NCBI RefSeq assembly: GCF_011082085.1
Contig: NZ_CP041063.1
Span: 1,488,001-1,552,000, forward strand
Origin: Bacillus sp. Cs-700
GTDB lineage: Bacteria > Bacillota > Bacilli > Bacillales > Guptibacillaceae
DNA: 64,000 nucleotides
Direction: 5' to 3'
The position numbers and the translations under genes are program-made. Each line of letters begins with the position of its first letter. Position 1 is the first letter of the stretch. Under the pieces are notes generated by a model. The model ran no database searches. It saw only the letters and a program-made list of their open reading frames with translations, and was not told the origin of the DNA. Of this stretch, positions 1 to 64,000 are shown in pieces.

Positions 1-707
1 GCAGATAAACCTCTCTTAAGTAGTACTGGCTTATCAACAGAACCTGCTGCTTTAAGCAATTCAAAGTTCTGCATATTACGTGCTCCAATTTGAATAACAT
101 CAACGTACTTTACTGCTGTTTCAATATCTGCTGGATTAACGATTTCACTGACAACTGCAAGATCGTACTCATCAGCAACTTGCTTAAGAATCTTCAACCC
201 TTCTTCACCAAGTCCCTGGAAATCGTATGGTGATGTACGTGGCTTGAAAGCACCTCCACGAAGCATTTTAAATCCTTGCTTCTTAACAGCTTTTGCCACT
301 TCTGCAACTTGCTCGTAGCTTTCAACAGCACACGGTCCTGAAATAAGGACTTGCCCGCCGTCTCCAACTTTTTCGCCTCTAATATCAATTACGGTGTTAT
401 CCGGCTGGCGTTTTCTTGAAACTAACAGTGCTTTACGGTGATCATCTTCTTGTAGCTCAAGGCTTGCCTTAAAAATTTCCTTAAAAATATGCTGAAGAGT
501 GGAATTATCGAACGGCCCACCATTTTTCTCCGTAAGCTTATCAAGCATCTTACGCTCTCGAACAGGGTCAAAACGATTAATCCCCTGCGCTTTCTTTACT
601 CTACCTATCTCTTTCGCCACTTCAGCACGCTCATTAATTAAATCAAGCAACTGTAGGTTAATCTCGTCTAATTTCTCTCTCAACTCATCAATTTGGATAT
701 TAGCCAT
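1..707 (-). CDS. aroA: Bifunctional chorismate mutase / DAHP synthase (partial)
   Basis: First committed enzyme of aromatic amino acid synthesis, joining phosphoenolpyruvate and erythrose 4-phosphate into DAHP. The visible N-terminal 235 residues begin with an AroQ-type chorismate mutase domain (roughly residues 1-90, starting [17 protein letters not shown]), then enter the DAHP synthase barrel with the motifs ISGPCAVES and [16 protein letters not shown]. In Bacillus AroA the mutase domain acts as a feedback sensor for chorismate and prephenate. The ATG at 707 follows a strong AGGAGTGGAG site. The gene runs off the left edge, so the C-terminus is not visible. It lies next to ytxJHG, as in B. 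subtilis. Identification is firm; the missing part cannot be judged. Confidence 0.95.
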
Positions 708-826
708 AATATCTCCACTCCTATCTGTTTAAGTGATTAGGGTTATTATATACGATGAAAAATAAAATGTCACTACTTTTCTTTTAATTCTTAAACGCTT
801 TTAAGCATTAAACCATGTTAGTAAAA

Positions 827-856
827 AAATAAACGGCTTCATGAGGCCGTTTATTT
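827..856 (-). terminator. Terminator after ytxJ
   Basis: A stem with the arms AAATAAACGGCTTC and its near-perfect complement overlaps the ytxJ stop codon. It is followed on the minus strand by a run of seven T residues. Confidence 0.75.
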
Positions 857-1186
857 TAGAAATTGCTTTGCAGCATCGGTCAAAGAAGTATAAGTAATTC
901 TCCAATGGGAGTCATTCCAAACCACTTCGTCTCCATTAAATACAAGCGCTTGAGGTGACTGATGCTTCACTCCGAACGTATCCGCAATTTCCGTCGATAA
1001 TGGGCGTGATTCTTGCACATTTAAATAGTATACTTCTTCCGCCACGTCCTCAGCGAACTTTTCAAATTCTTCAAATGCTTGAGCACTTATAGGACAAGTC
1101 GTACTATTTTTAAATACTATAAATTGTGAACGATCCTCTTTAACCCGCTTAAAATCATCAGATGTTGTTAGTTTTGTAATTGCCAT
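851..1186 (-). CDS. ytxJ: Monothiol bacilliredoxin YtxJ
   Basis: Thioredoxin-fold protein of 111 residues. A single cysteine at about residue 31 lies in the motif TCPIS, typical of the YtxJ/BrxC family, which reduces mixed disulfides between proteins and bacillithiol in the cytoplasm. An upstream in-frame start exists at 1204, but its codons contain the ribosome binding site (AAAGGAGAG), so the ATG at 1186 is the better start. The gene follows ytxG and ytxH, in the order of the B. subtilis ytxGHJ stress operon. A hairpin between ytxH and ytxJ (1236-1282) means that part of the transcription may stop before ytxJ. The family role is from knowledge; the motif is seen directly. Confidence 0.88.
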   Translation of the reverse strand: MAITKLTTSDDFKRVKEDRSQFIVFKNSTTCPISAQAFEEFEKFAEDVAEEVYYLNVQESRPLSTEIADTFGVKHQSPQALVFNGDEVVWNDSHWRITYTSLTDAAKQFLK

Positions 1187-1235
1187 TAAACTCTCTCCTT
1201 TCAAATAGATATAGTTACATTATAAAGAATTCGTT

Positions 1236-1282
1236 ACAAAATGAAAAAGAAGAAGCTTAGTGCTTCTTCTTTTTCATTTTGT
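1236..1282 (-). terminator. Long perfect hairpin between ytxH and ytxJ
   Basis: A perfect 21-bp stem (arm core GAAAAAGAAGAAGC) with a 5-nt loop lies just after ytxH. The stem is A/T-rich and has no clear T run beyond it, so it may be a weak terminator or an RNA-processing site that lowers ytxJ expression relative to ytxG and ytxH. Confidence 0.6.
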
Positions 1283-1291
1283 TATTTTCAC

Positions 1292-1708
1292 TTATGGCTT
1301 CGTAGGATTTTCCATTGAAGCTGGTTCTTCTTCAGAAAAGTGATCATTAAGATCCTGCTGGAAGCTCTCTACATCTGCATCTGCCTGTGTATGAAGTGCT
1401 TCGTTTTCTTCAGATTCAAGATTACGATCTTTAATCTTTGAAACGATGTTATTTGACTGATCAGAAACCTGCTTGTAAATCGTTGAAGATTTCTCTTTAG
1501 CGCGATTAGCAAAGTCTGTGCTACGCTCTACTGCAGAGTCACGGAATTGTGACGTTTTTTCTTTAACTGCTCCTGCTTGTTGGTTAAGATCACTTCTAAG
1601 CTCTTTACCAGATTTAGGCGCTGAAAGTAGTGCTGCAGCAGCCCCTACAATTCCACCGATTAGTGAACCAATGATAAAATCTTTTGTGTTAATGTTGTTG
1701 TCAGACAT
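1292..1708 (-). CDS. ytxH: YtxH-family stress protein
   Basis: A 138-residue protein. Its N-terminus has one glycine/alanine-rich hydrophobic segment (about residues 10-30, GSLIGGIVGAAAALLSAPKSG), the hallmark of the YtxH domain. A long hydrophilic, charged and probably helical tail follows, ending in an acidic glutamine/glutamate-rich stretch. It is thus probably a membrane-anchored protein facing the cytoplasm. In B. subtilis the homologue belongs to the general stress regulon, but its biochemical role is unknown. It starts at an ATG with AGGAGGTAATT in front, 12 nt after ytxG, so the two are co-transcribed. Confidence 0.85.
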   Translation of the reverse strand: MSDNNINTKDFIIGSLIGGIVGAAAALLSAPKSGKELRSDLNQQAGAVKEKTSQFRDSAVERSTDFANRAKEKSSTIYKQVSDQSNNIVSKIKDRNLESEENEALHTQADADVESFQQDLNDHFSEEEPASMENPTKP

Positions 1709-1720
1709 TTAAATTACCTC

Positions 1721-2164
1721 CTATGATTTTGAATCAACATATTGATCAGTTGCTTTCTTTTTCACTTGCCATTTTTGCCAAATTTGCATAGCAGCATTTC
1801 CCCACTGAACCACTTTTGTAACCTGCTCAGATTGGCGTTCTGCTTCATCAGTAACTTTACCGGTAATATTTTTTAAAGAATGATTCATTTTTCCAAGTGA
1901 TGTTCCAACTTCTTTCACTTGCACAAAGACCGTGTCCAGAGCTTCAGATTTACCCTGAATATCCTCTGCAAGTAAATTTGTCTTATGTAGCAGTGCTGTG
2001 GTTTCGGTTGTTAAACCATTCATTTGTTTTTCAAGACTATCAAGTGTTTTTGCTGTGTTACTCAGCGTATCTTTCAAAGATTTTAACGTTTGTGCTACGA
2101 AATAAACTAAAACTGCAAATGCAATCGCAATAATAGCAACGCTTAAGTAAAGAATAATCTCCAT
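1721..2164 (-). CDS. ytxG: DUF948 family protein YtxG
   Basis: A 147-residue protein with one N-terminal transmembrane helix (about residues 4-26). A long helical, probably coiled-coil region rich in leucine, threonine and lysine heptads follows. This is the layout of the DUF948 family, found beside ytxH in many Bacillaceae. A scaffold or stress-response role at the membrane is plausible, but no activity is known. It is the first gene of the ytxG-ytxH-ytxJ group. I looked for a clear SigB-type promoter in the roughly 200 bp upstream and found only a weak GGGTAG-like element. Confidence 0.83.
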
Positions 2165-2370
2165 GTACTGGCACCTCCCTTTTCTCTATCTGTTCCCTTC
2201 ATTTGTCTTTAGTAAACTCAAGTTTGTCATTTCACATATGAATGAAAAATGAGTCTACTTTACTACCCTACACCATAATAAATTCGTTACAAATCTCATT
2301 ATTCCTTTTTTATTTTTTTTTATAACACAATCTCCTTGATCGATTAAGCAAATTCGTGTATTTATGCAAA

Positions 2371-2400
2371 AAAAGAGAAGGCATAAGAGCCTTCTCTTTT
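2371..2400 (-). terminator. Terminator after murC
   Basis: A perfect 12-bp stem (AAAAGAGAAGGC) with a 6-nt loop overlaps the murC stop codon. Its A-rich 5' side on the plus strand supplies the T tract for the leftward transcript. Confidence 0.85.
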
Positions 2401-3703
2401 AGATAGAAGCTTTTTCTGTTTCATAGGCTGCTTGATACTTTTGAATATCGCCAGCTCCCATGAAAAGAAGGACGCCACTTTCGTGGTCATTTAATTGCTG
2501 AATGGATTCTTCTGAAATCATATGCGCATTTGGAATTTTCTCAATCAGCTGATCAATCGATAATTGACCCGCATCTTCTCGTGCTGATCCGAAGATATCG
2601 CATAAATAAACAACGTCTGCTTCTTTTAAAACATCAGCGAATTCATTTAAAAACGTTTTTGTTCTCGTAAAAGTATGAGGCTGGAAAATGGCCACAACTT
2701 CACGGTTCGGGTATTTCTGATGAGCAGATTCAATTGTCGCTTTAATTTCAGTTGGATGATGAGCATAATCGTCAATGAGTACCTGACCATCGACTAGCTT
2801 TTCAGTAAATCTCCGCTTAACACCTTTGAAATTTGCTAGCTGAGCTGCCACGGCATCCCCAGAAAGGTTTTCATAGTGACAGAGAGCTACTACAGATAAA
2901 GCATTTAATACATTGTGTTTGCCAAACATTGGAATCTGGAACGTACGATAAAAATCATCACGAACATGAACGTCAAAGGTAGTACCGTTCTCATCTATTT
3001 TAATATTTGTCGCTTGAAAATCATTCTGATCATCAAAGCCATAGAAGACAACTGGCACTTTTGTTTGAATCTGCTGCAGGTAAGAATCATCACCATATGC
3101 AATAATGCCTTTCTTTACAAGCATAGCCATTTCTTGAAATGCCGAAAAAACATCATCCACATCTGTAAAATAATCTGGATGGTCAAAATCAATATTCGTC
3201 ATAATTGCATAATCAGGTTGATATGATAAGAAGTGACGACGGTATTCACATGCTTCAAAAACAAAATATTGGCTATCTTTCACGCCGCTACCAGTGCCAT
3301 CTCCGATAAGGTACGATGTTGGTTCTGCTGCTCCAACAACGTGAGATAACAAACCAGTTGTTGATGTCTTACCATGAGAACCTGTTACAGCAATACTAGT
3401 GAACTTTTGAATAAAGTCGCCAAGGAATTTATGGTAACGATAGACAGGAAGATTCATTTCTCTCGCTCGCACTAACTCTTCATGTTGATCATCAAAAGCA
3501 TTACCAGCAATAATCGTCATGTTCTCTTTAATGTTTTCTTCTCCAAATGGAAGAATAGTAATCCCTTTTTGCTCTAAAGCCTCCTGTGTAAAGAATCTCT
3601 TCTCTACGTCTGAACCCTGTACACTGTATCCAATGTCGCTAAGGATTTGTGCAAGAGCGCTCATCCCGGATCCCTTAATGCCAACAAAGTGATATATAGT
3701 CAT
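2399..3703 (-). CDS. murC: UDP-N-acetylmuramate--L-alanine ligase
   Basis: Adds L-alanine to UDP-MurNAc with ATP, the first amino acid of the peptidoglycan stem peptide. The 434 residues match the usual family length. Visible Mur-ligase features are the N-terminal Rossmann signature [14 protein letters not shown] (residues 5-18), the ATP-binding loop [11 protein letters not shown] near residue 110, and the [10 protein letters not shown] motif near residue 315. It starts at an ATG. Its place between sftA and ytxG follows B. subtilis, except that a nicotinate phosphoribosyltransferase has been inserted upstream. It has its own terminator and roughly 195 bp of upstream space, so it is probably transcribed by itself. 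Confidence 0.97.
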
Positions 3704-3862
3704 TTCAGAACCTCCACACTTTCATTTCTTCTCCGCTTAACCTTTTTTTAGTATATGATGGTATTACAAGTATGCGCTGCATTTCTTTTCAATACTACAT
3801 TATAGCAGAAATAGATACAGGTCTACAATGAATTTCATGAAACTAAATTGGTACTACGGGCG

Positions 3863-3889
3863 CAAAAAAGACAGGATTTTGTTCCTGTC
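3863..3889 (-). terminator. Terminator after the nicotinate phosphoribosyltransferase
   Basis: A stem GACAGGA/TCCTGTC with a 6-nt loop lies just past the stop codon. On the minus strand it is followed by TTTTTT. Confidence 0.8.
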
Positions 3890-3898
3890 TCATATTGC

Positions 3899-4996
3899 TT
3901 ATTCAACACGCTCTAAACGTGGATTATGTCGATATTTTCTACCAGCTTTCGCTTCGGGTTCCTCATCAAGAATAACATTATCTCCAGTAAACCCAATATC
4001 CACTTTAAGCAAACTACTACCTACACCATAAATATCAACAGGGACATTCTGAGATTCGAACGTTCTGATTCTTTCTTCAGTAAATCCTCCGCTAACAACA
4101 ATTTTGACATGATTAAACCCTTCATGATCAAGTGCTTCTCTTAGTGCAAAGATTAATTCAGCATTTACCCCTCTTGGATCAAATGTTCCTAAAACGTCAG
4201 GGTTTCTCCAGAAATACTGATCAACCATTGTACGGGAAGTATCGACTCGAACACCTTTTAATGTTTCACCAAATTCCCTTGCTACTTTTAATGAGTCTGT
4301 GATGACATCATTGTTGTAATCTACCAGCGCAATTAATTCATCTTCAGGATATTTCGCATAGTATGCTTTCGAAGCTTCAACAACATCACCTTTGAACAGT
4401 TGAATAAGGGCATGCGGCATTGTCCCCATACCTCTTTTACCCCACCATTCATTCATTGCATGAGTTGCCTGAGCAGTGGAACCGCCAATATGGGATGCGT
4501 ATCCATCACCAGCTTGTTGCGTATAGTGGTCATCACGATCACCCATAAAAATAACTGGTTTTTGGATCCCCGATGATCGAGCCGCTTTTACTACATGATA
4601 AACATTCGTCGCTACTGATGTTCTTCTGCCCAGAATACCATCAATAATTCCTTCTAGGAAACCAAAGTTTTGATAAGGTCCTTTAATTTTCAATACCGTT
4701 TCAAACGGAGAAATTTTATCTCCATCTTTAAGAGAATCAATTTCAAGAGAATCAGGATCCTTTGCAAATGTTTTAATCAGAGCAATTGCTTCATCTGAAC
4801 CACAAAGAACGGCATCGTGCTTTTGAAAAAACTGCATCGTCACAATATTATCTGGTTTAAACTCTTCCACAATTTCGCATGTTTTAAGAAAGTAAACTGC
4901 GGAAAACCAGCCCTCACCTACGCGTTCATCAAATTTAAACGTGCGGTTTGTAAGTCGATTTATTTTCCCTTGCATTTTAAGTTCAATTTCTTTCAT
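3899..4996 (-). CDS. Nicotinate phosphoribosyltransferase
   Basis: Converts nicotinate and PRPP to nicotinate mononucleotide in the NAD salvage (Preiss-Handler) pathway. The 365-residue protein carries family motifs: HxIGGSTAQATHAM around residue 165, VDYNNDV near 225, GVRVDTSRTM near 250 and the phosphate-binding VVSGGFTEERI near 303. It is shorter than the roughly 490-residue PncB (YueK) type of B. subtilis and belongs to the compact class. It starts at an ATG with GGAG upstream and has its own terminator, so it is a single-gene unit. In B. subtilis sftA and murC are neighbours here, so this gene is an insertion relative to that order. A quinolinate phosphoribosyltransferase activity is less likely. 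Confidence 0.88.
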   Translation of the reverse strand: MKEIELKMQGKINRLTNRTFKFDERVGEGWFSAVYFLKTCEIVEEFKPDNIVTMQFFQKHDAVLCGSDEAIALIKTFAKDPDSLEIDSLKDGDKISPFETVLKIKGPYQNFGFLEGIIDGILGRRTSVATNVYHVVKAARSSGIQKPVIFMGDRDDHYTQQAGDGYASHIGGSTAQATHAMNEWWGKRGMGTMPHALIQLFKGDVVEASKAYYAKYPEDELIALVDYNNDVITDSLKVAREFGETLKGVRVDTSRTMVDQYFWRNPDVLGTFDPRGVNAELIFALREALDHEGFNHVKIVVSGGFTEERIRTFESQNVPVDIYGVGSSLLKVDIGFTGDNVILDEEPEAKAGRKYRHNPRLERVE

Positions 4997-5125
4997 AATG
5001 GGGCTCCTTCAAGTAGTTTCGTCATTCGAATGTGAGCTCTCTATGTTCAACCATTCACTTATCTGACTATAATTTAACATTAGCTTAACACTATTTATCA
5101 TATAGAACCAGACTACATAAAACAA

Positions 5126-5159
5126 GTAAAAAAGATACGCACTAGACGTGCATATCTTT
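5126..5159 (-). terminator. Terminator after sftA
   Basis: A stem AAAAGATA-x-GCAC pairs with GTGC-x-TATCTTTT around a short loop, overlapping the sftA stop codon. A/T-rich flanks give a T run for leftward transcription. Confidence 0.7.
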
Positions 5160-7934
5160 TGAGAATGCTTCTTCAAAATCAGCTTTACTCATTAAAATAC
5201 TTCGTGGCTTACTTCCCATTGCTTCAGAAACCAACCCGCGCTCTTCCATCATCTCAATGAGTCTTGCTGCGCGGTTGAATCCAATTCTAAAACGACGCTG
5301 CAGAGCAGAAGATGAAGCTTGACCTTGTTCAAGTGCCCACATACATGCCTCCTCAAACAAATCATCCTCTTGATCATCATACTGCTGTTTTTTCATTAAA
5401 TCTTCTTTCTTAATTAAGTAGTTAGGCTTCCGTTGTTTTCGTACAAAAGAAGTCACTCGCTCAATTTCTTCATCTGATACAAAGTTCCCTTGCAAACGGA
5501 CAGGTTTTGATGAGCCGTTCTCTAGACAAAGCATGTCGCCTTTTCCAAGTAGCTTCTCCGCCCCACTCGTATCTAGAATGGTTCTTGAATCAATCTGAGA
5601 TGATACTGAGAAAGCAATTCGAGTTGGAATGTTTGCTTTTATCAGCCCAGTAATAACATCAACTGATGGCCTTTGGGTTGCAACTAGTAGATGAATTCCA
5701 CAAGCTCTTGCCTTTTGAGCAATACGACAAATGGCATCTTCTACATCCTGCGGGGATACCATCATTAAATCAGCTAGTTCATCGATTACGATAACGATGT
5801 ATGGAAGTTTGTGCTGAGGCTCACCGTGGTTAATCGCACGCTCGTTGTAGCGCTTTATGTCACGAACACCTGCAGCAGCAAATTTCTCATATCGCTCTTC
5901 CATTTCATCGACTGCCCACTTCAGTGCAGTGGTCGCTTCTTTTACGTCATTAATGACTGGAGTAACCAGATGTGGAAGACCGTTATATGGTGCAAGCTCA
6001 ACCATCTTTGGATCAATTAGCATCATTTTTACATCATTAGGATTTGCTTTAAGTAACAAACTAACTAATATAGAGTTGATACATACACTTTTACCTGATC
6101 CTGTGGCCCCCGCAATAAGACCATGTGGCATTTTCTGTATGTCAGTTATTTTTGCTTCCCCAGCAATATCAAATCCAAGTGCAGCATTTAATAAAGAACC
6201 TTCCGTTTGAAAAGCCCCGCTTCGCACAATTTCTCGAATAAAGACAGGCTTACTCGTAGGATTTGGAACTTCAATTCCAATGGCATTTTTCCCAGGAATA
6301 GGTGCCTCCATCCGGATGTCTCGCGCAGCTAGACTAAGTTTAATATCATCACTTAAATTCGTAATTTTGTTCACCTTAACACCAGGACTTGGCTGAACTT
6401 CAAAACGAGTAACCGTTGGTCCCATCGTCGCTCCAACAACTTTTGCCTGAACGTTAAAATTGGCAAGCGTTGATTCTAATAACTCCCGCTGTTCTTCAAG
6501 CCACTGATCATCACTACCTTCATTTCGTGGAGGAATATCTAGAAGCGATATCGGAGGAAGTTTATAATCAGCACCTGTAACGGGCTTTTTCGTTACATGA
6601 CGACGATCGTTCGCTAACATCATCACATTATAAGGCACCTGAGGTTTAGGACGACTTTCCTCTTGTCGATCTTGTTTATGAGGTTGTTCTTTAACAGACA
6701 TAGTTGCATCCAACGTCTCTTGTTTCTGTTCCACTTCTTGTTCTGACCTACCATCATTACTCTGCGACAACACTTCCTGATGTTCTGAGACATTGTTTTC
6801 AGGTACTTGTTCTTCCTCGAAGGCTGGCTCCTTCAGGCTTACCATTTCTTCATCATTTCCCTGAGCATCTTCATTCGTACCAGATTGTTTGAAACTAGTA
6901 GAGTCATCCGCTTCTAAGACTTCATTTTCAGATCCACTTAGGGTAGGTTCTTCATTGATTTCTTCATTGATTTCTTCATTGATTTCTTCATTGATCTCTT
7001 CATTGATCTCTTCATTGATCACAGATTCAATTACTTCATCTTGTTCATTTACTGTTTCGTTTACCTTTGAAGCGTCTTCGTGAATGCGGGAACTCTCTTC
7101 ACCGTCACTCATTAGAAACTCATCGTGGATTAGGTTCTCCTCTTCCATCTCCTGATCGTTAGATTTATCACTTTGTACTCCAAAACCTGTTTTTTTCTCT
7201 TCTTCTTGTATAACCGTCTCCTGCTGATCAATAGGCGTTTTTTCTACTGATGCTAACGCTTCGTTCATTTGAGGAGATTCTTGATCACTGTGCGCGTTTT
7301 CTAAGAGAGAGACCGTACTCTCCTCTTCAGTTAAAGAAAAAGGCACTGGTTCTTGGATAAGTTTGTCGATCACATCACTTTTGTCAAGAGACGTATATCG
7401 CGGATTAGGCTTCGACTTCTTGGCTGCATCCTCCATTTTTTCAGCAACGGGGCGTTTACTAAACCCATAAATTGGCGAAGGAATTTCGGATGGTTTAAAA
7501 TTGACGCCCGAAAATTTCTTATTAGCTACTGGCTCCGCTTTATCCGAAACACCATCTCTCACTACTTTCCTTGCATTACCTTCTTTTTTGGACGGGGCTA
7601 ACTTCTCATTCTTTTTTTCTGGCCTAGTCCTATTTGAGATCCCCTGCTCTTTTTTCGGATAATTCGACTCTTTTCTATCCTCTTTTTTTGTTTGGTTATT
7701 TGACTGATCAGGAATTAATGGAAAACGGAAATTTCCCTCTCTCGGATATTGATGAACAATTCTAGCTTCATTTTTTCGATTCGCACTCTCCATCCGCCCG
7801 ATGGAATGTTTTCGATCCGTACGTTCTTTTAAAGATTTCGTTTCTTTTACCTCAGTATCTCTTCGTCCAGTCTCCTCTTCCTCTTCAATATCAAATAGTT
7901 TACTCCATACTTTCTTAAACCAATTATTATCCAA
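5142..7934 (-). CDS. sftA: DNA translocase SftA (FtsK/SpoIIIE family)
   Basis: Septum-associated ATP-driven DNA pump that clears chromosome arms from the closing division septum. The 930 residues comprise a roughly 430-residue low-complexity, highly acidic linker without membrane helices (distinguishing it from SpoIIIE), then the FtsK motor with Walker A GATGSGKSVC near residue 608, Walker B IVIVIDELAD, and a C-terminal gamma winged-helix domain (ALQRRFRIGFNRAARLIEMME). The start is a TTG at 7934 preceded by AAAGGTGAT; no upstream ATG fits. The linker holds a perfect 4-residue repeat, EINE, about six times. Family length varies mostly through this linker. Confidence 0.93.
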   Translation of the reverse strand: MDNNWFKKVWSKLFDIEEEEETGRRDTEVKETKSLKERTDRKHSIGRMESANRKNEARIVHQYPREGNFRFPLIPDQSNNQTKKEDRKESNYPKKEQGISNRTRPEKKNEKLAPSKKEGNARKVVRDGVSDKAEPVANKKFSGVNFKPSEIPSPIYGFSKRPVAEKMEDAAKKSKPNPRYTSLDKSDVIDKLIQEPVPFSLTEEESTVSLLENAHSDQESPQMNEALASVEKTPIDQQETVIQEEEKKTGFGVQSDKSNDQEMEEENLIHDEFLMSDGEESSRIHEDASKVNETVNEQDEVIESVINEEINEEINEEINEEINEEINEEPTLSGSENEVLEADDSTSFKQSGTNEDAQGNDEEMVSLKEPAFEEEQVPENNVSEHQEVLSQSNDGRSEQEVEQKQETLDATMSVKEQPHKQDRQEESRPKPQVPYNVMMLANDRRHVTKKPVTGADYKLPPISLLDIPPRNEGSDDQWLEEQRELLESTLANFNVQAKVVGATMGPTVTRFEVQPSPGVKVNKITNLSDDIKLSLAARDIRMEAPIPGKNAIGIEVPNPTSKPVFIREIVRSGAFQTEGSLLNAALGFDIAGEAKITDIQKMPHGLIAGATGSGKSVCINSILVSLLLKANPNDVKMMLIDPKMVELAPYNGLPHLVTPVINDVKEATTALKWAVDEMEERYEKFAAAGVRDIKRYNERAINHGEPQHKLPYIVIVIDELADLMMVSPQDVEDAICRIAQKARACGIHLLVATQRPSVDVITGLIKANIPTRIAFSVSSQIDSRTILDTSGAEKLLGKGDMLCLENGSSKPVRLQGNFVSDEEIERVTSFVRKQRKPNYLIKKEDLMKKQQYDDQEDDLFEEACMWALEQGQASSSALQRRFRIGFNRAARLIEMMEERGLVSEAMGSKPRSILMSKADFEEAFSKDMHV
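6951..7022 (-). repeat. 12-bp tandem repeat in the sftA linker
   Basis: Six consecutive 12-bp units (plus-strand unit TTCATTGATTTC, varying to CTC in the last ones) encode repeated Glu-Ile-Asn-Glu in the acidic linker of SftA. The units keep the reading frame. Near-identity at the DNA level suggests recent expansion by slippage. Confidence 0.95.
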
Positions 7935-8107
7935 TTACAATCACCTTTTCTAATTAAGCCCTTTTAGATCGCGCTATTCTTCTATTTTATCGGAAAATCC
8001 CCTATCATTGTAAGGCTGTTTCTAAAATCTTTCGTAAAAAAAAGTGGTTCTTCGTCTAAAACTGTAAAAATAAGTTCAATATACCCTATACCCGATTTAG
8101 GCGAAAG

Positions 8108-8137
8108 AAAAAACCTACTAGAAAATTTTCTAGTAGG
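8108..8137 (-). terminator. Terminator after ytpR
   Basis: A 24-bp perfect palindrome (half CCTACTAGAAAA) overlaps the ytpR stop codon. On the minus strand it is followed by a T-rich run (TTTTTTC). Confidence 0.82.
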
Positions 8138-8738
8138 CTTTGAATGCAGAACCAACTTCATAATCGTCTGGAAGGATAAGAATCCCTTTTTCTTTCGGAG
8201 CATCTGGCAAATCAAGCTCTTTAGCAGAACAAATCATACCAGTTGATTCAATTCCACGTAAACTCGCATCTTTAATAATCATACCTGATGGCATCACAGC
8301 GCCAACTTTCGCTACAACGACCTTTTGGCCATGATCAACATTTGGAGCACCACAAACAATTTGAAGTTTCTCTTCTCCAACATTCACCTGACAAATATTC
8401 AATTTATCGGCATTTGGGTGTTTTTCCATTTCTTCTACATAGCCAACTACAAATTTAGGAGAAGGATCAAAGACGAGTTCATCTTGAAAACCACTCTCTT
8501 TAATGGCATGATTGACTGCTGTTACAAGCTCTTCACTTTCGTCTACAACACCATTGCTTGATAGCTCATGAATGGAAGAAAGATGAAAAATATTATAGCC
8601 TATTGTCTGGTTTGTTTCTTTACTATAGATTCGGGCTACATTGTCTTTACGCTCAACAGCCTTATCTTCTCTTTCCGTACTGCCTAAAGTAACAATTAAA
8701 GTATCTCCAACGCCTTCTTTATTGTAAAACATATTCAT
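8130..8738 (-). CDS. ytpR: tRNA-binding-domain protein YtpR
   Basis: A 202-residue cytoplasmic protein. It has an N-terminal DUF4479 region (MNMFYNKEGVGDTL), then a C-terminal EMAP/Arc1p-like tRNA-binding OB-fold of the kind found at the N-terminus of the bacterial PheT beta chain (motif KHPNADKLNICQVNVGEE, then IVCGAPNV). A role in binding tRNA or structured RNA is inferred from the fold; the true substrate is unknown. The longer frame begins with TTG at 8759, but the ATG at 8738 sits 9 nt after AGGAG and aligns with the family start. It follows ytpQ by 27 nt, forming a two-gene unit. Confidence 0.9.
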   Translation of the reverse strand: MNMFYNKEGVGDTLIVTLGSTEREDKAVERKDNVARIYSKETNQTIGYNIFHLSSIHELSSNGVVDESEELVTAVNHAIKESGFQDELVFDPSPKFVVGYVEEMEKHPNADKLNICQVNVGEEKLQIVCGAPNVDHGQKVVVAKVGAVMPSGMIIKDASLRGIESTGMICSAKELDLPDAPKEKGILILPDDYEVGSAFKAY

Positions 8739-8765
8739 TATCCTGTACTCCTTTTTCAACAGTGA

Positions 8766-9563
8766 TTATTTTTTAGGTTTGTTTTTAGCCATAATAAAGA
8801 TTGGTTCTAACTTTCCATCTTCATACATGAACGGTAGACCAGTTACGGGAACTAGTCCACTTGAAAAGAAGTGCATGGTTAACTGAGCAAGAGCATCGTA
8901 TCCGCGTTCATTCTCAATATCGGCAAATACTAAAACATCCTGATGAGGAACGGCTACAGCCAATTCACCCATCGCTTTTTTAGCCATTCGTTCGAGTAAA
9001 GTATCATTTAAGATCCGACTTGCATCGTAGCCATCGTTCGTATTCAAGAAGTAGAACGTATTACCGGCGACTGTATCTGATTTCACTTCTGTCGATAACC
9101 CTCTTAAATTAAACAACGAAACCTCGTGCAATGCTTCCTTTGTCCAACCTTCTTTCTCTAGCCATTCTTGATCAATGAGTCGATAGGAGTTCCCGAGATC
9201 AAGCGCATAATAAATCCGCGTTTCAGCAGTATGCTCTTCAAATACAAACGGAACCCCGCCTTCTGTCTCAGAAGCAAATGAACCAGAGCGAATAACTGGA
9301 AAGATTTGATTTTCCTTACCTGTTAATTCGTGCTTTTCTTTCATTACCTTGAGCGTCTCATCAACGTGATGGACCACTTCTTCAAGAACCTTCTCGCCAC
9401 GTTCTTCATACTTAGCAGCGAGTCCTTTAAGTCCAAGACTCATTCCTTTTCCTGTGGAACGGTCTTCTACTCTTAGTTTTTCTTCTTTTTGATTGTATGT
9501 AAGCTCACGATCTTCTTGCTGAAGCCGTTTTTCGAGCAATTTTTTCAGATCTTTTGGTTCCAT
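8766..9563 (-). CDS. ytpQ: DUF1444 family protein YtpQ
   Basis: A 265-residue soluble protein of the DUF1444 family, placed as in B. subtilis between ytpP and ytpR. The sequence is acidic, with no signal peptide or membrane helix. Patches such as FPVIRSGSFA near residue 86 and HQDVLVFADIENERGYDAL toward the C-terminus are the recognisable parts. No enzymatic motif is apparent. Coupling with the RNA-binding YtpR suggests a shared role, but nothing in the sequence shows what it does. It starts at an ATG with a modest GGTGG site. A terminator separates it from ytpP upstream. Confidence 0.85.
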   Translation of the reverse strand: MEPKDLKKLLEKRLQQEDRELTYNQKEEKLRVEDRSTGKGMSLGLKGLAAKYEERGEKVLEEVVHHVDETLKVMKEKHELTGKENQIFPVIRSGSFASETEGGVPFVFEEHTAETRIYYALDLGNSYRLIDQEWLEKEGWTKEALHEVSLFNLRGLSTEVKSDTVAGNTFYFLNTNDGYDASRILNDTLLERMAKKAMGELAVAVPHQDVLVFADIENERGYDALAQLTMHFFSSGLVPVTGLPFMYEDGKLEPIFIMAKNKPKK

Positions 9564-9619
9564 ATTTTCACCACCCTATACGAAGATGTCACCTTATCAT
9601 ACCATGAAACGAACGAATT

Positions 9620-9652
9620 AAAAAACAAAGCTATGCGACGCATAGCTTTGTT
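9620..9652 (-). terminator. Terminator after ytpP
   Basis: A 14-bp stem (AACAAAGCTATGCG) with a single-base loop centre lies 15 nt beyond the ytpP stop. It is followed by TTTTT on the minus strand and separates ytpP from ytpQ. Confidence 0.85.
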
Positions 9653-9666
9653 CCATGGATCGTCCG

Positions 9667-9981
9667 TTACTTTACACTTGTAAGAAATTCTTCTATTTCT
9701 TCTTTACTTTTTCGCATCTTACTTACAAAGCGTCCAGTTTCTTCTCCATCTTTAAATGCAACAAAGCTCGGAATACCAAAGATGTCCATTTCCTGACATA
9801 GCTCAATATGATCGTCACGATCAACGTAATAAAAATCCATCTCGCTATATTCTTTTTCTAGCTCTGGTAGAAATGGTTCAATCACTCGGCAATCCGGGCA
9901 CCAGTCTGCAGAAAAAAGAAGTACCGATTTCCCTTCTTTAATTGCTACTAAATATTCTTCATGTTTTTCAAATTTCTTCAT
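9667..9981 (-). CDS. ytpP: Thioredoxin-like protein YtpP
   Basis: A 104-residue thioredoxin-fold protein. The active site is WCPDC (cysteines 28 and 31) rather than the WCGPC of housekeeping thioredoxin, and a cis-proline motif FGIPSF lies near residue 73. It has no signal peptide and is cytoplasmic, probably a dithiol oxidoreductase; its partners are not evident. It starts 16 nt after the stop of the PfoR-like membrane gene with an AGGGAGGTTC site, so the two are co-transcribed. In B. subtilis ytpP lies beside ytpQ and ytpR, but here a terminator breaks that link. Confidence 0.9.
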
Positions 9982-9997
9982 GATGAACCTCCCTGTT

Positions 9998-11011
9998 TCA
10001 ATCTGTTTGTATCTTCATATCTCCAGGACGAATAAGTCCTTTTTGCCTCATTACTTCGGATATTAACAGACTTATTATTGCTGGTCCAACAAAATGCAAC
10101 ATAACAATCGCTAGCCAAATTTCGCCACCAGTCCCCATCACGTTAAACGTCATAATTTGTCCAACGAAACCACTTGTTCCCATTCCAGCACCGGAAGAAT
10201 TATTTAACAAAGAAAGCCAACCACTTCCAATTGGAGCAAGGATGGCGCCAGCTACCGTTGGCGGAAGCAAAATCCACGGATTTCGAACAATATTTGCAAC
10301 CTGTAGCATTGAAGTACCAATTCCTTGGGCAATTAAACCTCCTACCCCGTTTTCTCGATAGCTACTTACTGCAAAGCCGACCATCTGAGCGGCACACCCA
10401 ATTGTCGCTGCACCGGCTGCAATTCCCTCTAACCCTAGCATGATGGCAATTGCAGCACTAGAAATAGGCGCAGTAAGAGCAAGTCCCATAAGCACCGCAA
10501 CAATAATCCCCATAATAATCGGTCGTTGCTCCGTTGCCCACATGATCAGAGACCCGAAATTAGTAAGGAGTGATTGAATCCCCGGTCCAATGAGAGCCGC
10601 CGTTCCATAACCAGCGAAAATTGTTATTAACGGCGTCACGATAATGTCTAACTTAGTTGACTTCGAAACAAGCTTTCCTGCTTCAGAAGCCACAAGGGCT
10701 GCAACGTAACTACCAGCAGGACCACCAAGTTCGGCTCCAGCTGCACCTGCAAGAATAGCTGCAAACAATACAAGTGGAGGTGCTCCTAAACCATAGGCAA
10801 CCGCGACACCAATGGCTGGCCCCATTAAGCTCATTGCGAGTTCTCCCATTGGGGTTAAAAAAGAAAGCGCAGAGACTTGCCCACCAACTGTTTTAAGAAT
10901 TAAGCCAATAATTAACGATGAAAAGAGGCCAAGCGCCATATAGCTAAGCGCGGTTATAAAATACACACGCGGAGATAGCGTAATGCCTTTCTGATGTAAA
11001 AAATCTTTCAT
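9998..11011 (-). CDS. PfoR-like PTS_EIIC_2 family membrane protein
   Basis: A 337-residue integral membrane protein with about 9-10 hydrophobic helices and glycine/alanine-rich loops (for example [28 protein letters not shown]). It resembles the PTS_EIIC_2 family, which includes PfoR of Clostridium perfringens, named for an effect on perfringolysin O. The fold relates to sugar PTS permease domains, but no EIIA or EIIB domain is fused or adjacent, and no phosphorylation residue is seen. Transport without PTS phosphorylation, or a sensory role, are both possible. It is the first gene of a unit with ytpP. Confidence 0.7.
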
Positions 11012-11177
11012 CTGTTTCTCCTTTCAAATGTTATCCTGTTTTAGTATACACATATTTCTTTCACCACTTAATGAATCGATTAAACGGTCAAACCTTTCCC
11101 CCTAATCTATTTACTGGGAATAAATGAAAAAACCATGCTACAATAATGGCGTAAACAATTTAAAGGAGGCACTACTC

Positions 11178-11624
11178 ATGGAATTGACGGTTTATCTAGC
11201 TGGACAAATTCACGATGATTGGCGAAATGAAATGAAAGAAAACGCCATTAAAATGGAATTGCCTATTCAATTTGTTGGACCTATGGAAAATCATGATCGT
11301 TCAGACAACATTGGTGAAGAAATTAAAGGCGAACAACCTAATAAAATTCTGAAGGATGAATCTGCTTCTGAAATCAACAACCTGCGAACTCACGTTTTAC
11401 TTCATAAATCAGACGTAGTCATTGCACTTTTTGGTGAGAACTATAAACAGTGGAACAGTGCGATGGATGCCGCTACGGCGATCGCTCTTCAGAAACCACT
11501 TATTCTGATTCGCCCTGAATCCCTTCATCACCCACTAAAAGAACTTTCAAACAAAGCTCAAGTTACTGTTGAAAACACAGACCAGGCTTTAAAAGCATTA
11601 TCTTATATTTTCGAAACGAATTAA
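11178..11624 (+). CDS. ytoQ: YtoQ family protein
   Basis: A 148-residue soluble protein of the YtoQ family, related to nucleoside 2-deoxyribosyltransferase-like folds. Visible features are an N-terminal MELTVYLAGQIHDDWR, the typical opening strand with AGxI, and a later LRTHVLLHKSDVVIALFGENYKQWNSAMDA. The acid and asparagine in that stretch would sit in the active-site region if the fold holds. The substrate is unknown. The ATG at 11178 lies after AAAGGAGGC; an earlier in-frame ATG at 11124 lacks a ribosome binding site and is rejected. Its stop overlaps the stop of the convergent gene (TTAA shared). Confidence 0.82.
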   Translation: MELTVYLAGQIHDDWRNEMKENAIKMELPIQFVGPMENHDRSDNIGEEIKGEQPNKILKDESASEINNLRTHVLLHKSDVVIALFGENYKQWNSAMDAATAIALQKPLILIRPESLHHPLKELSNKAQVTVENTDQALKALSYIFETN

Positions 11625-12124
11625 CGCATTTGAAATTGGTATTGACCGATAAGTAGAGATACAAGATGATCGTACATGTCGGTTCTTGAGACGGTGCCGT
11701 TGGTAAAAATCCCAATGGCGCCTTCTTTTTTGCTTACGTCCGCTCGACTTGCATACTCGGAAATAACAGGACCTAATTCTTTTCCTTCCTCCAGCATTTT
11801 TTTAATATTATCAGGAAGCGGAAACCTTGCCCCACCCGCAATTACTTCTGTGCCATTTTTATCAACCAGAGCTCCCCAATTGCAAACGTATAATTTCTCT
11901 TCAATGATCTGAACTCCACCTTCAAGACCGATCCCTATTTTACTCTGACTTGTTGCCAATGCGGCTCTCGCCCGTTGTTTTGCTCCAAGAAGCGTTTCTT
12001 CATCTCCCCATGGTTGATCGGCAACACCAGAATCCACGTCCACCCCTATGACCTCACCTACAAAATGGTTTCTTACTGCGTTTATTTTCACCGGGTTCGT
12101 AGATCCAACTACTAAATAATTCAC
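11621..12124 (-). CDS. ITP/XTP phosphatase, DUF84 (YjjX) family
   Basis: A 167-residue enzyme of the DUF84/NTPase family that hydrolyses inosine and xanthosine triphosphates, keeping deaminated purines out of nucleic acids. The recognisable pattern is GSTNPVKINAV at the N-terminus (nucleotide-binding loop), GIGLEGGV near residue 64 and a KKEGAIGIFTNGTVSRTDMYDHLV tail. It starts at an ATG. It follows ytoP with a small hairpin in between, so it may be expressed separately or at reduced level. The reaction is known for family members; here it is inferred from sequence. Confidence 0.85.
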   Translation of the reverse strand: MNYLVVGSTNPVKINAVRNHFVGEVIGVDVDSGVADQPWGDEETLLGAKQRARAALATSQSKIGIGLEGGVQIIEEKLYVCNWGALVDKNGTEVIAGGARFPLPDNIKKMLEEGKELGPVISEYASRADVSKKEGAIGIFTNGTVSRTDMYDHLVSLLIGQYQFQMR

Positions 12125-12166
12125 TCAACATCCCTCCACCTACTTGATAAAAAATGCTCATAAGAA

Positions 12167-12187
12167 AAGGAGCCTCTTCGGCCCCTT
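12167..12187 (-). terminator. Weak hairpin after ytoP
   Basis: The stem AAGGGGCC/GGCTCCTT (one G-T pair) lies a few bases past the ytoP stop and is followed by TTCTTA on the minus strand. It is short, with a poor T run. Confidence 0.5.
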
Positions 12188-12191
12188 GTAC

Positions 12192-13259
12192 TTACACGTT
12201 GCTTTTAATACTATCTACCGTTGCCTGATCTGTTGATTTCACTAATTTTATGATTAATTCTTTTGCAGCTGCATAATCATCTATGTGGATCAATGAAGAA
12301 GAGGTATGAATATATCTGGAGCAAATTCCTACTACTGCAGAAGGAACACCATTATTGGACAGATGGACGCGCCCCGCATCCGTTCCTCCTTGAGAAATGA
12401 AATACTGATAAGGAATTTCATTACTTTCAGCCGTATCCAAGATAAAATCTCTTAAACCTTGATGGGTCACCATCGAGCGATCATAGATCCGTAGAAGTGC
12501 TCCTTTACCAAGCTGACCAAATTCATTCTTATCTCCAGTCATATCATTCGCTGGACTTGCGTCCAGTGCATAGAAAATATCCGGATTTATCATATTTGCT
12601 GCGGTTTGTGCACCTCTTAAGCCCACTTCTTCTTGAACCGTAGCCCCAGAATACAACTCATTCGGTACCTCTTCATTTTGAAGTTCTTTCAATAGTTCTA
12701 TCGCTAAACCTACCCCGTAACGATTATCCCAAGCTTTTGCCATGATTTTTTTTTCATTAGCCATTGGAGTGAAAGGGCATACCGGAACGATTTGCTGTCC
12801 TGGCTTAACGCCAATACGTTCGGCATCTTCCTTGTTGTCAGCACCAATATCGATAAGCATGTTTTTAATTGCCATTGGTTTATTACGAGTTGTATCATCA
12901 AGTAAATGCGGTGGGATTGATCCAATCACACCTGGAATTGGGCCGTTCTTCGTCATTACCTGGACACGCTGGGCGAGAAGAACTTGACTCCACCAACCTC
13001 CAAGGGTTTGAAAACGCAACATTCCATTTTCAGTAATGGATGTTACCATAAATCCAACTTCATCCATGTGGCCAGCGACCATTACACGTGGCCCATCGTT
13101 TCGTTTAACCCCAAAAACACTTCCAAGATTATCTTGAATAATTTCATCTGTATACTTACTAATTTCACTTTTTACGAATTTTCTAACATCATGCTCAAAA
13201 CCCGGTGCACCTTGTAGTTCCGTTAATGTTTTAAAAAGCGTCAACGTTTCTTTATTCAT
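12192..13259 (-). CDS. ytoP: M42 family glutamyl aminopeptidase YtoP
   Basis: A 355-residue cobalt- or zinc-dependent aminopeptidase of family M42, probably an oligomeric cytoplasmic peptidase trimming peptides from the N-terminus. Metal-site motifs are visible in order: [10 protein letters not shown] near residue 67, [10 protein letters not shown] near 175, the catalytic [10 protein letters not shown] near 209, ALDASP near 232 and a closing [11 protein letters not shown] near 316. Length and motif order fit the family. It starts at an ATG. The gene lies beside ytzB, divergently transcribed, as in B. subtilis. Confidence 0.93.
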
Positions 13260-13345
13260 ATGTATCCCCTTCCATCGTTCGTCTCTTCCTATTGTATCGA
13301 ATCTGGTTGCTTGTTGCTAGTGTCGTGGATTTTCGATAGAAACAT

Positions 13346-13374
13346 TTGGTCCAAGTAAGAAATTCAGATATACT
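13346..13374 (+). promoter_or_regulatory. Promoter of ytzB
   Basis: TTGGTC and TATACT are separated by 17 bp, a good SigA-type promoter, about 50 bp ahead of the ytzB start. Confidence 0.7.
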
Positions 13375-13422
13375 ATAGATGGAAAACAAATTGCCCACTT
13401 GAAGAAGGGAGATTCGTAAGCA

Positions 13423-13737
13423 ATGAGAACAAAGGATTTGTTAGTTGGAGCACTAATTGGTGCAGGAGCCGCAGCAATTACAGTGTCTACAATCGCTTCA
13501 AAAAAAACGTACATTTCACCTGAAAAAGCGTTAAAAGCAGTGAAAGGTGCTGTAAAACCCGTATATACTGTTAAAGGGTCATGGATTCATATGAAAACGG
13601 ATTCAGTAGAGAAATTCAATCTTCCCTATACCGTTTATGCGGGAGGGTTAACCTGCGAAAAAGAAGGTGATCTTCAGCAGCTTGACTTTATGGTGGATGC
13701 AGAAACAGGCACATTAGTGGAATTACAGGCTCAATAA
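13423..13737 (+). CDS. ytzB: PepSY-like small protein YtzB
   Basis: A 104-residue protein with an N-terminal hydrophobic anchor or signal-like segment (residues 5-27, LLVGALIGAGAAAITVSTIAS). A compact domain follows with the pattern YISPEKALKAVKGAV ... GSWIHMKTDS ... YTVYAGGLT ... LDFMVDAETGTLVEL. This alternation resembles a single PepSY domain, which in other proteins inhibits or modulates peptidases at the cell surface. It sits back to back with the aminopeptidase gene ytoP, but a functional link is only suggestive. The ATG has a GAAGAAGGGAG site upstream. Confidence 0.75.
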   Translation: MRTKDLLVGALIGAGAAAITVSTIASKKTYISPEKALKAVKGAVKPVYTVKGSWIHMKTDSVEKFNLPYTVYAGGLTCEKEGDLQQLDFMVDAETGTLVELQAQ

Positions 13738-13763
13738 AAAATCACTGTTTGCAATCACAATAG

Positions 13764-13792
13764 AAATCCCCGTGCACGAGGCACGGGGATTT
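13764..13792. terminator. Bidirectional terminator
   Basis: A perfect 12-bp stem AAATCCCCGTGC with a 5-nt loop lies between the convergent ytzB and the unknown membrane gene at 13813. T residues flank it on both strands. Confidence 0.85.
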
Positions 13793-13812
13793 TGCTGTCT
13801 TATTTGGATCAA

Positions 13813-14355
13813 TTAAAAAGTAGTATTCGTGTCGTAAACGTTATTTTGCAATTTAAAACGAAGTGTTGAATACTTATTTTTAGTCCATAAGTAAGCAAGA
13901 AGAGCTGGACCAACAAGCATAATCGCACTTAGAAAAAGAATGACGCTCATGTGAAGGTGTTCACCTGTAACATCTGCGTGACTATCTTTATATTCCTTCG
14001 CTTTTTCAATATCCAATACTTTGGAATCTGGGATGATTGCATTGGCTTCTGTATCATAGAAAAGGACCTGTGTATGATCTTCAAAGAAAATGTTGTCACG
14101 AACGGTTGTAAACTCTACAAGCATCATTGAAACTTTGCTAAATTCCTTATCTGCTGAGCTATCCACTTCAAGATTTTCTGCGTCTACAACTTTTAAAGAA
14201 CCTTTGTCATAGTCATAGTGTTCTTCCCCAAGATAACTAGCTACGCCCTTCTTAACTTCATCACTAACATCCGCTTCAGCATGTGCTTCTGTTCCCGCGA
14301 AAGGAAATGCGATTAAAAATACAGCAAGAAGTGCAAAAATTCCTTTTTTCATCAT
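13813..14355 (-). CDS. Unknown exported protein with C-terminal membrane anchor
   Basis: I do not recognise this family. The roughly 180-residue product has an N-terminal signal peptide (hydrophobic stretch to about residue 20, then AHA as a likely cleavage site). An extracytoplasmic domain of about 105 residues is rich in Asp, Lys and Glu. One transmembrane helix (VILFLSAIMLVGPALLAYLW) follows, then a short basic cytoplasmic tail. It contains LGEEHYDYDKGSLKVVD and a valine-rich strand pattern but no catalytic motif. Two adjacent ATGs (14355, 14352) follow AGGAGG; either could be used. It stands alone between ytzB and proC. Confidence 0.7.
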   Translation of the reverse strand: MMKKGIFALLAVFLIAFPFAGTEAHAEADVSDEVKKGVASYLGEEHYDYDKGSLKVVDAENLEVDSSADKEFSKVSMMLVEFTTVRDNIFFEDHTQVLFYDTEANAIIPDSKVLDIEKAKEYKDSHADVTGEHLHMSVILFLSAIMLVGPALLAYLWTKNKYSTLRFKLQNNVYDTNTTF

Positions 14356-14520
14356 TTTTTCCTCCTCTATCAAACAAATTATCCAATTCTTATCATATCA
14401 TATTCCATCTATTATTCTACTAACATTTTGTAGAAAAAGACATCCAATAGGAGGAAATGACGGACAGATCATCCATCCTCGTTTACATTACGTTTACCCT
14501 TTCCGATTCATTTCATAACA

Positions 14521-14549
14521 AAAAAAGAACCGGTATGCACCGGTTCTTA
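14521..14549 (-). terminator. Terminator after proC
   Basis: A 9-bp stem AAGAACCGG/CCGGTTCTT with a 6-nt loop overlaps the proC stop. It is followed by TTTTTTT on the minus strand. Confidence 0.88.
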
Positions 14550-15389
14550 CTGAGTTACTGGTTTTTTATTGAATTGAGTACTAATTTCTTTTGAGCGTGT
14601 AGCTGCATTTTCAACCGCTGCTACAAAAGCTTCTCCGCCACCATTATCATACAAAGCTTCGAGACCAGCTTGAGTTGTACCGTTTGGTGAAGTTACTTTC
14701 TTTCTTAGTGCGGAAGGCGAATCTTCAGATTGCTCAGCCATCATTCCGGCACCTAGTACCGTTTGAACAGCCATTTTCCGAGCGGTTTCTGTTTCAATTC
14801 CACCTTCAATGGCAGCTTTCTCAAGACTCTCTATTACATAATAAATATAAGCGGGTCCGCTTCCTGCAACGCCTGTAAATACGTCCATTTGCTCTTCTTC
14901 GATAACAACTGTCTCCCCAATAGAACGTATAAGCGCGCGAGCAATTGTAACCTGCTCATCACTTACATGTGTGCCTGCCGCTAAAGCAGAAATAGATTTC
15001 CCAATCATACTTGATGTGTTTGGCATAACGCGGATGACTGGTTGTTCTCCATCCAGTTGCTCCTCAATATAGGAGGATGGTACGCCAGCTAGAACAGATA
15101 AGAGAAGTTGATCATTCGTGATAAAGTTCTCGATCCCTTCTAGTGCACGTTCAACATCTTTAGGTTTCATTGCAAGGATTACAACATCAGCCTCACGAAC
15201 GGCGAATTCTATGCTTTGCGTCGCCAATACGCCGTGGTTTTCCATTAGCTCCTGACGACGTTGTTCATTACTTCTGTTTGTCATAATAATACGTTCAGGT
15301 TCAATAGTACCTGACTCAATCATTCCTGCAGCCATTGCCTCTGCCATTGAACCCGCTCCGATAAACGTTACGGTTTTATTTTCTAGCAT
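14547..15389 (-). CDS. proC: Pyrroline-5-carboxylate reductase
   Basis: Last step of proline synthesis, reducing 1-pyrroline-5-carboxylate with NAD(P)H. The 280-residue protein has the N-terminal Rossmann loop FIGAGSMAEAMAAGM (residues 10-24), a central LSVLAGVPSSYIEEQL and RVMPNTSSMIGKS pattern, and the C-terminal family signature VAGSGPAYIYYVIESL with SPNGTTQAGLEAL. The length is normal. The ATG follows AAAGGAGGCAATC. B. subtilis holds several proC/proI/proG paralogues; which one this matches cannot be decided from sequence alone, and a housekeeping role is assumed. Confidence 0.95.
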   Translation of the reverse strand: MLENKTVTFIGAGSMAEAMAAGMIESGTIEPERIIMTNRSNEQRRQELMENHGVLATQSIEFAVREADVVILAMKPKDVERALEGIENFITNDQLLLSVLAGVPSSYIEEQLDGEQPVIRVMPNTSSMIGKSISALAAGTHVSDEQVTIARALIRSIGETVVIEEEQMDVFTGVAGSGPAYIYYVIESLEKAAIEGGIETETARKMAVQTVLGAGMMAEQSEDSPSALRKKVTSPNGTTQAGLEALYDNGGGEAFVAAVENAATRSKEISTQFNKKPVTQ

Positions 15390-15432
15390 GATTGCCTCCT
15401 TTGGATTTCCGAAAAATCATCTACGGTCATTT

Positions 15433-15461
15433 ATACTAACACTGCATCCTTAGACCTTCAA
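15433..15461 (-). promoter_or_regulatory. Promoter of proC
   Basis: On the minus strand TTGAAG is followed after 17 bp by TAGTAT, about 45 bp ahead of the proC start. Confidence 0.6.
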
Positions 15462-15672
15462 CCTTTTAGCCACAAGAAATAAGCATAAGCGCAAGATACT
15501 AAGTGAAAACGCTATCATTCGAATCTCACTGGAAACTGTATGAATGAGATGGACATATATCGGTTCTCACGCTCTCTCATCCCTTCTAATCAGCACTATA
15601 CTTTTAACAAAAGGTGGAAAATTAAGCTACTACACCAACTTTACAAATGCACCGTTATTTAATAAACAAGAA

Positions 15673-15699
15673 AAAGAGACTCCCATACGGAGCCTCTTT
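15673..15699 (-). terminator. Terminator after fruA
   Basis: Stem AAAGAG-A-CTCC pairs with GGAG-C-CTCTTT, with a mismatch in the middle and a 5-nt loop, just past the fruA stop. T residues follow on the minus strand. Confidence 0.7.
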
Positions 15700-15705
15700 C
15701 ACTTA

Positions 15706-17613
15706 TTATGCTTGTACTTGTGGTTTAGATTTTTTTAGTATACCAACCATCAAAGCTGTGATAATTGTACCAATGACGATAGCTAGGATGTAGAGTAGAA
15801 TATGAGTTAATGAGATGTTATTCACAGACCAGATAACAAACGCTCCGCCATGCGGTGCTGGTAAAGCTATATTAAATAACATTGTTAATGCGCCTGCTAC
15901 AGATGATCCAACAATAATAGAAGGAATCACTCGTCCTGGATCTGCTGCTGCAAATGGGATTGCTCCTTCTGTTATGAAGGAAGCCCCCATCACATAAGCG
16001 ACTTTACCTGCTTCACGCTCAGTTTTGTTGAAGCGATTTTTAAATAGCGTTGTTGCAAGAGCAAGCCCAAGTGGTGGCGTCATACCTCCTGCCATGATTG
16101 CTGCATGATACGTTAGATTACCTGCATCAATCATCGCAATACCGAATGTAAATGCTGCTTTATTGATTGGACCACCCATATCAACTGCCATCATACCACC
16201 AAGAATTAAGCCTAGTAGAAGCTTGTTTGTCGTACCCATTCCGCTCAACCAATTTTCTAGCCCTGTGTTTAAAGCTCCTACAGGTTCAATTACGACATAC
16301 ATCATAATGATTCCTGTGATAAAGATACCAAACAAAGGATATAGAAGAACCGGCTTTAACCCTTCTAGGGATTGTGGAAGTCCAGAGAAAAGCTTTTTCA
16401 AAAGAAGAACAGCGTAACCAGCAAGGAAACCTGCAATAAGTCCACCTAGAAAACCAGCCCCGTTCGTAGAAGCCATTAAACCACCAACTAGACCAGGAGC
16501 AAGACCAGGACGATCGGCAATACTCATTGCGATAAATCCTGCAAGGACTGGAATCATAAGAGCAAAGGCATTTCCACCGCCGATGGTGCTAAGTGCTGCT
16601 GCAAATGCATTGTAACTTGGATCATCTGGATTTGCAGCATTAATACCGAAGATAAATGAAAGGGCTATCAAAATACCGCCACCAACAACGAGCGGAAGCA
16701 TATTCGATACACCGTTCATTAAATGCTTATAGAATGCGGACTGCTTTCCTTTTCTTTCGTTTTTCTTCTCGCTGATTTGGTCTTCGTATGATCCAGAAGA
16801 TTTATAAACCGGAGCATCACCGTTTGCTGCTTGCTTTAGTAAATCAGCTGGCTTCCGGATGGCTTCTGCTACTGGAACTTCGATTACTTTCTTCCCTTTA
16901 AATCGATCCATTTCTACTTTTGTATCTGCCGCAACAATAATTCCTGGTGCCTTTTCAATCTCTTCATCAGTTAAACGGTTTTTCACGCCCCCTGATCCAT
17001 TTGTTTCAACTTTGACACTATAGCCCATTTCAGATGCTTTCGCTTTCAGTGCATCCGCAGCCATATAAGTGTGTGCAATACCCGTAGGACATGCTGTAAC
17101 CGCTAATATTTTCCCAGTAACTTCAGTTGTTTCTTCCAATTCATCTTCATCAGAACTTTCTTCTTCTTTCTGATCAAATGCTTGTAACACCTCTTCTTCC
17201 GTTCTTGCTTCAAGAAGTCCTTTACGGAATTCGTTATCCATTAAAAATGAAGATAGTCTTGATAGCGCTTCTAAATGTGTTTGGTTCGCTCCTTCAGTCG
17301 CAGCAATCATAAAGAACAAGTGCGCCGGCTGACCATCAAGAGACTGATAATCGATACCTGCATGAGAACGTCCAAAAACAATTGCCGGCGACTTTACGGC
17401 TGCAGTTTTGGCATGAGGAATGGCGATTCCTTCTCCAATCCCAGTCGTACTCTCTTTCTCACGGGCATGAATCGCTTTTTTGAACGCATTAAGGTCCTGC
17501 AATTTGCCTGCTCTCTCTAGTTTTTCAGACAGCTCATTAATAACACGATCTTTCGAATCCGCTTCAACGTTTAGAATCATTGTTTCTTTTGTTAATAATT
17601 CTGTGATTCTCAT
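15706..17613 (-). CDS. fruA: Fructose PTS permease EIIABC
   Basis: Imports fructose and phosphorylates it to fructose 1-phosphate. The 635-residue fusion has, in order, an EIIA domain with the phosphorylated histidine 67 in GIAIPHAK, an EIIB domain with cysteine 175 in TACPTGIAHT, and an EIIC membrane domain from about residue 285 with around nine helices and the GGMTPPLG loop. The domain order and length are those of Bacillus FruA. Its ATG overlaps the fruK stop by 4 bp (ATGA), giving translational coupling. The whole fruRKA unit is expected to be induced by fructose through FruR and repressed by glucose through CcpA. Confidence 0.96.
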   Translation of the reverse strand: MRITELLTKETMILNVEADSKDRVINELSEKLERAGKLQDLNAFKKAIHAREKESTTGIGEGIAIPHAKTAAVKSPAIVFGRSHAGIDYQSLDGQPAHLFFMIAATEGANQTHLEALSRLSSFLMDNEFRKGLLEARTEEEVLQAFDQKEEESSDEDELEETTEVTGKILAVTACPTGIAHTYMAADALKAKASEMGYSVKVETNGSGGVKNRLTDEEIEKAPGIIVAADTKVEMDRFKGKKVIEVPVAEAIRKPADLLKQAANGDAPVYKSSGSYEDQISEKKNERKGKQSAFYKHLMNGVSNMLPLVVGGGILIALSFIFGINAANPDDPSYNAFAAALSTIGGGNAFALMIPVLAGFIAMSIADRPGLAPGLVGGLMASTNGAGFLGGLIAGFLAGYAVLLLKKLFSGLPQSLEGLKPVLLYPLFGIFITGIIMMYVVIEPVGALNTGLENWLSGMGTTNKLLLGLILGGMMAVDMGGPINKAAFTFGIAMIDAGNLTYHAAIMAGGMTPPLGLALATTLFKNRFNKTEREAGKVAYVMGASFITEGAIPFAAADPGRVIPSIIVGSSVAGALTMLFNIALPAPHGGAFVIWSVNNISLTHILLYILAIVIGTIITALMVGILKKSKPQVQA

Positions 17614-18542
17614 ATTCCCCGACCTCCCATATCATCATAAGTCTTAACCGTAATTTGTTTTCTTAACGCTTGAACTTCTTCTGCTGTACAGAAACCAGTT
17701 GAAAATGCGCTCGCGCTTCCTGCTGCGATGCCCGATTGGAATGCTTCTTTCAAGTTTTCAGTTTCGATGTATTTACTAAGAAAACCAGCTACTACTGAAT
17801 CCCCTGCTCCAACTGAATTCTGTACTTTACCGATTGGAACGTTACCAAACAAAACATCTTCAGCTGTAATCAATACAGCTCCATCCCCTGCTAATGAAAC
17901 AATCACGTTTTTTGCGCCCATTTCTTGAACTTTCTTACCGTATTTGACCGCCTCCGCTACTGAAGTAATGTCAACATCAAATAGATCGCCTAGTTCATGG
18001 TGGTTCGGTTTTACTAGAAACGGTTTTGCTCTTACTACTTCCTTTAATGCTTCTCCTTTAGTATCAACAATCGCCTGTACGCCATCTGGTAGTGCCTGAA
18101 GAATTCGAGAATAGATCGTTTGATCAACACTCGAGGGAACGCTTCCTGCCATAACAACAATATCCCCTGCAACAGTTTGCGAAAGTTGAGTAAATAATTG
18201 TTCAATATCACTTTCTGTTATTTCTGGAGATAAACCATTAATTTCTGTTTCTTCACCATTTTTTAACTTAATGTTAATGCGCGTATCACCATTTACATGA
18301 ATGAAGTTAGGATAAAGAGCTTCCTCTTTCAGTGACTGTTCAATGAACTGACCTGTAAACCCGCCGACAAACCCTAATGCTGTTGATTCATGTCCAAGGC
18401 GTTTTAGAACTTTCGTCACATTAACACCTTTTCCCCCTGCGATTTTCATCTCTTCGTCTACCGTATTAACGAGGCCAGTTTTAAGGTTCTCCAGTTGAAC
18501 AATATAGTCGACTGATGGATTTAACGTAATTGTATAGATCAT
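17610..18542 (-). CDS. fruK: 1-phosphofructokinase
   Basis: Phosphorylates fructose 1-phosphate, the product of FruA, to fructose 1,6-bisphosphate with ATP. The 310-residue PfkB/ribokinase-family protein shows the N-terminal ITLNPSVDYIVQL opening, the substrate motif AGGKGVNVTKVLKRLG (residues 32-47), and the catalytic anion-hole motif VGAGDSVVAGFL near residue 250 with its base aspartate. The length is standard. It overlaps fruR and fruA by 4 bp each, so the three genes form a compact operon in the order fruR-fruK-fruA. Confidence 0.96.
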   Translation of the reverse strand: MIYTITLNPSVDYIVQLENLKTGLVNTVDEEMKIAGGKGVNVTKVLKRLGHESTALGFVGGFTGQFIEQSLKEEALYPNFIHVNGDTRINIKLKNGEETEINGLSPEITESDIEQLFTQLSQTVAGDIVVMAGSVPSSVDQTIYSRILQALPDGVQAIVDTKGEALKEVVRAKPFLVKPNHHELGDLFDVDITSVAEAVKYGKKVQEMGAKNVIVSLAGDGAVLITAEDVLFGNVPIGKVQNSVGAGDSVVAGFLSKYIETENLKEAFQSGIAAGSASAFSTGFCTAEEVQALRKQITVKTYDDMGGRGI

Positions 18543-19291
18543 ATCTTCACCACTTCTACTGTTGTATGTTTGCTTACCTGATCATAATTTGTTTCAGGAT
18601 GCTCATTTGTAATTATCGTACACGCTTCAATATCTGCAACTTTACTAAAAGCTGCTTCACCAATTTTCGAATAATCAGCTAAAATATAGGCATCGCGTGA
18701 AAGTTTAATCGCTGCTTGTTTAATGATGGCTTCATCTGGATCTGCCGTTGTATAGCCTAGCGATTCATGTATACCATTGATCCCGATAAAACACTTATCG
18801 AAACGATACGTTTCAATACTTTCAAGTGCCTTAACTCCTGTCATCGCCCCTGTTCTTGATTTAAACTTCCCACCAATAACATAAGTTGTTATACCTTCTG
18901 CTAGAAGGCTTTCAATGACCTGGTAGCCATTTGTAACAACAATGACTTGTTTATGTTGTAAGAACGGAGCCATCTTTTGGGTGGTTGTCCCTGCATCAAG
19001 GAAAATGCAGTCACCGTCTTTAACCAATTCAGCTGCATAAGATGCAATTTTCTCTTTTTCTGACATGTTCTGCGTGGATTTTTCACCAAGTGATGGTTCA
19101 GTTCCCTTTGAACGAAAAAGTGATGCACCCCCATGAATTCGTTTTAACTGATTTTCTTCTTCGAGTTGAACAAGATCACGACGAATGGTTGAAACAGATG
19201 CCCCGGTTGCTTCACTTAACTCATGAACAGTTGCTGTTTCCTTTTCTTTAAGAACTTGTAAAATGATGAAATGACGTTCAGCATTTAACAA
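18539..19291 (-). CDS. fruR: DeoR-family fructose operon regulator
   Basis: A 250-residue transcription factor. The N-terminal DeoR-type winged helix-turn-helix (residues 1-57, with VHELSEATGASVSTIRRDLVQLEEENQLKRIHGG) is followed by a sugar-phosphate-binding domain with CIFLDAGTTTQKM and the conserved FIGINGIHESLGYTTADPDEA. It is expected to respond to fructose 1-phosphate and repress its own operon. The start is a TTG at 19291 with AGGTGATGA just upstream. The gene is first in the fru operon, directly behind the promoter carrying candidate operators. Confidence 0.93.
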   Translation of the reverse strand: MLNAERHFIILQVLKEKETATVHELSEATGASVSTIRRDLVQLEEENQLKRIHGGASLFRSKGTEPSLGEKSTQNMSEKEKIASYAAELVKDGDCIFLDAGTTTQKMAPFLQHKQVIVVTNGYQVIESLLAEGITTYVIGGKFKSRTGAMTGVKALESIETYRFDKCFIGINGIHESLGYTTADPDEAIIKQAAIKLSRDAYILADYSKIGEAAFSKVADIEACTIITNEHPETNYDQVSKHTTVEVVKI

Positions 19292-19314
19292 ATCATCACC
19301 TACTTTCTACTCAC

Positions 19315-19343
19315 AGTATAATGAAAGCACTTTCATAAGTCAA
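19315..19343 (-). promoter_or_regulatory. Promoter of the fruRKA operon
   Basis: TTGACT (19338-19343) and TATACT (19315-19320) are separated by exactly 17 bp on the minus strand, a strong SigA promoter directly ahead of fruR. Confidence 0.88.
19322..19335 (-). promoter_or_regulatory. cre-like palindrome in the fru promoter spacer
   Basis: TGAAAGTGCTTTCA fits the catabolite-responsive element pattern for CcpA except for TG in place of the central CG. It fills almost the whole spacer between the -35 and -10 boxes, so a bound repressor would block RNA polymerase. Confidence 0.65.
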
Positions 19344-19349
19344 TCATTT

Positions 19350-19387
19350 TCGTTCAATTTTATTCAAAAACATCCAAAATCGTTCAA
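19350..19387 (-). promoter_or_regulatory. Direct repeats upstream of the fru -35 box
   Basis: TTGAACGA occurs twice on the minus strand (19350-19357 and 19380-19387), exactly 30 bp apart, with a related TTGAAT between. DeoR-type regulators often bind such spaced direct repeats, so these are candidate FruR operators. Confidence 0.5.
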
Positions 19388-19448
19388 ATAAAATCAAAAA
19401 AGGCAGCACTTCAACATTTTCATTCTCGTTTTCCATTCACCTGGACGT

Positions 19449-19483
19449 AAAAAAGGAAGACTGCCCGTTCGGTAGTCTTCCTT
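19449..19483 (-). terminator. Terminator after ytnP
   Basis: A 10-bp stem AAGGAAGACT/AGTCTTCCTT with an inner GCCCGTTCGGT loop lies just beyond ytnP. It is followed by TTTTTACG on the minus strand. Confidence 0.82.
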
Positions 19484-19487
19484 AAAA

Positions 19488-20330
19488 TCAGCTATTCCGT
19501 TTTACTTCATGCGTTATTTCAAAAGAATCGTTCCATTTAAGAGCACGGTAACGAGCATCGTGATAAAAAATAAACCAGGCGTCTTGAGATACAGCATCAG
19601 TAATCCACTTTTCTTTCGCATAAATGGATGTCATTGGATAATCATCATATGCAAGAACCCAGAGAGGGTTTTTATGAGCATGAGTTGGCATGAGATCTGC
19701 CATGTGGATGAGATACTCGTCCCCTTCTTCCAGCGTGATAATCGCGTGACCATCACTATGTCCTCCAGTATGGTACAAATTTAAACCAGGAAGCACTTCA
19801 TAGGTTTCTTTAAATGTTTGTACCTGAGGTTGAATCGCTTCCCAGTTCTCTTTCCAATATGTATTTTTCGAACGAATGTTGGGTTCTCTCATTTCATTCC
19901 ATTCTACTTCTGAGACGTAAATAACGGCATTTGGAAAAGTTGACTTATACTCATTTCCATCCGGTTCAGTTAAGCCACTTGCATGATCAAAATGCAGGTG
20001 AGTCATAAGGATTATGTCAATGTCCTCCACTGACAACGATAGCTCTTCAAGAGAAGCATGAATATCAGACTCTTCCTCAACCCCATAGTTCCTTCTTTGC
20101 TTCTCGGTCAACTTCCCTTTCCCAATCCCCGATTCAATTAAGATCTTTTTCCCTTGCCATTGAAGCAACAGCGGATCCGTTCGAAGCTCGATTTGGTTTT
20201 TCTCATTTACAGGGTATTTCTTGCTCCAGAGCGGTTTTGGCACAACTCCAAACATCGCGCCACCATCCATATGAGTAACCCCACCTCTAAGCCACGTAAT
20301 TGATAGTGTACCTACTTGTAACTGTTCCAT
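19488..20330 (-). CDS. ytnP: Metallo-beta-lactamase-fold hydrolase YtnP
   Basis: A 280-residue hydrolase of the AHL-lactonase-like metallo-beta-lactamase group. The di-metal motif HLHFDHASG lies near residue 113, and the later histidine and aspartate ligands sit in HTGGHSDGH and [10 protein letters not shown]. The B. subtilis YtnP homologue is reported to degrade signalling lactones, so a quorum-quenching or lactone-hydrolase role is possible. A longer frame starts at 20387, but the ATG at 20330 has AAAGGGG at the right distance and aligns with the family opening ([16 protein letters not shown]). There is no signal peptide. Confidence 0.88.
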
Positions 20331-20396
20331 TACAAAACCCCTTTCTACAATTATGTCTATCTTCTCACTAAAAGAAATCGCTTTCAATGAGAATCA

Positions 20397-20421
20397 AAAA
20401 AAGAGTCGCGCTAAACGACTC
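20397..20421 (-). terminator. Terminator after trmB
   Basis: Stem GAGTCG/CGACTC with a 7-nt loop overlaps the trmB stop codon. TTTTTT follows on the minus strand. Confidence 0.7.
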
Positions 20422-21061
20422 AAATTCTGAATTTTGCTTCACATCGATAAATCCGGCTTCCTTTTGATGAAAACTTTTCTTCATACTCAGTCATCACATT
20501 ATCTTCCATGCCACTTTGATGCAGATCAAGACTTACATGATTTAACGTCATGCCGTATGCTGAGAAACTGTGAAGGGAATATTCAAATAAGCCCTGATTA
20601 TCTGTCTTAAAATGAACTTCGCCTTCCGGACTCATCACAACACGATACAAATCCAGAAACGTTTTATAGGTAAGCCTTCTTTTTTCGTGGCGATTTTTTG
20701 GCCAAGGATCTGAAAAATTCAAATAAATGCGGCTTACTTCATTTTCTTCAAAAAGCGATTGAAGATCTTGTGCGTTTTCATTCAGCAGGCGAACATTCGG
20801 TACATCTTCTACGATTAACTTTTCTAAAGCAGACACCATAACACTTGACGATAACTCTAAACCAATGTAATTCACATTAGGATTCTGTTTCGCCATGCCA
20901 ATTATAAATTGCCCTTTCCCCGTTCCCACTTCTAGATGAATGGGGTTGTTATTTTGAAAGACGTCTTTCCAGTTCCCTTTTCTTTCGGAAGGTGTGGTAG
21001 GTACAAATTGTGGGTGATCTGCAAACATTTCTTCTGCCCAGGGTTTATTACGTTGACGCAT
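20420..21061 (-). CDS. trmB: tRNA (guanine-46-N7)-methyltransferase
   Basis: Methylates N7 of G46 in the variable loop of tRNA using S-adenosylmethionine. The 213-residue protein has the SAM motif [15 protein letters not shown] near residue 40 and the TrmB catalytic stretch [16 protein letters not shown] near residue 115. It starts at an ATG with a GGAAGTG site. The local order ytnP, trmB, ytzH, ytmP, amyX matches B. subtilis, where trmB is ytmQ. It carries its own terminator. Confidence 0.95.
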
Positions 21062-21236
21062 ATGTTCACTTCCTTATAGTCTAATTACCGTTTTTACACA
21101 ATCGACATTTTACCATGAAATCATAAGAATAGAAAGGTGGTGGAAAGGGTATGAAATAGTAGTCAAATTGTAAAAAATGATGTGGTGAAGCTCTCATCAT
21201 ATCAGTTATGATATGGAGAGAGAGGAGGGTGAAGAA

Positions 21237-21332
21237 GTGGAACACTTTCTTATCATGTGGGCACCATGGATTGTGATCATTGTTTCCATTGTTGCACTTT
21301 TCGGATGGGGTGCAAAAGGCGATACAAAATAA
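21237..21332 (+). CDS. Small single-helix membrane protein (31 residues)
   Basis: I do not recognise a named family. The 31-residue peptide is almost wholly one transmembrane helix (WAPWIVIIVSIVALFGWG), followed by a short basic tail ending in GDTK. The GTG start at 21237 lies after a very strong AGGAGGGTGAA site. An in-frame ATG at 21213 is upstream but contains that site in its codons. A textbook terminator follows at 21345. Strong initiation signals and the terminator support a real gene rather than chance. It may modulate a membrane complex; nothing more can be said. Confidence 0.7.
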   Translation: MEHFLIMWAPWIVIIVSIVALFGWGAKGDTK

Positions 21333-21344
21333 TGAATCATATGT

Positions 21345-21370
21345 AAAACACGGAGAAATCCGTGTTTTTT
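21345..21370 (+). terminator. Terminator after the 31-residue gene
   Basis: A 10-bp stem AAAACACGGA/TCCGTGTTTT with a GAAA tetraloop is followed by TTTTTTCG. It lies 12 nt past the small gene's stop. Confidence 0.88.
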
Positions 21371-21440
21371 CGTATAGCGATAGCATAATTCCTCCTTACA
21401 TGCACACGCTATTTAGTAGTACAAATAAGGAGGAAAATTC

Positions 21441-21719
21441 ATGCCACTCTCACATCGAGATCAGCTTTTTATTCTGGCTGACATTCTTAAGAACCATCAT
21501 ATCGATTGCACAGGAACCTCTTCAGAATGTGAGCAAGTTCAGCGTTTGGCAACAGCTTTACAGCAAAACGAAGGTGTTGCGCCAGAGATTAAGCAGGTAC
21601 TTGGTCAGATTCAACAATATAGCGCTACTGGAGCAACAGAATCCAATTTATTAAACCATATAGAAACCCACCAGCCTCATCTTAGCCAGTGGGTTGATAC
21701 TATTGATCGGTATCAATAA
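21441..21719 (+). CDS. ytzH: YtzH-like protein
   Basis: A 92-residue soluble helical protein of the YtzH-like family, found beside ytmP and trmB in Bacillaceae. It opens with MPLSHRDQLFILADILKNHH and has a glutamine-rich middle (QRLATALQQNEGVAPEIKQVLGQIQQY). No enzymatic motif is evident and the function is unknown. The ATG follows AATAAGGAGGAAAATTC, a strong site. Its last 20 bp overlap the end of the convergent gene ytmP, so the two transcripts are antisense at their 3' ends. Confidence 0.85.
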   Translation: MPLSHRDQLFILADILKNHHIDCTGTSSECEQVQRLATALQQNEGVAPEIKQVLGQIQQYSATGATESNLLNHIETHQPHLSQWVDTIDRYQ

Positions 21720-22509
21720 GTCGATAGTGGTTTAAATTCTCTAAGTCTTTTTTCCAGAATTCAACTTCTCCGTTTAATCCTTTAAGATCGTACCAATAGA
21801 TAGACAAGAGTGTCTGCGCTACCACATACCAGTACATGCGATGGCGCAGGCTTTCTGTATTTTCCAATCCGTAATGAGTGAGCCATTCTTCCCACTCCTC
21901 TTTTGGAAGGTACCAGTAAAGCAGCATTCCGATATCTAACGCAGGATCTGCCACAACCGCTCCGTCCCAATCGATTAAATATAGATTCCCTTCCTCACTA
22001 AACATCCAATTATTATGATTGACATCACAATGACAAACAACCTTTTCCACGTTCTCAAGATCATTTTTATTAGCAGCCAGGTAAGATAGGGCTCGAATCA
22101 CTTCAACGTCTCTTCGATGATGATTCTCAAACTTTTGTAATAAATCTTGATAAATGACGTCTGGTGAAAGAGGTTTTTTCCCGAGACGATTTAGCATCCT
22201 TCGAAGTTCTGAAGAACGATGAATTTTATAAAGCATTTGCGCCACTCGCGGCTGCTTCATTTCATGGGACTTCAGTTCCCTCCCCGGCAACCACTTTTGG
22301 GCTGTAATAACGTCTCCATTCTCAAGTCGCTTGGTCCAGAGAAGTTTCGGTACAATTCCTTCCGCCGACAAAACAGCCAGAAAAGGCGAGGAGTTCCGTT
22401 TTAGGAATAATTTCTCGTCTCCATATTGAGCTAAGTATGCTTCGCCTGTCGCTCCGCCAGCGGGCGTAACCTGCCAGCCTTCGCCTAAAATGTTATCCAA
22501 CAATTTCAC
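21700..22509 (-). CDS. ytmP: Aminoglycoside-phosphotransferase-like kinase YtmP
   Basis: A 269-residue kinase-like protein of the APH/choline-kinase superfamily. It shows the glycine loop VTPAGGATGEAYLAQ, the lysine in LFLKRNSS, the catalytic loop VCHCDVNHNNWMF near residue 160 and the metal-binding LIDWDGAVVADPALD near 177. Small-molecule phosphorylation, for example of a vitamin or sugar, is expected; the B. subtilis homologue has been compared with thiamine kinase. The frame opens at a GTG (22509) with a weak site; in-frame TTGs a few codons later lie better placed after GAAGGTG, so the true start may be slightly internal. Confidence 0.85.
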   Translation of the reverse strand: MKLLDNILGEGWQVTPAGGATGEAYLAQYGDEKLFLKRNSSPFLAVLSAEGIVPKLLWTKRLENGDVITAQKWLPGRELKSHEMKQPRVAQMLYKIHRSSELRRMLNRLGKKPLSPDVIYQDLLQKFENHHRRDVEVIRALSYLAANKNDLENVEKVVCHCDVNHNNWMFSEEGNLYLIDWDGAVVADPALDIGMLLYWYLPKEEWEEWLTHYGLENTESLRHRMYWYVVAQTLLSIYWYDLKGLNGEVEFWKKDLENLNHYRLIDTDQ

Positions 22510-22633
22510 CTTCGATTTCCGTTAGTTTGTAGATTCTGGAAGTTTTGCGTTTTTAGCGGTTTTTTCTCCGGACTTAGCTAAAAACCGTCTACGAATAAAA
22601 AATTATAACACACGTTGACGAAATCTTCATGTG

Positions 22634-24775
22634 TTAATCATTTGTTATCAAAATAATTGTGTTAAATGGGGGTACTGAGAGCAATTTATCTGATGTTTTT
22701 TTAATCGGTTCAACGCTTGCTACTTCTCCATCGGCAAGAACCCATTTCTCACCACCACCGATATCGATAATATCGTCATGGAAGCCGCCGTTATGAATGA
22801 CGACAATGGATTCAGACGAGTGCTGTTGATGAATGCGATAAGCAAGAATTGGACCTGGAGAATCGATAAAGGAAATCCGATTCATCTCATGTCGTTCAGC
22901 CATTCGAAACACATCAAAATGTTTTCTAATTGAAATTAACCCTCGAATGTACTTGACGTTTGCTTGAACAGCTCTCATTCTTTGCCAATCAAAGCGATTA
23001 ATTTTATCAGAAGATTTATAGCTATCTTCTACTCCATTTTTTGTGCGGAAAAATTCCTGTCCCGCATGAATGAACGGAATTCCCTGCGAAAGAATGGTGA
23101 TCGCCGTTGCGAGACGATGCATACGCTGTTTAACATCCTCACTCACTCCTGGATGACTCCGATTCAGGCGATCCCAAAGCGTATGGTTATCATGACATTC
23201 TACATAATTAATGGACTGAGATGCTGTAATGAATTTATCCTCAACACTCCCCATTATACACTTCTTTACCTCTTCTTTAACTGAAAAGTTTCCATTGGCG
23301 AAGCCAGTGGAGCGAGTATCAAATAACTTTCCTTTAACAGAATCACGGAAGTGGTCGTTAAAATAGCCTATTCTAGGGGTTTCTCGAGCATTGCCACTCA
23401 TTGCTTTTCGATGGTCAGGTAGAATGGTATTCATATGCCAGCCTTCACCAAACACAAGAATCGTTGGATCTATGCAATCAAGGGCATAGCGTACTTCGTT
23501 CATCGTTTCTTTATCATGAATTCCCATTAAGTCGAAGCGAAAACCATCAATGCCATATTCTTTTGCCCAGTAAACAACCGAATCAACAATTAATTTCCTC
23601 ATCATTCTTCTTTCAGAAGCTGTATCGTTTCCTACACCCGTTCCATTCGAAGGTTTTCCACCATGATCAAACCGAAAATAGTATCCAGGTACAACCTTTT
23701 CTAATGGAGAAGCATGAAGTTGATAAACGTGATTAAACACAACGTCCATGATGACTCTTAAACCTTTTTCATGAAGCTTCTGAATCATTTCCTTCACTTC
23801 TCGAATGCGCGTATACGGTTCATGAGAGTTTAGTGAGTAGCTACCTTCTGGAACAAAATAATGAATTGGATCATATCCCCAATTATAAGATGGAGGGACT
23901 TTCATTTCATCGACACTGCCGAAATCCTGAATAGGAAGAAGTTCAACGTGCGTAACCCCGAGCCATTTAATATAATTAATACCTGCCGGAATGCCATCTT
24001 TATCAGGCGGTTCTTCTGTAAAAGCCTTATACTTCCCTCTATTTTTCAATCCACTTTTTGCTTGAACACTAAAGTCTCTAACGTGTAATTCATATATGAT
24101 CGCGTCAGAAGGCTTCGCAAACGAAGGTTTATTGAAAGGGTTCCAGCCCTCTGGATTCGTATGGGAAGGATTGATCACCATTCCAAACTTGCAGTTTGAA
24201 GTGGCTGCTCTTGCATAAGGATCAATGGTTTCTCGGCATTCACCGTTAACATTCACACTGTAAGTATAGAGTGCCCCTTCTGAAACCTCAGCTGATGAAC
24301 CTTCAAACACACCGCGCTCTTGCTTCAACATTGGCAACTCTTTTATCTTTTGGAACGTATCATTATAGATGTTAACAATAACTTCGGTTGCTGTTGGTGC
24401 CCAAACTCGAAACACCGTCCCATTTTCAGTTAATAGGGCTCCTAATTCACCATCATAATAATAGCGGTCATCAAACATATCTGTTCTGACAACTTTTCCT
24501 GTAAAAACAAGACTAGTCTCACCACTTGAATGAATGAGGTAGTAATTATTCCCCGGCATGTACTCTCGATCGACTTGTAATGAAATTAATCTCTTCTTAC
24601 CCATTTTTGAGTTTTCTTTCACTTCAAACGGAATGTCTAAATGGCCATCAGTAAGGGTGTAGGCATCCTTAACATCTAACGAGATATTAGCCATTACCGT
24701 AATGGTATGAAAGTCATCCCAATATGCTGTAAAAGCCTGGCTTACTTTTTTGTATGCAGAATAATCTCGTATCAT
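22634..24775 (-). CDS. amyX: Type I pullulanase
   Basis: Hydrolyses alpha-1,6 branches in pullulan, glycogen and limit dextrins. The 713-residue protein has an N-terminal carbohydrate-binding part (CBM48-like, about 100-200), then the GH13 barrel. The type I signature YNWGYDP is near residue 303, followed by the four GH13 regions DVVFNH, GFRFDLMG (nucleophile Asp), FGEGW (acid Glu) and VECHDNH. No signal peptide is present, so it works inside the cell on stored or imported glucans, as in B. subtilis AmyX. It starts at an ATG after AAAGGATGGG. Its neighbours ytmP and trmB keep the B. subtilis order. Confidence 0.95.
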   Translation of the reverse strand: MIRDYSAYKKVSQAFTAYWDDFHTITVMANISLDVKDAYTLTDGHLDIPFEVKENSKMGKKRLISLQVDREYMPGNNYYLIHSSGETSLVFTGKVVRTDMFDDRYYYDGELGALLTENGTVFRVWAPTATEVIVNIYNDTFQKIKELPMLKQERGVFEGSSAEVSEGALYTYSVNVNGECRETIDPYARAATSNCKFGMVINPSHTNPEGWNPFNKPSFAKPSDAIIYELHVRDFSVQAKSGLKNRGKYKAFTEEPPDKDGIPAGINYIKWLGVTHVELLPIQDFGSVDEMKVPPSYNWGYDPIHYFVPEGSYSLNSHEPYTRIREVKEMIQKLHEKGLRVIMDVVFNHVYQLHASPLEKVVPGYYFRFDHGGKPSNGTGVGNDTASERRMMRKLIVDSVVYWAKEYGIDGFRFDLMGIHDKETMNEVRYALDCIDPTILVFGEGWHMNTILPDHRKAMSGNARETPRIGYFNDHFRDSVKGKLFDTRSTGFANGNFSVKEEVKKCIMGSVEDKFITASQSINYVECHDNHTLWDRLNRSHPGVSEDVKQRMHRLATAITILSQGIPFIHAGQEFFRTKNGVEDSYKSSDKINRFDWQRMRAVQANVKYIRGLISIRKHFDVFRMAERHEMNRISFIDSPGPILAYRIHQQHSSESIVVIHNGGFHDDIIDIGGGEKWVLADGEVASVEPIKKTSDKLLSVPPFNTIILITND

Positions 24776-24869
24776 ATGAATCCCATCCTTTGCGGAGATG
24801 CTTACAACCTTTTTCCATTACCTATCTTATTTTCAAAAATTCATTTTGACATTTGTTTCATAAAAAAAA

Positions 24870-25556
24870 TCAAGAAATCCATTTTAATAAAAGCGGTCCA
24901 AGGAGCGAAACACACAGGGCACATAAACTTAAACCTATTGAACTTATTGCAGCTTCTCGCTCGCCATATTCGAGTGCCTTTGCTGTACCTATCGCATGTG
25001 AGGCACCGCCGAAAGCCATACCGATTCCAAGAAAGTTCGATATGCCGAGAAGCTGGAATAACCAAGGACCAGTTACTGCTCCACCTATTCCTGCAATCAT
25101 TACGAATATAACGGCAAATGCTGGTTCTCCACCAGTCATGCTAGCTACTTCCATCGCTACAGGAGTGGTTACATTTTTAGAAATAATTGTCGACACAATC
25201 ATTTCATTATATCCACTCACGACCGCTAACCAATATCCAGACAATATCCCTAGAAGACTTGCTGTTAAAACCGTTGCAAAAATTTCAACTTTAAACTTAT
25301 TTAATAATTTTCTCTGCTTATATAGAGGAAAAGCAAGTGCGACGATAGCAGGACCTAGCAACACGTCGATCCATTGACCTCCACTGAAATAAGTGTCATA
25401 CGAAACATCAAATGACGTTAAAACCACTACCAGAACCACCGTACACGTTAATACAGGAATCATAAAAGGGTACGGTAATAACTGATAGAGTCGGCGGAAA
25501 ACAACGTATAACAATAATGTGATAAATAGCCAAAAAAACATTTGCAGTAGCATCAT
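24870..25556 (-). CDS. LrgB/CidB family membrane protein
   Basis: A 228-residue integral membrane protein with about seven helices and the LrgB motifs SKNVTTPVAMEVASMTGG near residue 129 and GIGMAFGGASHAIGTAKALEYGEREAAISSIG near 175. LrgA/LrgB pairs were first described as holin/antiholin-like modulators of murein hydrolases. In Bacillus the related PftAB pair facilitates pyruvate uptake. Either role is possible; no LytST-type regulator lies next to it here. The start overlaps the lrgA-like stop by 4 bp, giving a coupled pair. Confidence 0.86.
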   Translation of the reverse strand: MMLLQMFFWLFITLLLYVVFRRLYQLLPYPFMIPVLTCTVVLVVVLTSFDVSYDTYFSGGQWIDVLLGPAIVALAFPLYKQRKLLNKFKVEIFATVLTASLLGILSGYWLAVVSGYNEMIVSTIISKNVTTPVAMEVASMTGGEPAFAVIFVMIAGIGGAVTGPWLFQLLGISNFLGIGMAFGGASHAIGTAKALEYGEREAAISSIGLSLCALCVSLLGPLLLKWIS

Positions 25557-25933
25557 CTATCCCACTCCTTTCGATTAGCAAGAAACTGGCCAAGTAGCCC
25601 CGTCGTCCCCATGACGATCCACGTACTGACGAGAACGATTGGAACTAACCAGAGACTCTTCCCGCTAAAGAAGTCGAGATGTTGCATGATACCGACTGTG
25701 ACTGGTACAAATAATAACGGTAAATGATTTAATAATGCGGATGCCCCCTGGGAAATCCATCGAATCGGAATCCATTTTAGATAAAGCCCGATTAGAAGAA
25801 TTAGCATCCCTACGACACTACCGGGAACAGGGAGTGCTAATGTTGTTTGAAGATAGCCCCCCACAAGATAAAACCCAAACAGGAAACCAATTTGTAATGA
25901 AATGATAAGGTATTTATTAATTCGTGAACTCAT
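25553..25933 (-). CDS. LrgA/CidA family membrane protein
   Basis: A 126-residue membrane protein with four hydrophobic helices and the LrgA pattern LALPVPGSVVGMLILLIGLYLKWIP near residue 40. It is the obligate partner of the following LrgB-like protein. The track of in-frame starts extends to 25966, but the ATG at 25933 has an AAAGGTG site and begins at MSSRINKYLIISLQIG, matching family N-termini. It overlaps the end of the upstream thpR-like gene by 17 bp. Coupling with an RNA 2',3'-cyclic phosphodiesterase gene is unusual for lrgAB. Confidence 0.85.
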   Translation of the reverse strand: MSSRINKYLIISLQIGFLFGFYLVGGYLQTTLALPVPGSVVGMLILLIGLYLKWIPIRWISQGASALLNHLPLLFVPVTVGIMQHLDFFSGKSLWLVPIVLVSTWIVMGTTGLLGQFLANRKEWDR

Positions 25934-26465
25934 AAGTCGCAACACCTTTATACCTTGGGGTTTCATCGGGTGCTACTCGATATAACTTCACACTCGATAC
26001 TTCCTGACTTTCACGTTTAAGTGTTGGCCAATTTGGTTTTATTTCTTTAGTAGGGTCATACCATTTCTTTGCAAGCGTCACGTGTGGGGAGTATTCCCTT
26101 TCTTTAAGTGAAAATCCTGCTAATTGACACAATTGGATTACTTCTTGATGAAGCTTTTCCAATTGGTTTGTAAGTATCACATCTGCATAAAGTACACGGG
26201 GTCGACTTTCAGAACCAAAATAATGTAACCCATCCACTTCTAAATTAAAAGGTTGCATGACCTTTGCTACGCTCTGTAAACCTTCATGTAAATCTGACAG
26301 CTCCCTTGCATCCGCTCCGCCTAAAAAAGCCACCGTAATATGAAAATCTTCAGGATAAACGATATGCTTAAAAAATCCTAAATGAGTCTTCATTTGAATC
26401 TCTTGAAGTGTCTTTCTAAGATGTGGTTGGATGGGGAGGGCAATAAAGTAGTGAGTATTCAACAT
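25917..26465 (-). CDS. thpR: RNA 2',3'-cyclic phosphodiesterase (LigT/ThpR family)
   Basis: A 182-residue protein of the 2H phosphoesterase superfamily (YtlP in B. subtilis), which opens 2',3'-cyclic phosphates on RNA ends. The two H-x-T/S-x motifs that define the active site are visible: DFHITVAFLG near residue 42 and YSPHVTLAKKW near residue 125. It is cytoplasmic. The frame begins with a GTG at 26471, but the ATG at 26465 (MLNTHYFIALPIQ) lies after AAGGAGTGGAC and is preferred. It is the first gene of a probable operon with the LrgA/LrgB pair. Confidence 0.88.
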   Translation of the reverse strand: MLNTHYFIALPIQPHLRKTLQEIQMKTHLGFFKHIVYPEDFHITVAFLGGADARELSDLHEGLQSVAKVMQPFNLEVDGLHYFGSESRPRVLYADVILTNQLEKLHQEVIQLCQLAGFSLKEREYSPHVTLAKKWYDPTKEIKPNWPTLKRESQEVSSVKLYRVAPDETPRYKGVATYEFTN

Positions 26466-26564
26466 GTCCACTCCTTCTATCCTTTTTCTATTCTATCAAA
26501 CAATCTGAATAATCTTTTATTTTTTTACTCATAAGCTTGATTTTATTACGAAAGATTTATCTTT

Positions 26565-26573
26565 TGCTATAAT
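26565..26573 (+). promoter_or_regulatory. Extended -10 promoter of the cysteine synthase homologue
   Basis: TGCTATAAT is a perfect extended -10 element about 110 bp ahead of the start. No good -35 box lies 17 bp upstream. I see no riboswitch or T-box signature in the roughly 105-nt leader. Confidence 0.6.
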
Positions 26574-26685
26574 GGGGAACAGTATTAGAAAATATCGTTT
26601 AACGGGAGTGATCATCTCCTCACTTTCTATACTGACCAATAAATATGAAAATGACCCTTAACTTGTATGAAAAGGATGTGCTTAC

Positions 26686-27615
26686 ATGATCTATGAAAAT
26701 ATGGCCGATCTTATTGGAGATACGCCTCTACTCAAATTAAATCGAGTTCCGAATCCAAATGGCGCAAAAATATACGCAAAGCTGGAATACTTTAACCCAA
26801 GTCGGAGCGTAAAGGATCGCGCAGCGTATAATATGATTGTTAAAGCAGAAGAAGATGGCTTACTTAAAGCAGGCTCCACAATTATTGAGCCAACTTCGGG
26901 CAATACCGGCATTGGACTTGCCATGAACGCCGCGGCTAAAGGGTATCCTGCTGTTATTGTCATGCCTGATAACGCAACACAAGAACGCATTAAACTTCTT
27001 AAAGCATACGGTGCAAAAGTTGTTCTCACGCCATCTTCTGAGAAAATGCCTGGTGCAATTAACAAAGCGAAAGAAATTGCCGAAACCATTAAAGATAGCT
27101 TTATCCCAATGCAATTCGAAAATGCTGCAAATCCAGATGCCCATCGTACTTCAACAGCACTTGAAATTGTAGAAGCAATGAAGCAACTCGGCGTCACTCC
27201 TGCTGCCTTTGTTTCAACAGCTGGAACGGGTGGAACTGTTACCGGGACAGGTGAAGTCTTAAAAGAACATTTCCCCGATCTTACCGTTCACGTGGTTGAA
27301 CCCGAGGGATCACCCGTTTTATCTGGCGGTAAACCTGGAAAACATAAACTCGTAGGAACAAGCCCTGGATTCATACCTGATATCCTGAACACCTCGGTCT
27401 ATGATGAAATTATCAAAATTACTGATGAGCAAGCCTATGAAGTGACACGTAAATTAGCCAGGGAAGAAGGATTACTTGTAGGCCCATCTTCAGGAGCTGC
27501 AGTTTTTGCAGCGATGCAAGTTGCTGAGCGCTTATCACCTAACCAGGTTGTTGTAACAATGACATGTGATTCTGGCGAACGTTATTTATCAAGTGACTTA
27601 TTCAGTTCTCTATAG
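26686..27615 (+). CDS. Cysteine synthase family protein (YtkP-like)
   Basis: Pyridoxal-phosphate enzyme of the O-acetylserine sulfhydrylase group, joining sulfide with O-acetylserine to give cysteine. In 309 residues it has the cofactor lysine in NPSRSVKDRAAYNM near residue 43, the asparagine loop PTSGNTGIGLAMNAAAKGY near 69, the phosphate-binding STAGTGGTVTGTGEVL near 178 and the serine in VGPSSGAAVFAA. The gene order next to ytlP and pepV matches B. subtilis ytkP, whose exact role beside the main CysK is uncertain. It starts at an ATG after AAAAGGATGTGC. A strong terminator follows. Confidence 0.9.
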   Translation: MIYENMADLIGDTPLLKLNRVPNPNGAKIYAKLEYFNPSRSVKDRAAYNMIVKAEEDGLLKAGSTIIEPTSGNTGIGLAMNAAAKGYPAVIVMPDNATQERIKLLKAYGAKVVLTPSSEKMPGAINKAKEIAETIKDSFIPMQFENAANPDAHRTSTALEIVEAMKQLGVTPAAFVSTAGTGGTVTGTGEVLKEHFPDLTVHVVEPEGSPVLSGGKPGKHKLVGTSPGFIPDILNTSVYDEIIKITDEQAYEVTRKLAREEGLLVGPSSGAAVFAAMQVAERLSPNQVVVTMTCDSGERYLSSDLFSSL

Positions 27616-27653
27616 AATTTCCCAAAGACAGCACATTTGAATAATAACTAGTC

Positions 27654-27681
27654 AGCGCCATGCCGTTACCGGCATGGCGCT
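27654..27681. terminator. Terminator between ytkP and pepV
   Basis: A perfect 12-bp GC-rich stem AGCGCCATGCCG with a TTAC loop lies between the convergent genes. The T-rich flank is better on the plus strand. Confidence 0.85.
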
Positions 27682-27688
27682 CATTCTA

Positions 27689-29098
27689 TTATTTTGCGAG
27701 TTCATAAATCGCTTCCGCATAAATCGCTGCAGCTTTTAACAAATCCTCGATATCCACATATTCATCTTTTTGATGTGCTAATTGAGGCTTTCCTTCAAAT
27801 AGAGCTCCAAATGCCACTCCCGCATTTAGAGAGCGGGCATACGTTCCTCCACCTATCGATAGAAGCTTAGCTTCTTTGCCGGTTTGCTTTTCATAAACGT
27901 GTTGAAGCTTCTGAATAAGCTCATGATCTTGTGGCACATGATGGGGTGTCATATGATCAATCACTTTCATCTCCACTGACATTGGACCGGTTACCTTTTC
28001 AAACGTTTGTTTCACATGATCAAACTGACACGTTACTGGATACCGAAGATTAATGCCAATTCGTCCCTGTTGGCTCGCTTGATACTCGAAAGTACCTGCA
28101 TTCATCGTCAGTGACCCTGTAATGTTATCTTTGAAAGAGACGCCAAGGCGCTCGCCAGTAAAATCATCCCGTAACCATTTGGTGATAAAGTTAATGTAGG
28201 CAGATCCGTTTTGATCAAGAGACAGCCCTTCCAAAAATTCCGCTAAACGGAACGCTGCGTTGACACCTTCATGAGGGGCAGATCCATGAACGGATACGCC
28301 GTGTATTTCGAGCGTTAATTGCTTATCCAGAGTCGCTTTTCCTTTAAGGTTTTTATCATTTAAAAATAGCTCAAATTCCTTTTTGACGTCAAGCAATTGA
28401 TCTTCACTACTCTGACATTTTGCTATTGCATGATCTGGAACCATATTCAAACGCTGTCCAGAATGAAAAGAGTAAAGAAAGAACGTTTCCTTCTTTTCTT
28501 CATTAACAGGGAAAATCCATTCAAAGTCAGCAATCCCTTTTTCAGCGTGAATAATTGGGAAGACTGCATCAGGTGCAAAGCCCATAGTTGGCATTTCTTC
28601 ATGTTTAAAATAGGTATCGACACATCGCCAAGAGCTTTCTTCATCTGTACCAACGATCATTCGAACTCGCTTTGAAAGCGCTGGATAAAGTTCCTTGACG
28701 ATATTCATTGCCCAGTAAGCCGCAATCGTCGGTCCCTTGTCATCAATCGCTCCTCTTGCATACATCTTTCCTTCTCGAACATCAGGAGTAAACGGAGGGG
28801 TTGTCCAATCATTCCCCGCTGGCACAACATCAACGTGGCACAAAACACCAATTATATCTTCACCCTGTCCAAACTCTAAATGTCCTGCAACCTGTTCGAC
28901 ATTCTTTGTTTGATAGCCATCACGCTTCCCTAGATTAAGCATATAATCAAGCGCCTTTTTCACTTCAGAACCGAAGGGAGCATCCTCTGTACGATTCTCT
29001 TCGTCTAAAACACTCTCAATTTTTAATAGTCCTTCTAAGTCATTCATTAACAATTGTTTTCGACTAAGCACTTCTTCCTTCCAATTTACATCATTCAA
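27689..29098 (-). CDS. pepV: Dipeptidase PepV
   Basis: A 469-residue zinc dipeptidase of family M20 that splits dipeptides in the cytoplasm. Metal and catalytic motifs appear in order: GVLCHVDVVPAG near residue 85, ARGAIDDKGPTIAA near 114, GTDEESSWRC near 150 and the dimer-lid SVHGSAPHEGVNAA near 270. Length and order fit PepV (YtjP). The start is a TTG at 29098, preceded by AAAGGGGTGAAATAAA. This ribosome binding site lies inside the end of the upstream potassium channel gene, only 1 nt after its stop codon, so the two are translationally coupled. Confidence 0.93.
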   Translation of the reverse strand: MNDVNWKEEVLSRKQLLMNDLEGLLKIESVLDEENRTEDAPFGSEVKKALDYMLNLGKRDGYQTKNVEQVAGHLEFGQGEDIIGVLCHVDVVPAGNDWTTPPFTPDVREGKMYARGAIDDKGPTIAAYWAMNIVKELYPALSKRVRMIVGTDEESSWRCVDTYFKHEEMPTMGFAPDAVFPIIHAEKGIADFEWIFPVNEEKKETFFLYSFHSGQRLNMVPDHAIAKCQSSEDQLLDVKKEFELFLNDKNLKGKATLDKQLTLEIHGVSVHGSAPHEGVNAAFRLAEFLEGLSLDQNGSAYINFITKWLRDDFTGERLGVSFKDNITGSLTMNAGTFEYQASQQGRIGINLRYPVTCQFDHVKQTFEKVTGPMSVEMKVIDHMTPHHVPQDHELIQKLQHVYEKQTGKEAKLLSIGGGTYARSLNAGVAFGALFEGKPQLAHQKDEYVDIEDLLKAAAIYAEAIYELAK

Positions 29099-29099
29099 T

Positions 29100-30110
29100 T
29101 TATTTCACCCCTTTTATTCTTTCATATACTTCGTGATCACAAATGACAAAGAGTTTTGCCCTCTCCGGAATCGACTCATCCAGTCGTCGATTAATATCCA
29201 TCCGCTCTCCATCAGCTATAAGCGTAGCTCCTTGTTGCAGTAGACTCTGAAACGCATCCCGATATGTACCCCACTCTTGCTGTACACCGATTTCATATAA
29301 GTTATCACCATGCCCCCTACTTAACAGCTGCGAGTAGACACCTGATATTCCCTTTGTAAAAGCGGATCGAACAGCCATGCGAGATACAGCTTCATGTGAA
29401 AGAACGAACTCATCAACCTGAACATGTGTAAAATTCTTTATATGCTCCTCCTTCATTACTTCAACCGTTGTATGAATATCGGTTGAAAGTCGTTCAATAG
29501 AGCTAGCAATAATGAGTGACTTTCCATCAGCGAGAAGAGCATCATGTATCGTATCATCCGAAAAGATAAGAACTGCTTTCGCATTCATAATATCAGCTTT
29601 GTTAAGCGTTGCTTCTTCTGCAGCATCACCTTGTATATAATGAATATTCTCTTCGATTAATGGAGCTTTTGTTAACTTGTCAATAATGACAATCTCGCAT
29701 TGATCAGAATCCATAATTTCCGAGACCGCGTATGCAGCTTTTTGCGACCATCCAATAATGACGATATGATCGTTTCCTTGATAGGGCATTTTTCCTTCCT
29801 CCTTTCGCTTTTTAATCTCCGAAAAGCCATCAACAAACTTTCCAATAACAACTCCAATTAATCCAATACCAACAATATAGAGAAACATCGCATACATTCT
29901 TCCAGCAATCGTGATCGGGAAGTAATCTCCATATCCTACTGTCGTTACAGTTGTCATCACCCACCAGAGTGAATCGAATAGAGATGGAAACGTCTCTGGT
30001 TCAATGAGCCGCATGATCACTGTACTAACGACAACTAGAATGAAAGCGACAGCTAGCATAAAACGATTGTTTAATTTAATGGCATTTTTTAGAAAAATAC
30101 GAAATAACAT
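29100..30110 (-). CDS. Two-helix potassium channel with RCK domain (YugO-like)
   Basis: A 336-residue K+ channel. Helix 1 is about residues 18-35, the pore loop carries the selectivity filter TVGYGD (57-62) and helix 2 is about 68-90. A cytoplasmic RCK (TrkA-N) domain begins at HIVIIGWSQKAAYAVSEI, followed by a C-terminal region. The first glycine of the Rossmann motif is kept, but the second position reads W, as in YugO-type channels. K+ flux would be gated by ligand binding to the RCK ring. The ATG follows AGAGGAGGGAG. Pairing with the dipeptidase pepV in one operon is not obviously functional. Confidence 0.9.
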   Translation of the reverse strand: MLFRIFLKNAIKLNNRFMLAVAFILVVVSTVIMRLIEPETFPSLFDSLWWVMTTVTTVGYGDYFPITIAGRMYAMFLYIVGIGLIGVVIGKFVDGFSEIKKRKEEGKMPYQGNDHIVIIGWSQKAAYAVSEIMDSDQCEIVIIDKLTKAPLIEENIHYIQGDAAEEATLNKADIMNAKAVLIFSDDTIHDALLADGKSLIIASSIERLSTDIHTTVEVMKEEHIKNFTHVQVDEFVLSHEAVSRMAVRSAFTKGISGVYSQLLSRGHGDNLYEIGVQQEWGTYRDAFQSLLQQGATLIADGERMDINRRLDESIPERAKLFVICDHEVYERIKGVK

Positions 30111-30200
30111 ATGAATCTCCCTCCTCTCTTAGTATTCGTACTTTAAGAATAGCAAAGGAATGTTCGTTAAGGAAGATTAAGCCAAACGAAATGAAATTTT

Positions 30201-30229
30201 TTGCCGAAATAACAGAATTATTGTAAAAT
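30201..30229 (+). promoter_or_regulatory. Promoter of the leader region ahead of ytzE
   Basis: TTGCCG and TAAAAT are 17 bp apart. A start point near 30236 would give a transcript of about 300 nt before ytzE, covering the two mini-ORFs and the nested hairpins. Confidence 0.55.
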
Positions 30230-30252
30230 AAACTTTAAAGAGGGGGTGTAAG

Positions 30253-30410
30253 TTGGCCCAAAAGAGGGAAATGGCAGTAGGAGTGGAATTAAATAATAAT
30301 GCCAATCAATCGCTTATCTTATGAAAGTGGTACGACCTATTCGTCAATACACCAAGTTGGGGAACCCAACACATCCAGAAATCACTTCCAGTCTTAATCG
30401 GAGCAAATAG
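30253..30410 (+). other. Two overlapping mini-ORFs with nested hairpin, leader of ytzE
   Basis: A 23-codon frame starts with TTG at 30253 after the strong site AGAGGGGGTG and ends at 30324. Its stop overlaps the ATG of a 29-codon frame (30321-30410) as ATGA. Around the second frame lies a 10-bp inverted repeat (TTATGAAAGT, 30319-30328 and 30415-30424) enclosing GTTGGG-GAA-CCCAAC (30356-30370). I recognise neither peptide. It could be a regulatory leader, a small coupled gene pair or a decayed gene with a one-base frameshift. Together with the flanking sequence it fills most of the 430-bp gap before ytzE; the rest of the gap shows nothing clear. Confidence 0.4.
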
Positions 30411-30539
30411 CCAAACTTTCATAAAAAATCGAAGGAATATGTAGAAATTAAGTATATCTTAACGTTTCCTTCATATGGTTTTAATAGTTACGTTTTATGC
30501 TAGGGATAAGGCATTGATTACATGTTAGGGAGTGGTTCT

Positions 30540-30761
30540 TTGAGTATTACTTCAACTGATCGTATGATGACCCGTATCAAGTCCATCTATTTATTTATTA
30601 GCAAGCATGGTACTGTCAGCACAAATGAGTTAGTTGAAGAGTTTGGGATTACCCAGCGAACAGTTCAAAGAGATTTAAATGTACTGGCCTACAATGAATT
30701 AGTCAAAAGCCCAAACCGAGGATTCTGGACAATAACAAGCAAGAGAGTTAAAGTTGGATAA
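30540..30761 (+). CDS. ytzE: DeoR-type HTH protein YtzE
   Basis: A 73-residue protein that consists almost only of a DeoR-type helix-turn-helix (YLFISKHGTVSTNELVEEFGITQRTVQRDLNVLAYNELV). It lacks the sugar-phosphate effector domain of full regulators, so it binds DNA without an obvious sensor, or depends on a partner. The TTG at 30540 after AGGGAGTGG is preferred over the ATG at 30522, which lies inside the ribosome binding region. The name follows B. subtilis YtzE by length and sequence. Its targets are unknown; the long structured leader upstream suggests its own expression is controlled. Confidence 0.82.
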   Translation: MSITSTDRMMTRIKSIYLFISKHGTVSTNELVEEFGITQRTVQRDLNVLAYNELVKSPNRGFWTITSKRVKVG

Positions 30762-30851
30762 GTTAGATAATAGGCTACACTGGGCTTTTCGTCGATCAAA
30801 TCTGACGAAAGCCTTTATTTAGTTTGAAAGCATTGCTTTTTAAACTCATTA

Positions 30852-30881
30852 GAAAAGCCCTGCATCAATGCAGGGCTTTTC
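30852..30881. terminator. Bidirectional terminator
   Basis: A perfect 13-bp stem GAAAAGCCCTGCA with a TCAA tetraloop lies between ytzE and the convergent PRC-barrel gene. Confidence 0.85.
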
Positions 30882-30885
30882 TCTA

Positions 30886-31497
30886 TCACGCTTTTTTTAT
30901 TGTATGATGATAGTCTGTAGGGACAATAATTTTACCGTGCTGATACTTTACTGCTTCATCCAATTTTAAAAAGGGTTGATCGCTTGAAAGAAAATCAGAT
31001 AAAAAGCCTTCTGAAAGCTCAAATCCCTCGACCCTGCCGCTTTTGTCAATGACAATTTCCTTCACCTTGCCAAGCTCTTCTCCGCTTTCTGTTAAAATTT
31101 CAGCTTTATTTAACGATTTATTAGAACATTGATCAGCTAAAACCGTTGCTTGAATTTCATCCTGACTTTCACGAAGCAAATAGCCATCATTTTGCCAGGA
31201 TAATTGACTAAATGAAACAATCATAGTTTCATTTGCATCTCGTTCTTTACGATCATCGTCTGTCACCGGATAATTATCAGGCGTGAATTGTCCTCCTGAC
31301 GCTTGAATAGAGTGAAGCATTTCATCTGCGTGATGATCAGGAACAGCATCTTTCTCATTAGAGACCTCTTTTTTCTCAACCTCAACATATGTTGCTCGCC
31401 GAAGCGTCTGATCAAAGTAAACTTGTTTCACAACCAATTCAGCAGATGATTCATTTTTCAACTTATGATCTAGAATTTCTTTTCCAACCTTAATCAT
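30886..31497 (-). CDS. PRC-barrel domain protein
   Basis: A 203-residue acidic cytoplasmic protein. The C-terminal part (about residues 125-195) has the PRC-barrel pattern NKAEILTESGEELGKVKEIVIDKSGRVEGFELSEG followed by an ILVPTDY-like closing strand. The N-terminal half is less regular (KKEVSNEKDAVPDHHADEM). PRC-barrel proteins occur in ribosome maturation, photosynthetic complexes and many stress proteins, so no specific role follows. It starts at an ATG with AAGGAGAGGATTT. It stands alone beside the RsuA-type gene, 68 nt downstream of it. Confidence 0.75.
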   Translation of the reverse strand: MIKVGKEILDHKLKNESSAELVVKQVYFDQTLRRATYVEVEKKEVSNEKDAVPDHHADEMLHSIQASGGQFTPDNYPVTDDDRKERDANETMIVSFSQLSWQNDGYLLRESQDEIQATVLADQCSNKSLNKAEILTESGEELGKVKEIVIDKSGRVEGFELSEGFLSDFLSSDQPFLKLDEAVKYQHGKIIVPTDYHHTIKKA

Positions 31498-31565
31498 GAA
31501 AAATCCTCTCCTTCACAACTGACTACTCATGCTATTCCCCAAGTCAGTCGTAAAGAAACAAACCA

Positions 31566-32270
31566 TTATTTTTGTAGAATGGCTACCTCTTCCTCAGTTA
31601 ACTCTCTGTATTCCCCAGGTTCCAAGTCACGATCAAGATGAATATCTCCCATCTGAATGCGCTGCAAATAAACGACTTTCTTGCCTACCGCTTCAAACAT
31701 ACGCTTTACTTGATGGAATTTACCTTCATGAATTGTAAGCTCAATTTCAGATTCCTCAGCAGCACTTAAAATTGTTAACTCTCCAGGCTTTGTTTCATAT
31801 CCATCATCAAGCGTGACGCCTTTTTCAAAAGCCCGAACATCTTCTTCCGATACAACGCCACTAATTTTAGCATAATAAGTTTTCGGAACATGATGTTTTG
31901 GTGACGTTAAGTGATGAGCTAGCTTACCATCATTCGTGATGATTAATAATCCTTCTGTATCTTTATCTAATCGTCCTACAGGAAATGGTTCGAAAACTTG
32001 ATCCTCAGGAATGAGTAAGTCAATGACAGTTTCTTCTTCATCTTCCGTTGCTGAAATAACCCCAGCCGGTTTGTGCATCATTAGGTAAATGAATTCCCGA
32101 TATTCTACGGTTTCTTCATAAACAGTTACGTGATTTTCTTCAGGATCGATATGTTGCTTCGCATCCTTAATCACCTCTTCATCAACACGAACCACGCCTG
32201 TTTTCAAAAGTTTTTTTACTTCTTTCCTCGTGCCGTAGCCCATATTTGCTAATAATTTATCTAAACGCAT
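31566..32270 (-). CDS. 16S rRNA pseudouridine synthase, RsuA family
   Basis: A 234-residue enzyme that isomerises a uridine in small-subunit rRNA (E. coli RsuA modifies U516). It has an N-terminal S4 RNA-binding domain (MRLDKLLANMGYGTRKEVKKLLKTGVVRV), then the catalytic domain with the conserved HKPAGVISA and the catalytic aspartate 102 in FPVGRLDKDTEGLL, and the HxVKRMFEAVG motif near residue 190. It corresponds to the B. subtilis YtzF/YtzG locus. It starts at an ATG after AGGAGAGGTTG. Length and domains are complete. Confidence 0.92.
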   Translation of the reverse strand: MRLDKLLANMGYGTRKEVKKLLKTGVVRVDEEVIKDAKQHIDPEENHVTVYEETVEYREFIYLMMHKPAGVISATEDEEETVIDLLIPEDQVFEPFPVGRLDKDTEGLLIITNDGKLAHHLTSPKHHVPKTYYAKISGVVSEEDVRAFEKGVTLDDGYETKPGELTILSAAEESEIELTIHEGKFHQVKRMFEAVGKKVVYLQRIQMGDIHLDRDLEPGEYRELTEEEVAILQK

Positions 32271-32386
32271 TTCAACCTCTCCTTTTCCATATTATTTCCA
32301 CTATTTATTTGTTTTTTTAGCATACTTTTTGGTTTGTAAGGGTATGTAAACGATAAATGCCAAAATGCACGTTTGGAGTGAATCGT

Positions 32387-32812
32387 ATGACTGTGAAAGT
32401 TGGACTTTTAGCAACAGCACGCAAGAAAAGCAATAAGTCTGCACCTGTGACGGAATTTTACCAAAGTCCTTTATTTCAAAAAACCTTAGAATACGCATCT
32501 CAACATTATGACCGCATGTATTTCTATAATGCCAAAGATGGACTTTTATTACCAGAAGACATCATGGACCCCTATGACGTCTCAATTAAAACATTTTCCC
32601 ATCATCAACGAGAAGAATGGGCTCAAAAAGTAATTGAGCAATTCTCTCTACATGAGACTTCTACGGATATTCTCGTGTGTTTACACGGTGGCTCCGTTTA
32701 TCGAAAACACCTTGAGCCGCAACTTAACCGATTCAACTATGTGTATGAAGTGCCTTTAAAAGGACTTGGAATCGGAGAGCAACTCAGTTGGTATCAGAAA
32801 AACTCAGTATAA
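32387..32812 (+). CDS. DUF6884-like protein
   Basis: A 141-residue soluble protein. The pattern KVGLLATARKKSNKSAPVTEFYQSPLFQKTLEYA followed by DRMYFYNAKDGLLLPEDIMDPYDVSI matches, as far as I recall, the DUF6884 family, whose members occur in genomes and phages next to nucleic-acid modification genes. The conserved K-x-GLL-x-P and PYD residues could form an active site, but the reaction is unknown. The ATG at 32387 follows TTTGGAGTG; the upstream in-frame ATG at 32357 lacks such a site. It is followed by a small collagen-like gene 75 bp downstream. Confidence 0.65.
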   Translation: MTVKVGLLATARKKSNKSAPVTEFYQSPLFQKTLEYASQHYDRMYFYNAKDGLLLPEDIMDPYDVSIKTFSHHQREEWAQKVIEQFSLHETSTDILVCLHGGSVYRKHLEPQLNRFNYVYEVPLKGLGIGEQLSWYQKNSV

Positions 32813-32887
32813 CACGGGACACATGCCCAGCAACACTGCCCAGCCTTTACATACACTATCAAGTACCTATAAAAGGAGGCGTTGTGT

Positions 32888-33103
32888 ATGTATGATTATG
32901 ATCGGCAGCAAGGGCAGCAGTTTCAAATGTATCCTGGCTTTCCCGGATACCCAGGACAGCCCGGGTATCCGGGCCAACCAGGATATCCAGGAAATATTGA
33001 GCAACAGCTCAGACAAATAGAGCGCCAGCTACGACGACAAGATCGAAGAATCACAAGAATTGAGAGACAGATCGGGATTCGTGATGAGGACTATGGCTAT
33101 TAG
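32888..33103 (+). CDS. Small collagen-like, coiled-coil protein
   Basis: A 71-residue protein of unknown family. After MYDYDRQQGQQFQMYP comes a proline/glycine run (GFPGYPGQPGYPGQPGYPGN) of collagen-like PGY/PGQ triplets. Then comes an arginine/glutamine-rich amphipathic helix (IEQQLRQIERQLRRQDRRITRIERQIG) and a tyrosine-rich end. Such composition is common in spore coat and exosporium proteins, so a spore-surface role is a reasonable guess. The ATG at 32888 follows AAAAGGAGGCG. A terminator shared with ytgP lies beyond. Confidence 0.65.
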   Translation: MYDYDRQQGQQFQMYPGFPGYPGQPGYPGQPGYPGNIEQQLRQIERQLRRQDRRITRIERQIGIRDEDYGY

Positions 33104-33125
33104 CTTTCTCGATTATTCCATCCAT

Positions 33126-33159
33126 AAAAAATGAAGGCCTCAAGAGGCCTTCATTTTTT
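33126..33159. terminator. Bidirectional terminator
   Basis: A perfect 16-bp stem AAAAAATGAAGGCCTC with an AA centre lies between the convergent collagen-like gene and ytgP. It has runs of A/T on both sides. Confidence 0.9.
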
Positions 33160-34797
33160 TTAACGTCTTTTTAGAAATGAGAATCGTTCACCTAAAATTA
33201 AACCCGCTAGATTGGAACGATACGATAGCCATAGAAATACAATTCCTCCAACCGTAACGCCAATTAGTAAATTGATGATCGAATACAACATGCTTCCGCC
33301 TTCACTTGTTGAAAGGTATAAATCAGGCATAACCGATTCTAATGGAAGAATGGCTAATTTGGAAGCAACCGCCATAATCACGACGAAAATTCCAATAAGG
33401 AGTAACCTTCTTGAGAGGAATCCAAACTCGTAATCTGTATATTTCTTAATGACAGCGATTGTAATGATAACCGAAGTTAGTAAACCAATATTTGTCGCAA
33501 GAATAGATCCTTTCCCCTCAAACATTGTAACAAAGGGATAAGTTAGTCCAGCTTTAAGGACAAGACCAGCGAGTAAACTATAAACGGCAAACTTCTGTTT
33601 ATTAATTCCCTGTAAAATCGCAGCTGTTACAGAAAAGAGTGCAAATAATATAGCCGTTGGCGCATACCACATTAATAACCAGCTACCAAGATCTTGATTT
33701 ACCGTCGGATAAAGAACTCTAAAAATCGGTTCAGATAAAACGGCTAAACCTATAGCAGCGGGAGTCGTCAAGAACAATAATATTTGGAACGTTTGCGTTA
33801 ACTGATTTTGCAATGATCCTTCACGATTCGCTGTAAATGATTTCGTAATAGCTGGGATAATCGTCATTGAAAGAGCAGTAGCAAGCGATACTGGGATCAT
33901 AATCAACTTATGAGCAAGTCCCGTGATAATCGCAAACACTTCTTCATAGGCAGGTTTATCATAACCAATACTCTTCAATGCTGGATTAATGAGCAACGTA
34001 TCAATTTGCAAATATAAAGGAATCGCCAAACCGACTACAACAAACGGAAGAGCATACGTAATGATTTCTTTATACATATCCTTTAAGGATACATCATGAT
34101 CTACCGTACTTTCAGCAAGATGACGATCTAACGTTGGCTTTCGCTTTCTGTAATACCAGAAAACTACAAGCAATCCCCCAACCGCCCCAACAAATGCACC
34201 AAAAGTGGCGAATGTAGCGGCCGTCGCTTCATCCCCGTCCATAAATTTAATAATAATAACACTGGAAACTAGGATAAATACAATCCGGAAAATTTGTTCA
34301 ACGACTTGTGAAACAGCTGTTGGTCCCATCGATTGTAGACCTTGGAAAAAACCGCGCGTTAGACTCATGATCGGCACAATTAATAGCGCCATACTCACGA
34401 CCCTTATAACTAATGTTACATCGGCAATTGTATTCCCTTCTTTCCCCTCATCAATGACAATACGAGCAATTGGTTCTGCCAAAAGGAAAAGAGCTAGAAA
34501 TGCTACAAATCCAGTAAGAGTCATTAAAAGAAGTCCTGACTTAAAAAGTCTTCTTCCCGTTCGGTAATCTCCAAGCGTGTGATATTTTGAAACAAACTTT
34601 GAGACTGCAAGCGGTATTCCCACCGTGGACAGGCTTAGCATTATCGTATATGGAGTATAAGCATATTGATAAAGGGCTACACCCTGCGTACCAACAAGAG
34701 CTGTAAAAGGAAACATATAAATCATACCAATTATTCTAGAAAAAAGGGTAGCTGCTGATAACAGCATCGTCCCTCTAATCACATTTGAATCAGACAT
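33160..34797 (-). CDS. ytgP: Lipid II flippase-like protein YtgP (MurJ family)
   Basis: A 545-residue polytopic membrane protein of the MVF/MOP superfamily with about 14 helices, expected to flip the peptidoglycan precursor lipid II across the membrane. The N-terminal ATLFSRIIGMIYMFPFTALVG and RxPTLDRHLAES loops fit YtgP/MurJ of Bacillus. The frame reaches back to 34836, but the ATG at 34797 follows AGGAGATGGAG and starts at MSDSNVIRGTMLLSAATLFSR, the family N-terminus. It is divergent from ytfP, as in B. subtilis. Confidence 0.9.
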   Translation of the reverse strand: MSDSNVIRGTMLLSAATLFSRIIGMIYMFPFTALVGTQGVALYQYAYTPYTIMLSLSTVGIPLAVSKFVSKYHTLGDYRTGRRLFKSGLLLMTLTGFVAFLALFLLAEPIARIVIDEGKEGNTIADVTLVIRVVSMALLIVPIMSLTRGFFQGLQSMGPTAVSQVVEQIFRIVFILVSSVIIIKFMDGDEATAATFATFGAFVGAVGGLLVVFWYYRKRKPTLDRHLAESTVDHDVSLKDMYKEIITYALPFVVVGLAIPLYLQIDTLLINPALKSIGYDKPAYEEVFAIITGLAHKLIMIPVSLATALSMTIIPAITKSFTANREGSLQNQLTQTFQILLFLTTPAAIGLAVLSEPIFRVLYPTVNQDLGSWLLMWYAPTAILFALFSVTAAILQGINKQKFAVYSLLAGLVLKAGLTYPFVTMFEGKGSILATNIGLLTSVIITIAVIKKYTDYEFGFLSRRLLLIGIFVVIMAVASKLAILPLESVMPDLYLSTSEGGSMLYSIINLLIGVTVGGIVFLWLSYRSNLAGLILGERFSFLKRR

Positions 34798-34991
34798 TTC
34801 TCCATCTCCTACTTCTAACCATTCAACTAGATCCATTCGTCATCTATCAACAATTTTCAACAGTTCTTTAAATACACTTCTCCATTTTAAGCTATTTAGC
34901 TAGTAACAACAAATATAAATTTTTGTGAAACTTTATTAAGGGGAGTGAATTATGGTATGTTTGAGTGTAGCAAAATGAGAGAGGTGTAAGT

Positions 34992-36266
34992 ATGAACTAT
35001 GATGTCATTGTGATTGGCGGAGGTCCGTCCGGACTCATGGCGTCTGTATCAGCGGCTGAACATGGAGCAAAAGTGCTTCTCGTTGATAAAGGGAATAAGC
35101 TTGGACGAAAGCTAGCGATTTCTGGAGGCGGTCGTTGTAACGTAACAAACCGACTTCCACTTGATGAACTAATCAAATTCATTCCAGGAAACGGAAAATT
35201 CTTATACAGCGCGTTTAACATTTTTGATAATGAAGACATTATCACATTCTTTGAAGACCTTGGCATTAAATTAAAAGAAGAAGATCATGGCAGAATGTTC
35301 CCCGTCACTGATGATGCAAAGTCTGTTGTAAATGCACTACTAGATAAAGTACGACACTTAAATGTGACAATACAAGTCAATACCCCAGTTGAGAAAGTTC
35401 TTTATGAAGATGGGGCCGTTTCAGGTATAAGACTTAAAACTAAAGAAGACATTCACTCATCGAACGTGGTTATTGCAGTTGGAGGAAAATCTGTCCCTCA
35501 TACGGGTTCAACCGGAGATGGATATGCATGGGCGGAAGAAGGTGGTCATACGATCACAGATCTATACCCCACTGAAGTTCCCCTTACTTCTAGTGAAGCT
35601 TTTATTAAAAACAAGGAACTTCAGGGATTATCACTTCGGGATGTTGCGCTATCTGTTCTTAACCCAAAGGGCAAGGTGATTAAAACACATCGATGGGACA
35701 TGATTTTTACACATATTGGACTTTCTGGCCCCGCCGTTCTACGTTGCAGTCAATATGTTGTGAAAGCAATGAAAAAATTCAATGCGCAATACATTCCCCT
35801 GCAAATTGATGCCGTACCTGATCAAAACGAAGAGGAATTGTTTCGCGAGCATATGAAGCTCGCAAAAGAAGAGCCTAAAAAAGCAATTAAAAACATCTGG
35901 AAAAGCAAAGTACCAGAACGATACATGCTCTTCTTATTTACTAAAGCAGACATATCGCCTGAAACGACGTATGCTCACTTATCGAAGGAAAAAGTGCGTG
36001 AATACGTCCGTTTATTAAAGCAATTCCTAGTGGCGATTGATGGTACCCTTCCAATTGATAAAGCCTTCGTAACGGGTGGGGGCGTATCTCTAAAAGAAAT
36101 ACACCCAAAAGAAATGGCTTCAAAATTCACCACAGGTCTTTACTTTTGTGGAGAAGTACTCGACATTCACGGGTATACCGGGGGCTATAACATCACTTCA
36201 GCCTTTGTAACAGGGTATACAGCAGGTAAAAGCGCTGCTGAAAGAAAAACAACTTCTGCTATTTAA
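34992..36266 (+). CDS. ytfP: FAD/NAD(P)-dependent oxidoreductase YtfP (HI0933 family)
   Basis: A 424-residue flavoprotein. The N-terminal FAD-binding motif [27 protein letters not shown] (residues 6-32) and the HI0933 family signature [16 protein letters not shown] (near 39) are clear. [24 protein letters not shown] stretch lies near residue 158, and a C-terminal [10 protein letters not shown] ... [19 protein letters not shown] motif carries the second FAD contact. The family includes proteins tentatively linked to RNA or quinone chemistry, but the substrate is unknown. It starts at an ATG with GAGAGGTGTAAGT. Confidence 0.9.
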
Positions 36267-36295
36267 GTGGATTACGATTATAGTCACCTATCTAA

Positions 36296-36332
36296 AAAGA
36301 GAGGGATCGTCCTATGGACGTGCCCTCTCTTT
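36296..36332. terminator. Bidirectional terminator
   Basis: Stem AAAGAGAGGG plus an inner CGTCC-TAT-GGACG hairpin lies between the convergent ytfP and helicase genes. The two coaxial arms are separated by two unpaired bases on each side. Confidence 0.85.
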
Positions 36333-36335
36333 CTT

Positions 36336-37592
36336 TTATCGTTTGTTTCGGTTTCTTCCGCTATTTCGATTGCGACTGTTCGAGGAACCAGTCTTACGAG
36401 AAGAATGACTGGATCTACTTCTTTGATCATTTCTTCTTTCATCATTACGCTCTTCACCATCAGGTAGTGCACCTTCAACGGCTTTTCTAGCAAGTTTCTT
36501 ACCGATCCCTTTTTCAATCATTTGAATAAATGATTGATCCTTGGCAGCTATAAACGTATACGATGCACCATCTCCACCAGCACGCCCCGTTCGACCAATC
36601 CGGTGGATATAACTTTCTGTATCTTGAGGAATGTCATAGTTGAAAACGTGCGTTACGCCTTCAATATCAAGCCCTCGTGCTGCCACATCTGTGGCAACAA
36701 GAAGCTGAATTTTCGCATCACGGAATCGTTTGATGACACTTTCACGTTTCGACTGAGATAAATCACCATGAAGCTCATCGGATAAATATCCATTTGCTTT
36801 CAAATCACCATTTAATTTACTAACCCTTCGCTTCGTACGACAGAAAATAATTCCGAGGAACGGACGCACTTCGTCAATTGTTTCAGTAAGTGAGCCAAAT
36901 TTTCGTCGGTCTGTTGTTTCAATCACAAATTGTTCAATTTCCTCAACCGTTTTCCCTTTCTCTTTCCCTCTAATTTTCTCAGGGGAGCGCATAAAACGCT
37001 TGGCAAGTTGTTTAATATCACTCGACATTGTGGCTGAGAATAAGGCGGTTAGACGGCTTTCAGGCGTTTCATTTATAATATCTTCTACTTCTCTAAGAAA
37101 ACCAATATGAAGCATTTGATCGGCTTCATCTAACACCAGATAAGAAGTATGAGATAAATCGATAGTTTCTCTTCTCACGTGATCTAACAGGCGTCCAGGC
37201 GTTGCAACAACAATGTGTACTTGCTTATTAAGATGCTTGATCTGTCTTTCAACATCCTGACCACCATAAACAGCTAGAACATTGACGTCATCTCGCCCTT
37301 CAACTAACTTCATCAATTCTGAAGTAATCTGGATGGCAAGCTCACGCGTTGGAGTCACAATGAGAGCCTGTACTTCTGGGGCTTCTGTGTCTATTTTCTC
37401 AAGAATTGGCAGCAAGAAAGCAAATGTTTTTCCTGTGCCCGTTTGAGCCTGGGCAATGACGTCTTTTCCCTGTAACATGACGGGAATCGTTTCTCTTTGA
37501 ATGTCTGTTGGGGTATCGATGCCCTGAGCTTCAAGTTGCTTAATGAGACGCGAGTCCAGTCCCAATGTAGTAAATTCGTTCAAATTAGTCAC
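36336..37592 (-). CDS. DEAD-box ATP-dependent RNA helicase
   Basis: A 418-residue helicase that unwinds RNA duplexes, probably in ribosome assembly or mRNA decay. Motifs appear in order: Q motif [20 protein letters not shown] (near residue 49), Ia [42 protein letters not shown]. The C-terminal tail after residue 375 is rich in Arg, Ser, Asn and Gly ([26 protein letters not shown]) and should bind RNA unspecifically. B. subtilis has several such helicases (CshA, CshB, DeaD, YfmL); the length does not settle which one this resembles. It starts at an ATG. Confidence 0.9.
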
Positions 37593-37700
37593 CTCATGTT
37601 TAGTATATCAATAATTTGTATCTTCTTTCAGACCTGCCCTTATTCTCTCGCTCCGAACATAACGAAGTCAAAAGAAATTCCATTATGAAATGAAACCTTA

Positions 37701-37754
37701 AAAAAAAGCTACCTCATTGACGACTGCTAAAATGCGGTCGAGTGAGACAGCTTT
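37701..37754 (-). terminator. Terminator after the lytic transglycosylase
   Basis: A long imperfect hairpin closed by AAAGCT/AGCTTT lies just past the stop. It is followed by TTTTTTTT on the minus strand. Confidence 0.65.
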
Positions 37755-37761
37755 AACTAAT

Positions 37762-38373
37762 TTATGCTCGATAATTCCCCATTACTTTAGAAACATAATT
37801 TTGTGTTTCTTGAAACGGAGGTATTCCACCGTACCGATCCACATTTCCCGGTCCAGCATTATAAGCGGCTAGTGCAAGCTCAGTGTTTCCATTATATTTA
37901 TTCATCATTTGTTTCATGTACTTTACGCCGCCTTCAATGTTTTGTCCAGGGTCAAAAGGATCTTTTACTCCTAATGAAGCGGCAGTAGCAGGCATTAATT
38001 GCATTAACCCCATAGCCCCAGCTCCGCTCACGCTATCTGACTTATAGCCTGATTCTTGTTTAATAATGGAATGAATGAGCTTAGGATCGACGTCATATTT
38101 CACCGATAATTCTTCTATATACCCATCGATTTCAAGCGATGAAGGCGCATAAGAAGGATTAGGCGAGATTGGAAATTGGGATGGCACAGATACTTCCGCC
38201 GGGATTGAAGTAAAAGTTGATTTAGGATTGGTTTGTCCAGGGTTCTGGTTAGAGAGAGCTTGTTCAAGCATATCAGTAAAGGAAAAGGTGGTCGTCTGCT
38301 TCACTGTATTTCCTATCTGCAATTGTTGAAGAGCCTGTAAGTCCATCATAGCACGTATTAGTTCTGCCTTCAT
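37762..38373 (-). CDS. SLT-domain lytic transglycosylase
   Basis: A 203-residue peptidoglycan-cleaving enzyme of the soluble lytic transglycosylase family (GH23 fold), similar to B. subtilis YjbJ. The C-terminal catalytic domain is clear: [35 protein letters not shown] with the catalytic glutamate in KQESG, and [32 protein letters not shown]. The N-terminal part is a low-complexity linker with no obvious signal peptide, so export is unexplained. The ATG at 38373 follows GGGGTG; an in-frame extension to 38406 lacks a site. It stands as a single gene. Confidence 0.88.
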
Positions 38374-38522
38374 TTCACAACACCCCGGTGTAGTCTTTTC
38401 CATCATTATACCAGATAGGAGGCTAAAGGAAATTTCTTTTCTTTAAGCAATCTATTTGGAAGATGGTGAAAAAAGTGCTATGATTTATTAAACACATCAA
38501 CTTACTTGGATTAATACTTCAG

Positions 38523-38561
38523 GAAAACGTCTTTTAGAGACCAACTCCAAAAGACGTTTTC
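38523..38561 (-). terminator. Terminator after the rhodanese-like pair
   Basis: A 13-bp perfect stem GAAAACGTCTTTT with a 13-nt loop lies directly past the stop of the Cys-less rhodanese-like gene. Confidence 0.75.
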
Positions 38562-38562
38562 A

Positions 38563-38904
38563 TTACGAAACGGTCATGTAATAAATAGGTTGCTTACGCT
38601 GTTTCATCAGGATCTTAACAGCGAGTCTTGCTGCTTTTCGATCCTCGGCAAGAACAATAATCTCTTTATCACACACTTCATTTTCTTTCGTCTGTCTTCC
38701 TAAATAAGAAAGCGGAATATTCTTTGCTTTTTCATAAGGCGTACGGTGCGAAAGAATATAATCTCTCACATCAATGAGACAGTATTTATCATCATCAAAC
38801 CGATCTAAATGAATCGGCTTCATATAAGAATAAGGATAAACTACTCTCCATAATCCTAAAGTCAAGGCAGCCATTACTGCACCAGCCATTCCCCATATCG
38901 CCAT
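38563..38904 (-). CDS. Membrane-anchored rhodanese-like protein without active cysteine
   Basis: A 113-residue protein with one N-terminal hydrophobic helix (residues 3-20). A small rhodanese-like domain follows: the CDC25-like opening CLIDVRDYILSHRTPYEKAKNIPLSYL, then DKEIIVLAEDRKAARLAVKIL. In active rhodaneses the position after the IIV strand is the persulfide cysteine (as in the neighbouring gene, MICRSGRRS); here it reads LAEDRKAA, so the catalytic loop is lost. It lies 25 nt after the active rhodanese gene and shares its operon. It may be a non-catalytic partner or scaffold. Confidence 0.75.
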   Translation of the reverse strand: MAIWGMAGAVMAALTLGLWRVVYPYSYMKPIHLDRFDDDKYCLIDVRDYILSHRTPYEKAKNIPLSYLGRQTKENEVCDKEIIVLAEDRKAARLAVKILMKQRKQPIYYMTVS

Positions 38905-38929
38905 TCAAACTCTCTCCTTTTTAGCAGGG

Positions 38930-39238
38930 TTATTTCAGTTTACCCTCCCATTTCATCATACCGCCAACCATATTTCTTACTTCATAACCAGCTTCTTGCA
39001 TGTACTCGCAAGCACGCTCACTACGACGTCCAGAGCGACAAATCATAATATGCTCTTCTTCTTTGTTTATTTCATCAAGTCGTTCCGGAAGAGTACCAAG
39101 ACGAATGTGCTTCGCTTCAGGGATCATACCTTCCTCTACTTCCTCGTCCTCACGTACATCAATTAACGAAACGTTCTTTCCATCATTGATTAGCTTTTCA
39201 ACCTCTTCAGGTGTTACTGTCTTAATTTCATTACTCAT
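38930..39238 (-). CDS. ytwF: Rhodanese-like sulfurtransferase YtwF
   Basis: A 102-residue single-domain rhodanese. The structural motif VSLIDVREDEEVEEGMIPEAKHIRLG and the active-site loop IMICRSGRRSERACEYM, with cysteine near residue 68, are typical of GlpE/YtwF-type thiosulfate or persulfide sulfurtransferases. It is cytoplasmic, with no signal peptide. The in-frame start at 39247 is too close to the GGGG site, so the ATG at 39238 is preferred. Its location next to leuS is as in B. subtilis. Confidence 0.87.
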   Translation of the reverse strand: MSNEIKTVTPEEVEKLINDGKNVSLIDVREDEEVEEGMIPEAKHIRLGTLPERLDEINKEEEHIMICRSGRRSERACEYMQEAGYEVRNMVGGMMKWEGKLK

Positions 39239-39431
39239 AAAAAACATACCCCTTTCGTACAGTTCTCATATGATTTTTCGATTGTATTCACTTTAACAAA
39301 TTCAATCGTACATGATTTGTTTGTTCAATACAAGAAATCTATCTTCTCATCATCTTACTAATATTCTCAAATACAGGAAAAGGTTATGCAATATGTTATT
39401 TAATCATTTTCAACATAATTTACATAGTTAA

Positions 39432-39458
39432 AACCCTCTCCATCAACTGGAGAGGGTT
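39432..39458 (-). terminator. Terminator after leuS
   Basis: An 11-bp perfect stem AACCCTCTCCA/TGGAGAGGGTT with a 5-nt loop directly follows the leuS stop. TTTTAAC follows on the minus strand. Confidence 0.88.
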
Positions 39459-39463
39459 AGTTG

Positions 39464-41878
39464 TTAATTAGCTACGATATTCACTAACTTACCTGGAACA
39501 GCAATAACTTTGCGAAGTGTTTTGCCATCAAGTTGACCTTTTATTTTCTCATGCTCTAACGCAATTTCCTGCATCTCATCACGAGATGCTTCTGTAGGAA
39601 TGGATATTTTAGCACGAAGTTTGCCGTTAATTTGAACAACAATCTCAACTTCGTCTACTGTAAGTTTGCTTTCATCAAACATTGGCCAGTTCGCATACGC
39701 AAGTGATTCGCCATGTCCAAGCGCACTCCATAGTTCTTCCGCAAGGTGAGGCGCGATAGGTGAAAGTAACTTCACAAACCCTTCCATTAAAGTAACCGAA
39801 ACCGTTTCCTGCTTATACGCTTCATTTACAAATACCATCATTTGAGACACAGCGGTGTTAAAGCGCAGTCCTTCCATATCTTCAGTTACTTTCTTAACTG
39901 TTTCATGATAAACGCGCTCCATCTTTTCTCCTGAATTTTCTTCAGAAATCGAAGACTTTGTTAGGTCACCTTCGCCAAACAAGCGCCATACACGATCAAG
40001 GAAACGACGAGCTCCATCAAGACCATTGTGTGACCATGCAATCGACCCTTCAAACGGCCCCATAAACATTTCATATAGACGAAGTGTGTCTGCACCGTGG
40101 CTTTCAACTATTTCATCTGGATTTACTACGTTTCCTTTTGACTTACTCATTTTTTCGTTGTTTTCACCAAGAATCATTCCCTGGTTGCGAAGGCGTTGGA
40201 ATGGTTCTTTCGTTGGTACTACACCGATATCATACAGAACTTTATGCCAGAAACGAGCATAAAGCAAGTGAAGAACGGCATGCTCTGCACCACCGATATA
40301 CATATCCACAGGTAGCCATTCATCAAGCTTCTTAGGATCCGCTAGCATCTCATCGTTATCAGGATCGATATAACGCAGATAGTACCAGCAGCTTCCAGCC
40401 CATTGTGGCATCGTATTTGTTTCACGACGGCCTTTCATACCAGTTTTAGGATCGACGACGTTCAACCAATCCTCGATATTCGCAAGAGGAGATTCGCCAG
40501 TTCCAGACGGCTTAATTTCCGTTGTCTCTGGTAGAACGACCGGTAACTCTTCCTTCGGTACTGCGCTCATCGAACCATCTTCCCAATGAATAATCGGAAT
40601 TGGTTCACCCCAGTAACGCTGACGGCTAAATAACCAATCGCGAAGACGATACGTTGTTTTTTTCGTTCCTTTACCATTTTCCTCTAACCATTCAATGCTT
40701 TTCGTTATGGCTTCTTCTTTCTCAAGGTCGTTTAAGAAATCAGAGTTTACATGCTTCCCATCTTCTGTATAGGCTTCTTTCGAGACATCTCCACCAGCCA
40801 CAACTTCTTGGATTGGAAGGTTAAAGGCAGTCGCAAACTCATAATCACGCTCGTCATGAGCAGGAACAGCCATGATCGCACCAGTTCCATAACTCATTAG
40901 CACGTAATCCGCTACCCAAATCGGAAGCTCTTCATTGTTTATTGGGTTAACTGCATAGGCGCCAGTAAATTCACCAGTCTTCTCTTTTGATAGCTCTGTT
41001 CGCTCAAGATCACTCTTTGTTTGAACTTTTGAACGATAGCTCTCAACTTTGGATCTTTGTTCACTCGTCGAAATTTTATCAACTAGAGGATGCTCGGGTG
41101 CTAGCACCATATACGTTGCGCCAAACAGTGTATCTGGACGCGTCGTAAAGACATCAATTGACTCATCATAACCATCAATTGTAAACGTCACTTCAGCGCC
41201 TTCGGACTTCCCAATCCAGTTTCTCTGCATTTCTTTAATGCTGTCAGACCAGTCAAGGTCCTCTAGATCTTCAAGCAAGCGATCCGCATATTCCGTAATT
41301 TTTAAGACCCATTGCTTCATTGGTTTACGAACAACAGGATGACCGCCGCGCTCACTCTTACCGTCAATAACTTCCTCATTCGCAAGAACAGTTCCTAGCG
41401 CTTCACACCAGTTCACAGCTACTTCGTCTACGTATGCAAGACCTTTTTCATATAATTTCGTGAAAATCCACTGTGTCCATTTGTAATAATGCGGATCAGT
41501 TGTATTAATTTCTCGATCCCAATCGTATGAAAAACCAAGCTCTTTAATTTGTCGACGGAATGTATCGATGTTCTTTTGTGTGAAGTCCCGTGGGTTGTTA
41601 CCTGTATCAAGTGCATATTGTTCTGCTGGTAGCCCAAATGCATCCCATCCAATTGGATGAAGGACATTGTATCCTTGCATTCTTTTCATACGAGATAAAA
41701 TATCTGTTGCCGTATAGCCTTCAGGGTGTCCAACGTGCAGACCCGCTCCAGATGGATAAGGGAACATATCGAGTATATAAACTTTCTCACCTTGCGCGTC
41801 ATTCTCTGTTTTAAATGTTTTGTTTGTTTCCCAGAAGTGCTGCCACTTCTTTTCAATTGATTTGTGATCAAATGCCAT
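39464..41878 (-). CDS. leuS: Leucyl-tRNA synthetase
   Basis: Charges tRNA-Leu. The 804-residue class I enzyme has the HIGH-type signature [17 protein letters not shown] at about residues 39-55, a CP1 editing domain (with [22 protein letters not shown] near 320) and [14 protein letters not shown] near residue 578, followed by the anticodon-binding and C-terminal domains. The length matches Bacillus LeuRS. It is preceded by a T-box leader RNA, so expression rises when uncharged tRNA-Leu accumulates. A strong SigA promoter lies ahead of the leader. Confidence 0.98.
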
Positions 41879-41917
41879 TGCTACTCTCTCCTTCCAGTCC
41901 TTACAGAAAAAATAAAA

Positions 41918-42190
41918 AACCTCCCATCCCCGTTGTTTATCAACAGGGACGAGAGGTTGAGAATCTACTATTCACAATCACCCGCGGTACCACCCGGCTT
42001 AGTGCTAAAAAAGCACTCACTTAAGGCCTTTAACGCAGGCATACGGGCCACCTTACTCCATTCAGGTTCCGATTCAAAGGTGAGTTCGCAAAGGTTCTAT
42101 GTTAACTTCCACCAACCGTTAACTCTCTAGCAATAGAATCCTTGGTACTATTCCTTATCATTATCTTTAACTTCACAAATTACGTATATA
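41918..42190 (-). ncRNA. T-box leader of leuS
   Basis: A leader of about 270 nt. The T-box sequence GGGTGGTACCGCGGG is read on the minus strand at 41981-41997. It is followed by a terminator hairpin at 41918-41958 whose arms pair CTCTCGTCCCTGTTG with the opposite strand and end in TTTTTT. Further upstream lies stem I; the triplet CTC at 42082-42084 in GAACTCACC is a good candidate for the leucine specifier. The element should sense uncharged tRNA-Leu and antiterminate. It fills the gap between leuS and the small hydrophilic gene at 42335. Confidence 0.93.
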
Positions 42191-42196
42191 ATTTGT

Positions 42197-42225
42197 ATTG
42201 TATGAAGACTTGTGAGAAATGTCAA
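42197..42225 (-). promoter_or_regulatory. Promoter of the leuS transcript
   Basis: TTGACA (42220-42225) and TACAAT (42197-42202) are 17 bp apart on the minus strand, a near-consensus SigA promoter. Confidence 0.9.
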
Positions 42226-42313
42226 GAACATTATCAGAATAGCCGCTTTTTTCGTGATCTATACATCTCCAGATACAATTTGTTTTTTATTAGGTATAGA
42301 AAATAAAAAAAGA

Positions 42314-42336
42314 AACGTACCCATACTGGGCACGTT
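42314..42336 (-). terminator. Terminator after the small hydrophilic gene
   Basis: Stem AACGT-A-CCC pairs with GGG-C-ACGTT, with one mismatch and a 5-nt loop, overlapping the stop codon. TTTCTTTTTTT follows on the minus strand. Confidence 0.7.
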
Positions 42337-42547
42337 ATCCTTTGCGATGCTTTTTCTGACTCGCCGAATCGTCTTTTGAGTGCGGCTTATCTTTTTCTTC
42401 TCTCTGTTCTTCTTTTAAATCTTCTAATGGAATTGCATCCACATTCATTTCTGAAGTATCCTCATCCAATTGATTCTTTTCTTTATCAGGTAATTGCTCA
42501 GGGTTATTGGTTTCACCTTGTTTGTGTGCCTTTTCGTTCTTCGCCAT
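42335..42547 (-). CDS. Small hydrophilic charged protein of unknown function
   Basis: I do not recognise a family. The 70-residue product is entirely hydrophilic, rich in Lys, Glu, Asp, Gln and Ser, and lacks hydrophobic core residues (MAKNEKAHKQGETNNPEQLP ... HSKDDSASQKKHRKG). This suggests an intrinsically disordered protein. The ATG has GAGGTGATCAT upstream and a terminator overlaps its stop, so expression is plausible. Such proteins in Bacillaceae are often stress- or spore-linked, but there is no direct evidence here. Confidence 0.65.
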   Translation of the reverse strand: MAKNEKAHKQGETNNPEQLPDKEKNQLDEDTSEMNVDAIPLEDLKEEQREEKDKPHSKDDSASQKKHRKG

Positions 42548-42762
42548 ATGATCACCTCATTTATTGTATACTAGTTTGTACCACACTCCATATATTCCCA
42601 AACATTTATGAAAGTTAGTTGGAGAAAAAGATCGAACATGGTAAAGTCATAATTAGTTAAAACACCGCTTTCTAGACGTCTGCATTCACGATAAGTTGTT
42701 CAAGTCAGGCAGCAGACAAATGAAGCAAAGAATATTTTTAGTAACAGAAAGGAATATACCTC

Positions 42763-43335
42763 ATGACCCTTCAACGTATCTTACCTTTTACAAGAACGCT
42801 ACTGAACTCAGTCTTAGCAGAAGGTGGCATTGCTATTGACGGTACTTGTGGAAATGGACACGACACTCTCTTTCTAGCCGAATCGGTTGGTAAGTCAGGC
42901 AAAGTATATGGATTCGATATCCAATCTGAAGCAATAGAATCGACCGAAAAAAGACTGCAAGAAGCTGATCAATATACCCAGGTCGCTCTATTCAAGGAGA
43001 CTCACGCTTCCATTAATAACAAAATTGAGAAGGAACATATAGGGAAAGTTTCTGCCGCAATCTTTAATCTTGGTTACCTGCCAGGAGGAGATAAATCCAT
43101 TGTCACTAATGCTGAAGAAACGATTCAATCTGTAACAGATATCTTACGTTTGCTTCATTCAGGAGGACTTCTCATTCTAGTTGTCTATCCTGGGCACCCA
43201 GAAGGAAAAATCGAAAGTGAAAAGGTGACAAATTTCGTAACTGATCTTAATCAGTCACATTATCAGGTTCTAAAATATCAGTTTATTAACCAAATCAATG
43301 ATCCCCCCTATATTCTTGCGATCAGCAAAAAATAA
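42763..43335 (+). CDS. ytqB: SAM-dependent rRNA methyltransferase YtqB
   Basis: A 190-residue class I methyltransferase. The SAM-binding motif AIDGTCGNGHDTLFLAESVGKSGKVYGFDIQSEAIESTEKRL (residues 23-65) is textbook, and the NLGYLPGGDKSIVT region near residue 108 is the YtqB/rRNA-methylase signature. The family is annotated as a putative rRNA methylase; the exact RNA target is not shown. It starts at an ATG after AGAAAGGAATATACC. The order leuS, ytqB, ytpB, ytpA, ytoA follows B. subtilis. Confidence 0.9.
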   Translation: MTLQRILPFTRTLLNSVLAEGGIAIDGTCGNGHDTLFLAESVGKSGKVYGFDIQSEAIESTEKRLQEADQYTQVALFKETHASINNKIEKEHIGKVSAAIFNLGYLPGGDKSIVTNAEETIQSVTDILRLLHSGGLLILVVYPGHPEGKIESEKVTNFVTDLNQSHYQVLKYQFINQINDPPYILAISKK

Positions 43336-43362
43336 GGGCTGTGCCTCTGCACAGCCCTTATT
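43331..43362. terminator. Terminator between ytqB and the convergent small gene
   Basis: A perfect 14-bp stem AATAAGGGCTGTGC with a CTCT loop overlaps the ytqB stop. It works for both directions. Confidence 0.87.
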
Positions 43363-43364
43363 CT

Positions 43365-43667
43365 TTATAGAATTCTCATTGATTCAATATGATCTCTTGT
43401 TTTTTTATTCCCTAATTTGTGTATCAGGCTATATATCTCTTTCATATGGTTATCATAGTCATCATTGTTTTTATCTTCATGATAACTCATGGCAGGGACA
43501 TGAGCACGGTATAAGGAAAGTCGACTATCCTTATCTGTTAGATCAAAAAGCTCACTAAGCTCGTAAATATCTTCCTCATCTGCATCAATTTCAAAATGAT
43601 AACTTGATGCTCCTTGATCTTCCAAAATTTCACCTGAACTAACCTCTACGTAATAACGCTTCTTCAT
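43365..43667 (-). CDS. Small acidic protein of unknown function (paralogue of 60949)
   Basis: A 100-residue cytoplasmic protein (MKKRYYVEVSSGEILEDQ ...). The C-terminal half is helical, with a pattern Y-x-ED ... EIYSLIHKLGNKKTRDHIESMRIL. It is clearly related to the gene at 60949-61287 in this window (YELYEMIYRLGTDKTKVQIDQMGVL), including an FEI-x-A-x-x-E motif in the middle. I cannot name the family or its function. The ATG at 43667 follows AAAGGGGC; the longer frame to 43709 has no site. A shared terminator with ytqB lies downstream. Confidence 0.7.
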   Translation of the reverse strand: MKKRYYVEVSSGEILEDQGASSYHFEIDADEEDIYELSELFDLTDKDSRLSLYRAHVPAMSYHEDKNNDDYDNHMKEIYSLIHKLGNKKTRDHIESMRIL

Positions 43668-43733
43668 CTTAAGAGCCCCTTTCAAAATCCTATAGGCTTC
43701 TTTTCTCACGAATGAGTGTTTTTTATACGCGTT

Positions 43734-44804
43734 TTACTGAGAAGCTTTGTGAAGTCTTCTATAAAACCATCCATTAAAGTAAAAGAAAATGCTCGATCGT
43801 CCACCAATACGAATGATTTTACGAGCTAACGAACGAACATCTTTCTGTTCCATTACTTTGCGATCGGCAAGGTATATTCCAAGTAATCCCCTATTAATTA
43901 AACGGTGGAAAGAAGAATGGGGAAGTCCCTCTACGCTTTTATCTGCTTCCTTAATAAAGTGCGCAACACGCTTGGCGAGCTCATCATTGTCTTTATAATA
44001 AAAACAAAAATTCAAATCTCCACCAGCTCGATCCTCTTCCTGATCAATAAAGTAATCCAGCATAATATGAAGCCCCTGTACCCACGGAAAGTACCCATCT
44101 TTAATCATCGCTGTTCCACCTTGTGGGATTTCTTCACCTAGTGAGTACGAGACAAGACAAAATATACCCAACGTGGATCCTGCACAAGCAGAAAATTCGT
44201 TCCAAGTCATTTCTGGCATTTGCTTCTTATGCTGGTCAAACCAGCTCTTCAATCTTGGCACGCGTTCTTCCTCTTTCACATGTTTATGTACCTGAAGATC
44301 GCAGTAGTAATGACAGAGTTCTAGTAAGGCCGGCTGCACTTCTGATTGATTTGGCAACTCACGAATTACCTTCTGACACGTCTGAACAAGTTCAACTAAA
44401 TAACCACCATCATCTTTTTCTTCCCGATACCGATAATAATGATTAGATGCTTCAATCTCAGGCGAAAGAGCCTCAATCATTGCCTCATGTAGAGCACTGA
44501 AGTCTTTTGGATCAAGTGAAGTACTTCGGTCACATAAGTTATCCAGGTAGTCGCTAATTGTCTGATAAGCAGCGATAAATGAAATCGAACGATCAATCTG
44601 CTTTCCAGCAAGTAACCCATAGATCCCTCCACCTTCACAGTGAAACGTTTTTGAATCAATGCTGTTTAGCGCCTGTTTTCTAAGTTCAGGATTTGGGATT
44701 TGTTCAGCCCGTCTCCTCCAATATTCTAATTCATGATGAACCCTCGGTAAGACGCGTCGATAGATACTATACATCAGCGTCCAGGGTTGACTCGGTACTT
44801 TCAA
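43734..44804 (-). CDS. ytpB: Tetraprenyl-beta-curcumene synthase YtpB
   Basis: A 356-residue terpene synthase of the DUF2600 family, making tetraprenyl-beta-curcumene, the precursor of C35 sesquarterpenes. These enzymes lack the usual DDxxD motif; the visible aspartate-rich AAYQTISDYLDNLCDRST near residue 78 and FIDQEEDRAGGDLNFCFYY near residue 250 are the probable metal and diphosphate sites. It starts at a TTG after GGAGTGGGG. It lies 17 nt behind ytpA, a lysophospholipase, as in B. subtilis ytpAB, which links it to membrane lipid function and to bacilysocin production. Confidence 0.9.
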   Translation of the reverse strand: MKVPSQPWTLMYSIYRRVLPRVHHELEYWRRRAEQIPNPELRKQALNSIDSKTFHCEGGGIYGLLAGKQIDRSISFIAAYQTISDYLDNLCDRSTSLDPKDFSALHEAMIEALSPEIEASNHYYRYREEKDDGGYLVELVQTCQKVIRELPNQSEVQPALLELCHYYCDLQVHKHVKEEERVPRLKSWFDQHKKQMPEMTWNEFSACAGSTLGIFCLVSYSLGEEIPQGGTAMIKDGYFPWVQGLHIMLDYFIDQEEDRAGGDLNFCFYYKDNDELAKRVAHFIKEADKSVEGLPHSSFHRLINRGLLGIYLADRKVMEQKDVRSLARKIIRIGGRSSIFFYFNGWFYRRLHKASQ

Positions 44805-44821
44805 ATGACCCCACTCCTGTA

Positions 44822-45634
44822 TTAATTATTTATCTTATTTTCTTTGCGGTATAGTAATTCAAGTTTTAATTCAACAAACGATTTGGCTGTTTGAAATACA
44901 TCTTCACGATCTGGTTCGTTGAACACCTCATGATAAAATCCATCCCATTCTTTATAGGCCTTCTCTTTCAAGGGAATACGGTTAAACCATGAAATAACGG
45001 CTTGTTTATCCACAATACGATCATCGCCACCCTGTACAACAAGCAATGGTAAATTGTGAAATGTTCTTGCACCTTCGTTTGCGATTTTCATTGCCTTGAG
45101 AAGTTCACGATACCATCTTACCGATACTTTTTGAACCATAAGCGGATCTTCTTGATCGCGTTTGTGAAACTCCGGATTCCTTGTCCCGATATTCGGCTCA
45201 AGCTTGGAATTTAACCTTAACGAAGGAACGATTGGATTTAATACTTTAGAGAGAATATCAACGCCTTTATTAGGAGGATTCACTAGACCAATACAAGGAG
45301 ACGATAAAATCACTCCCGTCAGAGACGGTCGCTTTTCCATAATCGTTCGAATCGAAGCAAGACCTCCCATACTATGTCCTAATAAAAACACTGGTAGCTG
45401 AAATTCGTGAGCTCTTTTGATCCATTTGTCGATCGTTTCGATATATTGGTCAAACGAATCAATATGCCCTCGTCTTCTCGTACTCTCTCCTTGCCCTGGT
45501 AAATCACCAAGCACTACATGGTAACCTGCTTCAATCCATTTTGAAACGAGCCAATCATATCTACGATGATGTTCGTTCGCTCCATGAACTAATACAATAA
45601 CTCCTTTTGGATATTCAGTTTCTTTTATGCGCAT
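44822..45634 (-). CDS. ytpA: Lysophospholipase-like alpha/beta hydrolase YtpA
   Basis: A 270-residue alpha/beta hydrolase of the lysophospholipase group. The nucleophile elbow is LGHSMGGLAS near residue 92, the oxyanion loop VHGANEHHRRYDW is near 17, and the catalytic aspartate and histidine sit in VVQGGDDRIVD and WDGFYHEVFNEPDRE near 238. In B. subtilis YtpA is needed to make the phospholipid antibiotic bacilysocin. It is cytoplasmic or membrane-associated, without a signal peptide. It is the first gene of the ytpA-ytpB unit. Confidence 0.9.
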   Translation of the reverse strand: MRIKETEYPKGVIVLVHGANEHHRRYDWLVSKWIEAGYHVVLGDLPGQGESTRRRGHIDSFDQYIETIDKWIKRAHEFQLPVFLLGHSMGGLASIRTIMEKRPSLTGVILSSPCIGLVNPPNKGVDILSKVLNPIVPSLRLNSKLEPNIGTRNPEFHKRDQEDPLMVQKVSVRWYRELLKAMKIANEGARTFHNLPLLVVQGGDDRIVDKQAVISWFNRIPLKEKAYKEWDGFYHEVFNEPDREDVFQTAKSFVELKLELLYRKENKINN

Positions 45635-45725
45635 GAAAAATCAGCCCCCTTATGTAGGTCCGTTCTTTTTGATACACTACTTTTGAAAAGGATTTCATCT
45701 ATACTAAATGAAGGTTGGGATTGCA

Positions 45726-46241
45726 ATGCTGTATGCGTATCATGACAAAAAACCTCAGATTCATGAAACAGTCTATATTGCGGATTATACTACCATTACA
45801 GGGGATGTGACAATTGAAGAACATAGTAGCGTCTGGTTTAACACGACGATTCGCGGAGATGTGGCACCAACAGAAATTGGTAAAAAAGTGAATATACAAG
45901 ATAATTGTGTTCTCCATCAGAGTCCCAATAAAAAACTTATTCTTGAAGATGGTGTGACGATCGGCCATCAGGTTATCCTCCATAGTAGTATTATTCGTAA
46001 GGACGCTCTTGTTGGAATGGGTTCAATCATTCTTGATGGAGCTGAGGTTGGAGAAGGTTCTTTTATAGGTGCCGGAAGCCTTGTCCCACCTGGAAAGAAA
46101 ATCCCGCCTCATTCTCTAGCATTCGGAAGGCCAGCTAAAGTGGTTAGAACATTAACAGATCATGATCTGCAAGATATGAACCGCATTCGAAGAGAATACG
46201 TTGAAAAGGCAGCTTATTACAAAGCGCAAAAACCGCTCTAG
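45726..46241 (+). CDS. ytoA: Gamma-carbonic-anhydrase-like protein YtoA
   Basis: A 171-residue left-handed parallel beta-helix protein (hexapeptide repeats ITGDVTI ... VNIQDN ... VTIGHQVILHSSIIRKDALVGMGSIILDG). The zinc-ligand histidine pattern of gamma carbonic anhydrase-like proteins is visible in LHQS, GHQV and LHSSII. Activity may be CO2 hydration or a structural role in a complex. The upstream in-frame ATG at 45708 lacks a site; the ATG at 45726 follows AAGGTTGGG and matches the family start. It is divergent from ytpA. Confidence 0.85.
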   Translation: MLYAYHDKKPQIHETVYIADYTTITGDVTIEEHSSVWFNTTIRGDVAPTEIGKKVNIQDNCVLHQSPNKKLILEDGVTIGHQVILHSSIIRKDALVGMGSIILDGAEVGEGSFIGAGSLVPPGKKIPPHSLAFGRPAKVVRTLTDHDLQDMNRIRREYVEKAAYYKAQKPL

Positions 46242-46312
46242 AAAACACGCATATTTGTCGTTCGTTTGAGGAAGGTTACCAATACAATCCTAAATGGATC
46301 GAGGTGGCTTCC

Positions 46313-46531
46313 GTGTACAAAATGACAATGGTCTTGATCGTGCTCGTCGTCATCACCTTGCTAATAGGGGCTTTTATGACGTACAGGCTTGGACAAAATC
46401 AAAAAGGCGAATATGATAATCAAGGGAACGCCCGGGTCAAATCTTCTTTCTTTAGTAATCCGATTTTTCTTGTTTATATTATCGCAACAGCATTAGCCAT
46501 TGGCTATGTAATCTATTTTACGTTAATTTGA
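46313..46531 (+). CDS. Small two-helix membrane protein
   Basis: A 72-residue protein with two transmembrane helices (about residues 4-25 and 51-71). They are joined by a hydrophilic loop, GQNQKGEYDNQGNARVKSSFF. I do not recognise the family. The GTG at 46313 follows GAGGTGGCTTCC; in-frame starts at 46304 (inside the ribosome site) and 46322 are alternatives. A terminator with a textbook T run lies at 46534. It sits between ytoA and the PAP2-type gene with no obvious operon partner. Confidence 0.65.
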   Translation: MYKMTMVLIVLVVITLLIGAFMTYRLGQNQKGEYDNQGNARVKSSFFSNPIFLVYIIATALAIGYVIYFTLI

Positions 46532-46533
46532 TG

Positions 46534-46568
46534 AAAAAGATCAGGAAGATCATTCCTGATCTTTTTTG
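46534..46568 (+). terminator. Terminator after the two-helix membrane gene
   Basis: A 12-bp perfect stem AAAAGATCAGGA with a 7-nt loop follows the stop codon, ending in TTTTTTG. Confidence 0.87.
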
Positions 46569-46662
46569 TTTCGTCTTAACAATTCCTTAAGATTTCTTTA
46601 ATAGTGGCATTAAAATTCTGATATATGCTTGAGGTAACACATAGGTTGAAGGGGGATTCTTT

Positions 46663-47190
46663 TTGAGTAAAATGGTTGGATGGCTTTATGAGCGGGAGTG
46701 TACCGTATTTCGATTTGTGAATTTAACATGTCATTCAAGATATCTCACATCACTTTTTGGCTTTGTTACTCATGCAGGTGGTGCGAGAACAATGGTTTTA
46801 AGCACACTTTTGTTACTGGCTTTGTTACCTGCTCCTATAAAAATATGGGGGTTACAAGCCGCCTTTGCTCTTGCTGCAAGTCATCTACCTGTTCATTTAA
46901 TTAAAAAGTATTATCCAAGGCACCGGCCATACCTGGCAATGCCAGAAACTAAAATGCTCGTCTACCCTCTTAAAGACCATTCTTTTCCTTCTGGACATAC
47001 GACAGCTATATTTTCTGTTCTTACACCGTTTGTCTTTCATCTTCCTTCACTAGCTCTTCCCCTTATTGCTCTTGGGAGTCTAGTTGCCTTATCGCGGATC
47101 TACTTAGGTCATCATTATCCTTCTGATGTTCTCGTTGGTGTCTTACTTGGTGGTGGATCAGGCATTGTTTCAACACTCATATTAGGCTAG
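46663..47190 (+). CDS. PAP2 superfamily lipid phosphatase
   Basis: A 175-residue membrane phosphatase with about five helices. The PAP2 triad of motifs is visible: KKYYPRHRPYL near residue 86, the central PSGHTTA near 111 and SRIYLGHHYPSDV near 143 with the catalytic histidine. Substrates in the family are undecaprenyl diphosphate, phosphatidylglycerol phosphate or phosphatidate. It starts at a TTG after GAAGGGGGATT. It is 16 nt ahead of a glycosyltransferase and in one operon with it, so a role in glycolipid or lipid-carrier chemistry is likely. Confidence 0.88.
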   Translation: MSKMVGWLYERECTVFRFVNLTCHSRYLTSLFGFVTHAGGARTMVLSTLLLLALLPAPIKIWGLQAAFALAASHLPVHLIKKYYPRHRPYLAMPETKMLVYPLKDHSFPSGHTTAIFSVLTPFVFHLPSLALPLIALGSLVALSRIYLGHHYPSDVLVGVLLGGGSGIVSTLILG

Positions 47191-47206
47191 AAGAGGAGGA
47201 CCTGCC

Positions 47207-48352
47207 ATGAAACTTGCACTCTTTACTGACACGTATTATCCACAGGTCAATGGGGTTTCTCGCACACTCGGTAAGTTAACCACATATATGGATCGTCAGC
47301 ATGTCGATTATATGCTTTTCGCACCCGACTGTCAGGCTGATGAAGACCTGTTCACAAGTAATGTTCATCGGTTTACAAGTATGAAGTTTTTCCTATATCC
47401 CGAATGCCGCATTGCCCTTCCTAAATTAAGTCTTATCCGCAATCAGCTCCAGGGGTTCAACCCGGACCTCCTTCATGTAGCAACACCGTTTAATATCGGA
47501 ATGTGCGGGTTGCACTATGGAAAAAAGAACAATGTGCCCATGGTTGCTTCCTATCATACGAATTTTGACGACTATCTACAACATTATTACCTTGAATGGT
47601 TTTCCCCTGTCATGTGGAAATATTTAACGTGGTTTCATCAGCAATTCTCTAGCACCTTTGTTCCGTCTAACGAAACACGGCACCGGCTAAATGAAAAAGG
47701 TTTTGAGAACCTGAAACTTTGGAGAAGAGGCGTTAACTGTGAACACTTTTCTCCGCTTAAAAAAAATCAGTCACTACGAGAACGATACAATTTTCAGGAA
47801 AAGTATATTCTATTATTTGTTAGTCGACTAGCTCCAGAAAAAAATCTTGAAACGTTACAAAAAATCATGTGGAAACTACCTGATGAATTAAAACGACAAA
47901 CACGATGGTTGGTAGTAGGAGAAGGACCAGCCATGCCTCATTTCAAAGAAAATGCACCTAGAAATGTAACATTCACTGGATACAAAGAAGGAGAAGAATT
48001 AGCTGAGCTATACGCAACTTCAGATCTTTTCATATTCCCATCTGCTACTGAAACATTTGGAAATGTCGCATTGGAGTCTCTCGCCTCAGGAACCCCTGTT
48101 GTAGCTGCAAATGCTGGAGGCTTAACTGACGTTGTGTCAGAAGAACGAAATGGACTTTTCTGCTCCCCTAATAAGGAGGAGGAATACATTAGCGCGATTA
48201 AACGACTCTTATCAGATCATACTGAACGGAGAATGATGGGGTATGAGGGTCGACGCTACGCACTTTCTCAATCTTGGGATGCCATTTTTGGTCGATTATT
48301 AGAGGACTACGAAAAAACAATTGGAGTTAAGAAGATTGCTCAATACGCTTAG
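47207..48352 (+). CDS. GT4-family glycosyltransferase
   Basis: A 381-residue retaining glycosyltransferase with a GT-B fold. The N-terminus (FTDTYYPQVNGVSRTLGKL) is that of diacylglycerol or mannosyl-transfer GT4 enzymes (MgtA/PimB-like). The donor-binding motif SATETFGNVALESLASGTPVVAANAGGL near residue 285 carries the E-x7-E pair. It is probably cytoplasmic at the membrane, transferring a sugar to a lipid acceptor. Its operon partners are a PAP2 phosphatase (16 nt upstream) and a UDP-glucose-dehydrogenase-like protein (14 nt downstream). The sugar and acceptor cannot be named from sequence. Confidence 0.88.
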   Translation: MKLALFTDTYYPQVNGVSRTLGKLTTYMDRQHVDYMLFAPDCQADEDLFTSNVHRFTSMKFFLYPECRIALPKLSLIRNQLQGFNPDLLHVATPFNIGMCGLHYGKKNNVPMVASYHTNFDDYLQHYYLEWFSPVMWKYLTWFHQQFSSTFVPSNETRHRLNEKGFENLKLWRRGVNCEHFSPLKKNQSLRERYNFQEKYILLFVSRLAPEKNLETLQKIMWKLPDELKRQTRWLVVGEGPAMPHFKENAPRNVTFTGYKEGEELAELYATSDLFIFPSATETFGNVALESLASGTPVVAANAGGLTDVVSEERNGLFCSPNKEEEYISAIKRLLSDHTERRMMGYEGRRYALSQSWDAIFGRLLEDYEKTIGVKKIAQYA

Positions 48353-48366
48353 AAAGGAGAAAAATA

Positions 48367-49695
48367 ATGAAGCTTGCTGTATTTGGCACCAATGAAATTG
48401 GTTTAACCGCATCCGCTATCTTCGCTTCACATGGTCATCATGTCGTTTGTACCGATGAGGATCGAAGGCAAATTGTTGCACTCAATTCAGGCGAAGTTAT
48501 TGTGGATGAAGAAGGATTAACAGAAATGCTGACAGAAGCGAAAAAGGCTGGTCAATTAAGCTTCTCTGTTAATCGATTAACAGCCGCTTCTGAAGCAGAC
48601 ATTCTTTTATTCACTGAACCGATTCCAGTTGACGAGAATAAACATCCTGATCTTACTTGTTTCTTTCGTTTCATAAGAAAAATTGCTCTTACAATTAAAC
48701 AACATAAAACCTTCATTATTAAAAGTAATGTTCCCCCAGGAACAGCATCAAAAGTAGAAGACATTCTCATAGAACAGGGTGTGTCTGATCGCTCCTTCGA
48801 TGTTGTGAGTAATCCAGATTTTATTCGAAAAGGCTCAGCAGTAAAAGATTTTACGTATCCTTCTCAAATCATTATCGGCACTTCTTCGCTTCGAGCTTGC
48901 CGTGCGATGGAAACGTTCTATGAGCCTATTACGTCGTCTCTTCAATATATGGACCATACTAGTGCAGAATTAATGAGATACGCTTATCATACGTATCAAT
49001 CATTACAAGTCTCGTGTCTAACGATGATCGCTGGGGTTGCAGAAAAATACGGGGGTGACGTTGAATTAATTCAAGGCGCATTACCGAAGACACCCAAATT
49101 TAGTGAGCACTCTCTTCACCCCGGTTCTTCTTTTCTAGGTACTGACACGTTAGACGAACTTGCTTCATTTCGTTCAATGATCAAAGCATCTTCTTCTGCA
49201 AATCAAATGTTTAAGGCACTAGATGAAATTGATCAATATCAGCCTGAATTATTGATTCAGAAACTGAAAGATTTCCTCGGAACTCTCCAAGGAGCCAAAA
49301 TTGCTATTTTCACTTCATCTACAGTAAAACCGATCCCAGCACTTCCACCTTATGAGTTAGTCATTAAAAAATTGAAAGAGGAAGGTGCTATTGTTCAACA
49401 GTTTGATACTGAAAAAACGAAAGGCAAAAAAGAAAACGAGATGAACACGATTTACGAATCAGTGCAAGATTGCGATGCTCTTTTATTGATGAGTGAACTA
49501 GTGTCCATTAAACAACTAAACTGGGGTAAAATCATTAAAGGACTCAATCTTCCATTAGTCGTAGACGGTCACAACTTATTCCCCCTGGATGAAATGCGAA
49601 TCATTGCTAACACCTATGATTTAATTTACTGTTCAATCGGTCGACCAAACATCTATAAAGGATTAGGTTCCATTTCAGTACAATCAATTCAGTAA
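48367..49695 (+). CDS. UDP-glucose-dehydrogenase-like protein lacking catalytic residues
   Basis: A 442-residue protein with the full UDP-sugar dehydrogenase layout: N-terminal Rossmann fold, central helix, C-terminal UDP-binding domain ending GLNLPLVVDGHNLF ... SIGRPNIYKG. However, the GxGxxG loop reads GTNEIG, the NPEFLREG glutamate is aspartate (D151), the invariant K and N in SAEMIKYAANAF are R204 and H208, and GGSCFPKDT reads GSSFLGTDT, with S255 where the catalytic cysteine should be. KSNVPPGT and the C-terminal motifs are retained. It looks like a pseudoenzyme or an altered activity. The ATG follows AAAGGAGAAAAATA in the PAP2-GT operon, and the end overlaps the next gene by 7 bp. Confidence 0.8.
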   Translation: MKLAVFGTNEIGLTASAIFASHGHHVVCTDEDRRQIVALNSGEVIVDEEGLTEMLTEAKKAGQLSFSVNRLTAASEADILLFTEPIPVDENKHPDLTCFFRFIRKIALTIKQHKTFIIKSNVPPGTASKVEDILIEQGVSDRSFDVVSNPDFIRKGSAVKDFTYPSQIIIGTSSLRACRAMETFYEPITSSLQYMDHTSAELMRYAYHTYQSLQVSCLTMIAGVAEKYGGDVELIQGALPKTPKFSEHSLHPGSSFLGTDTLDELASFRSMIKASSSANQMFKALDEIDQYQPELLIQKLKDFLGTLQGAKIAIFTSSTVKPIPALPPYELVIKKLKEEGAIVQQFDTEKTKGKKENEMNTIYESVQDCDALLLMSELVSIKQLNWGKIIKGLNLPLVVDGHNLFPLDEMRIIANTYDLIYCSIGRPNIYKGLGSISVQSIQ

Positions 49696-50309
49696 AGACG
49701 GTTTGTATAACTGTCCCTTAACGATTCCGCAACGTTTTCTTCACCGATCTTCGTATGATCTGAAAGCATTCTAGTAGCCGGTGCGAGCCCTTCTATGTTT
49801 GGCCAACGCTCCGGTTCCCAGAGATGGGATCGTTTTAGTGCTTTTCCACAGTGAATGAAACATTCTTTTATTTCAACGCCAATTCCAAACAATGGCGTTT
49901 TCCCCTTGTACTCACATCGTGCAAGGAGGCTTTTATCTTTCACAATCGTCGCAAGCCCATTAATGCGCAACGTTTCATCTCGTCCTGGAATCATGAAAAG
50001 CAAACCAACCATTGGGTTTTCTACTATGTTCCTCATCGAGTCCATTCGTTTGTTTCCTGGTCTTTCTGGTATTAATAGATGATAGTCATCTAACGCTTGA
50101 ATAAAGCCTGGCTTATCTCCTCTTGGAGAAACATCACTACCCGTACTTGAATGGGTTGCTATCGTGATAAAAGGTGTAAAGCGAATAAACTCTCTACAAT
50201 GTTCATCAAGAAAAGAAATAACCTTATGTGCAGCAAGCTGACTCGGATTCCCAGCCATCTCTTCAAGTTCTTGCAGCGTTGTAATTTCTTCACCAAAAAT
50301 TCTCTTCAT
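49689..50309 (-). CDS. PPOX-class flavin-dependent oxidoreductase (MSMEG_1061-type)
   Basis: A 206-residue FMN-binding split-barrel protein of the pyridoxamine phosphate oxidase class. The pattern FITIATHSSTGSDVSPRGDKPGFIQALDDYHLLIPERPGNKRMDSMRNIVENPMVGLLFMIPGRDETLRINGLA is characteristic of the MSMEG_1061-type subgroup, used for F420- or FMN-dependent reductions. C-terminal cysteine and tryptophan residues (IHCGKALKRSHLWEPERWP) are typical. The substrate is unknown. It converges on the UDP-glucose-dehydrogenase-like gene, with a 7-bp overlap at the stops. It starts at an ATG. Confidence 0.82.
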   Translation of the reverse strand: MKRIFGEEITTLQELEEMAGNPSQLAAHKVISFLDEHCREFIRFTPFITIATHSSTGSDVSPRGDKPGFIQALDDYHLLIPERPGNKRMDSMRNIVENPMVGLLFMIPGRDETLRINGLATIVKDKSLLARCEYKGKTPLFGIGVEIKECFIHCGKALKRSHLWEPERWPNIEGLAPATRMLSDHTKIGEENVAESLRDSYTNRLY

Positions 50310-50393
50310 TCCTTTTCTCCCCCAACATTTTCTTCGAGTTTATCACACCTTATTTACTCATAAAGACTTTATATTCACTAAATGAAAACAAAA

Positions 50394-50416
50394 AAAAGAG
50401 ACCAACGGCCTCTTTT
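50394..50416 (-). terminator. Terminator after metK
   Basis: Stem AAAAGAGGCC/GGTCTCTTTT with one G-T pair and a 3-nt loop lies just past the stop. TTTTTTTG follows on the minus strand. Confidence 0.78.
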
Positions 50417-50425
50417 CATCATTTA

Positions 50426-51622
50426 TTAAATTCCTGCACCCTGTTTAAGGGCTTCTGAACGATCCGTTTGTTCCCAAGGAAGTTCAATGTCCGTACGTCC
50501 AAAATGACCATACGCAGCCGTTTGCTTATAAATAGGACGGCGAAGATCAAGCATCTTAATAATGCCTGCTGGACGAAGGTCAAAGTTCTCTCTTACTAGT
50601 TCAACAAGTCGTTCCTCTGACACTTTTCCAGTACCAAATGTATCAATCGCAATCGATACCGGCTGAGCAACACCAATCGCGTAGGCAAGTTGAACTTCAC
50701 AACGATCAGCAAGACCTGCAGCGACGAGGTTCTTAGCTACATAACGAGCAGCATATGCAGCAGAACGGTCTACTTTCGTAGCATCCTTACCAGAGAATGC
50801 ACCACCACCGTGACGCGCATAACCACCATAAGTATCAACAATGATTTTTCTTCCTGTTAAACCTGCATCACCTTGTGGCCCACCAATCACAAAACGGCCA
50901 GTGGGGTTAATGAAGTATTTTGTTTCATCATCAATCAATTCAGCAGGAACAACTGGCTTCACAACGTGCTCCTTAATGTTACGCTGAATTTGTTCAAGTG
51001 AAATTTCAGGGTGGTGTTGTGTTGAAACAACGATCGTATCAACGCGAACCGGCTTTCCAGATTCATCATATTCAACCGTTACCTGAGTCTTTCCGTCAGG
51101 ACGAAGATAAGGAAGAATTTCTTCTTTTCTTACTTCACTCAATCGACGAGCTAGCTTATGCGCAAGAGAAATTGGTAGCGGCATTAATTCAGCCGTTTCA
51201 TTACATGCGTAACCAAACATAAGACCTTGATCACCTGCACCAATTGAATCAATTTCACTTTCTGACATTGTGCCTTCACGCGCTTCAAGAGCAACGTTTA
51301 CACCTGCTGCAATATCGGCAGACTGCTCATCAATAGATGAAAGCACCGCGCATGTTTCAGCATCAAATCCGTATTTTGCACGTGTATAACCGATTGTTTG
51401 AATCGTTTCACGAACGACTTTTGGAATATCCACATAGTGCGAAGTTGTAATTTCACCGGAAACTAATACAAGCCCAGTTGTTACTGTAGTTTCACAGGCA
51501 ACGCGCGCATTTGGGTCATGCGCAAGAATATCATCCAGAATGGCATCGGAAATCTGATCTGAAATTTTATCAGGATGCCCCTCTGTTACTGACTCAGAAG
51601 TAAACAAACGACGATTACTCAC
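50426..51622 (-). CDS. metK: S-adenosylmethionine synthetase
   Basis: Makes S-adenosylmethionine from methionine and ATP. The 398-residue protein carries [22 protein letters not shown] at residues 8-29, [16 protein letters not shown] near 118, and the phosphate-binding [23 protein letters not shown] near 267. The start is a GTG at 51622 behind AAGGAGGTACTTGA. Expression is controlled by the SAM-I riboswitch in the leader, which terminates transcription when SAM is plentiful. The metK-pckA order is as in B. subtilis. Confidence 0.98.
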
Positions 51623-51773
51623 TCAAGTACCTCCTTAAGGATTGGATCCTATCTAGTTATAGTGTAATGGATACGGTACTCATTTCCCTATTATCCTGTG
51701 CCGAAACGAGAGAACGAATTCAGAATCTTATCGTCTTACCTTTTTTTATAGTGTCATCAACTTCAACGACATT

Positions 51774-51945
51774 AAAAAAGCCCTTTCCTTCTATTTAGAG
51801 GGAAAAGGAGCTGGTATCTCATGCCTTTCGCCTCTTATCTTCCAAGACTATTGTCTTGCAGGTTAGCACCTTAATCCTGTTGTATAGGAGTTGGTTGCTG
51901 AGCTTCATCGGGCCTGTCCCTCCGCCTGCTCGGGATAAGAGTATC
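51774..51945 (-). ncRNA. SAM-I (S-box) riboswitch of metK
   Basis: Read on the minus strand, the leader shows the S-box core: P1 strands CTCTTATCCC (51932-51941) and GATAAGAG (51832-51839), GAGCAGGCGGAGGGACAGGC, then CCCGATGAAGCTCAGCAACC and AAGGTGCTAACCTGC. The terminator hairpin at 51778-51811 (CTCCTTTTCCCTC against GAAGGAAAGGG) ends in TTTTTT. It should sense S-adenosylmethionine and stop transcription. About 155 nt follow before metK. Confidence 0.95.
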
Positions 51946-51957
51946 CATTCTCGACAT

Positions 51958-51986
51958 ATAATAACGTAGATAAAAGAAAGTGTCAA
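51958..51986 (-). promoter_or_regulatory. Promoter of metK
   Basis: TTGACA (51981-51986) and TATTAT (51958-51963) are separated by 17 bp on the minus strand, directly ahead of the S-box leader. Confidence 0.88.
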
Positions 51987-51990
51987 TAAC

Positions 51991-52320
51991 GAAAAGCGGA
52001 AGCCTCCGGTTAGACCCGGCAGGCACTGGAGCCTTTCAATATGAACACGGTCTTTGTGTTCATTTTATGGGGTGAAGCGATCGAGAGGCTGGGCGCTGCA
52101 GCTAGACACGAAAAGCGGAAGTGGGCGTTTAGGGTCGACAAGCGCTGGAGCCCTACAAAAAGAACACGGTCTTTGTGTTCATTTTGTAGGGTGAAGCGAT
52201 AGAGACCCTGCCCACTGCAGCTAGACACGAAAAGCGGAAGTGGGCGGTTAGACACGACAGGCACTGGAGCCTTTTCATTTGAACACGGGGCCTGCTTAAA
52301 TCCGCAGGATGTTGGAGCCC
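51991..52320. repeat. Tandem hairpin repeats between metK and pckA
   Basis: Three head-to-tail copies, each beginning with GAAAAGCGGAAG, start at 51991, 52110 and 52229. The first two are 119 bp each; the third is shortened and diverged after about 60 bp. Every copy has AGGCACTGGAGCC-like and GAACACGG segments, and the full ones a GTGAAGCGAT segment. Each full unit folds into a long hairpin; the outer stem is AGCCTC/GAGGCT in copy 1 and GTGGGC/GCCCAC in copy 2, a compensated change. The apical stem GAACAC/GTGTTC with the loop GGTCTTT is conserved. Similar dispersed hairpin elements are, from memory, widespread in Bacillaceae intergenic DNA. Confidence 0.88.
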
Positions 52321-52404
52321 CATTTATCACGCTACCTTAAACAACTATTAAACCCAAATGAATCATTAAAAACATCATTTTATTCCCCTCATATTTTTCT
52401 TCAT

Positions 52405-52505
52405 AAAAAAGCCTTCTTATATTAAAGAAGGAACCCCTCAAACCTAACCAAATCGTTATTTGTTCTTTTTTCACTCTTCAAGCAAAAAATACATAGATTA
52501 GTATA
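52405..52505 (-). ncRNA. Candidate small RNA between metK repeats and pckA
   Basis: On the minus strand a TATACT box at 52500-52505 is preceded after 17 bp by ATAACA (52523-52528). A terminator hairpin (CCTTCTT, 6-nt loop, AAGAAGG, then CTTTTTT) lies at 52405-52431. Together they define a possible transcript of about 85-90 nt with no reading frame. It would run away from pckA, from a promoter that overlaps the pckA promoter back to back. Inferred from signals only. Confidence 0.4.
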
Positions 52506-52531
52506 GAATAATCACGCAAATGTGTTATACT
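52503..52531 (+). promoter_or_regulatory. pckA promoter with CcpN-type operator
   Basis: A -10 box TATACT (52526-52531) lies about 57 bp ahead of pckA; the -35 (ATAGAA, 52503-52508) is poor. TGTGTTATACT (52521-52531) fits the CcpN operator pattern TRTGHYATAYW fully and overlaps the -10. CcpN represses pckA in B. subtilis during glycolytic growth. A second, inverted near-match lies at 52500-52510. Confidence 0.65.
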
Positions 52532-52588
52532 ATTTTTGAGTTAAACGAGTCAGTCAACGAAATCTTTAATAAAGGATGGGTTTAACGT

Positions 52589-54172
52589 ATGAAAACAGCT
52601 TCCTTCTCCTCACCGTTATTGGATGCTATCTTAAATAAGAACAATCCACATGTGAATTTATCAGTTTCTGAACTGGTTGAACATTCCTTATTTAAAAACG
52701 AAGGGACACTTTCTTCAACGGGCGCTCTTCGAGTTGAAACCGGAAAATATACGGGTCGTTCTCCCGGGGACAAGTTTATTGTAAACGAAGACTCCGTAAA
52801 GAACAAAGTAAATTGGGAAACAAATCAACCAATTTCCGAAAAAAGTTTTGAAAACCTTTACACAAAAGTGCTGAACTATCTTGGTGAGAAAAAGGATCTT
52901 TATGTATTTAAAGGATTTGCTGGTGCTGACCAGTCATCAAGACTACCCATCCAGGTTATTAACGAATATGCCTGGCATAACCTTTTTGCCCACCAACTTT
53001 TTATACGTCCAAATGAGTCAGAGCTTCAAGATCATGAAGCAGGATTTACTGTTATTTCTGCTCCTGGTTTTCAAGCTGATCCTGACGTTGACGGGACAAA
53101 TTCCGAAACGTTCATTATTATTTCCTTTGAAAAGCGCACCGTTTTAATTGGCGGTACAGAATATGCTGGCGAAATCAAAAAGTCAATTTTCACCGTAATG
53201 AACTACTTATTACCTGAGAGTAATGTTCTTTCCATGCACTGCTCTGCCAACGTTGGTAAAGAAGGCGATGTTGCTCTATTTTTCGGTTTATCTGGAACGG
53301 GTAAAACGACGCTTTCTGCTGATGCTCACCGTTCGCTTATAGGGGATGATGAACATGGCTGGTCCATGAACGGCGTCTTTAACATTGAAGGCGGTTGCTA
53401 CGCTAAATGCATCAACTTATCAAGAGAAAAAGAACCTGAAATCTGGGATGCGATCCGTTTTGGAACAGTTCTTGAGAACGTCATTATGGATACCGATTCA
53501 CGTAAGCCTGATTACGATAACACGAGTCTAACTGAAAATACTCGAGCTGCTTATCCAATCGATGCCATCCCTAATATCGCTATTCCAAGCGTAGCGGGTC
53601 ATCCTAATACGATTATCTTCTTAACCGCTGATGCCTTTGGAGTGCTTCCACCGATCAGTAAGCTTACGAAAGAACAAGCGATGTTCCATTTTCTATCTGG
53701 CTATACAAGTAAACTAGCCGGAACCGAAAGAGGCGTAACTTCACCGGAAGCTACTTTCTCTACTTGCTTCGGCGCACCGTTCTTACCGTTACCTGCTCAC
53801 CGCTATGCCGAAATGCTTGGTGAGAAAATCATGGAGCATGATGTTCAAGTTTTCCTTGTGAACACAGGTTGGTCTGGTGGCGGATATGGTGTTGGAAAGC
53901 GAATGAAGCTATCCTACACAAGAGCGATGATTCAAGCTGCTTTGAACGGAGAGCTTGATCGTATAGAAACAATAACAGATCCCATTTTCGGTTTGCATAT
54001 CCCATCTCACTGTCCTGGCGTACCAGCAGATGTGCTGCAACCAAAACAAACATGGGAAAACAAAGAAAACTATGACATAAAAGCAAAAGAACTTGCTACT
54101 CAATTTGTTAAGAATTTTGATAAATTTTCAAACGTAGCTGAAGAGATCAAAAAAGCTGGACCTAACATTTAA
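52589..54172 (+). CDS. pckA: Phosphoenolpyruvate carboxykinase (ATP)
   Basis: Makes phosphoenolpyruvate from oxaloacetate with ATP, the committing step of gluconeogenesis. The 527-residue enzyme shows the kinase P-loop [13 protein letters not shown] near residue 236, the metal-binding [23 protein letters not shown], and [20 protein letters not shown] near 380. Length and motifs are complete. It starts at an ATG after AAAGGATGGG. It is divergent from metK, separated by the repeats and the putative small RNA. Repression by CcpN is expected from the operator over its -10 box. Confidence 0.98.
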
Positions 54173-54180
54173 AACTTTCA

Positions 54181-54206
54181 AAAAGCACCTAAATGGTGCT
54201 TTTTGT
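54181..54206 (+). terminator. Terminator after pckA
   Basis: Stem AAAAGCACC/GGTGCTTTT with a 5-nt loop, followed by TGTTTTG, lies 8 nt past the stop. Confidence 0.85.
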
Positions 54207-54365
54207 TTTGTAACACCGCTTCTTTTGGACTAACCGCCTCGAAATGGACAATTTCTAAAAACCTTTTACCGCTAACCAACTAAAGAAAACCTCCCCCCAT
54301 AGCATCATCCTTTTTTATCTGCCAAACACAAAATGATACGAAATTCATAGGCTATAGTATCTTAA

Positions 54366-54384
54366 ACATGAGCCTATCTCATGT
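54366..54384 (+). promoter_or_regulatory. Inverted repeat ahead of ytlACD
   Basis: ACATGAG-CCTAT-CTCATGT is a perfect 7-bp inverted repeat with a 5-nt spacer, about 20 bp before the start of the substrate-binding protein gene and just downstream of a TATAGTAT stretch that could be a -10 box. It is a plausible operator for a dimeric regulator. Confidence 0.45.
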
Positions 54385-54405
54385 GACAATGGTGGGTGCT
54401 AACTA

Positions 54406-55401
54406 ATGAAAAAAAGTTGGGTATGTAAAAGCAGTATTTTTATAGGTGTATTTCTTCTTATTCTTTCAGCATGTGGTACGAATAATGGAAATGACCAGGT
54501 GCGCGTAGCTGAAGTAACACGTTCTATTTTCTATGCACCACAATATGTGGCTCTCTCGGAAGGTATATTTGAAAAGCATGGAATTGATGTCGAGTTAACT
54601 ACCACTTGGGGTGGCGACAAAACAATGACCACGTTGCTTTCAAATGGAGCAGATATCGCCTTAGTCGGTTCTGAGACATCTATTTATGTTTATGCGCAAG
54701 GCACAGATGATCCCGTCATTAATTTTGCTCAGCTCACACAAACCGATGGAACATTTCTTGTATCAAGAGAAAAAGTCGATCATTTTGCATGGGAAGATTT
54801 GAAAGGAAGCACTTTTCTTGGGCAGCGTAAAGGTGGAATGCCACAAATGGCAGGGGAATATGTTCTGAAAGAAAAAGGCATTGATCCACAAAATGATTTA
54901 AACCTTATTCAAAATATTGATTTTGCAAATATCTCAAGTGCGTTTGCATCGGGTACTGGAGATTATGTTCAACTTTTCGAACCGACCGCAAGTGTTTTTG
55001 AAGAACAAGGTGTCGGATATATCGTGGCCTCGTTCGGTAAAGAATCAGGAAAGATTCCATACACAAGCTATATGGCAAAAGACAGTTATTTAACTAAAAA
55101 TGCGGATGTAGCAGAAAGATTTACAGCAGCACTTTATGAAGCACAATTATGGGTAGATACTCACTCTTCTGAAGAAATCGCTAAATCAATTGAGCCATTT
55201 TTTCAGGACACTGATCTAGAGCTGATTACTACGGTAGTTGATCGTTATAAGAGTCAACATTCATTCGCTACAAATCCTACTCTTGATCAGGAAGAATGGG
55301 ATAACTTACAAAATATTATGGATGAAGCTGGCGAGCTTCCCAAACGTGTTGATTATAACAAACTAGTGGATAACAGCTATGCTGAAGAAGCACAACAATA
55401 G
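54406..55401 (+). CDS. ytlA: ABC transporter substrate-binding lipoprotein (YtlA-like)
   Basis: A 331-residue extracellular solute-binding lipoprotein of the NitT/TauT/SsuA/ThiY type. The signal peptide ends with the lipobox LSAC (residues 20-23), so Cys23 is lipidated. The mature domain opens VRVAEVTRSIFYAPQYVALSEGIFEKHGIDVELTTTWGGDKTMTTLLSNGADIALVGSETS, typical of ThiY/SsuA-like proteins for thiamine precursors, sulfonates or nitrate. The ligand is not decided. It is the first gene of ytlA-ytlC-ytlD, in the B. subtilis order. The ATG follows GGTGGGTGC. Confidence 0.88.
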   Translation: MKKSWVCKSSIFIGVFLLILSACGTNNGNDQVRVAEVTRSIFYAPQYVALSEGIFEKHGIDVELTTTWGGDKTMTTLLSNGADIALVGSETSIYVYAQGTDDPVINFAQLTQTDGTFLVSREKVDHFAWEDLKGSTFLGQRKGGMPQMAGEYVLKEKGIDPQNDLNLIQNIDFANISSAFASGTGDYVQLFEPTASVFEEQGVGYIVASFGKESGKIPYTSYMAKDSYLTKNADVAERFTAALYEAQLWVDTHSSEEIAKSIEPFFQDTDLELITTVVDRYKSQHSFATNPTLDQEEWDNLQNIMDEAGELPKRVDYNKLVDNSYAEEAQQ

Positions 55402-55412
55402 GAGGAAATAGA

Positions 55413-56192
55413 ATGTCTTTCCTTCAACTGAATGCCATCTCACATGTTTATTTAACAGAAAGTGCAGCAAAGGAAGCCCTATCTGACCTTTCGTTTTCCA
55501 TTGAGGAAGGTGAATTCGTATCGCTGCTTGGTCCAAGTGGTTGCGGAAAATCCACATTGTTATCAATTATATCAGGGCTCTTACAGCCAACTGAAGGAAG
55601 CGTCTCTCTTCAGAATAAGATGATCCAGTCACCGGGTGAGCGAATGGGCTATATGCTTCAACAAGACTATTTATTCCCCTGGAAGACCATTGAAGACAAT
55701 TGTTATATCGGGTTAAAGCTCTTAAACAAATTAACTCCGGAGAAAAAAGAAATCACACTTGCATTACTTGATAGTATGGGGCTTTCGGACGTTCGTCACG
55801 CCTATCCTGATCAGCTTTCAGGAGGTATGAGACAGCGAGTTGCGCTCGTTCGAACGCTTGCAACTGATCCTGATCTTCTTTTATTAGATGAACCTTTTTC
55901 AGCTCTTGATTATCAAACAAAACTAAAGCTTGAAGATCTTGTCTTCCAAACGTTAAAAGCACATCAAAAAACAGCGATACTCGTAACGCATGATATCGGA
56001 GAAGCGATAGCGATGTCAGACCGAATCATTCTTTTATCACCGCGACCAGGTAAAATCGCAAAGATTTTTCAAGTTCCATCTCAACTTCAAACATTACTGC
56101 CTTTTGAAGCTAGAAATGATCCAGTTTTTCCCGAAAACTTCCAAATGATATGGAAGGAGCTTGATTCTCTTGAACAATCTCCAACTTCATAA
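55413..56192 (+). CDS. ytlC: ABC transporter ATP-binding protein (YtlC-like)
   Basis: The 259-residue ATPase that powers uptake with YtlA and YtlD. Motifs are Walker [10 protein letters not shown] near residue 40, Q-loop LQQDYLFPW, signature [11 protein letters not shown] near 134, Walker [13 protein letters not shown] near 155 and the switch THDIGEA. It lies 11 nt after ytlA behind AGGAGGAAATAG. Its 3' end overlaps the start of the permease gene. It belongs to the nitrate/sulfonate/taurine transporter class. Confidence 0.92.
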
Positions 56193-56970
56193 ACAGCATC
56201 AGCAGTATGTAAAGAAGTTAAAAAGAGAAAAGTATGAGATCGTAACATGGCAAATCTTTATTCTTTTAGCATTTCTCTCTCTATGGGAGCTTGCAGGGCG
56301 ACTTACGTGGATTGACCCTTTATTATTTAGTTACCCAACTAAGATCGCTTCGCTCTTTCTCACAAAACTTTATGACGGTTCTTTGTTGCTGCATACAAGC
56401 GTAACCCTACTTGAAACAATTGCAGGTTTTATGATCGGTACAGTACTTGGCACAGCTTTCGCTGCGGTCCTTTGGTGGTCCCGAAAAGCGTCAAAAATTT
56501 CCGATCCTTATCTGGTCGTATTAAATTCAATGCCCAAAGTAGCGCTTGGTCCGATTATCATCGTGGCACTCGGACCAGGCTACCTTTCAATTATTACAAT
56601 GGGAGCATCTATTTCGATCATCATCACAACACTTGTGATCTATCACGCTTTTCATACGGTAGAGCCAAATTATATTAAAGTAATTCGTTCATTTGGTGGG
56701 AATAAGAAGCAGATATTTCGTGAGGTAATCCTACCCGCTTCTTTTCCAGCTATCATCTCGACACTTAAAGTAAATGTAGGGTTGTCTTGGGTAGGCGTCA
56801 TTGTTGGAGAATTTCTTGTTTCGAAACAAGGTCTCGGTTACATGATCATTTATGGTTTTCAAGTATTTAATTTCACACTCGTTTTACTAAGTTTATTTAT
56901 GATTGCGATTTTTTCATCCATTATGTATCTTGGCGTTGAATGGCTTGAGCGGAAATTAATCAAACATTAG
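56170..56970 (+). CDS. ytlD: ABC transporter permease (YtlD-like)
   Basis: A 266-residue membrane permease with about six helices. The EAA-type cytoplasmic loop reads [29 protein letters not shown] near residue 180. It forms the channel with YtlA and YtlC. The start is ambiguous: TTG at 56161 is too close to the GGAAGGAG site, while the TTG at 56170 has a 10-nt spacing and is preferred. Its start lies within the end of ytlC (23-bp overlap), giving translational coupling. A weak terminator follows. Confidence 0.88.
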
Positions 56971-56996
56971 CTCCTCTTTCAGGGGGGCTTTTTTTG
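56969..56996 (+). terminator. Terminator after ytlD
   Basis: Stem AGCTCC/GGGGCT around a 9-nt loop, with G-rich pairing, is followed by TTTTTTTG directly at the stop. Confidence 0.65.
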
Positions 56997-57149
56997 TTGT
57001 AAGTGGGCAAACTAGTTAGCCAGAGGTTACAAACGTGATCAAACCCTACACGTCTTACCGCTGGCAAAATGATTGCTATAGACCCACCCAAATGCCATCT
57101 GCTAGCATATAGAAGAACATATTTCTAATTTAAAAGACAGGTGAAGAAA

Positions 57150-58004
57150 ATGAATGCTTTGAAAGGCGTATGGCTTAGCATTGCCGCATACCTAATACTT
57201 TCAATCATAAAATTAGGTGCTGGATACCTGTTAGGTTCCGAGGCTCTGTTAGCAGATGGTTGGAACAATGCATCGGACATTGTAGCATCAGTTGCCGTCT
57301 TAATTGGAATGAGGATTTCTCTCAAACCACCAGATCTTAATCATCCATACGGACATTCTCGAGCAGAAACGGTCTCTTCCTTATTTGCCTCTTTCGTAAT
57401 GTTTGCAATTGGTATTCAGGTCCTCTTCCATACAGCGACCGTTTTAATAAACGGAACCGTTTCATCTCCTCCATTAACATCCGCATGGGTCGCTCTTCTA
57501 GGAATGCTTGTTATGGGGAGTGTTTATCTTTTTAATTCCAGACTCGCTAAAAAAACAGGCAGTCATGGTCTAATGGCTGCAGCAAAAGATAACTTATCAG
57601 ACGCACTTGTAAGCCTTGGAGCCTTTGTTGGAATTATCGGAGCACAATTTAACATGCACTGGTTGGATCCTTTAACAGGATTTATCGTAGGCCTTATCAT
57701 TTGTAAAACCGCTTACGATATTTTTAGGGATTCTTCCCTCATGCTTACTGATGGTTTTGACAAAGAGAAACTAAATGATATCGAAGCAACGATTCAAGAG
57801 ATTGAAGGCGTTGAAACGCTTGTAGATATTAAAGCGAGGATGGCTGGAAATAAGATCATTGTTGATGCTGTCGTAGAAGTAGCGCCTTATTTAAACATTA
57901 AAGAAGGTCATAGTATTACAGATAAAATTGAAGCACAGCTCGAGAAAGAGCACGATATTCGGAATGCAATCATTCATGTAGAGCCTGGAAAAGAAACCAT
58001 CTAA
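57150..58004 (+). CDS. Cation diffusion facilitator (CDF) transporter
   Basis: A 284-residue CDF family exporter of divalent metals with six helices. The TM2 site reads LADGWNNASD (D and N-x-x-S-D) and the TM5 site KDNLSDALVS (D-x-x-x-D). These patterns are those of Mn/Fe-type CDF members rather than the HxxxD pattern of zinc types, so manganese or iron export is more likely. The C-terminal cytoplasmic domain (from about residue 205) is present. An in-frame upstream start at 57141 is too close to the site; the ATG at 57150 follows CAGGTG. A terminator follows. Confidence 0.87.
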   Translation: MNALKGVWLSIAAYLILSIIKLGAGYLLGSEALLADGWNNASDIVASVAVLIGMRISLKPPDLNHPYGHSRAETVSSLFASFVMFAIGIQVLFHTATVLINGTVSSPPLTSAWVALLGMLVMGSVYLFNSRLAKKTGSHGLMAAAKDNLSDALVSLGAFVGIIGAQFNMHWLDPLTGFIVGLIICKTAYDIFRDSSLMLTDGFDKEKLNDIEATIQEIEGVETLVDIKARMAGNKIIVDAVVEVAPYLNIKEGHSITDKIEAQLEKEHDIRNAIIHVEPGKETI

Positions 58005-58010
58005 CTAACA

Positions 58011-58045
58011 ACAAAAAGTCCAGTTCAACGAACTGGACTTTTTGT
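58011..58045. terminator. Terminator between the CDF gene and ytkD
   Basis: A perfect 16-bp stem ACAAAAAGTCCAGTTC with an AAC loop is followed by TTTTAG. It serves both convergent genes. Confidence 0.9.
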
Positions 58046-58071
58046 TTTAGCTACTATCGTTAGATTTTTCC

Positions 58072-58542
58072 CTACAAATAATTAAGCTGTTTTAAACTAT
58101 ATGTAAGGACTTGATCCTTCATCATAAAACTATAATGCTCATTTAAGTGAAGGTCTTTCGGCAATGTTTTTAGCTTGACGGGTCCTTTCGTTTCCATATA
58201 ATCATCTTTTTTCACGAGATGATCAATGTCAGCATAGTAGACGTTTTTAATGATTGTACCGCCTTTTCCTTCTACCCGATACTGCCCTACGTACTTAAGA
58301 CGCTTTACAACGCCTCCTGTTTCTTCGTAAACTTCACGAACAGCAGCTTCTTCCGCATTTTCACCCTCTTCCACCTTGCCACCAGGAAACTCAATGCCTC
58401 TTCTTGAATGTTCCGTTAACAACCAGTGATTTTCGAGGCGACAAATAACCCAAACATGCTTCGGATCTGAGGAGTACGGGTGGTCCTGGAAGGAAAATGT
58501 TACCTGATTATGATAGTAATCTGTAAACATAAATTCGCTCAT
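58072..58542 (-). CDS. ytkD: Nudix nucleoside triphosphate pyrophosphohydrolase YtkD
   Basis: A 156-residue MutT-like Nudix enzyme that removes oxidised (8-oxo) nucleotides from the pool. The Nudix box FPGGKVEEGENAEEAAVREVYEETGG (residues 53-78) carries the metal-binding glutamates in REVYEE. The closing QVLTYSLKQLNYL tail and the length fit YtkD. It is cytoplasmic. It starts at an ATG with GAGGTTATCAA. In B. subtilis ytkD is also near ytlD, and its product has been linked to spore protection and RNA 5' processing. Confidence 0.92.
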   Translation of the reverse strand: MSEFMFTDYYHNQVTFSFQDHPYSSDPKHVWVICRLENHWLLTEHSRRGIEFPGGKVEEGENAEEAAVREVYEETGGVVKRLKYVGQYRVEGKGGTIIKNVYYADIDHLVKKDDYMETKGPVKLKTLPKDLHLNEHYSFMMKDQVLTYSLKQLNYL

Positions 58543-58656
58543 TTGATAACCTCGTCCTTTAGTTTCTTACTTTATTGTAAAAGAGTAGCCTGTCCTTGTC
58601 CAATCCCCCTATATAAAAAGTGAAAACAAGATCCTCCATTTCTGAAATCAATAATA

Positions 58657-58683
58657 AAACGCACGGCATTTTACCGTGCGTTT
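58657..58683 (-). terminator. Terminator after the lipoprotein gene
   Basis: A 10-bp stem AAACGCACGG/CCGTGCGTTT with a 7-nt loop lies just past the stop codon. TATTATTG follows on the minus strand. Confidence 0.78.
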
Positions 58684-58686
58684 GTC

Positions 58687-59223
58687 TTATTTAATCTCAA
58701 AGTTTTTAATGATCCAATGATTGTTTTCATAAATAAAATTAATATCAATTGTATAAGTACCATAAAGATCCGATTGGTTTGATTGGGTTAGCTTGTATTC
58801 AAATTCACTTATTTGATTTAACTCATACGGCTTATCTGTATTCACCCATGGAAAGAGTTCAGTAGGAACAAGGTAAAGACCGCCTTCTCGTTCCTCAAAG
58901 TAAACATCAGCGATTTGAGAAGAAAGCTCTTTTGACGCTACCTTCTGTAAATGCTGCTCAACTTCCTCGATTGACTGAAACTGTTTCACTTTATAATTAG
59001 CATCGGTTTCTTGAACAATACGGTCAATAAGGTCTGTTGATAGTTGTTCAACGTTAGGTTTTTCTACTGCCATTGTCTTTGCTTCAGCTTTGTTTTCAAT
59101 GGAAGACATCATCATTTGTGAATGCTCTTCCGCAACTTTTGATATTTCCGCACCACAGCCTGAAGTGAATGTAAGGGCACCTACCAACATGGCTATACTT
59201 ATGTATTTTTTCAAGTTACTCAT
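58687..59223 (-). CDS. Unknown lipoprotein
   Basis: A 178-residue lipoprotein: the signal peptide ends with the lipobox TSGC, so the cysteine near residue 23 is lipidated and the protein sits on the outer face of the membrane. The mature part is acidic, with a helical N-terminal half (SIENKAEAKTMAVEKPNVEQL) and a beta-rich C-terminal half ending DINFIYENNHWIIKNFEIK, which recalls NTF2-like or accessory folds. I do not recognise the family. It starts at an ATG after AAAAGGATGAGTAAC. The gene stands alone. Confidence 0.72.
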   Translation of the reverse strand: MSNLKKYISIAMLVGALTFTSGCGAEISKVAEEHSQMMMSSIENKAEAKTMAVEKPNVEQLSTDLIDRIVQETDANYKVKQFQSIEEVEQHLQKVASKELSSQIADVYFEEREGGLYLVPTELFPWVNTDKPYELNQISEFEYKLTQSNQSDLYGTYTIDINFIYENNHWIIKNFEIK

Positions 59224-59431
59224 CCTTTTAATTATTGTAGTATTTCATCGTTACTTATCACTTTCCTCATGAAGTCAAGTGTCAAACAAACTAGTCGATA
59301 ATTAAGTCTTTTTTACTATAATTTTTAGAAGAAAGATGCAAATTCAATAAAATCGATTACAATAATAATACGAATAAGGATAACGAAATGTTTCGATTTT
59401 TTAGAATGCATTTCAGATAGGAGAACCCTCA

Positions 59432-60592
59432 TTGACAGAGCTATGGAAAAAAAGATTCGACCAATATATACGCCATCGTTTAAGCTATTTAAGTTATATT
59501 TTTCAAAGTGGATTTCTCATAGCAGTACTTCTTACAGGTGGCTTCGGGGCTATCTACTATCAACGCTTACTGGATGCGATTCCAGAAAATTTTCCAACAC
59601 TGATTGTCACGATCTTAATAATTAGTATTGTAATCAGTTTACTCAAAGTAAAGTTCTTCCTCTTGCCAGCTGACCGGGTTTTTCTATTAGCATACGAAGG
59701 GAGAATGGAGAAGTATATCCAATATAGCTCCTTTTATTCGTACGTTCGCTCTCTTCCTATCATTATACTCACTGGTTTACTGACAACTCCTGTATTCATT
59801 CGATTAGGCTTTGAAGAGAACGACCTTATTGTCGGATGTATTACGCTATTTACGCTTAATTTCCTATCCGTTTTTGTTATTATCCGTTCCTACATAGTAA
59901 AGATAAAATGGTTTCGCTTTTATTTATTCGTTATGAATAGTGCGGTTCTTTACTTGACGATAAAAGGAACTGTTTGGATCGGCGTACTCCTTTCGATTGC
60001 GCTCATCACTCTTCCTTTTGTTTTGTGCAGGAAAAAAAGGCTACAATGGGAAAGGTTGATCGAACTTGAAGCTTCACAAAAAAAACGCTTTGAGCAATTT
60101 GCTAACCTGTTCGTTGACGTTCCTTCATTACAAAATCAAGTGCGGGCGCGAAGGTACTTTGGATTTGTTCTTTCATTAATTCATTTTAACGATCCACGTT
60201 TTTATCTATCAGTTCGGACTTTTTTACGTAAAGGCTCATATGTTTGGATGTACCTCAGGTTACTTGTGTTAGGAGCAATCATTCTTACCTATTCGTCTAG
60301 TGAGATCATCACTTTTTTATTTGTTCCTCTTTGTCTGTGGGTAACTTACCAACAACTTATTGCACTAAGAAAAGAACAGTACCGAGATACATTTCTTGTC
60401 ATTCTTCAAGACAACTTGACATGCCATTCGGTCGTTAAGATGATTTTCGGTTTATTGATCCTGCAAACTTTCCTCTATAGTTTTATTCAGCTTCCTGAAT
60501 TACATGAAGCTTTCATAGTTCTTTTGGAAGGGTTACTATTTTCTTATGTCCTAACGATGAAAAAAGAGGCGAGCGATAAAAAGAGGAACTGA
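59432..60592 (+). CDS. EcsB-like membrane protein
   Basis: A 386-residue membrane protein with about eight to ten hydrophobic helices. Length and helix pattern resemble EcsB, the permease of the Ecs ABC system, and its opening (LWKKRFDQYIRHRLSYLSYIFQSGF) is close to that family. No EcsA ATPase or EcsC is adjacent, so it is an orphan permease or works with an ATPase elsewhere. The start is a TTG at 59432 behind AGGAGAACC. A strong terminator follows. The roughly 200-bp upstream region has TATAAT-like boxes but no clear promoter. Confidence 0.72.
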   Translation: MTELWKKRFDQYIRHRLSYLSYIFQSGFLIAVLLTGGFGAIYYQRLLDAIPENFPTLIVTILIISIVISLLKVKFFLLPADRVFLLAYEGRMEKYIQYSSFYSYVRSLPIIILTGLLTTPVFIRLGFEENDLIVGCITLFTLNFLSVFVIIRSYIVKIKWFRFYLFVMNSAVLYLTIKGTVWIGVLLSIALITLPFVLCRKKRLQWERLIELEASQKKRFEQFANLFVDVPSLQNQVRARRYFGFVLSLIHFNDPRFYLSVRTFLRKGSYVWMYLRLLVLGAIILTYSSSEIITFLFVPLCLWVTYQQLIALRKEQYRDTFLVILQDNLTCHSVVKMIFGLLILQTFLYSFIQLPELHEAFIVLLEGLLFSYVLTMKKEASDKKRN

Positions 60593-60615
60593 CTTAAATG
60601 AGTCAGTTCCTCTTT
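60580..60615 (+). terminator. Terminator after the EcsB-like gene
   Basis: A perfect 15-bp stem AAAGAGGAACTGACT with a 6-nt loop starts inside the last codons and ends in CTCATTAA; the flanking T run is TTTCT. Confidence 0.78.
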
Positions 60616-60619
60616 CTCA

Positions 60620-60769
60620 TTAACAACAATAAGGATTGTAGTTTGCTCCGCCAACGTATCCTGGTCCGTGACCATAGCCACCGCCAAATGCGCCAGCTCC
60701 TACAATAATTAATAAGATAAACAAGACAACGATTAACGCAAATCCTTTACCATATCCTCCGCCGCTCAT
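60620..60769 (-). CDS. YjcZ-family small sporulation membrane protein
   Basis: A 49-residue peptide. It begins [28 protein letters not shown], an N-terminal glycine-rich segment followed by one transmembrane helix. It ends with [21 protein letters not shown]. This composition is that of the YjcZ/YtzC-type sporulation peptides found in Bacillaceae, expected in the spore envelope. The ATG at 60769 follows AGGGGGATAAAG. The C-terminal cysteine pair and tyrosines could be cross-linking sites. It is located between the EcsB-like gene and the 60949 gene with no operon partner. Confidence 0.85.
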
Positions 60770-60934
60770 CTTTATCCCCCTCTTTAAAATTCATTCACTA
60801 CATTATTACTTTATGTGGCAAAGATCATTTAGGAAGGGCAGGAGCGGAGTTCTTATAGAAAAACAATCTTATTCTTTGTAACTCTTGATTGCGGCTCAGC
60901 AAACACAGCATTATGTATTGATAAACAAAAAAAA

Positions 60935-60950
60935 AGAGGCATATGCCTCT
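60935..60950 (-). terminator. Terminator after the 60949 gene
   Basis: Stem AGAGGC/GCCTCT with an ATAT loop overlaps the stop codon, and the minus strand then reads TTTTTTTTG. Confidence 0.78.
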
Positions 60951-61287
60951 AATTTCTTGTGTTATGGTTAAGTGCAGATAAAACACCCATTTGATCGATT
61001 TGCACTTTTGTCTTATCTGTTCCTAATCGATAAATCATTTCATAAAGCTCATAAATCGCTTCATCTGTCCAGTCACGATGGCTGTCTACTTCATCTTCAT
61101 TATAATGATTTAATGAAAAGAGATCATTTTGCTGCACATATTTCTGTGAGCGCAACTTTTCAATCGTGAGCTCCAGTTCCATTTTTTCTTCTTTCGTGGC
61201 TCTAATTTCAAATGCGTTCATTTGAGTACCAACATTTGTCTCATGAAGCTCACCTTTTGGTGTTACAAAATACGTCTCACGTACCAT
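60949..61287 (-). CDS. Small acidic protein of unknown function (paralogue of 43365)
   Basis: A 112-residue cytoplasmic protein. Its sequence aligns by eye with the gene at 43365-43667: both carry an FEI-x-A-x-x-E core, a conserved Y-x-ED, and a closing IY-x-L(I/Y)xx(L/I)(I/Y)xRLG-x-x-KT-x-x-x-I-x-x-M-x-x-L pattern. This copy has a longer C-terminal tail (LSALNHNTRN). No catalytic residues are apparent. The ATG follows GGAGGTGAGAAGCA, with the upstream gene at 61310 ending 22 nt earlier, so the two form an operon. Confidence 0.7.
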   Translation of the reverse strand: MVRETYFVTPKGELHETNVGTQMNAFEIRATKEEKMELELTIEKLRSQKYVQQNDLFSLNHYNEDEVDSHRDWTDEAIYELYEMIYRLGTDKTKVQIDQMGVLSALNHNTRN

Positions 61288-61309
61288 TGCTTCTCACCTC
61301 CATGAAAAT

Positions 61310-61534
61310 TTAAACAGGACTAACTTCTGAATGGCTATATCCTTTGTACTCATGCTGAGCTGCATCAATTGTTTTTTCAACGGTGTCAAGTCTGGAATGA
61401 AAAGAACCAACGTCTCGTCCCTGCTTCTTCGCTTCCTCGACGCGCTCATCATAGTTTGTTTCTTTCGTTGCTTCTGGTTCAACATGGAACTGTTTCTTAT
61501 CATGATCAACAATAACTTGAATAAATTTCTCCAT
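61310..61534 (-). CDS. Small hydrophilic protein of unknown function
   Basis: A 74-residue product starting MEKFIQVIVDHDKKQFHVEP with an N-terminal strand, then a charged, probably helical stretch (KETNYDERVEEAKKQGRDVGSFHSRLDTVEKTIDAAQHEYKGYSHSEV). I recognise no family. The ATG follows AAAGAGGAGGAAAGAGC, a strong site. It is upstream of the 60949 gene in the same operon, so the two may share a job. A second reading frame in this stretch (61294-61512) is a shadow. Confidence 0.65.
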   Translation of the reverse strand: MEKFIQVIVDHDKKQFHVEPEATKETNYDERVEEAKKQGRDVGSFHSRLDTVEKTIDAAQHEYKGYSHSEVSPV

Positions 61535-61673
61535 TGCTCTTTCCTCCTCTTTATCCTATCGTGTTTGTCACTTTACCCGTTTCAGATGAAGATTAATCTT
61601 TTCATTAGAAACGAATACGCTCAAATTTGTGTTAAAATGAGGGGATGAATCCATAAGAACTCAGGTGATGATC

Positions 61674-63845
61674 ATGAATTTTACAACAACACCGCATCAA
61701 GCAGTGACTGAATTGGACCTTTCTGCTCCTTTAACACCCGATTCGTCTATTAGGCCCTTGGAAGATGAAGCAGAACAGGCTTTTTTTCATGAATTAGAAA
61801 AAAAAGGAATTTATCTTAATGAACCACAAACAAAAGCAGTCAAACATACAGAAGGTCCTCTTTTAACAATCGCAGGAGCTGGTAGTGGGAAAACATCCGT
61901 TTTAACAACACGAACCGCGTTTCTAATTACAGTTAAAGAGAAAGACCCTTCTAGCATTCTACTTATTACTTTCACTAGAAAAGCTTCTGAAGAAATGCGA
62001 GAGCGTATTAGTCGCTTACCAGGCGTCTCTCCACAAGACTCAGGTAGATTAACAGCAGGAACCTTTCACTCGATATTTCTGAAATTATTAAGAAGTCTCG
62101 GCTATAATCAAAAAATATTGAATAGTGATCGTCACAAACAAATTATTATGAAAAGCATTTTAAAAAAAATGAAAAGTCCAGAAGCTTCTTTACCGGAAAT
62201 TATGCTTTCATCCATTTCGTCTTGTAAAGTAAAGATGATGGAACCTAGCGATGTGCCCGATCATAAAGAAACGGAAGAACTGAAAAAAGCTTACACAGAA
62301 TACGAAGAGTGGAAAACAGCTAATCACTATATGGACTTTGATGACATTCTTGTATTTATGTATCGAGAATTTAATCAAAACCCAGCTCTTCTTCAAAAAA
62401 TGCAAAATCGATTTCAGTACATCTTAGTTGATGAATTTCAAGATACGAACCCAATTCAATACGAGTTGATTAAACAAATTGCTGCCCCGCAAAACAATCT
62501 ATTTGTCGTCGGGGATGATGATCAGGTAATCTATTCCTTTAACGGAGCAAATAGTTCGATTATTTTAGAATTCGATCGCACTTATCCAGATGCGGCAGTT
62601 GTTACGCTCGACACAAATTATCGATCAGCCCCTCCCATCGTAGGGCTAGGTAATCACGTGATTAAACATAACACGTATCGAAGGGCGAAGACGATGAATG
62701 CAACAAACAAAGATGGAAAGCACCCTTTCTATCTCAGACCCGCAACAACAGAAGATGAAGCGGGATATGTTCTTCGTCATATTCGCGAGCAAAAAAGAGA
62801 ATGGAAAGAGATCGCCATTCTGACAAGAACTTATACAAATGCTCGAGCCCTTTTCGAACAATTGATTGAGCAGGATATCCCTTTTAATGCACAAGGAATG
62901 AAACAGGTCTTTTATGAACAATCCATCATCAAAGGCATGATGGAACATCTTCGTCTTGCGTATGAACATCAAAACCTTGACGCTACGGCCGCTATTCTTC
63001 CCTCTTTATTTATTAATCAAGAAGCTGGTATGCGTCATATCGAGATGGAAAACTTTGTTGACCCTGTTGATTTTCCTTTAGATCATTTAAAGTCATGGAA
63101 AACGCTTCGTGATTTCCAAAAGAAGTCGATTGATCGACGTATTCGTCTCATTCAGGAAGCAAAGCGTCACCAACCACAAAAGGCAATCCAATTATTACGC
63201 GATGATTATATGAAACACCTTGATAGCGCTAACGATGAAGCCTTAACGGTTCACAAAACTACCCTTAAAGAAATGATGGACGAGCTAGAATTCTCAAGTT
63301 CGCGCTTTGAGACAATTCCTGAATTTCTAGCTTATGTTGATCGCATCATCCAACGCTTTAATGAGCACAAACAAAAGGCAAGCGCTACGAACGGACTATC
63401 CCTGTTATCCATTCATCAGGCAAAAGGATTGGAGTTCCCTGTCGTTTACGTGATTGGCGCTTCAGAAACGATATTGCCACACGTCTCTGCACTTAACTCA
63501 ATGAAAGATAAAGAAGCTTCTCAGAAGGAGCTATATATGAAAAATCCAACGGCTGATCTTGAAGAGGAACGTCGGCTTTGTTACGTTGCGATTACACGGG
63601 CAAAAGAAGAGCTTTATATTTGTTCACCAGAAAAACACCTTGGAAAACAAACGCCAGTCTCACGTTTTTTAACAGATGCTTTTAAAAAGAAAATAAAGCA
63701 AGAAGGAAAATTAGTGAAAGCCTGGGTATGTAGCAGTGAATTCTGCAAAGGATGGATGAAGGTTGAAGGGAATAAGCAGCCTGATCAAAAGTCATGTCCT
63801 CTCTGCGAAAAGCCGATGGTTATGTCACAAAAGTCCGTTAAATAA
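61674..63845 (+). CDS. UvrD/PcrA-family DNA helicase with zinc-ribbon tail (YjcD-like)
   Basis: A 723-residue superfamily 1A helicase. Motifs in order: Walker A AGAGSGKTS near residue 70, Ia ITFTRKASEEM, II DEFQDTNP near 255, III VGDDDQVIYSFNGA, IV TNYRS, V SIHQAKGLEFPVVYV and VI ERRLCYVAITRAKEEL. The C-terminal tail carries CSSEFC ... CPLC, a four-cysteine zinc-ribbon-like element. It lacks the C-terminal extension of PcrA and is closer in size and tail to B. subtilis YjcD. It probably acts in DNA repair or replication stress. The frame opens at 61665, but the ATG at 61674 with AGGTG is preferred. Confidence 0.9.
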   Translation: MNFTTTPHQAVTELDLSAPLTPDSSIRPLEDEAEQAFFHELEKKGIYLNEPQTKAVKHTEGPLLTIAGAGSGKTSVLTTRTAFLITVKEKDPSSILLITFTRKASEEMRERISRLPGVSPQDSGRLTAGTFHSIFLKLLRSLGYNQKILNSDRHKQIIMKSILKKMKSPEASLPEIMLSSISSCKVKMMEPSDVPDHKETEELKKAYTEYEEWKTANHYMDFDDILVFMYREFNQNPALLQKMQNRFQYILVDEFQDTNPIQYELIKQIAAPQNNLFVVGDDDQVIYSFNGANSSIILEFDRTYPDAAVVTLDTNYRSAPPIVGLGNHVIKHNTYRRAKTMNATNKDGKHPFYLRPATTEDEAGYVLRHIREQKREWKEIAILTRTYTNARALFEQLIEQDIPFNAQGMKQVFYEQSIIKGMMEHLRLAYEHQNLDATAAILPSLFINQEAGMRHIEMENFVDPVDFPLDHLKSWKTLRDFQKKSIDRRIRLIQEAKRHQPQKAIQLLRDDYMKHLDSANDEALTVHKTTLKEMMDELEFSSSRFETIPEFLAYVDRIIQRFNEHKQKASATNGLSLLSIHQAKGLEFPVVYVIGASETILPHVSALNSMKDKEASQKELYMKNPTADLEEERRLCYVAITRAKEELYICSPEKHLGKQTPVSRFLTDAFKKKIKQEGKLVKAWVCSSEFCKGWMKVEGNKQPDQKSCPLCEKPMVMSQKSVK

Positions 63846-63974
63846 GTCTGAATGATGTCACCGTGTTAAGCATTGTTGCGCTTTGATTACAAATTATTTA
63901 AGAGACGTTTAACTTACGGTTTTCCCCCTTCAAACGTGCTATAGTAGAAAAAAACGCGCAACAGGAGGGCTCCG

Positions 63975-64000
63975 ATGAGCAGCATTCGTTACGAAACCAT
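63975..64000 (+). CDS. Unidentified gene start (partial)
   Basis: An ATG at 63975 after ACAGGAGGGC opens a frame reading MSSIRYET at the window edge. An extended -10-like TGCTATAGT lies about 35 bp upstream. Too little is present to name the product. The preceding 63846-63960 stretch contains no other feature. Confidence 0.6.

Follow-up and report, generated by a model that had tools for sequence, protein, structure and literature searches.

Pseudoenzymes are known in many families. As described in PMC5106787 and PMC5201418, pseudoenzymes and prozymes in general have lost the catalytic site, kept the fold and stayed under selection. The closest described enzymes to the protein of this study are UDP-glucose 6-dehydrogenases (UGDs) of the TuaD/BceC/UgdG type (TIGR03026; PDB 2Y0C, 4A7P and 3GG2). 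PMC9927302 gives four NAD motifs of UGDs, GxGYV, I(A|S)(V|T)(G|P)T(P|D), KST(V|I)P(V|I) and PEFL(R|K|A)EG, and one UDP-glucose motif, (Y|F)xx(P|A)(S|G)xG(Y|F)GG. In the same paper, the assisting residues of the Klebsiella pneumoniae UGD are K197 and N201, and four UGDs, PmrE1-4, lost their in vivo effect when the catalytic Cys was replaced by Ala. No paper that joined UDP-glucose dehydrogenase and pseudoenzyme was found in open-licence PMC, and no UGD pseudoenzyme was among the matches listed there under broader terms.

The protein described here resembles the TuaD/BceC/UgdG-type enzymes, with the catalytic Cys, Lys and Asn and the NAD and UDP-glucose motifs replaced. It shares with the pseudoenzymes and prozymes sketched in those two papers a lost catalytic site, a kept fold and selection. 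Unlike them, it belongs to the UGD family, is bacterial, and is no local duplicate but occupies the position that the active enzyme has in the syntenic locus.

Gene and Predicted Fold

The window, which is the whole stretch of 64,000 nucleotides analysed, is part of the 4.30-Mb single-contig genome of Bacillus sp. Cs-700 (G000:C1:1488001-1552000). The UGD-like gene lies at 48367..49695 on the plus strand and encodes an intact open reading frame of 442 aa plus a stop. It consists of an NAD-type Rossmann domain (aa 1-198), a central helix region (aa 199-240), the former Cys loop (codons 241-275, 49087..49191, plus strand), a UDP-type Rossmann domain (aa 311-405) and a conserved C-terminal tail (codons 406-442, 49582..49692, plus strand), which includes IYCSIGRPNIYKGLG. 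The canonical Cys column is codon 260, which encodes Asp. A frameshift or an artefact of a single assembly was ruled out by 11 full-length orthologues.

The domains and overall fold place the protein among the UDP-glucose 6-dehydrogenases. PF03721 (140.2 bits), PF00984 (27.2 bits) and PF03720 (32.7 bits) all scored above their cut-offs, and the score for TIGR03026 (nucleotide sugar dehydrogenase) was 217.6 bits, above the cut-off of 189.8. The AF2 model, in whose input 27 of 31 rows were other UGDs, had a pLDDT of 82.9, and its best structural matches were UGDs. The protein failed the TuaD equivalog NF047673 (234.1 bits versus a curated 700), and the intact UGD L036 of a sister genus also failed it (456.3 bits versus 700).

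The gene is preceded on the plus strand by a PAP2-family phosphatase gene (46663..47190, 175 aa, TTG start), the first of an apparent three-gene operon, and by a GT4-family glycosyltransferase gene (47207..48352, 381 aa), which ends 14 bases before the UGD-like start. A promoter and terminator scan gave counts near those of shuffles. Downstream, a PNPOx_N (PF01243) gene on the minus strand (window 49689-50309) is convergent with the UGD-like gene, whose last 7 bases lie within it. A homologue sits at the same place in G001, G004, G006, G012 and L033, and was not found in the compared stretches of G002, G003, G010 and G014. Upstream, between a gamma-carbonic-anhydrase gene and PAP2, a plus-strand ORF of 75 aa (window 46304-46531, GTG start) with two hydrophobic stretches is probably a small membrane protein.

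Loss of the Active Site

The reference set for the 11 orthologues was 57 canonical UGDs, of which 51 came from genomes of the same order and 6 were encoded on viral contigs. At least 97% conservation was found in 75 columns of the canonical set. Of these, 28 were kept in all orthologues, 18 in some and 29 in none, so the loss of the active site is not a matter of chance. The residues lost in all 11 included G9, Y10, V84-G85-T86 of VGTP, E151, N208, G255, G257, S259, C260, K263, D264, F319-K320-P321, R327 and the Arg of DGRN. E151 was replaced by D in every orthologue, and N208 and the DGRN Arg were each replaced by H. K204 was replaced by R in ten; it was kept only in L014, the deepest member of the clade. 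Column 260, where canonical UGDs have the nucleophilic Cys, held D in seven orthologues, E in three and K in one, and the D264 column held E in ten and N in one.

The window protein itself has neither the nucleophilic cysteine nor the assisting Lys and Asn of UGDs (K204 and N208, L036 numbering). VGTP has become EPIP. The counterparts of the four NAD motifs are GTNEI, FTEPIP, KSNVPP and PDFIRKG; single positions fit, and none of the motifs is whole. The counterpart of the UDP-glucose motif, SLHPGSSFLG, does not match it. Judged by sequence, the protein is very likely no longer a UGD, and it probably lacks enzyme activity.

An earlier note on this DNA was right about the reading frame, described as 48367..49695 without frameshifts, and KSNVPPGT (119-126) and DGHNLF (400-405) are where it placed them. 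Its replacements E151D, K204R and N208H were also borne out, as D151, R204 and H208. Its loss of GxGxxG went too far: the middle Gly has become N9, but G7 and G12 remain in GTNEIG (7-12), and the loop is damaged, not gone. The note had further proposed a change of the catalytic Cys to Ser at residue 255. That residue is a Ser, but the proposal was misregistered, because the catalytic Cys column is residue 260 (D260 in the window protein). Orthologues with both Cys and Lys, which the note had named as evidence against itself, were found only outside the clade, as the sister-genus gene. Inside the clade, the Cys column was kept in none of 11 and Lys204 in one (L014).

The register was taken from a profile HMM of the 57 canonical UGDs. 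The canonical Cys aligned to residue 260 without gaps in 10 of 11 orthologues, and L012 had a two-residue gap there. Posterior marks were at the top across the whole loop in seven orthologues and lower in L007, L011, L012 and L013. Residue 255 was Ser in seven orthologues, Cys in three and Phe in one. The three cysteines occur in a GSCF motif (L011 of G010, L012 of G002 and L013 of G003), five residues before the canonical position, and are not conserved; their presence makes the register of the earlier note understandable. Matching GSSF to GSCF would take a deletion of five residues and an insertion to compensate for it, and this register was worse after gap costs in all three sequences tested. 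It is hardly credible that UGD activity persists through a displaced nucleophile at residue 255, Cys or Ser. The GSCF motif speaks for it, as does the shifted register of L011, which scored 12 versus 6 before gap costs. The Ser and Phe residues of the other eight orthologues, the two compensating gaps, and the additional loss of N208, the NAD motifs and the UDP-glucose motif all speak against it.

Orthologues and Selection

Full-length orthologues were found in 11 of 14 genomes of the genus, and ten of them were 54-98% identical to the window protein. The close named relatives were Pseudalkalibacillus hwajinpoensis (n = 2) and Bacillus sp. RAR_GA_16, and the genus is called Pseudalkalibacillus here after them. 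When GTDB-220 contigs were scanned with this one protein, a search able to reach only close relatives, three named loci with 89-95% identity were retrieved. A profile search at E 1e-85, in which four candidates were scored in most genomes and more distant or low-ranked members could be missed, gave matches in 12 of 397 genomes of the order, namely the 11 of the genus and G014.

Pairwise dN/dS (NG86) was calculated for 12 genome pairs. The pair with G012 was saturated, and 11 pairs were used. For the UGD-like gene, dN/dS was 0.06-0.24 in nine pairs and 0.40 and 0.63 in the remaining two, both with a dS of 0.04. In the same genomes, dN/dS was 0.05-0.11 for GT4 (11 pairs), 0.10-0.43 for PAP2 (11 pairs), 0.12-0.17 for a canonical UGD (6 pairs), and 0.09 and 0.14 for another canonical UGD (2 pairs). 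The value for the UGD-like gene exceeded that for GT4 in 10 of 11 pairs. The UGD-like gene is under purifying selection, which is weaker than that on GT4, and 194 of its 442 columns are invariant in the clade. We believe that the protein is very probably functional. It has a homologous fold, a catalytic loss shared by all orthologues, and upkeep by selection, as expected of a pseudoenzyme. In the G010/G003 pair, dS was 0.04 in the UGD-like gene versus 0.29 in GT4 and 0.59 in PAP2; a recent recombination across the UGD-like gene is possible.

The gene was lost or fragmented in three genomes of the genus, G001, G004 and G006. In G004, an internal deletion left a 64-aa frame that fuses approximately the first 25 residues to the tail, and PAP2 and GT4 were kept. 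This remnant (L042:7574-7765, G004:C1:1256573-1256764, minus strand) has kept the purine-rich stretch before its start, and may either encode a mini-protein or simply reflect a recent deletion. In G006, the UGD-like gene was reduced to fragments with stops, and PAP2 and GT4 were again kept. In G001, PAP2 was kept, GT4 had shrunk to a remnant of 34 codons, and no trace of the UGD-like gene was found. By the GT4 tree, the losses in G004 and G006 are separate. The UGD-like gene is dispensable.

These losses, the two pairs with high dN/dS, and a degenerate and truncated UGD adjoining GT4 in G170, a genome of another genus, are what a decaying, functionless gene heading for loss would produce. Such decay is very unlikely and is already contradicted by the selection data: dN/dS was low in the other nine pairs, and the frame was full-length in all 11 orthologues with their identity and invariant columns. 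The G170 gene (L118:6845-7594, G170:C17:70844-71593) encodes 249 aa and lies directly after a GT4 of the same kind. Like the window protein, it is a degenerate UGD beside GT4. Unlike it, it belongs to another UGD lineage, has kept the Lys, and has neither the Cys loop nor any of the UDP domain. AVGTP has become TSDSF and PEF has become PSF, and the frame ends short of the Cys loop. In the genus of G170, both G146 and G088 have intact UGDs beside GT4.

Phylogeny and Origin

In G014, the only sister-genus genome compared, a UGD with all motifs (L036) occupies the same place after PAP2 and GT4. The order PAP2, GT4, UGD is the same as in the genus of the window. L036 is 37% identical to the window protein and also carries IYCSIGRPNIYKGLG. 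We take the labels in the shared gene order to be ytqB, ytpB, ytpA, ytoA, PAP2, GT4, UGD, metK, pckA and ytlA. G096, from another family, has PAP2-GT4-UGD-metK with an intact UGD, L050. The GT4 beside it (L050:331-1489, G096:C1) is split into two frames near codon 84, which looks like a frameshift or an assembly error.

In a UGD tree of 73 rows, the 11 orthologues formed one clade (100/100), sister to L036 (100/95), with L050 next (100/99). When the tail and the six viral rows were removed, the L036 node had 99/90 and the L050 node 100/98. L036 and L050 are thus the nearest to the clade on the tree and hold the same operon place beside metK; unlike the clade, they have the catalytic motifs. 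The import of a divergent UGD from elsewhere is not favoured, since the trees with and without the tail pair the clade with L036, and the synteny and the shared tail agree. The stem of the clade was 1.76 changes per column. The L036 tip was 0.32, and the corresponding stem in the GT4 tree was 0.24. Rapid change confined to one branch, with slow evolution afterwards, fits a change of function; a relaxed phase followed by new constraint looks alike.

Putative Glycosyltransferase Partner

The GT4 of the window is probably a lipid glycosyltransferase, with a lipid as the presumed acceptor. In PMC8231724, the GT4 enzymes Agt and GTcp of other groups make glucuronosyl-DAG from UDP-GlcA and DAG, and according to PMC12713373, GpgS, also a GT4, reportedly makes GlcNAc-PG in Pseudomonas. 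Assignment of the window GT4 as a GlcNAc-PG synthase (NF053787) was rejected, as its 176.4 bits were below the curated 480; it is a related GT4 and a non-member by that test.

Relatives of this GT4 were found in 171 of 397 genomes of the order at E 1e-95. Among 20 GT4 loci with 1.5-kb flanks, two had an intact UGD (L048 and L098), one had a degenerate UGD (L095), 15 had none, and the other two carried the UGD-like remnants of G004 and G006. In total, intact UGDs stood beside such a GT4 in nine genomes, five identified by direct comparison (G014, G096, G146, G115 and G257) and four by coordinates and translation (G088, G049, G242 and G119). On the tree they fall into two separate UGD lineages, and their position is either downstream of GT4 or upstream of PAP2. 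Such repeated pairing suggests UDP-glucuronate as a substrate of the GT4 in those bacteria. Each of the 11 genomes that carry the UGD-like gene also encodes one or more other UGDs with an intact Cys motif, so the supply of UDP-glucuronate need not end with the loss of the enzyme.

Because GT4 was kept in G004 and G006 without the UGD-like gene, GT4 can do without it, and the role of the UGD-like protein would be conditional or modulatory. With relatives read as sums of branches, the GT4 branch was 0.11 in G004 versus about 0.08-0.11 for the seven relatives that carry the gene, and 0.11 in G006 versus about 0.19-0.22 for the rows across its fork. The branches were not consistently longer, and therefore no consistent relaxation of GT4 followed the loss.

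Distribution of Constraint

The constraint on the protein is inverted relative to that on canonical UGDs. In the Cys loop (241-275), 9 of 35 columns were invariant in the clade, and 17 of 35 were conserved at 90% or more in canonical UGDs. In the tail (406-442), the corresponding numbers were 27 of 37 and 2 of 37. Fisher tests versus the rest of the protein gave p 0.03 for the loop and p 2e-4 for the tail; these values are a guide only, as constraint was measured differently in the two sets and each column was taken to be independent. The window protein and L036 are also closest in the tail, with 23 of 36 residues identical versus 0.20-0.43 in the five other regions, and among the 57 canonical rows NIYKG occurs only in L036. 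A tail that is constrained in the clade and alike in an intact enzyme suggests a constraint apparently independent of catalysis, which points to binding.

The old active site shows a mixed picture. Six of 28 lost columns were fixed for one new residue in all 11 orthologues (I11, E84, D151, H208, S249 and H402), and the stretches around KS.VPPGT (13 of 15 columns invariant) and NPDF (15 of 26) were well conserved. A repurposed pocket would account for this, in which the former active site binds or converts another ligand through D151, H208, E84, S249, H402 and R204 (10 of 11). We consider it rather unlikely. Lost columns were less often invariant than columns not conserved in canonical UGDs (6/28 versus 160/368; Fisher p 0.03), the Cys loop is variable, neither the NAD motifs GxGYV and VGTP nor the UDP-glucose motif is left, and the fixation could be structural.

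The central helix region was also well conserved, with 24 of 42 columns invariant in the clade. It would suit a prozyme-like subunit, a protein that would join an intact UGD of its cell in mixed oligomers and alter the activity or allostery of that UGD, in the manner of catalytically dead paralogues from other families. PMC9927302 mentions UGD hexamers and tetramers, PMC5201418 offers the trypanosome AdoMetDC prozyme as a precedent, and a potential partner exists in all 11 genomes. This possibility, drawn by analogy, appears unlikely. The identity to other UGDs of the genus is at most 31%, these fall in different UGD lineages, and the gene has remained next to GT4 and apart from the intact UGDs.

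Discussion

The statement of the earlier note that selection has kept the protein and not the chemistry is well supported by the 11 orthologues, purifying selection, the lost active site and the syntenic intact relative. Its suggestions about function fared unequally. A UDP-sugar sensor was weakened, as the FKP..TDD..R motif was lost together with the UDP-glucose motif. A different reaction draws some support from the six refixed active-site columns. An inhibitor or scaffold of the neighbouring glycosyltransferase is now the leading mechanism, with the reservation that G004 and G006 keep GT4 without the gene and without consistently longer branches. A pure scaffold is further argued against by the six refixed columns.

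In this study, we believe that binding is more likely than chemistry as the function of the UGD-like protein, and from the gene order we infer that GT4 is its most natural partner. The explanation we prefer, with confidence and doubt in about equal measure, is a pseudoenzyme whose accessory role in lipid glycosylation is non-catalytic and conditional, with GT4 as the presumed partner. The ancestor would have been a UGD whose active site was intact, encoded in a PAP2-GT4-UGD operon, and it may have supplied UDP-glucuronate to a GT4 that presumably puts a sugar on a membrane lipid. On the stem of the 11 Pseudalkalibacillus carriers, the Cys, the Asn, the NAD motifs and the UDP-glucose motif would have been lost in a burst, with the Lys lost in 10 of 11. 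Purifying selection would then have been renewed, and UDP-glucuronate would still have been available from intact UGDs elsewhere in the genome. At present, the protein may contact the co-encoded GT4 at the membrane, with the nearly fixed C-terminal tail as the putative contact, and may tune lipid glycosylation rather than being required for it.

Besides the losses in G004 and G006 and the six refixed columns, further observations count against this explanation. Of the 20 GT4 loci examined, 15 had no UGD beside them, dN/dS was high in two pairs, and it was above that of GT4 in 10 of 11 pairs. More tentatively, an enzyme that fed a lipid GT4 might have turned into its non-catalytic subunit or regulator, docking by a tail constrained since the active ancestor. 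UGDs of two separate lineages stand beside GT4, and in each of two genera one of these neighbours is degenerate.

The finding carries a warning for annotation. The protein passes the cut-off of the NCBI "nucleotide sugar dehydrogenase" model and would be named as an enzyme, very likely wrongly. Intact and degenerate forms stand at the same chromosomal place in sister genera, L014 is an intermediate with the Lys, and some genomes are without the gene. Across these genomes, the change from an enzyme to a probable non-enzyme can be traced step by step.
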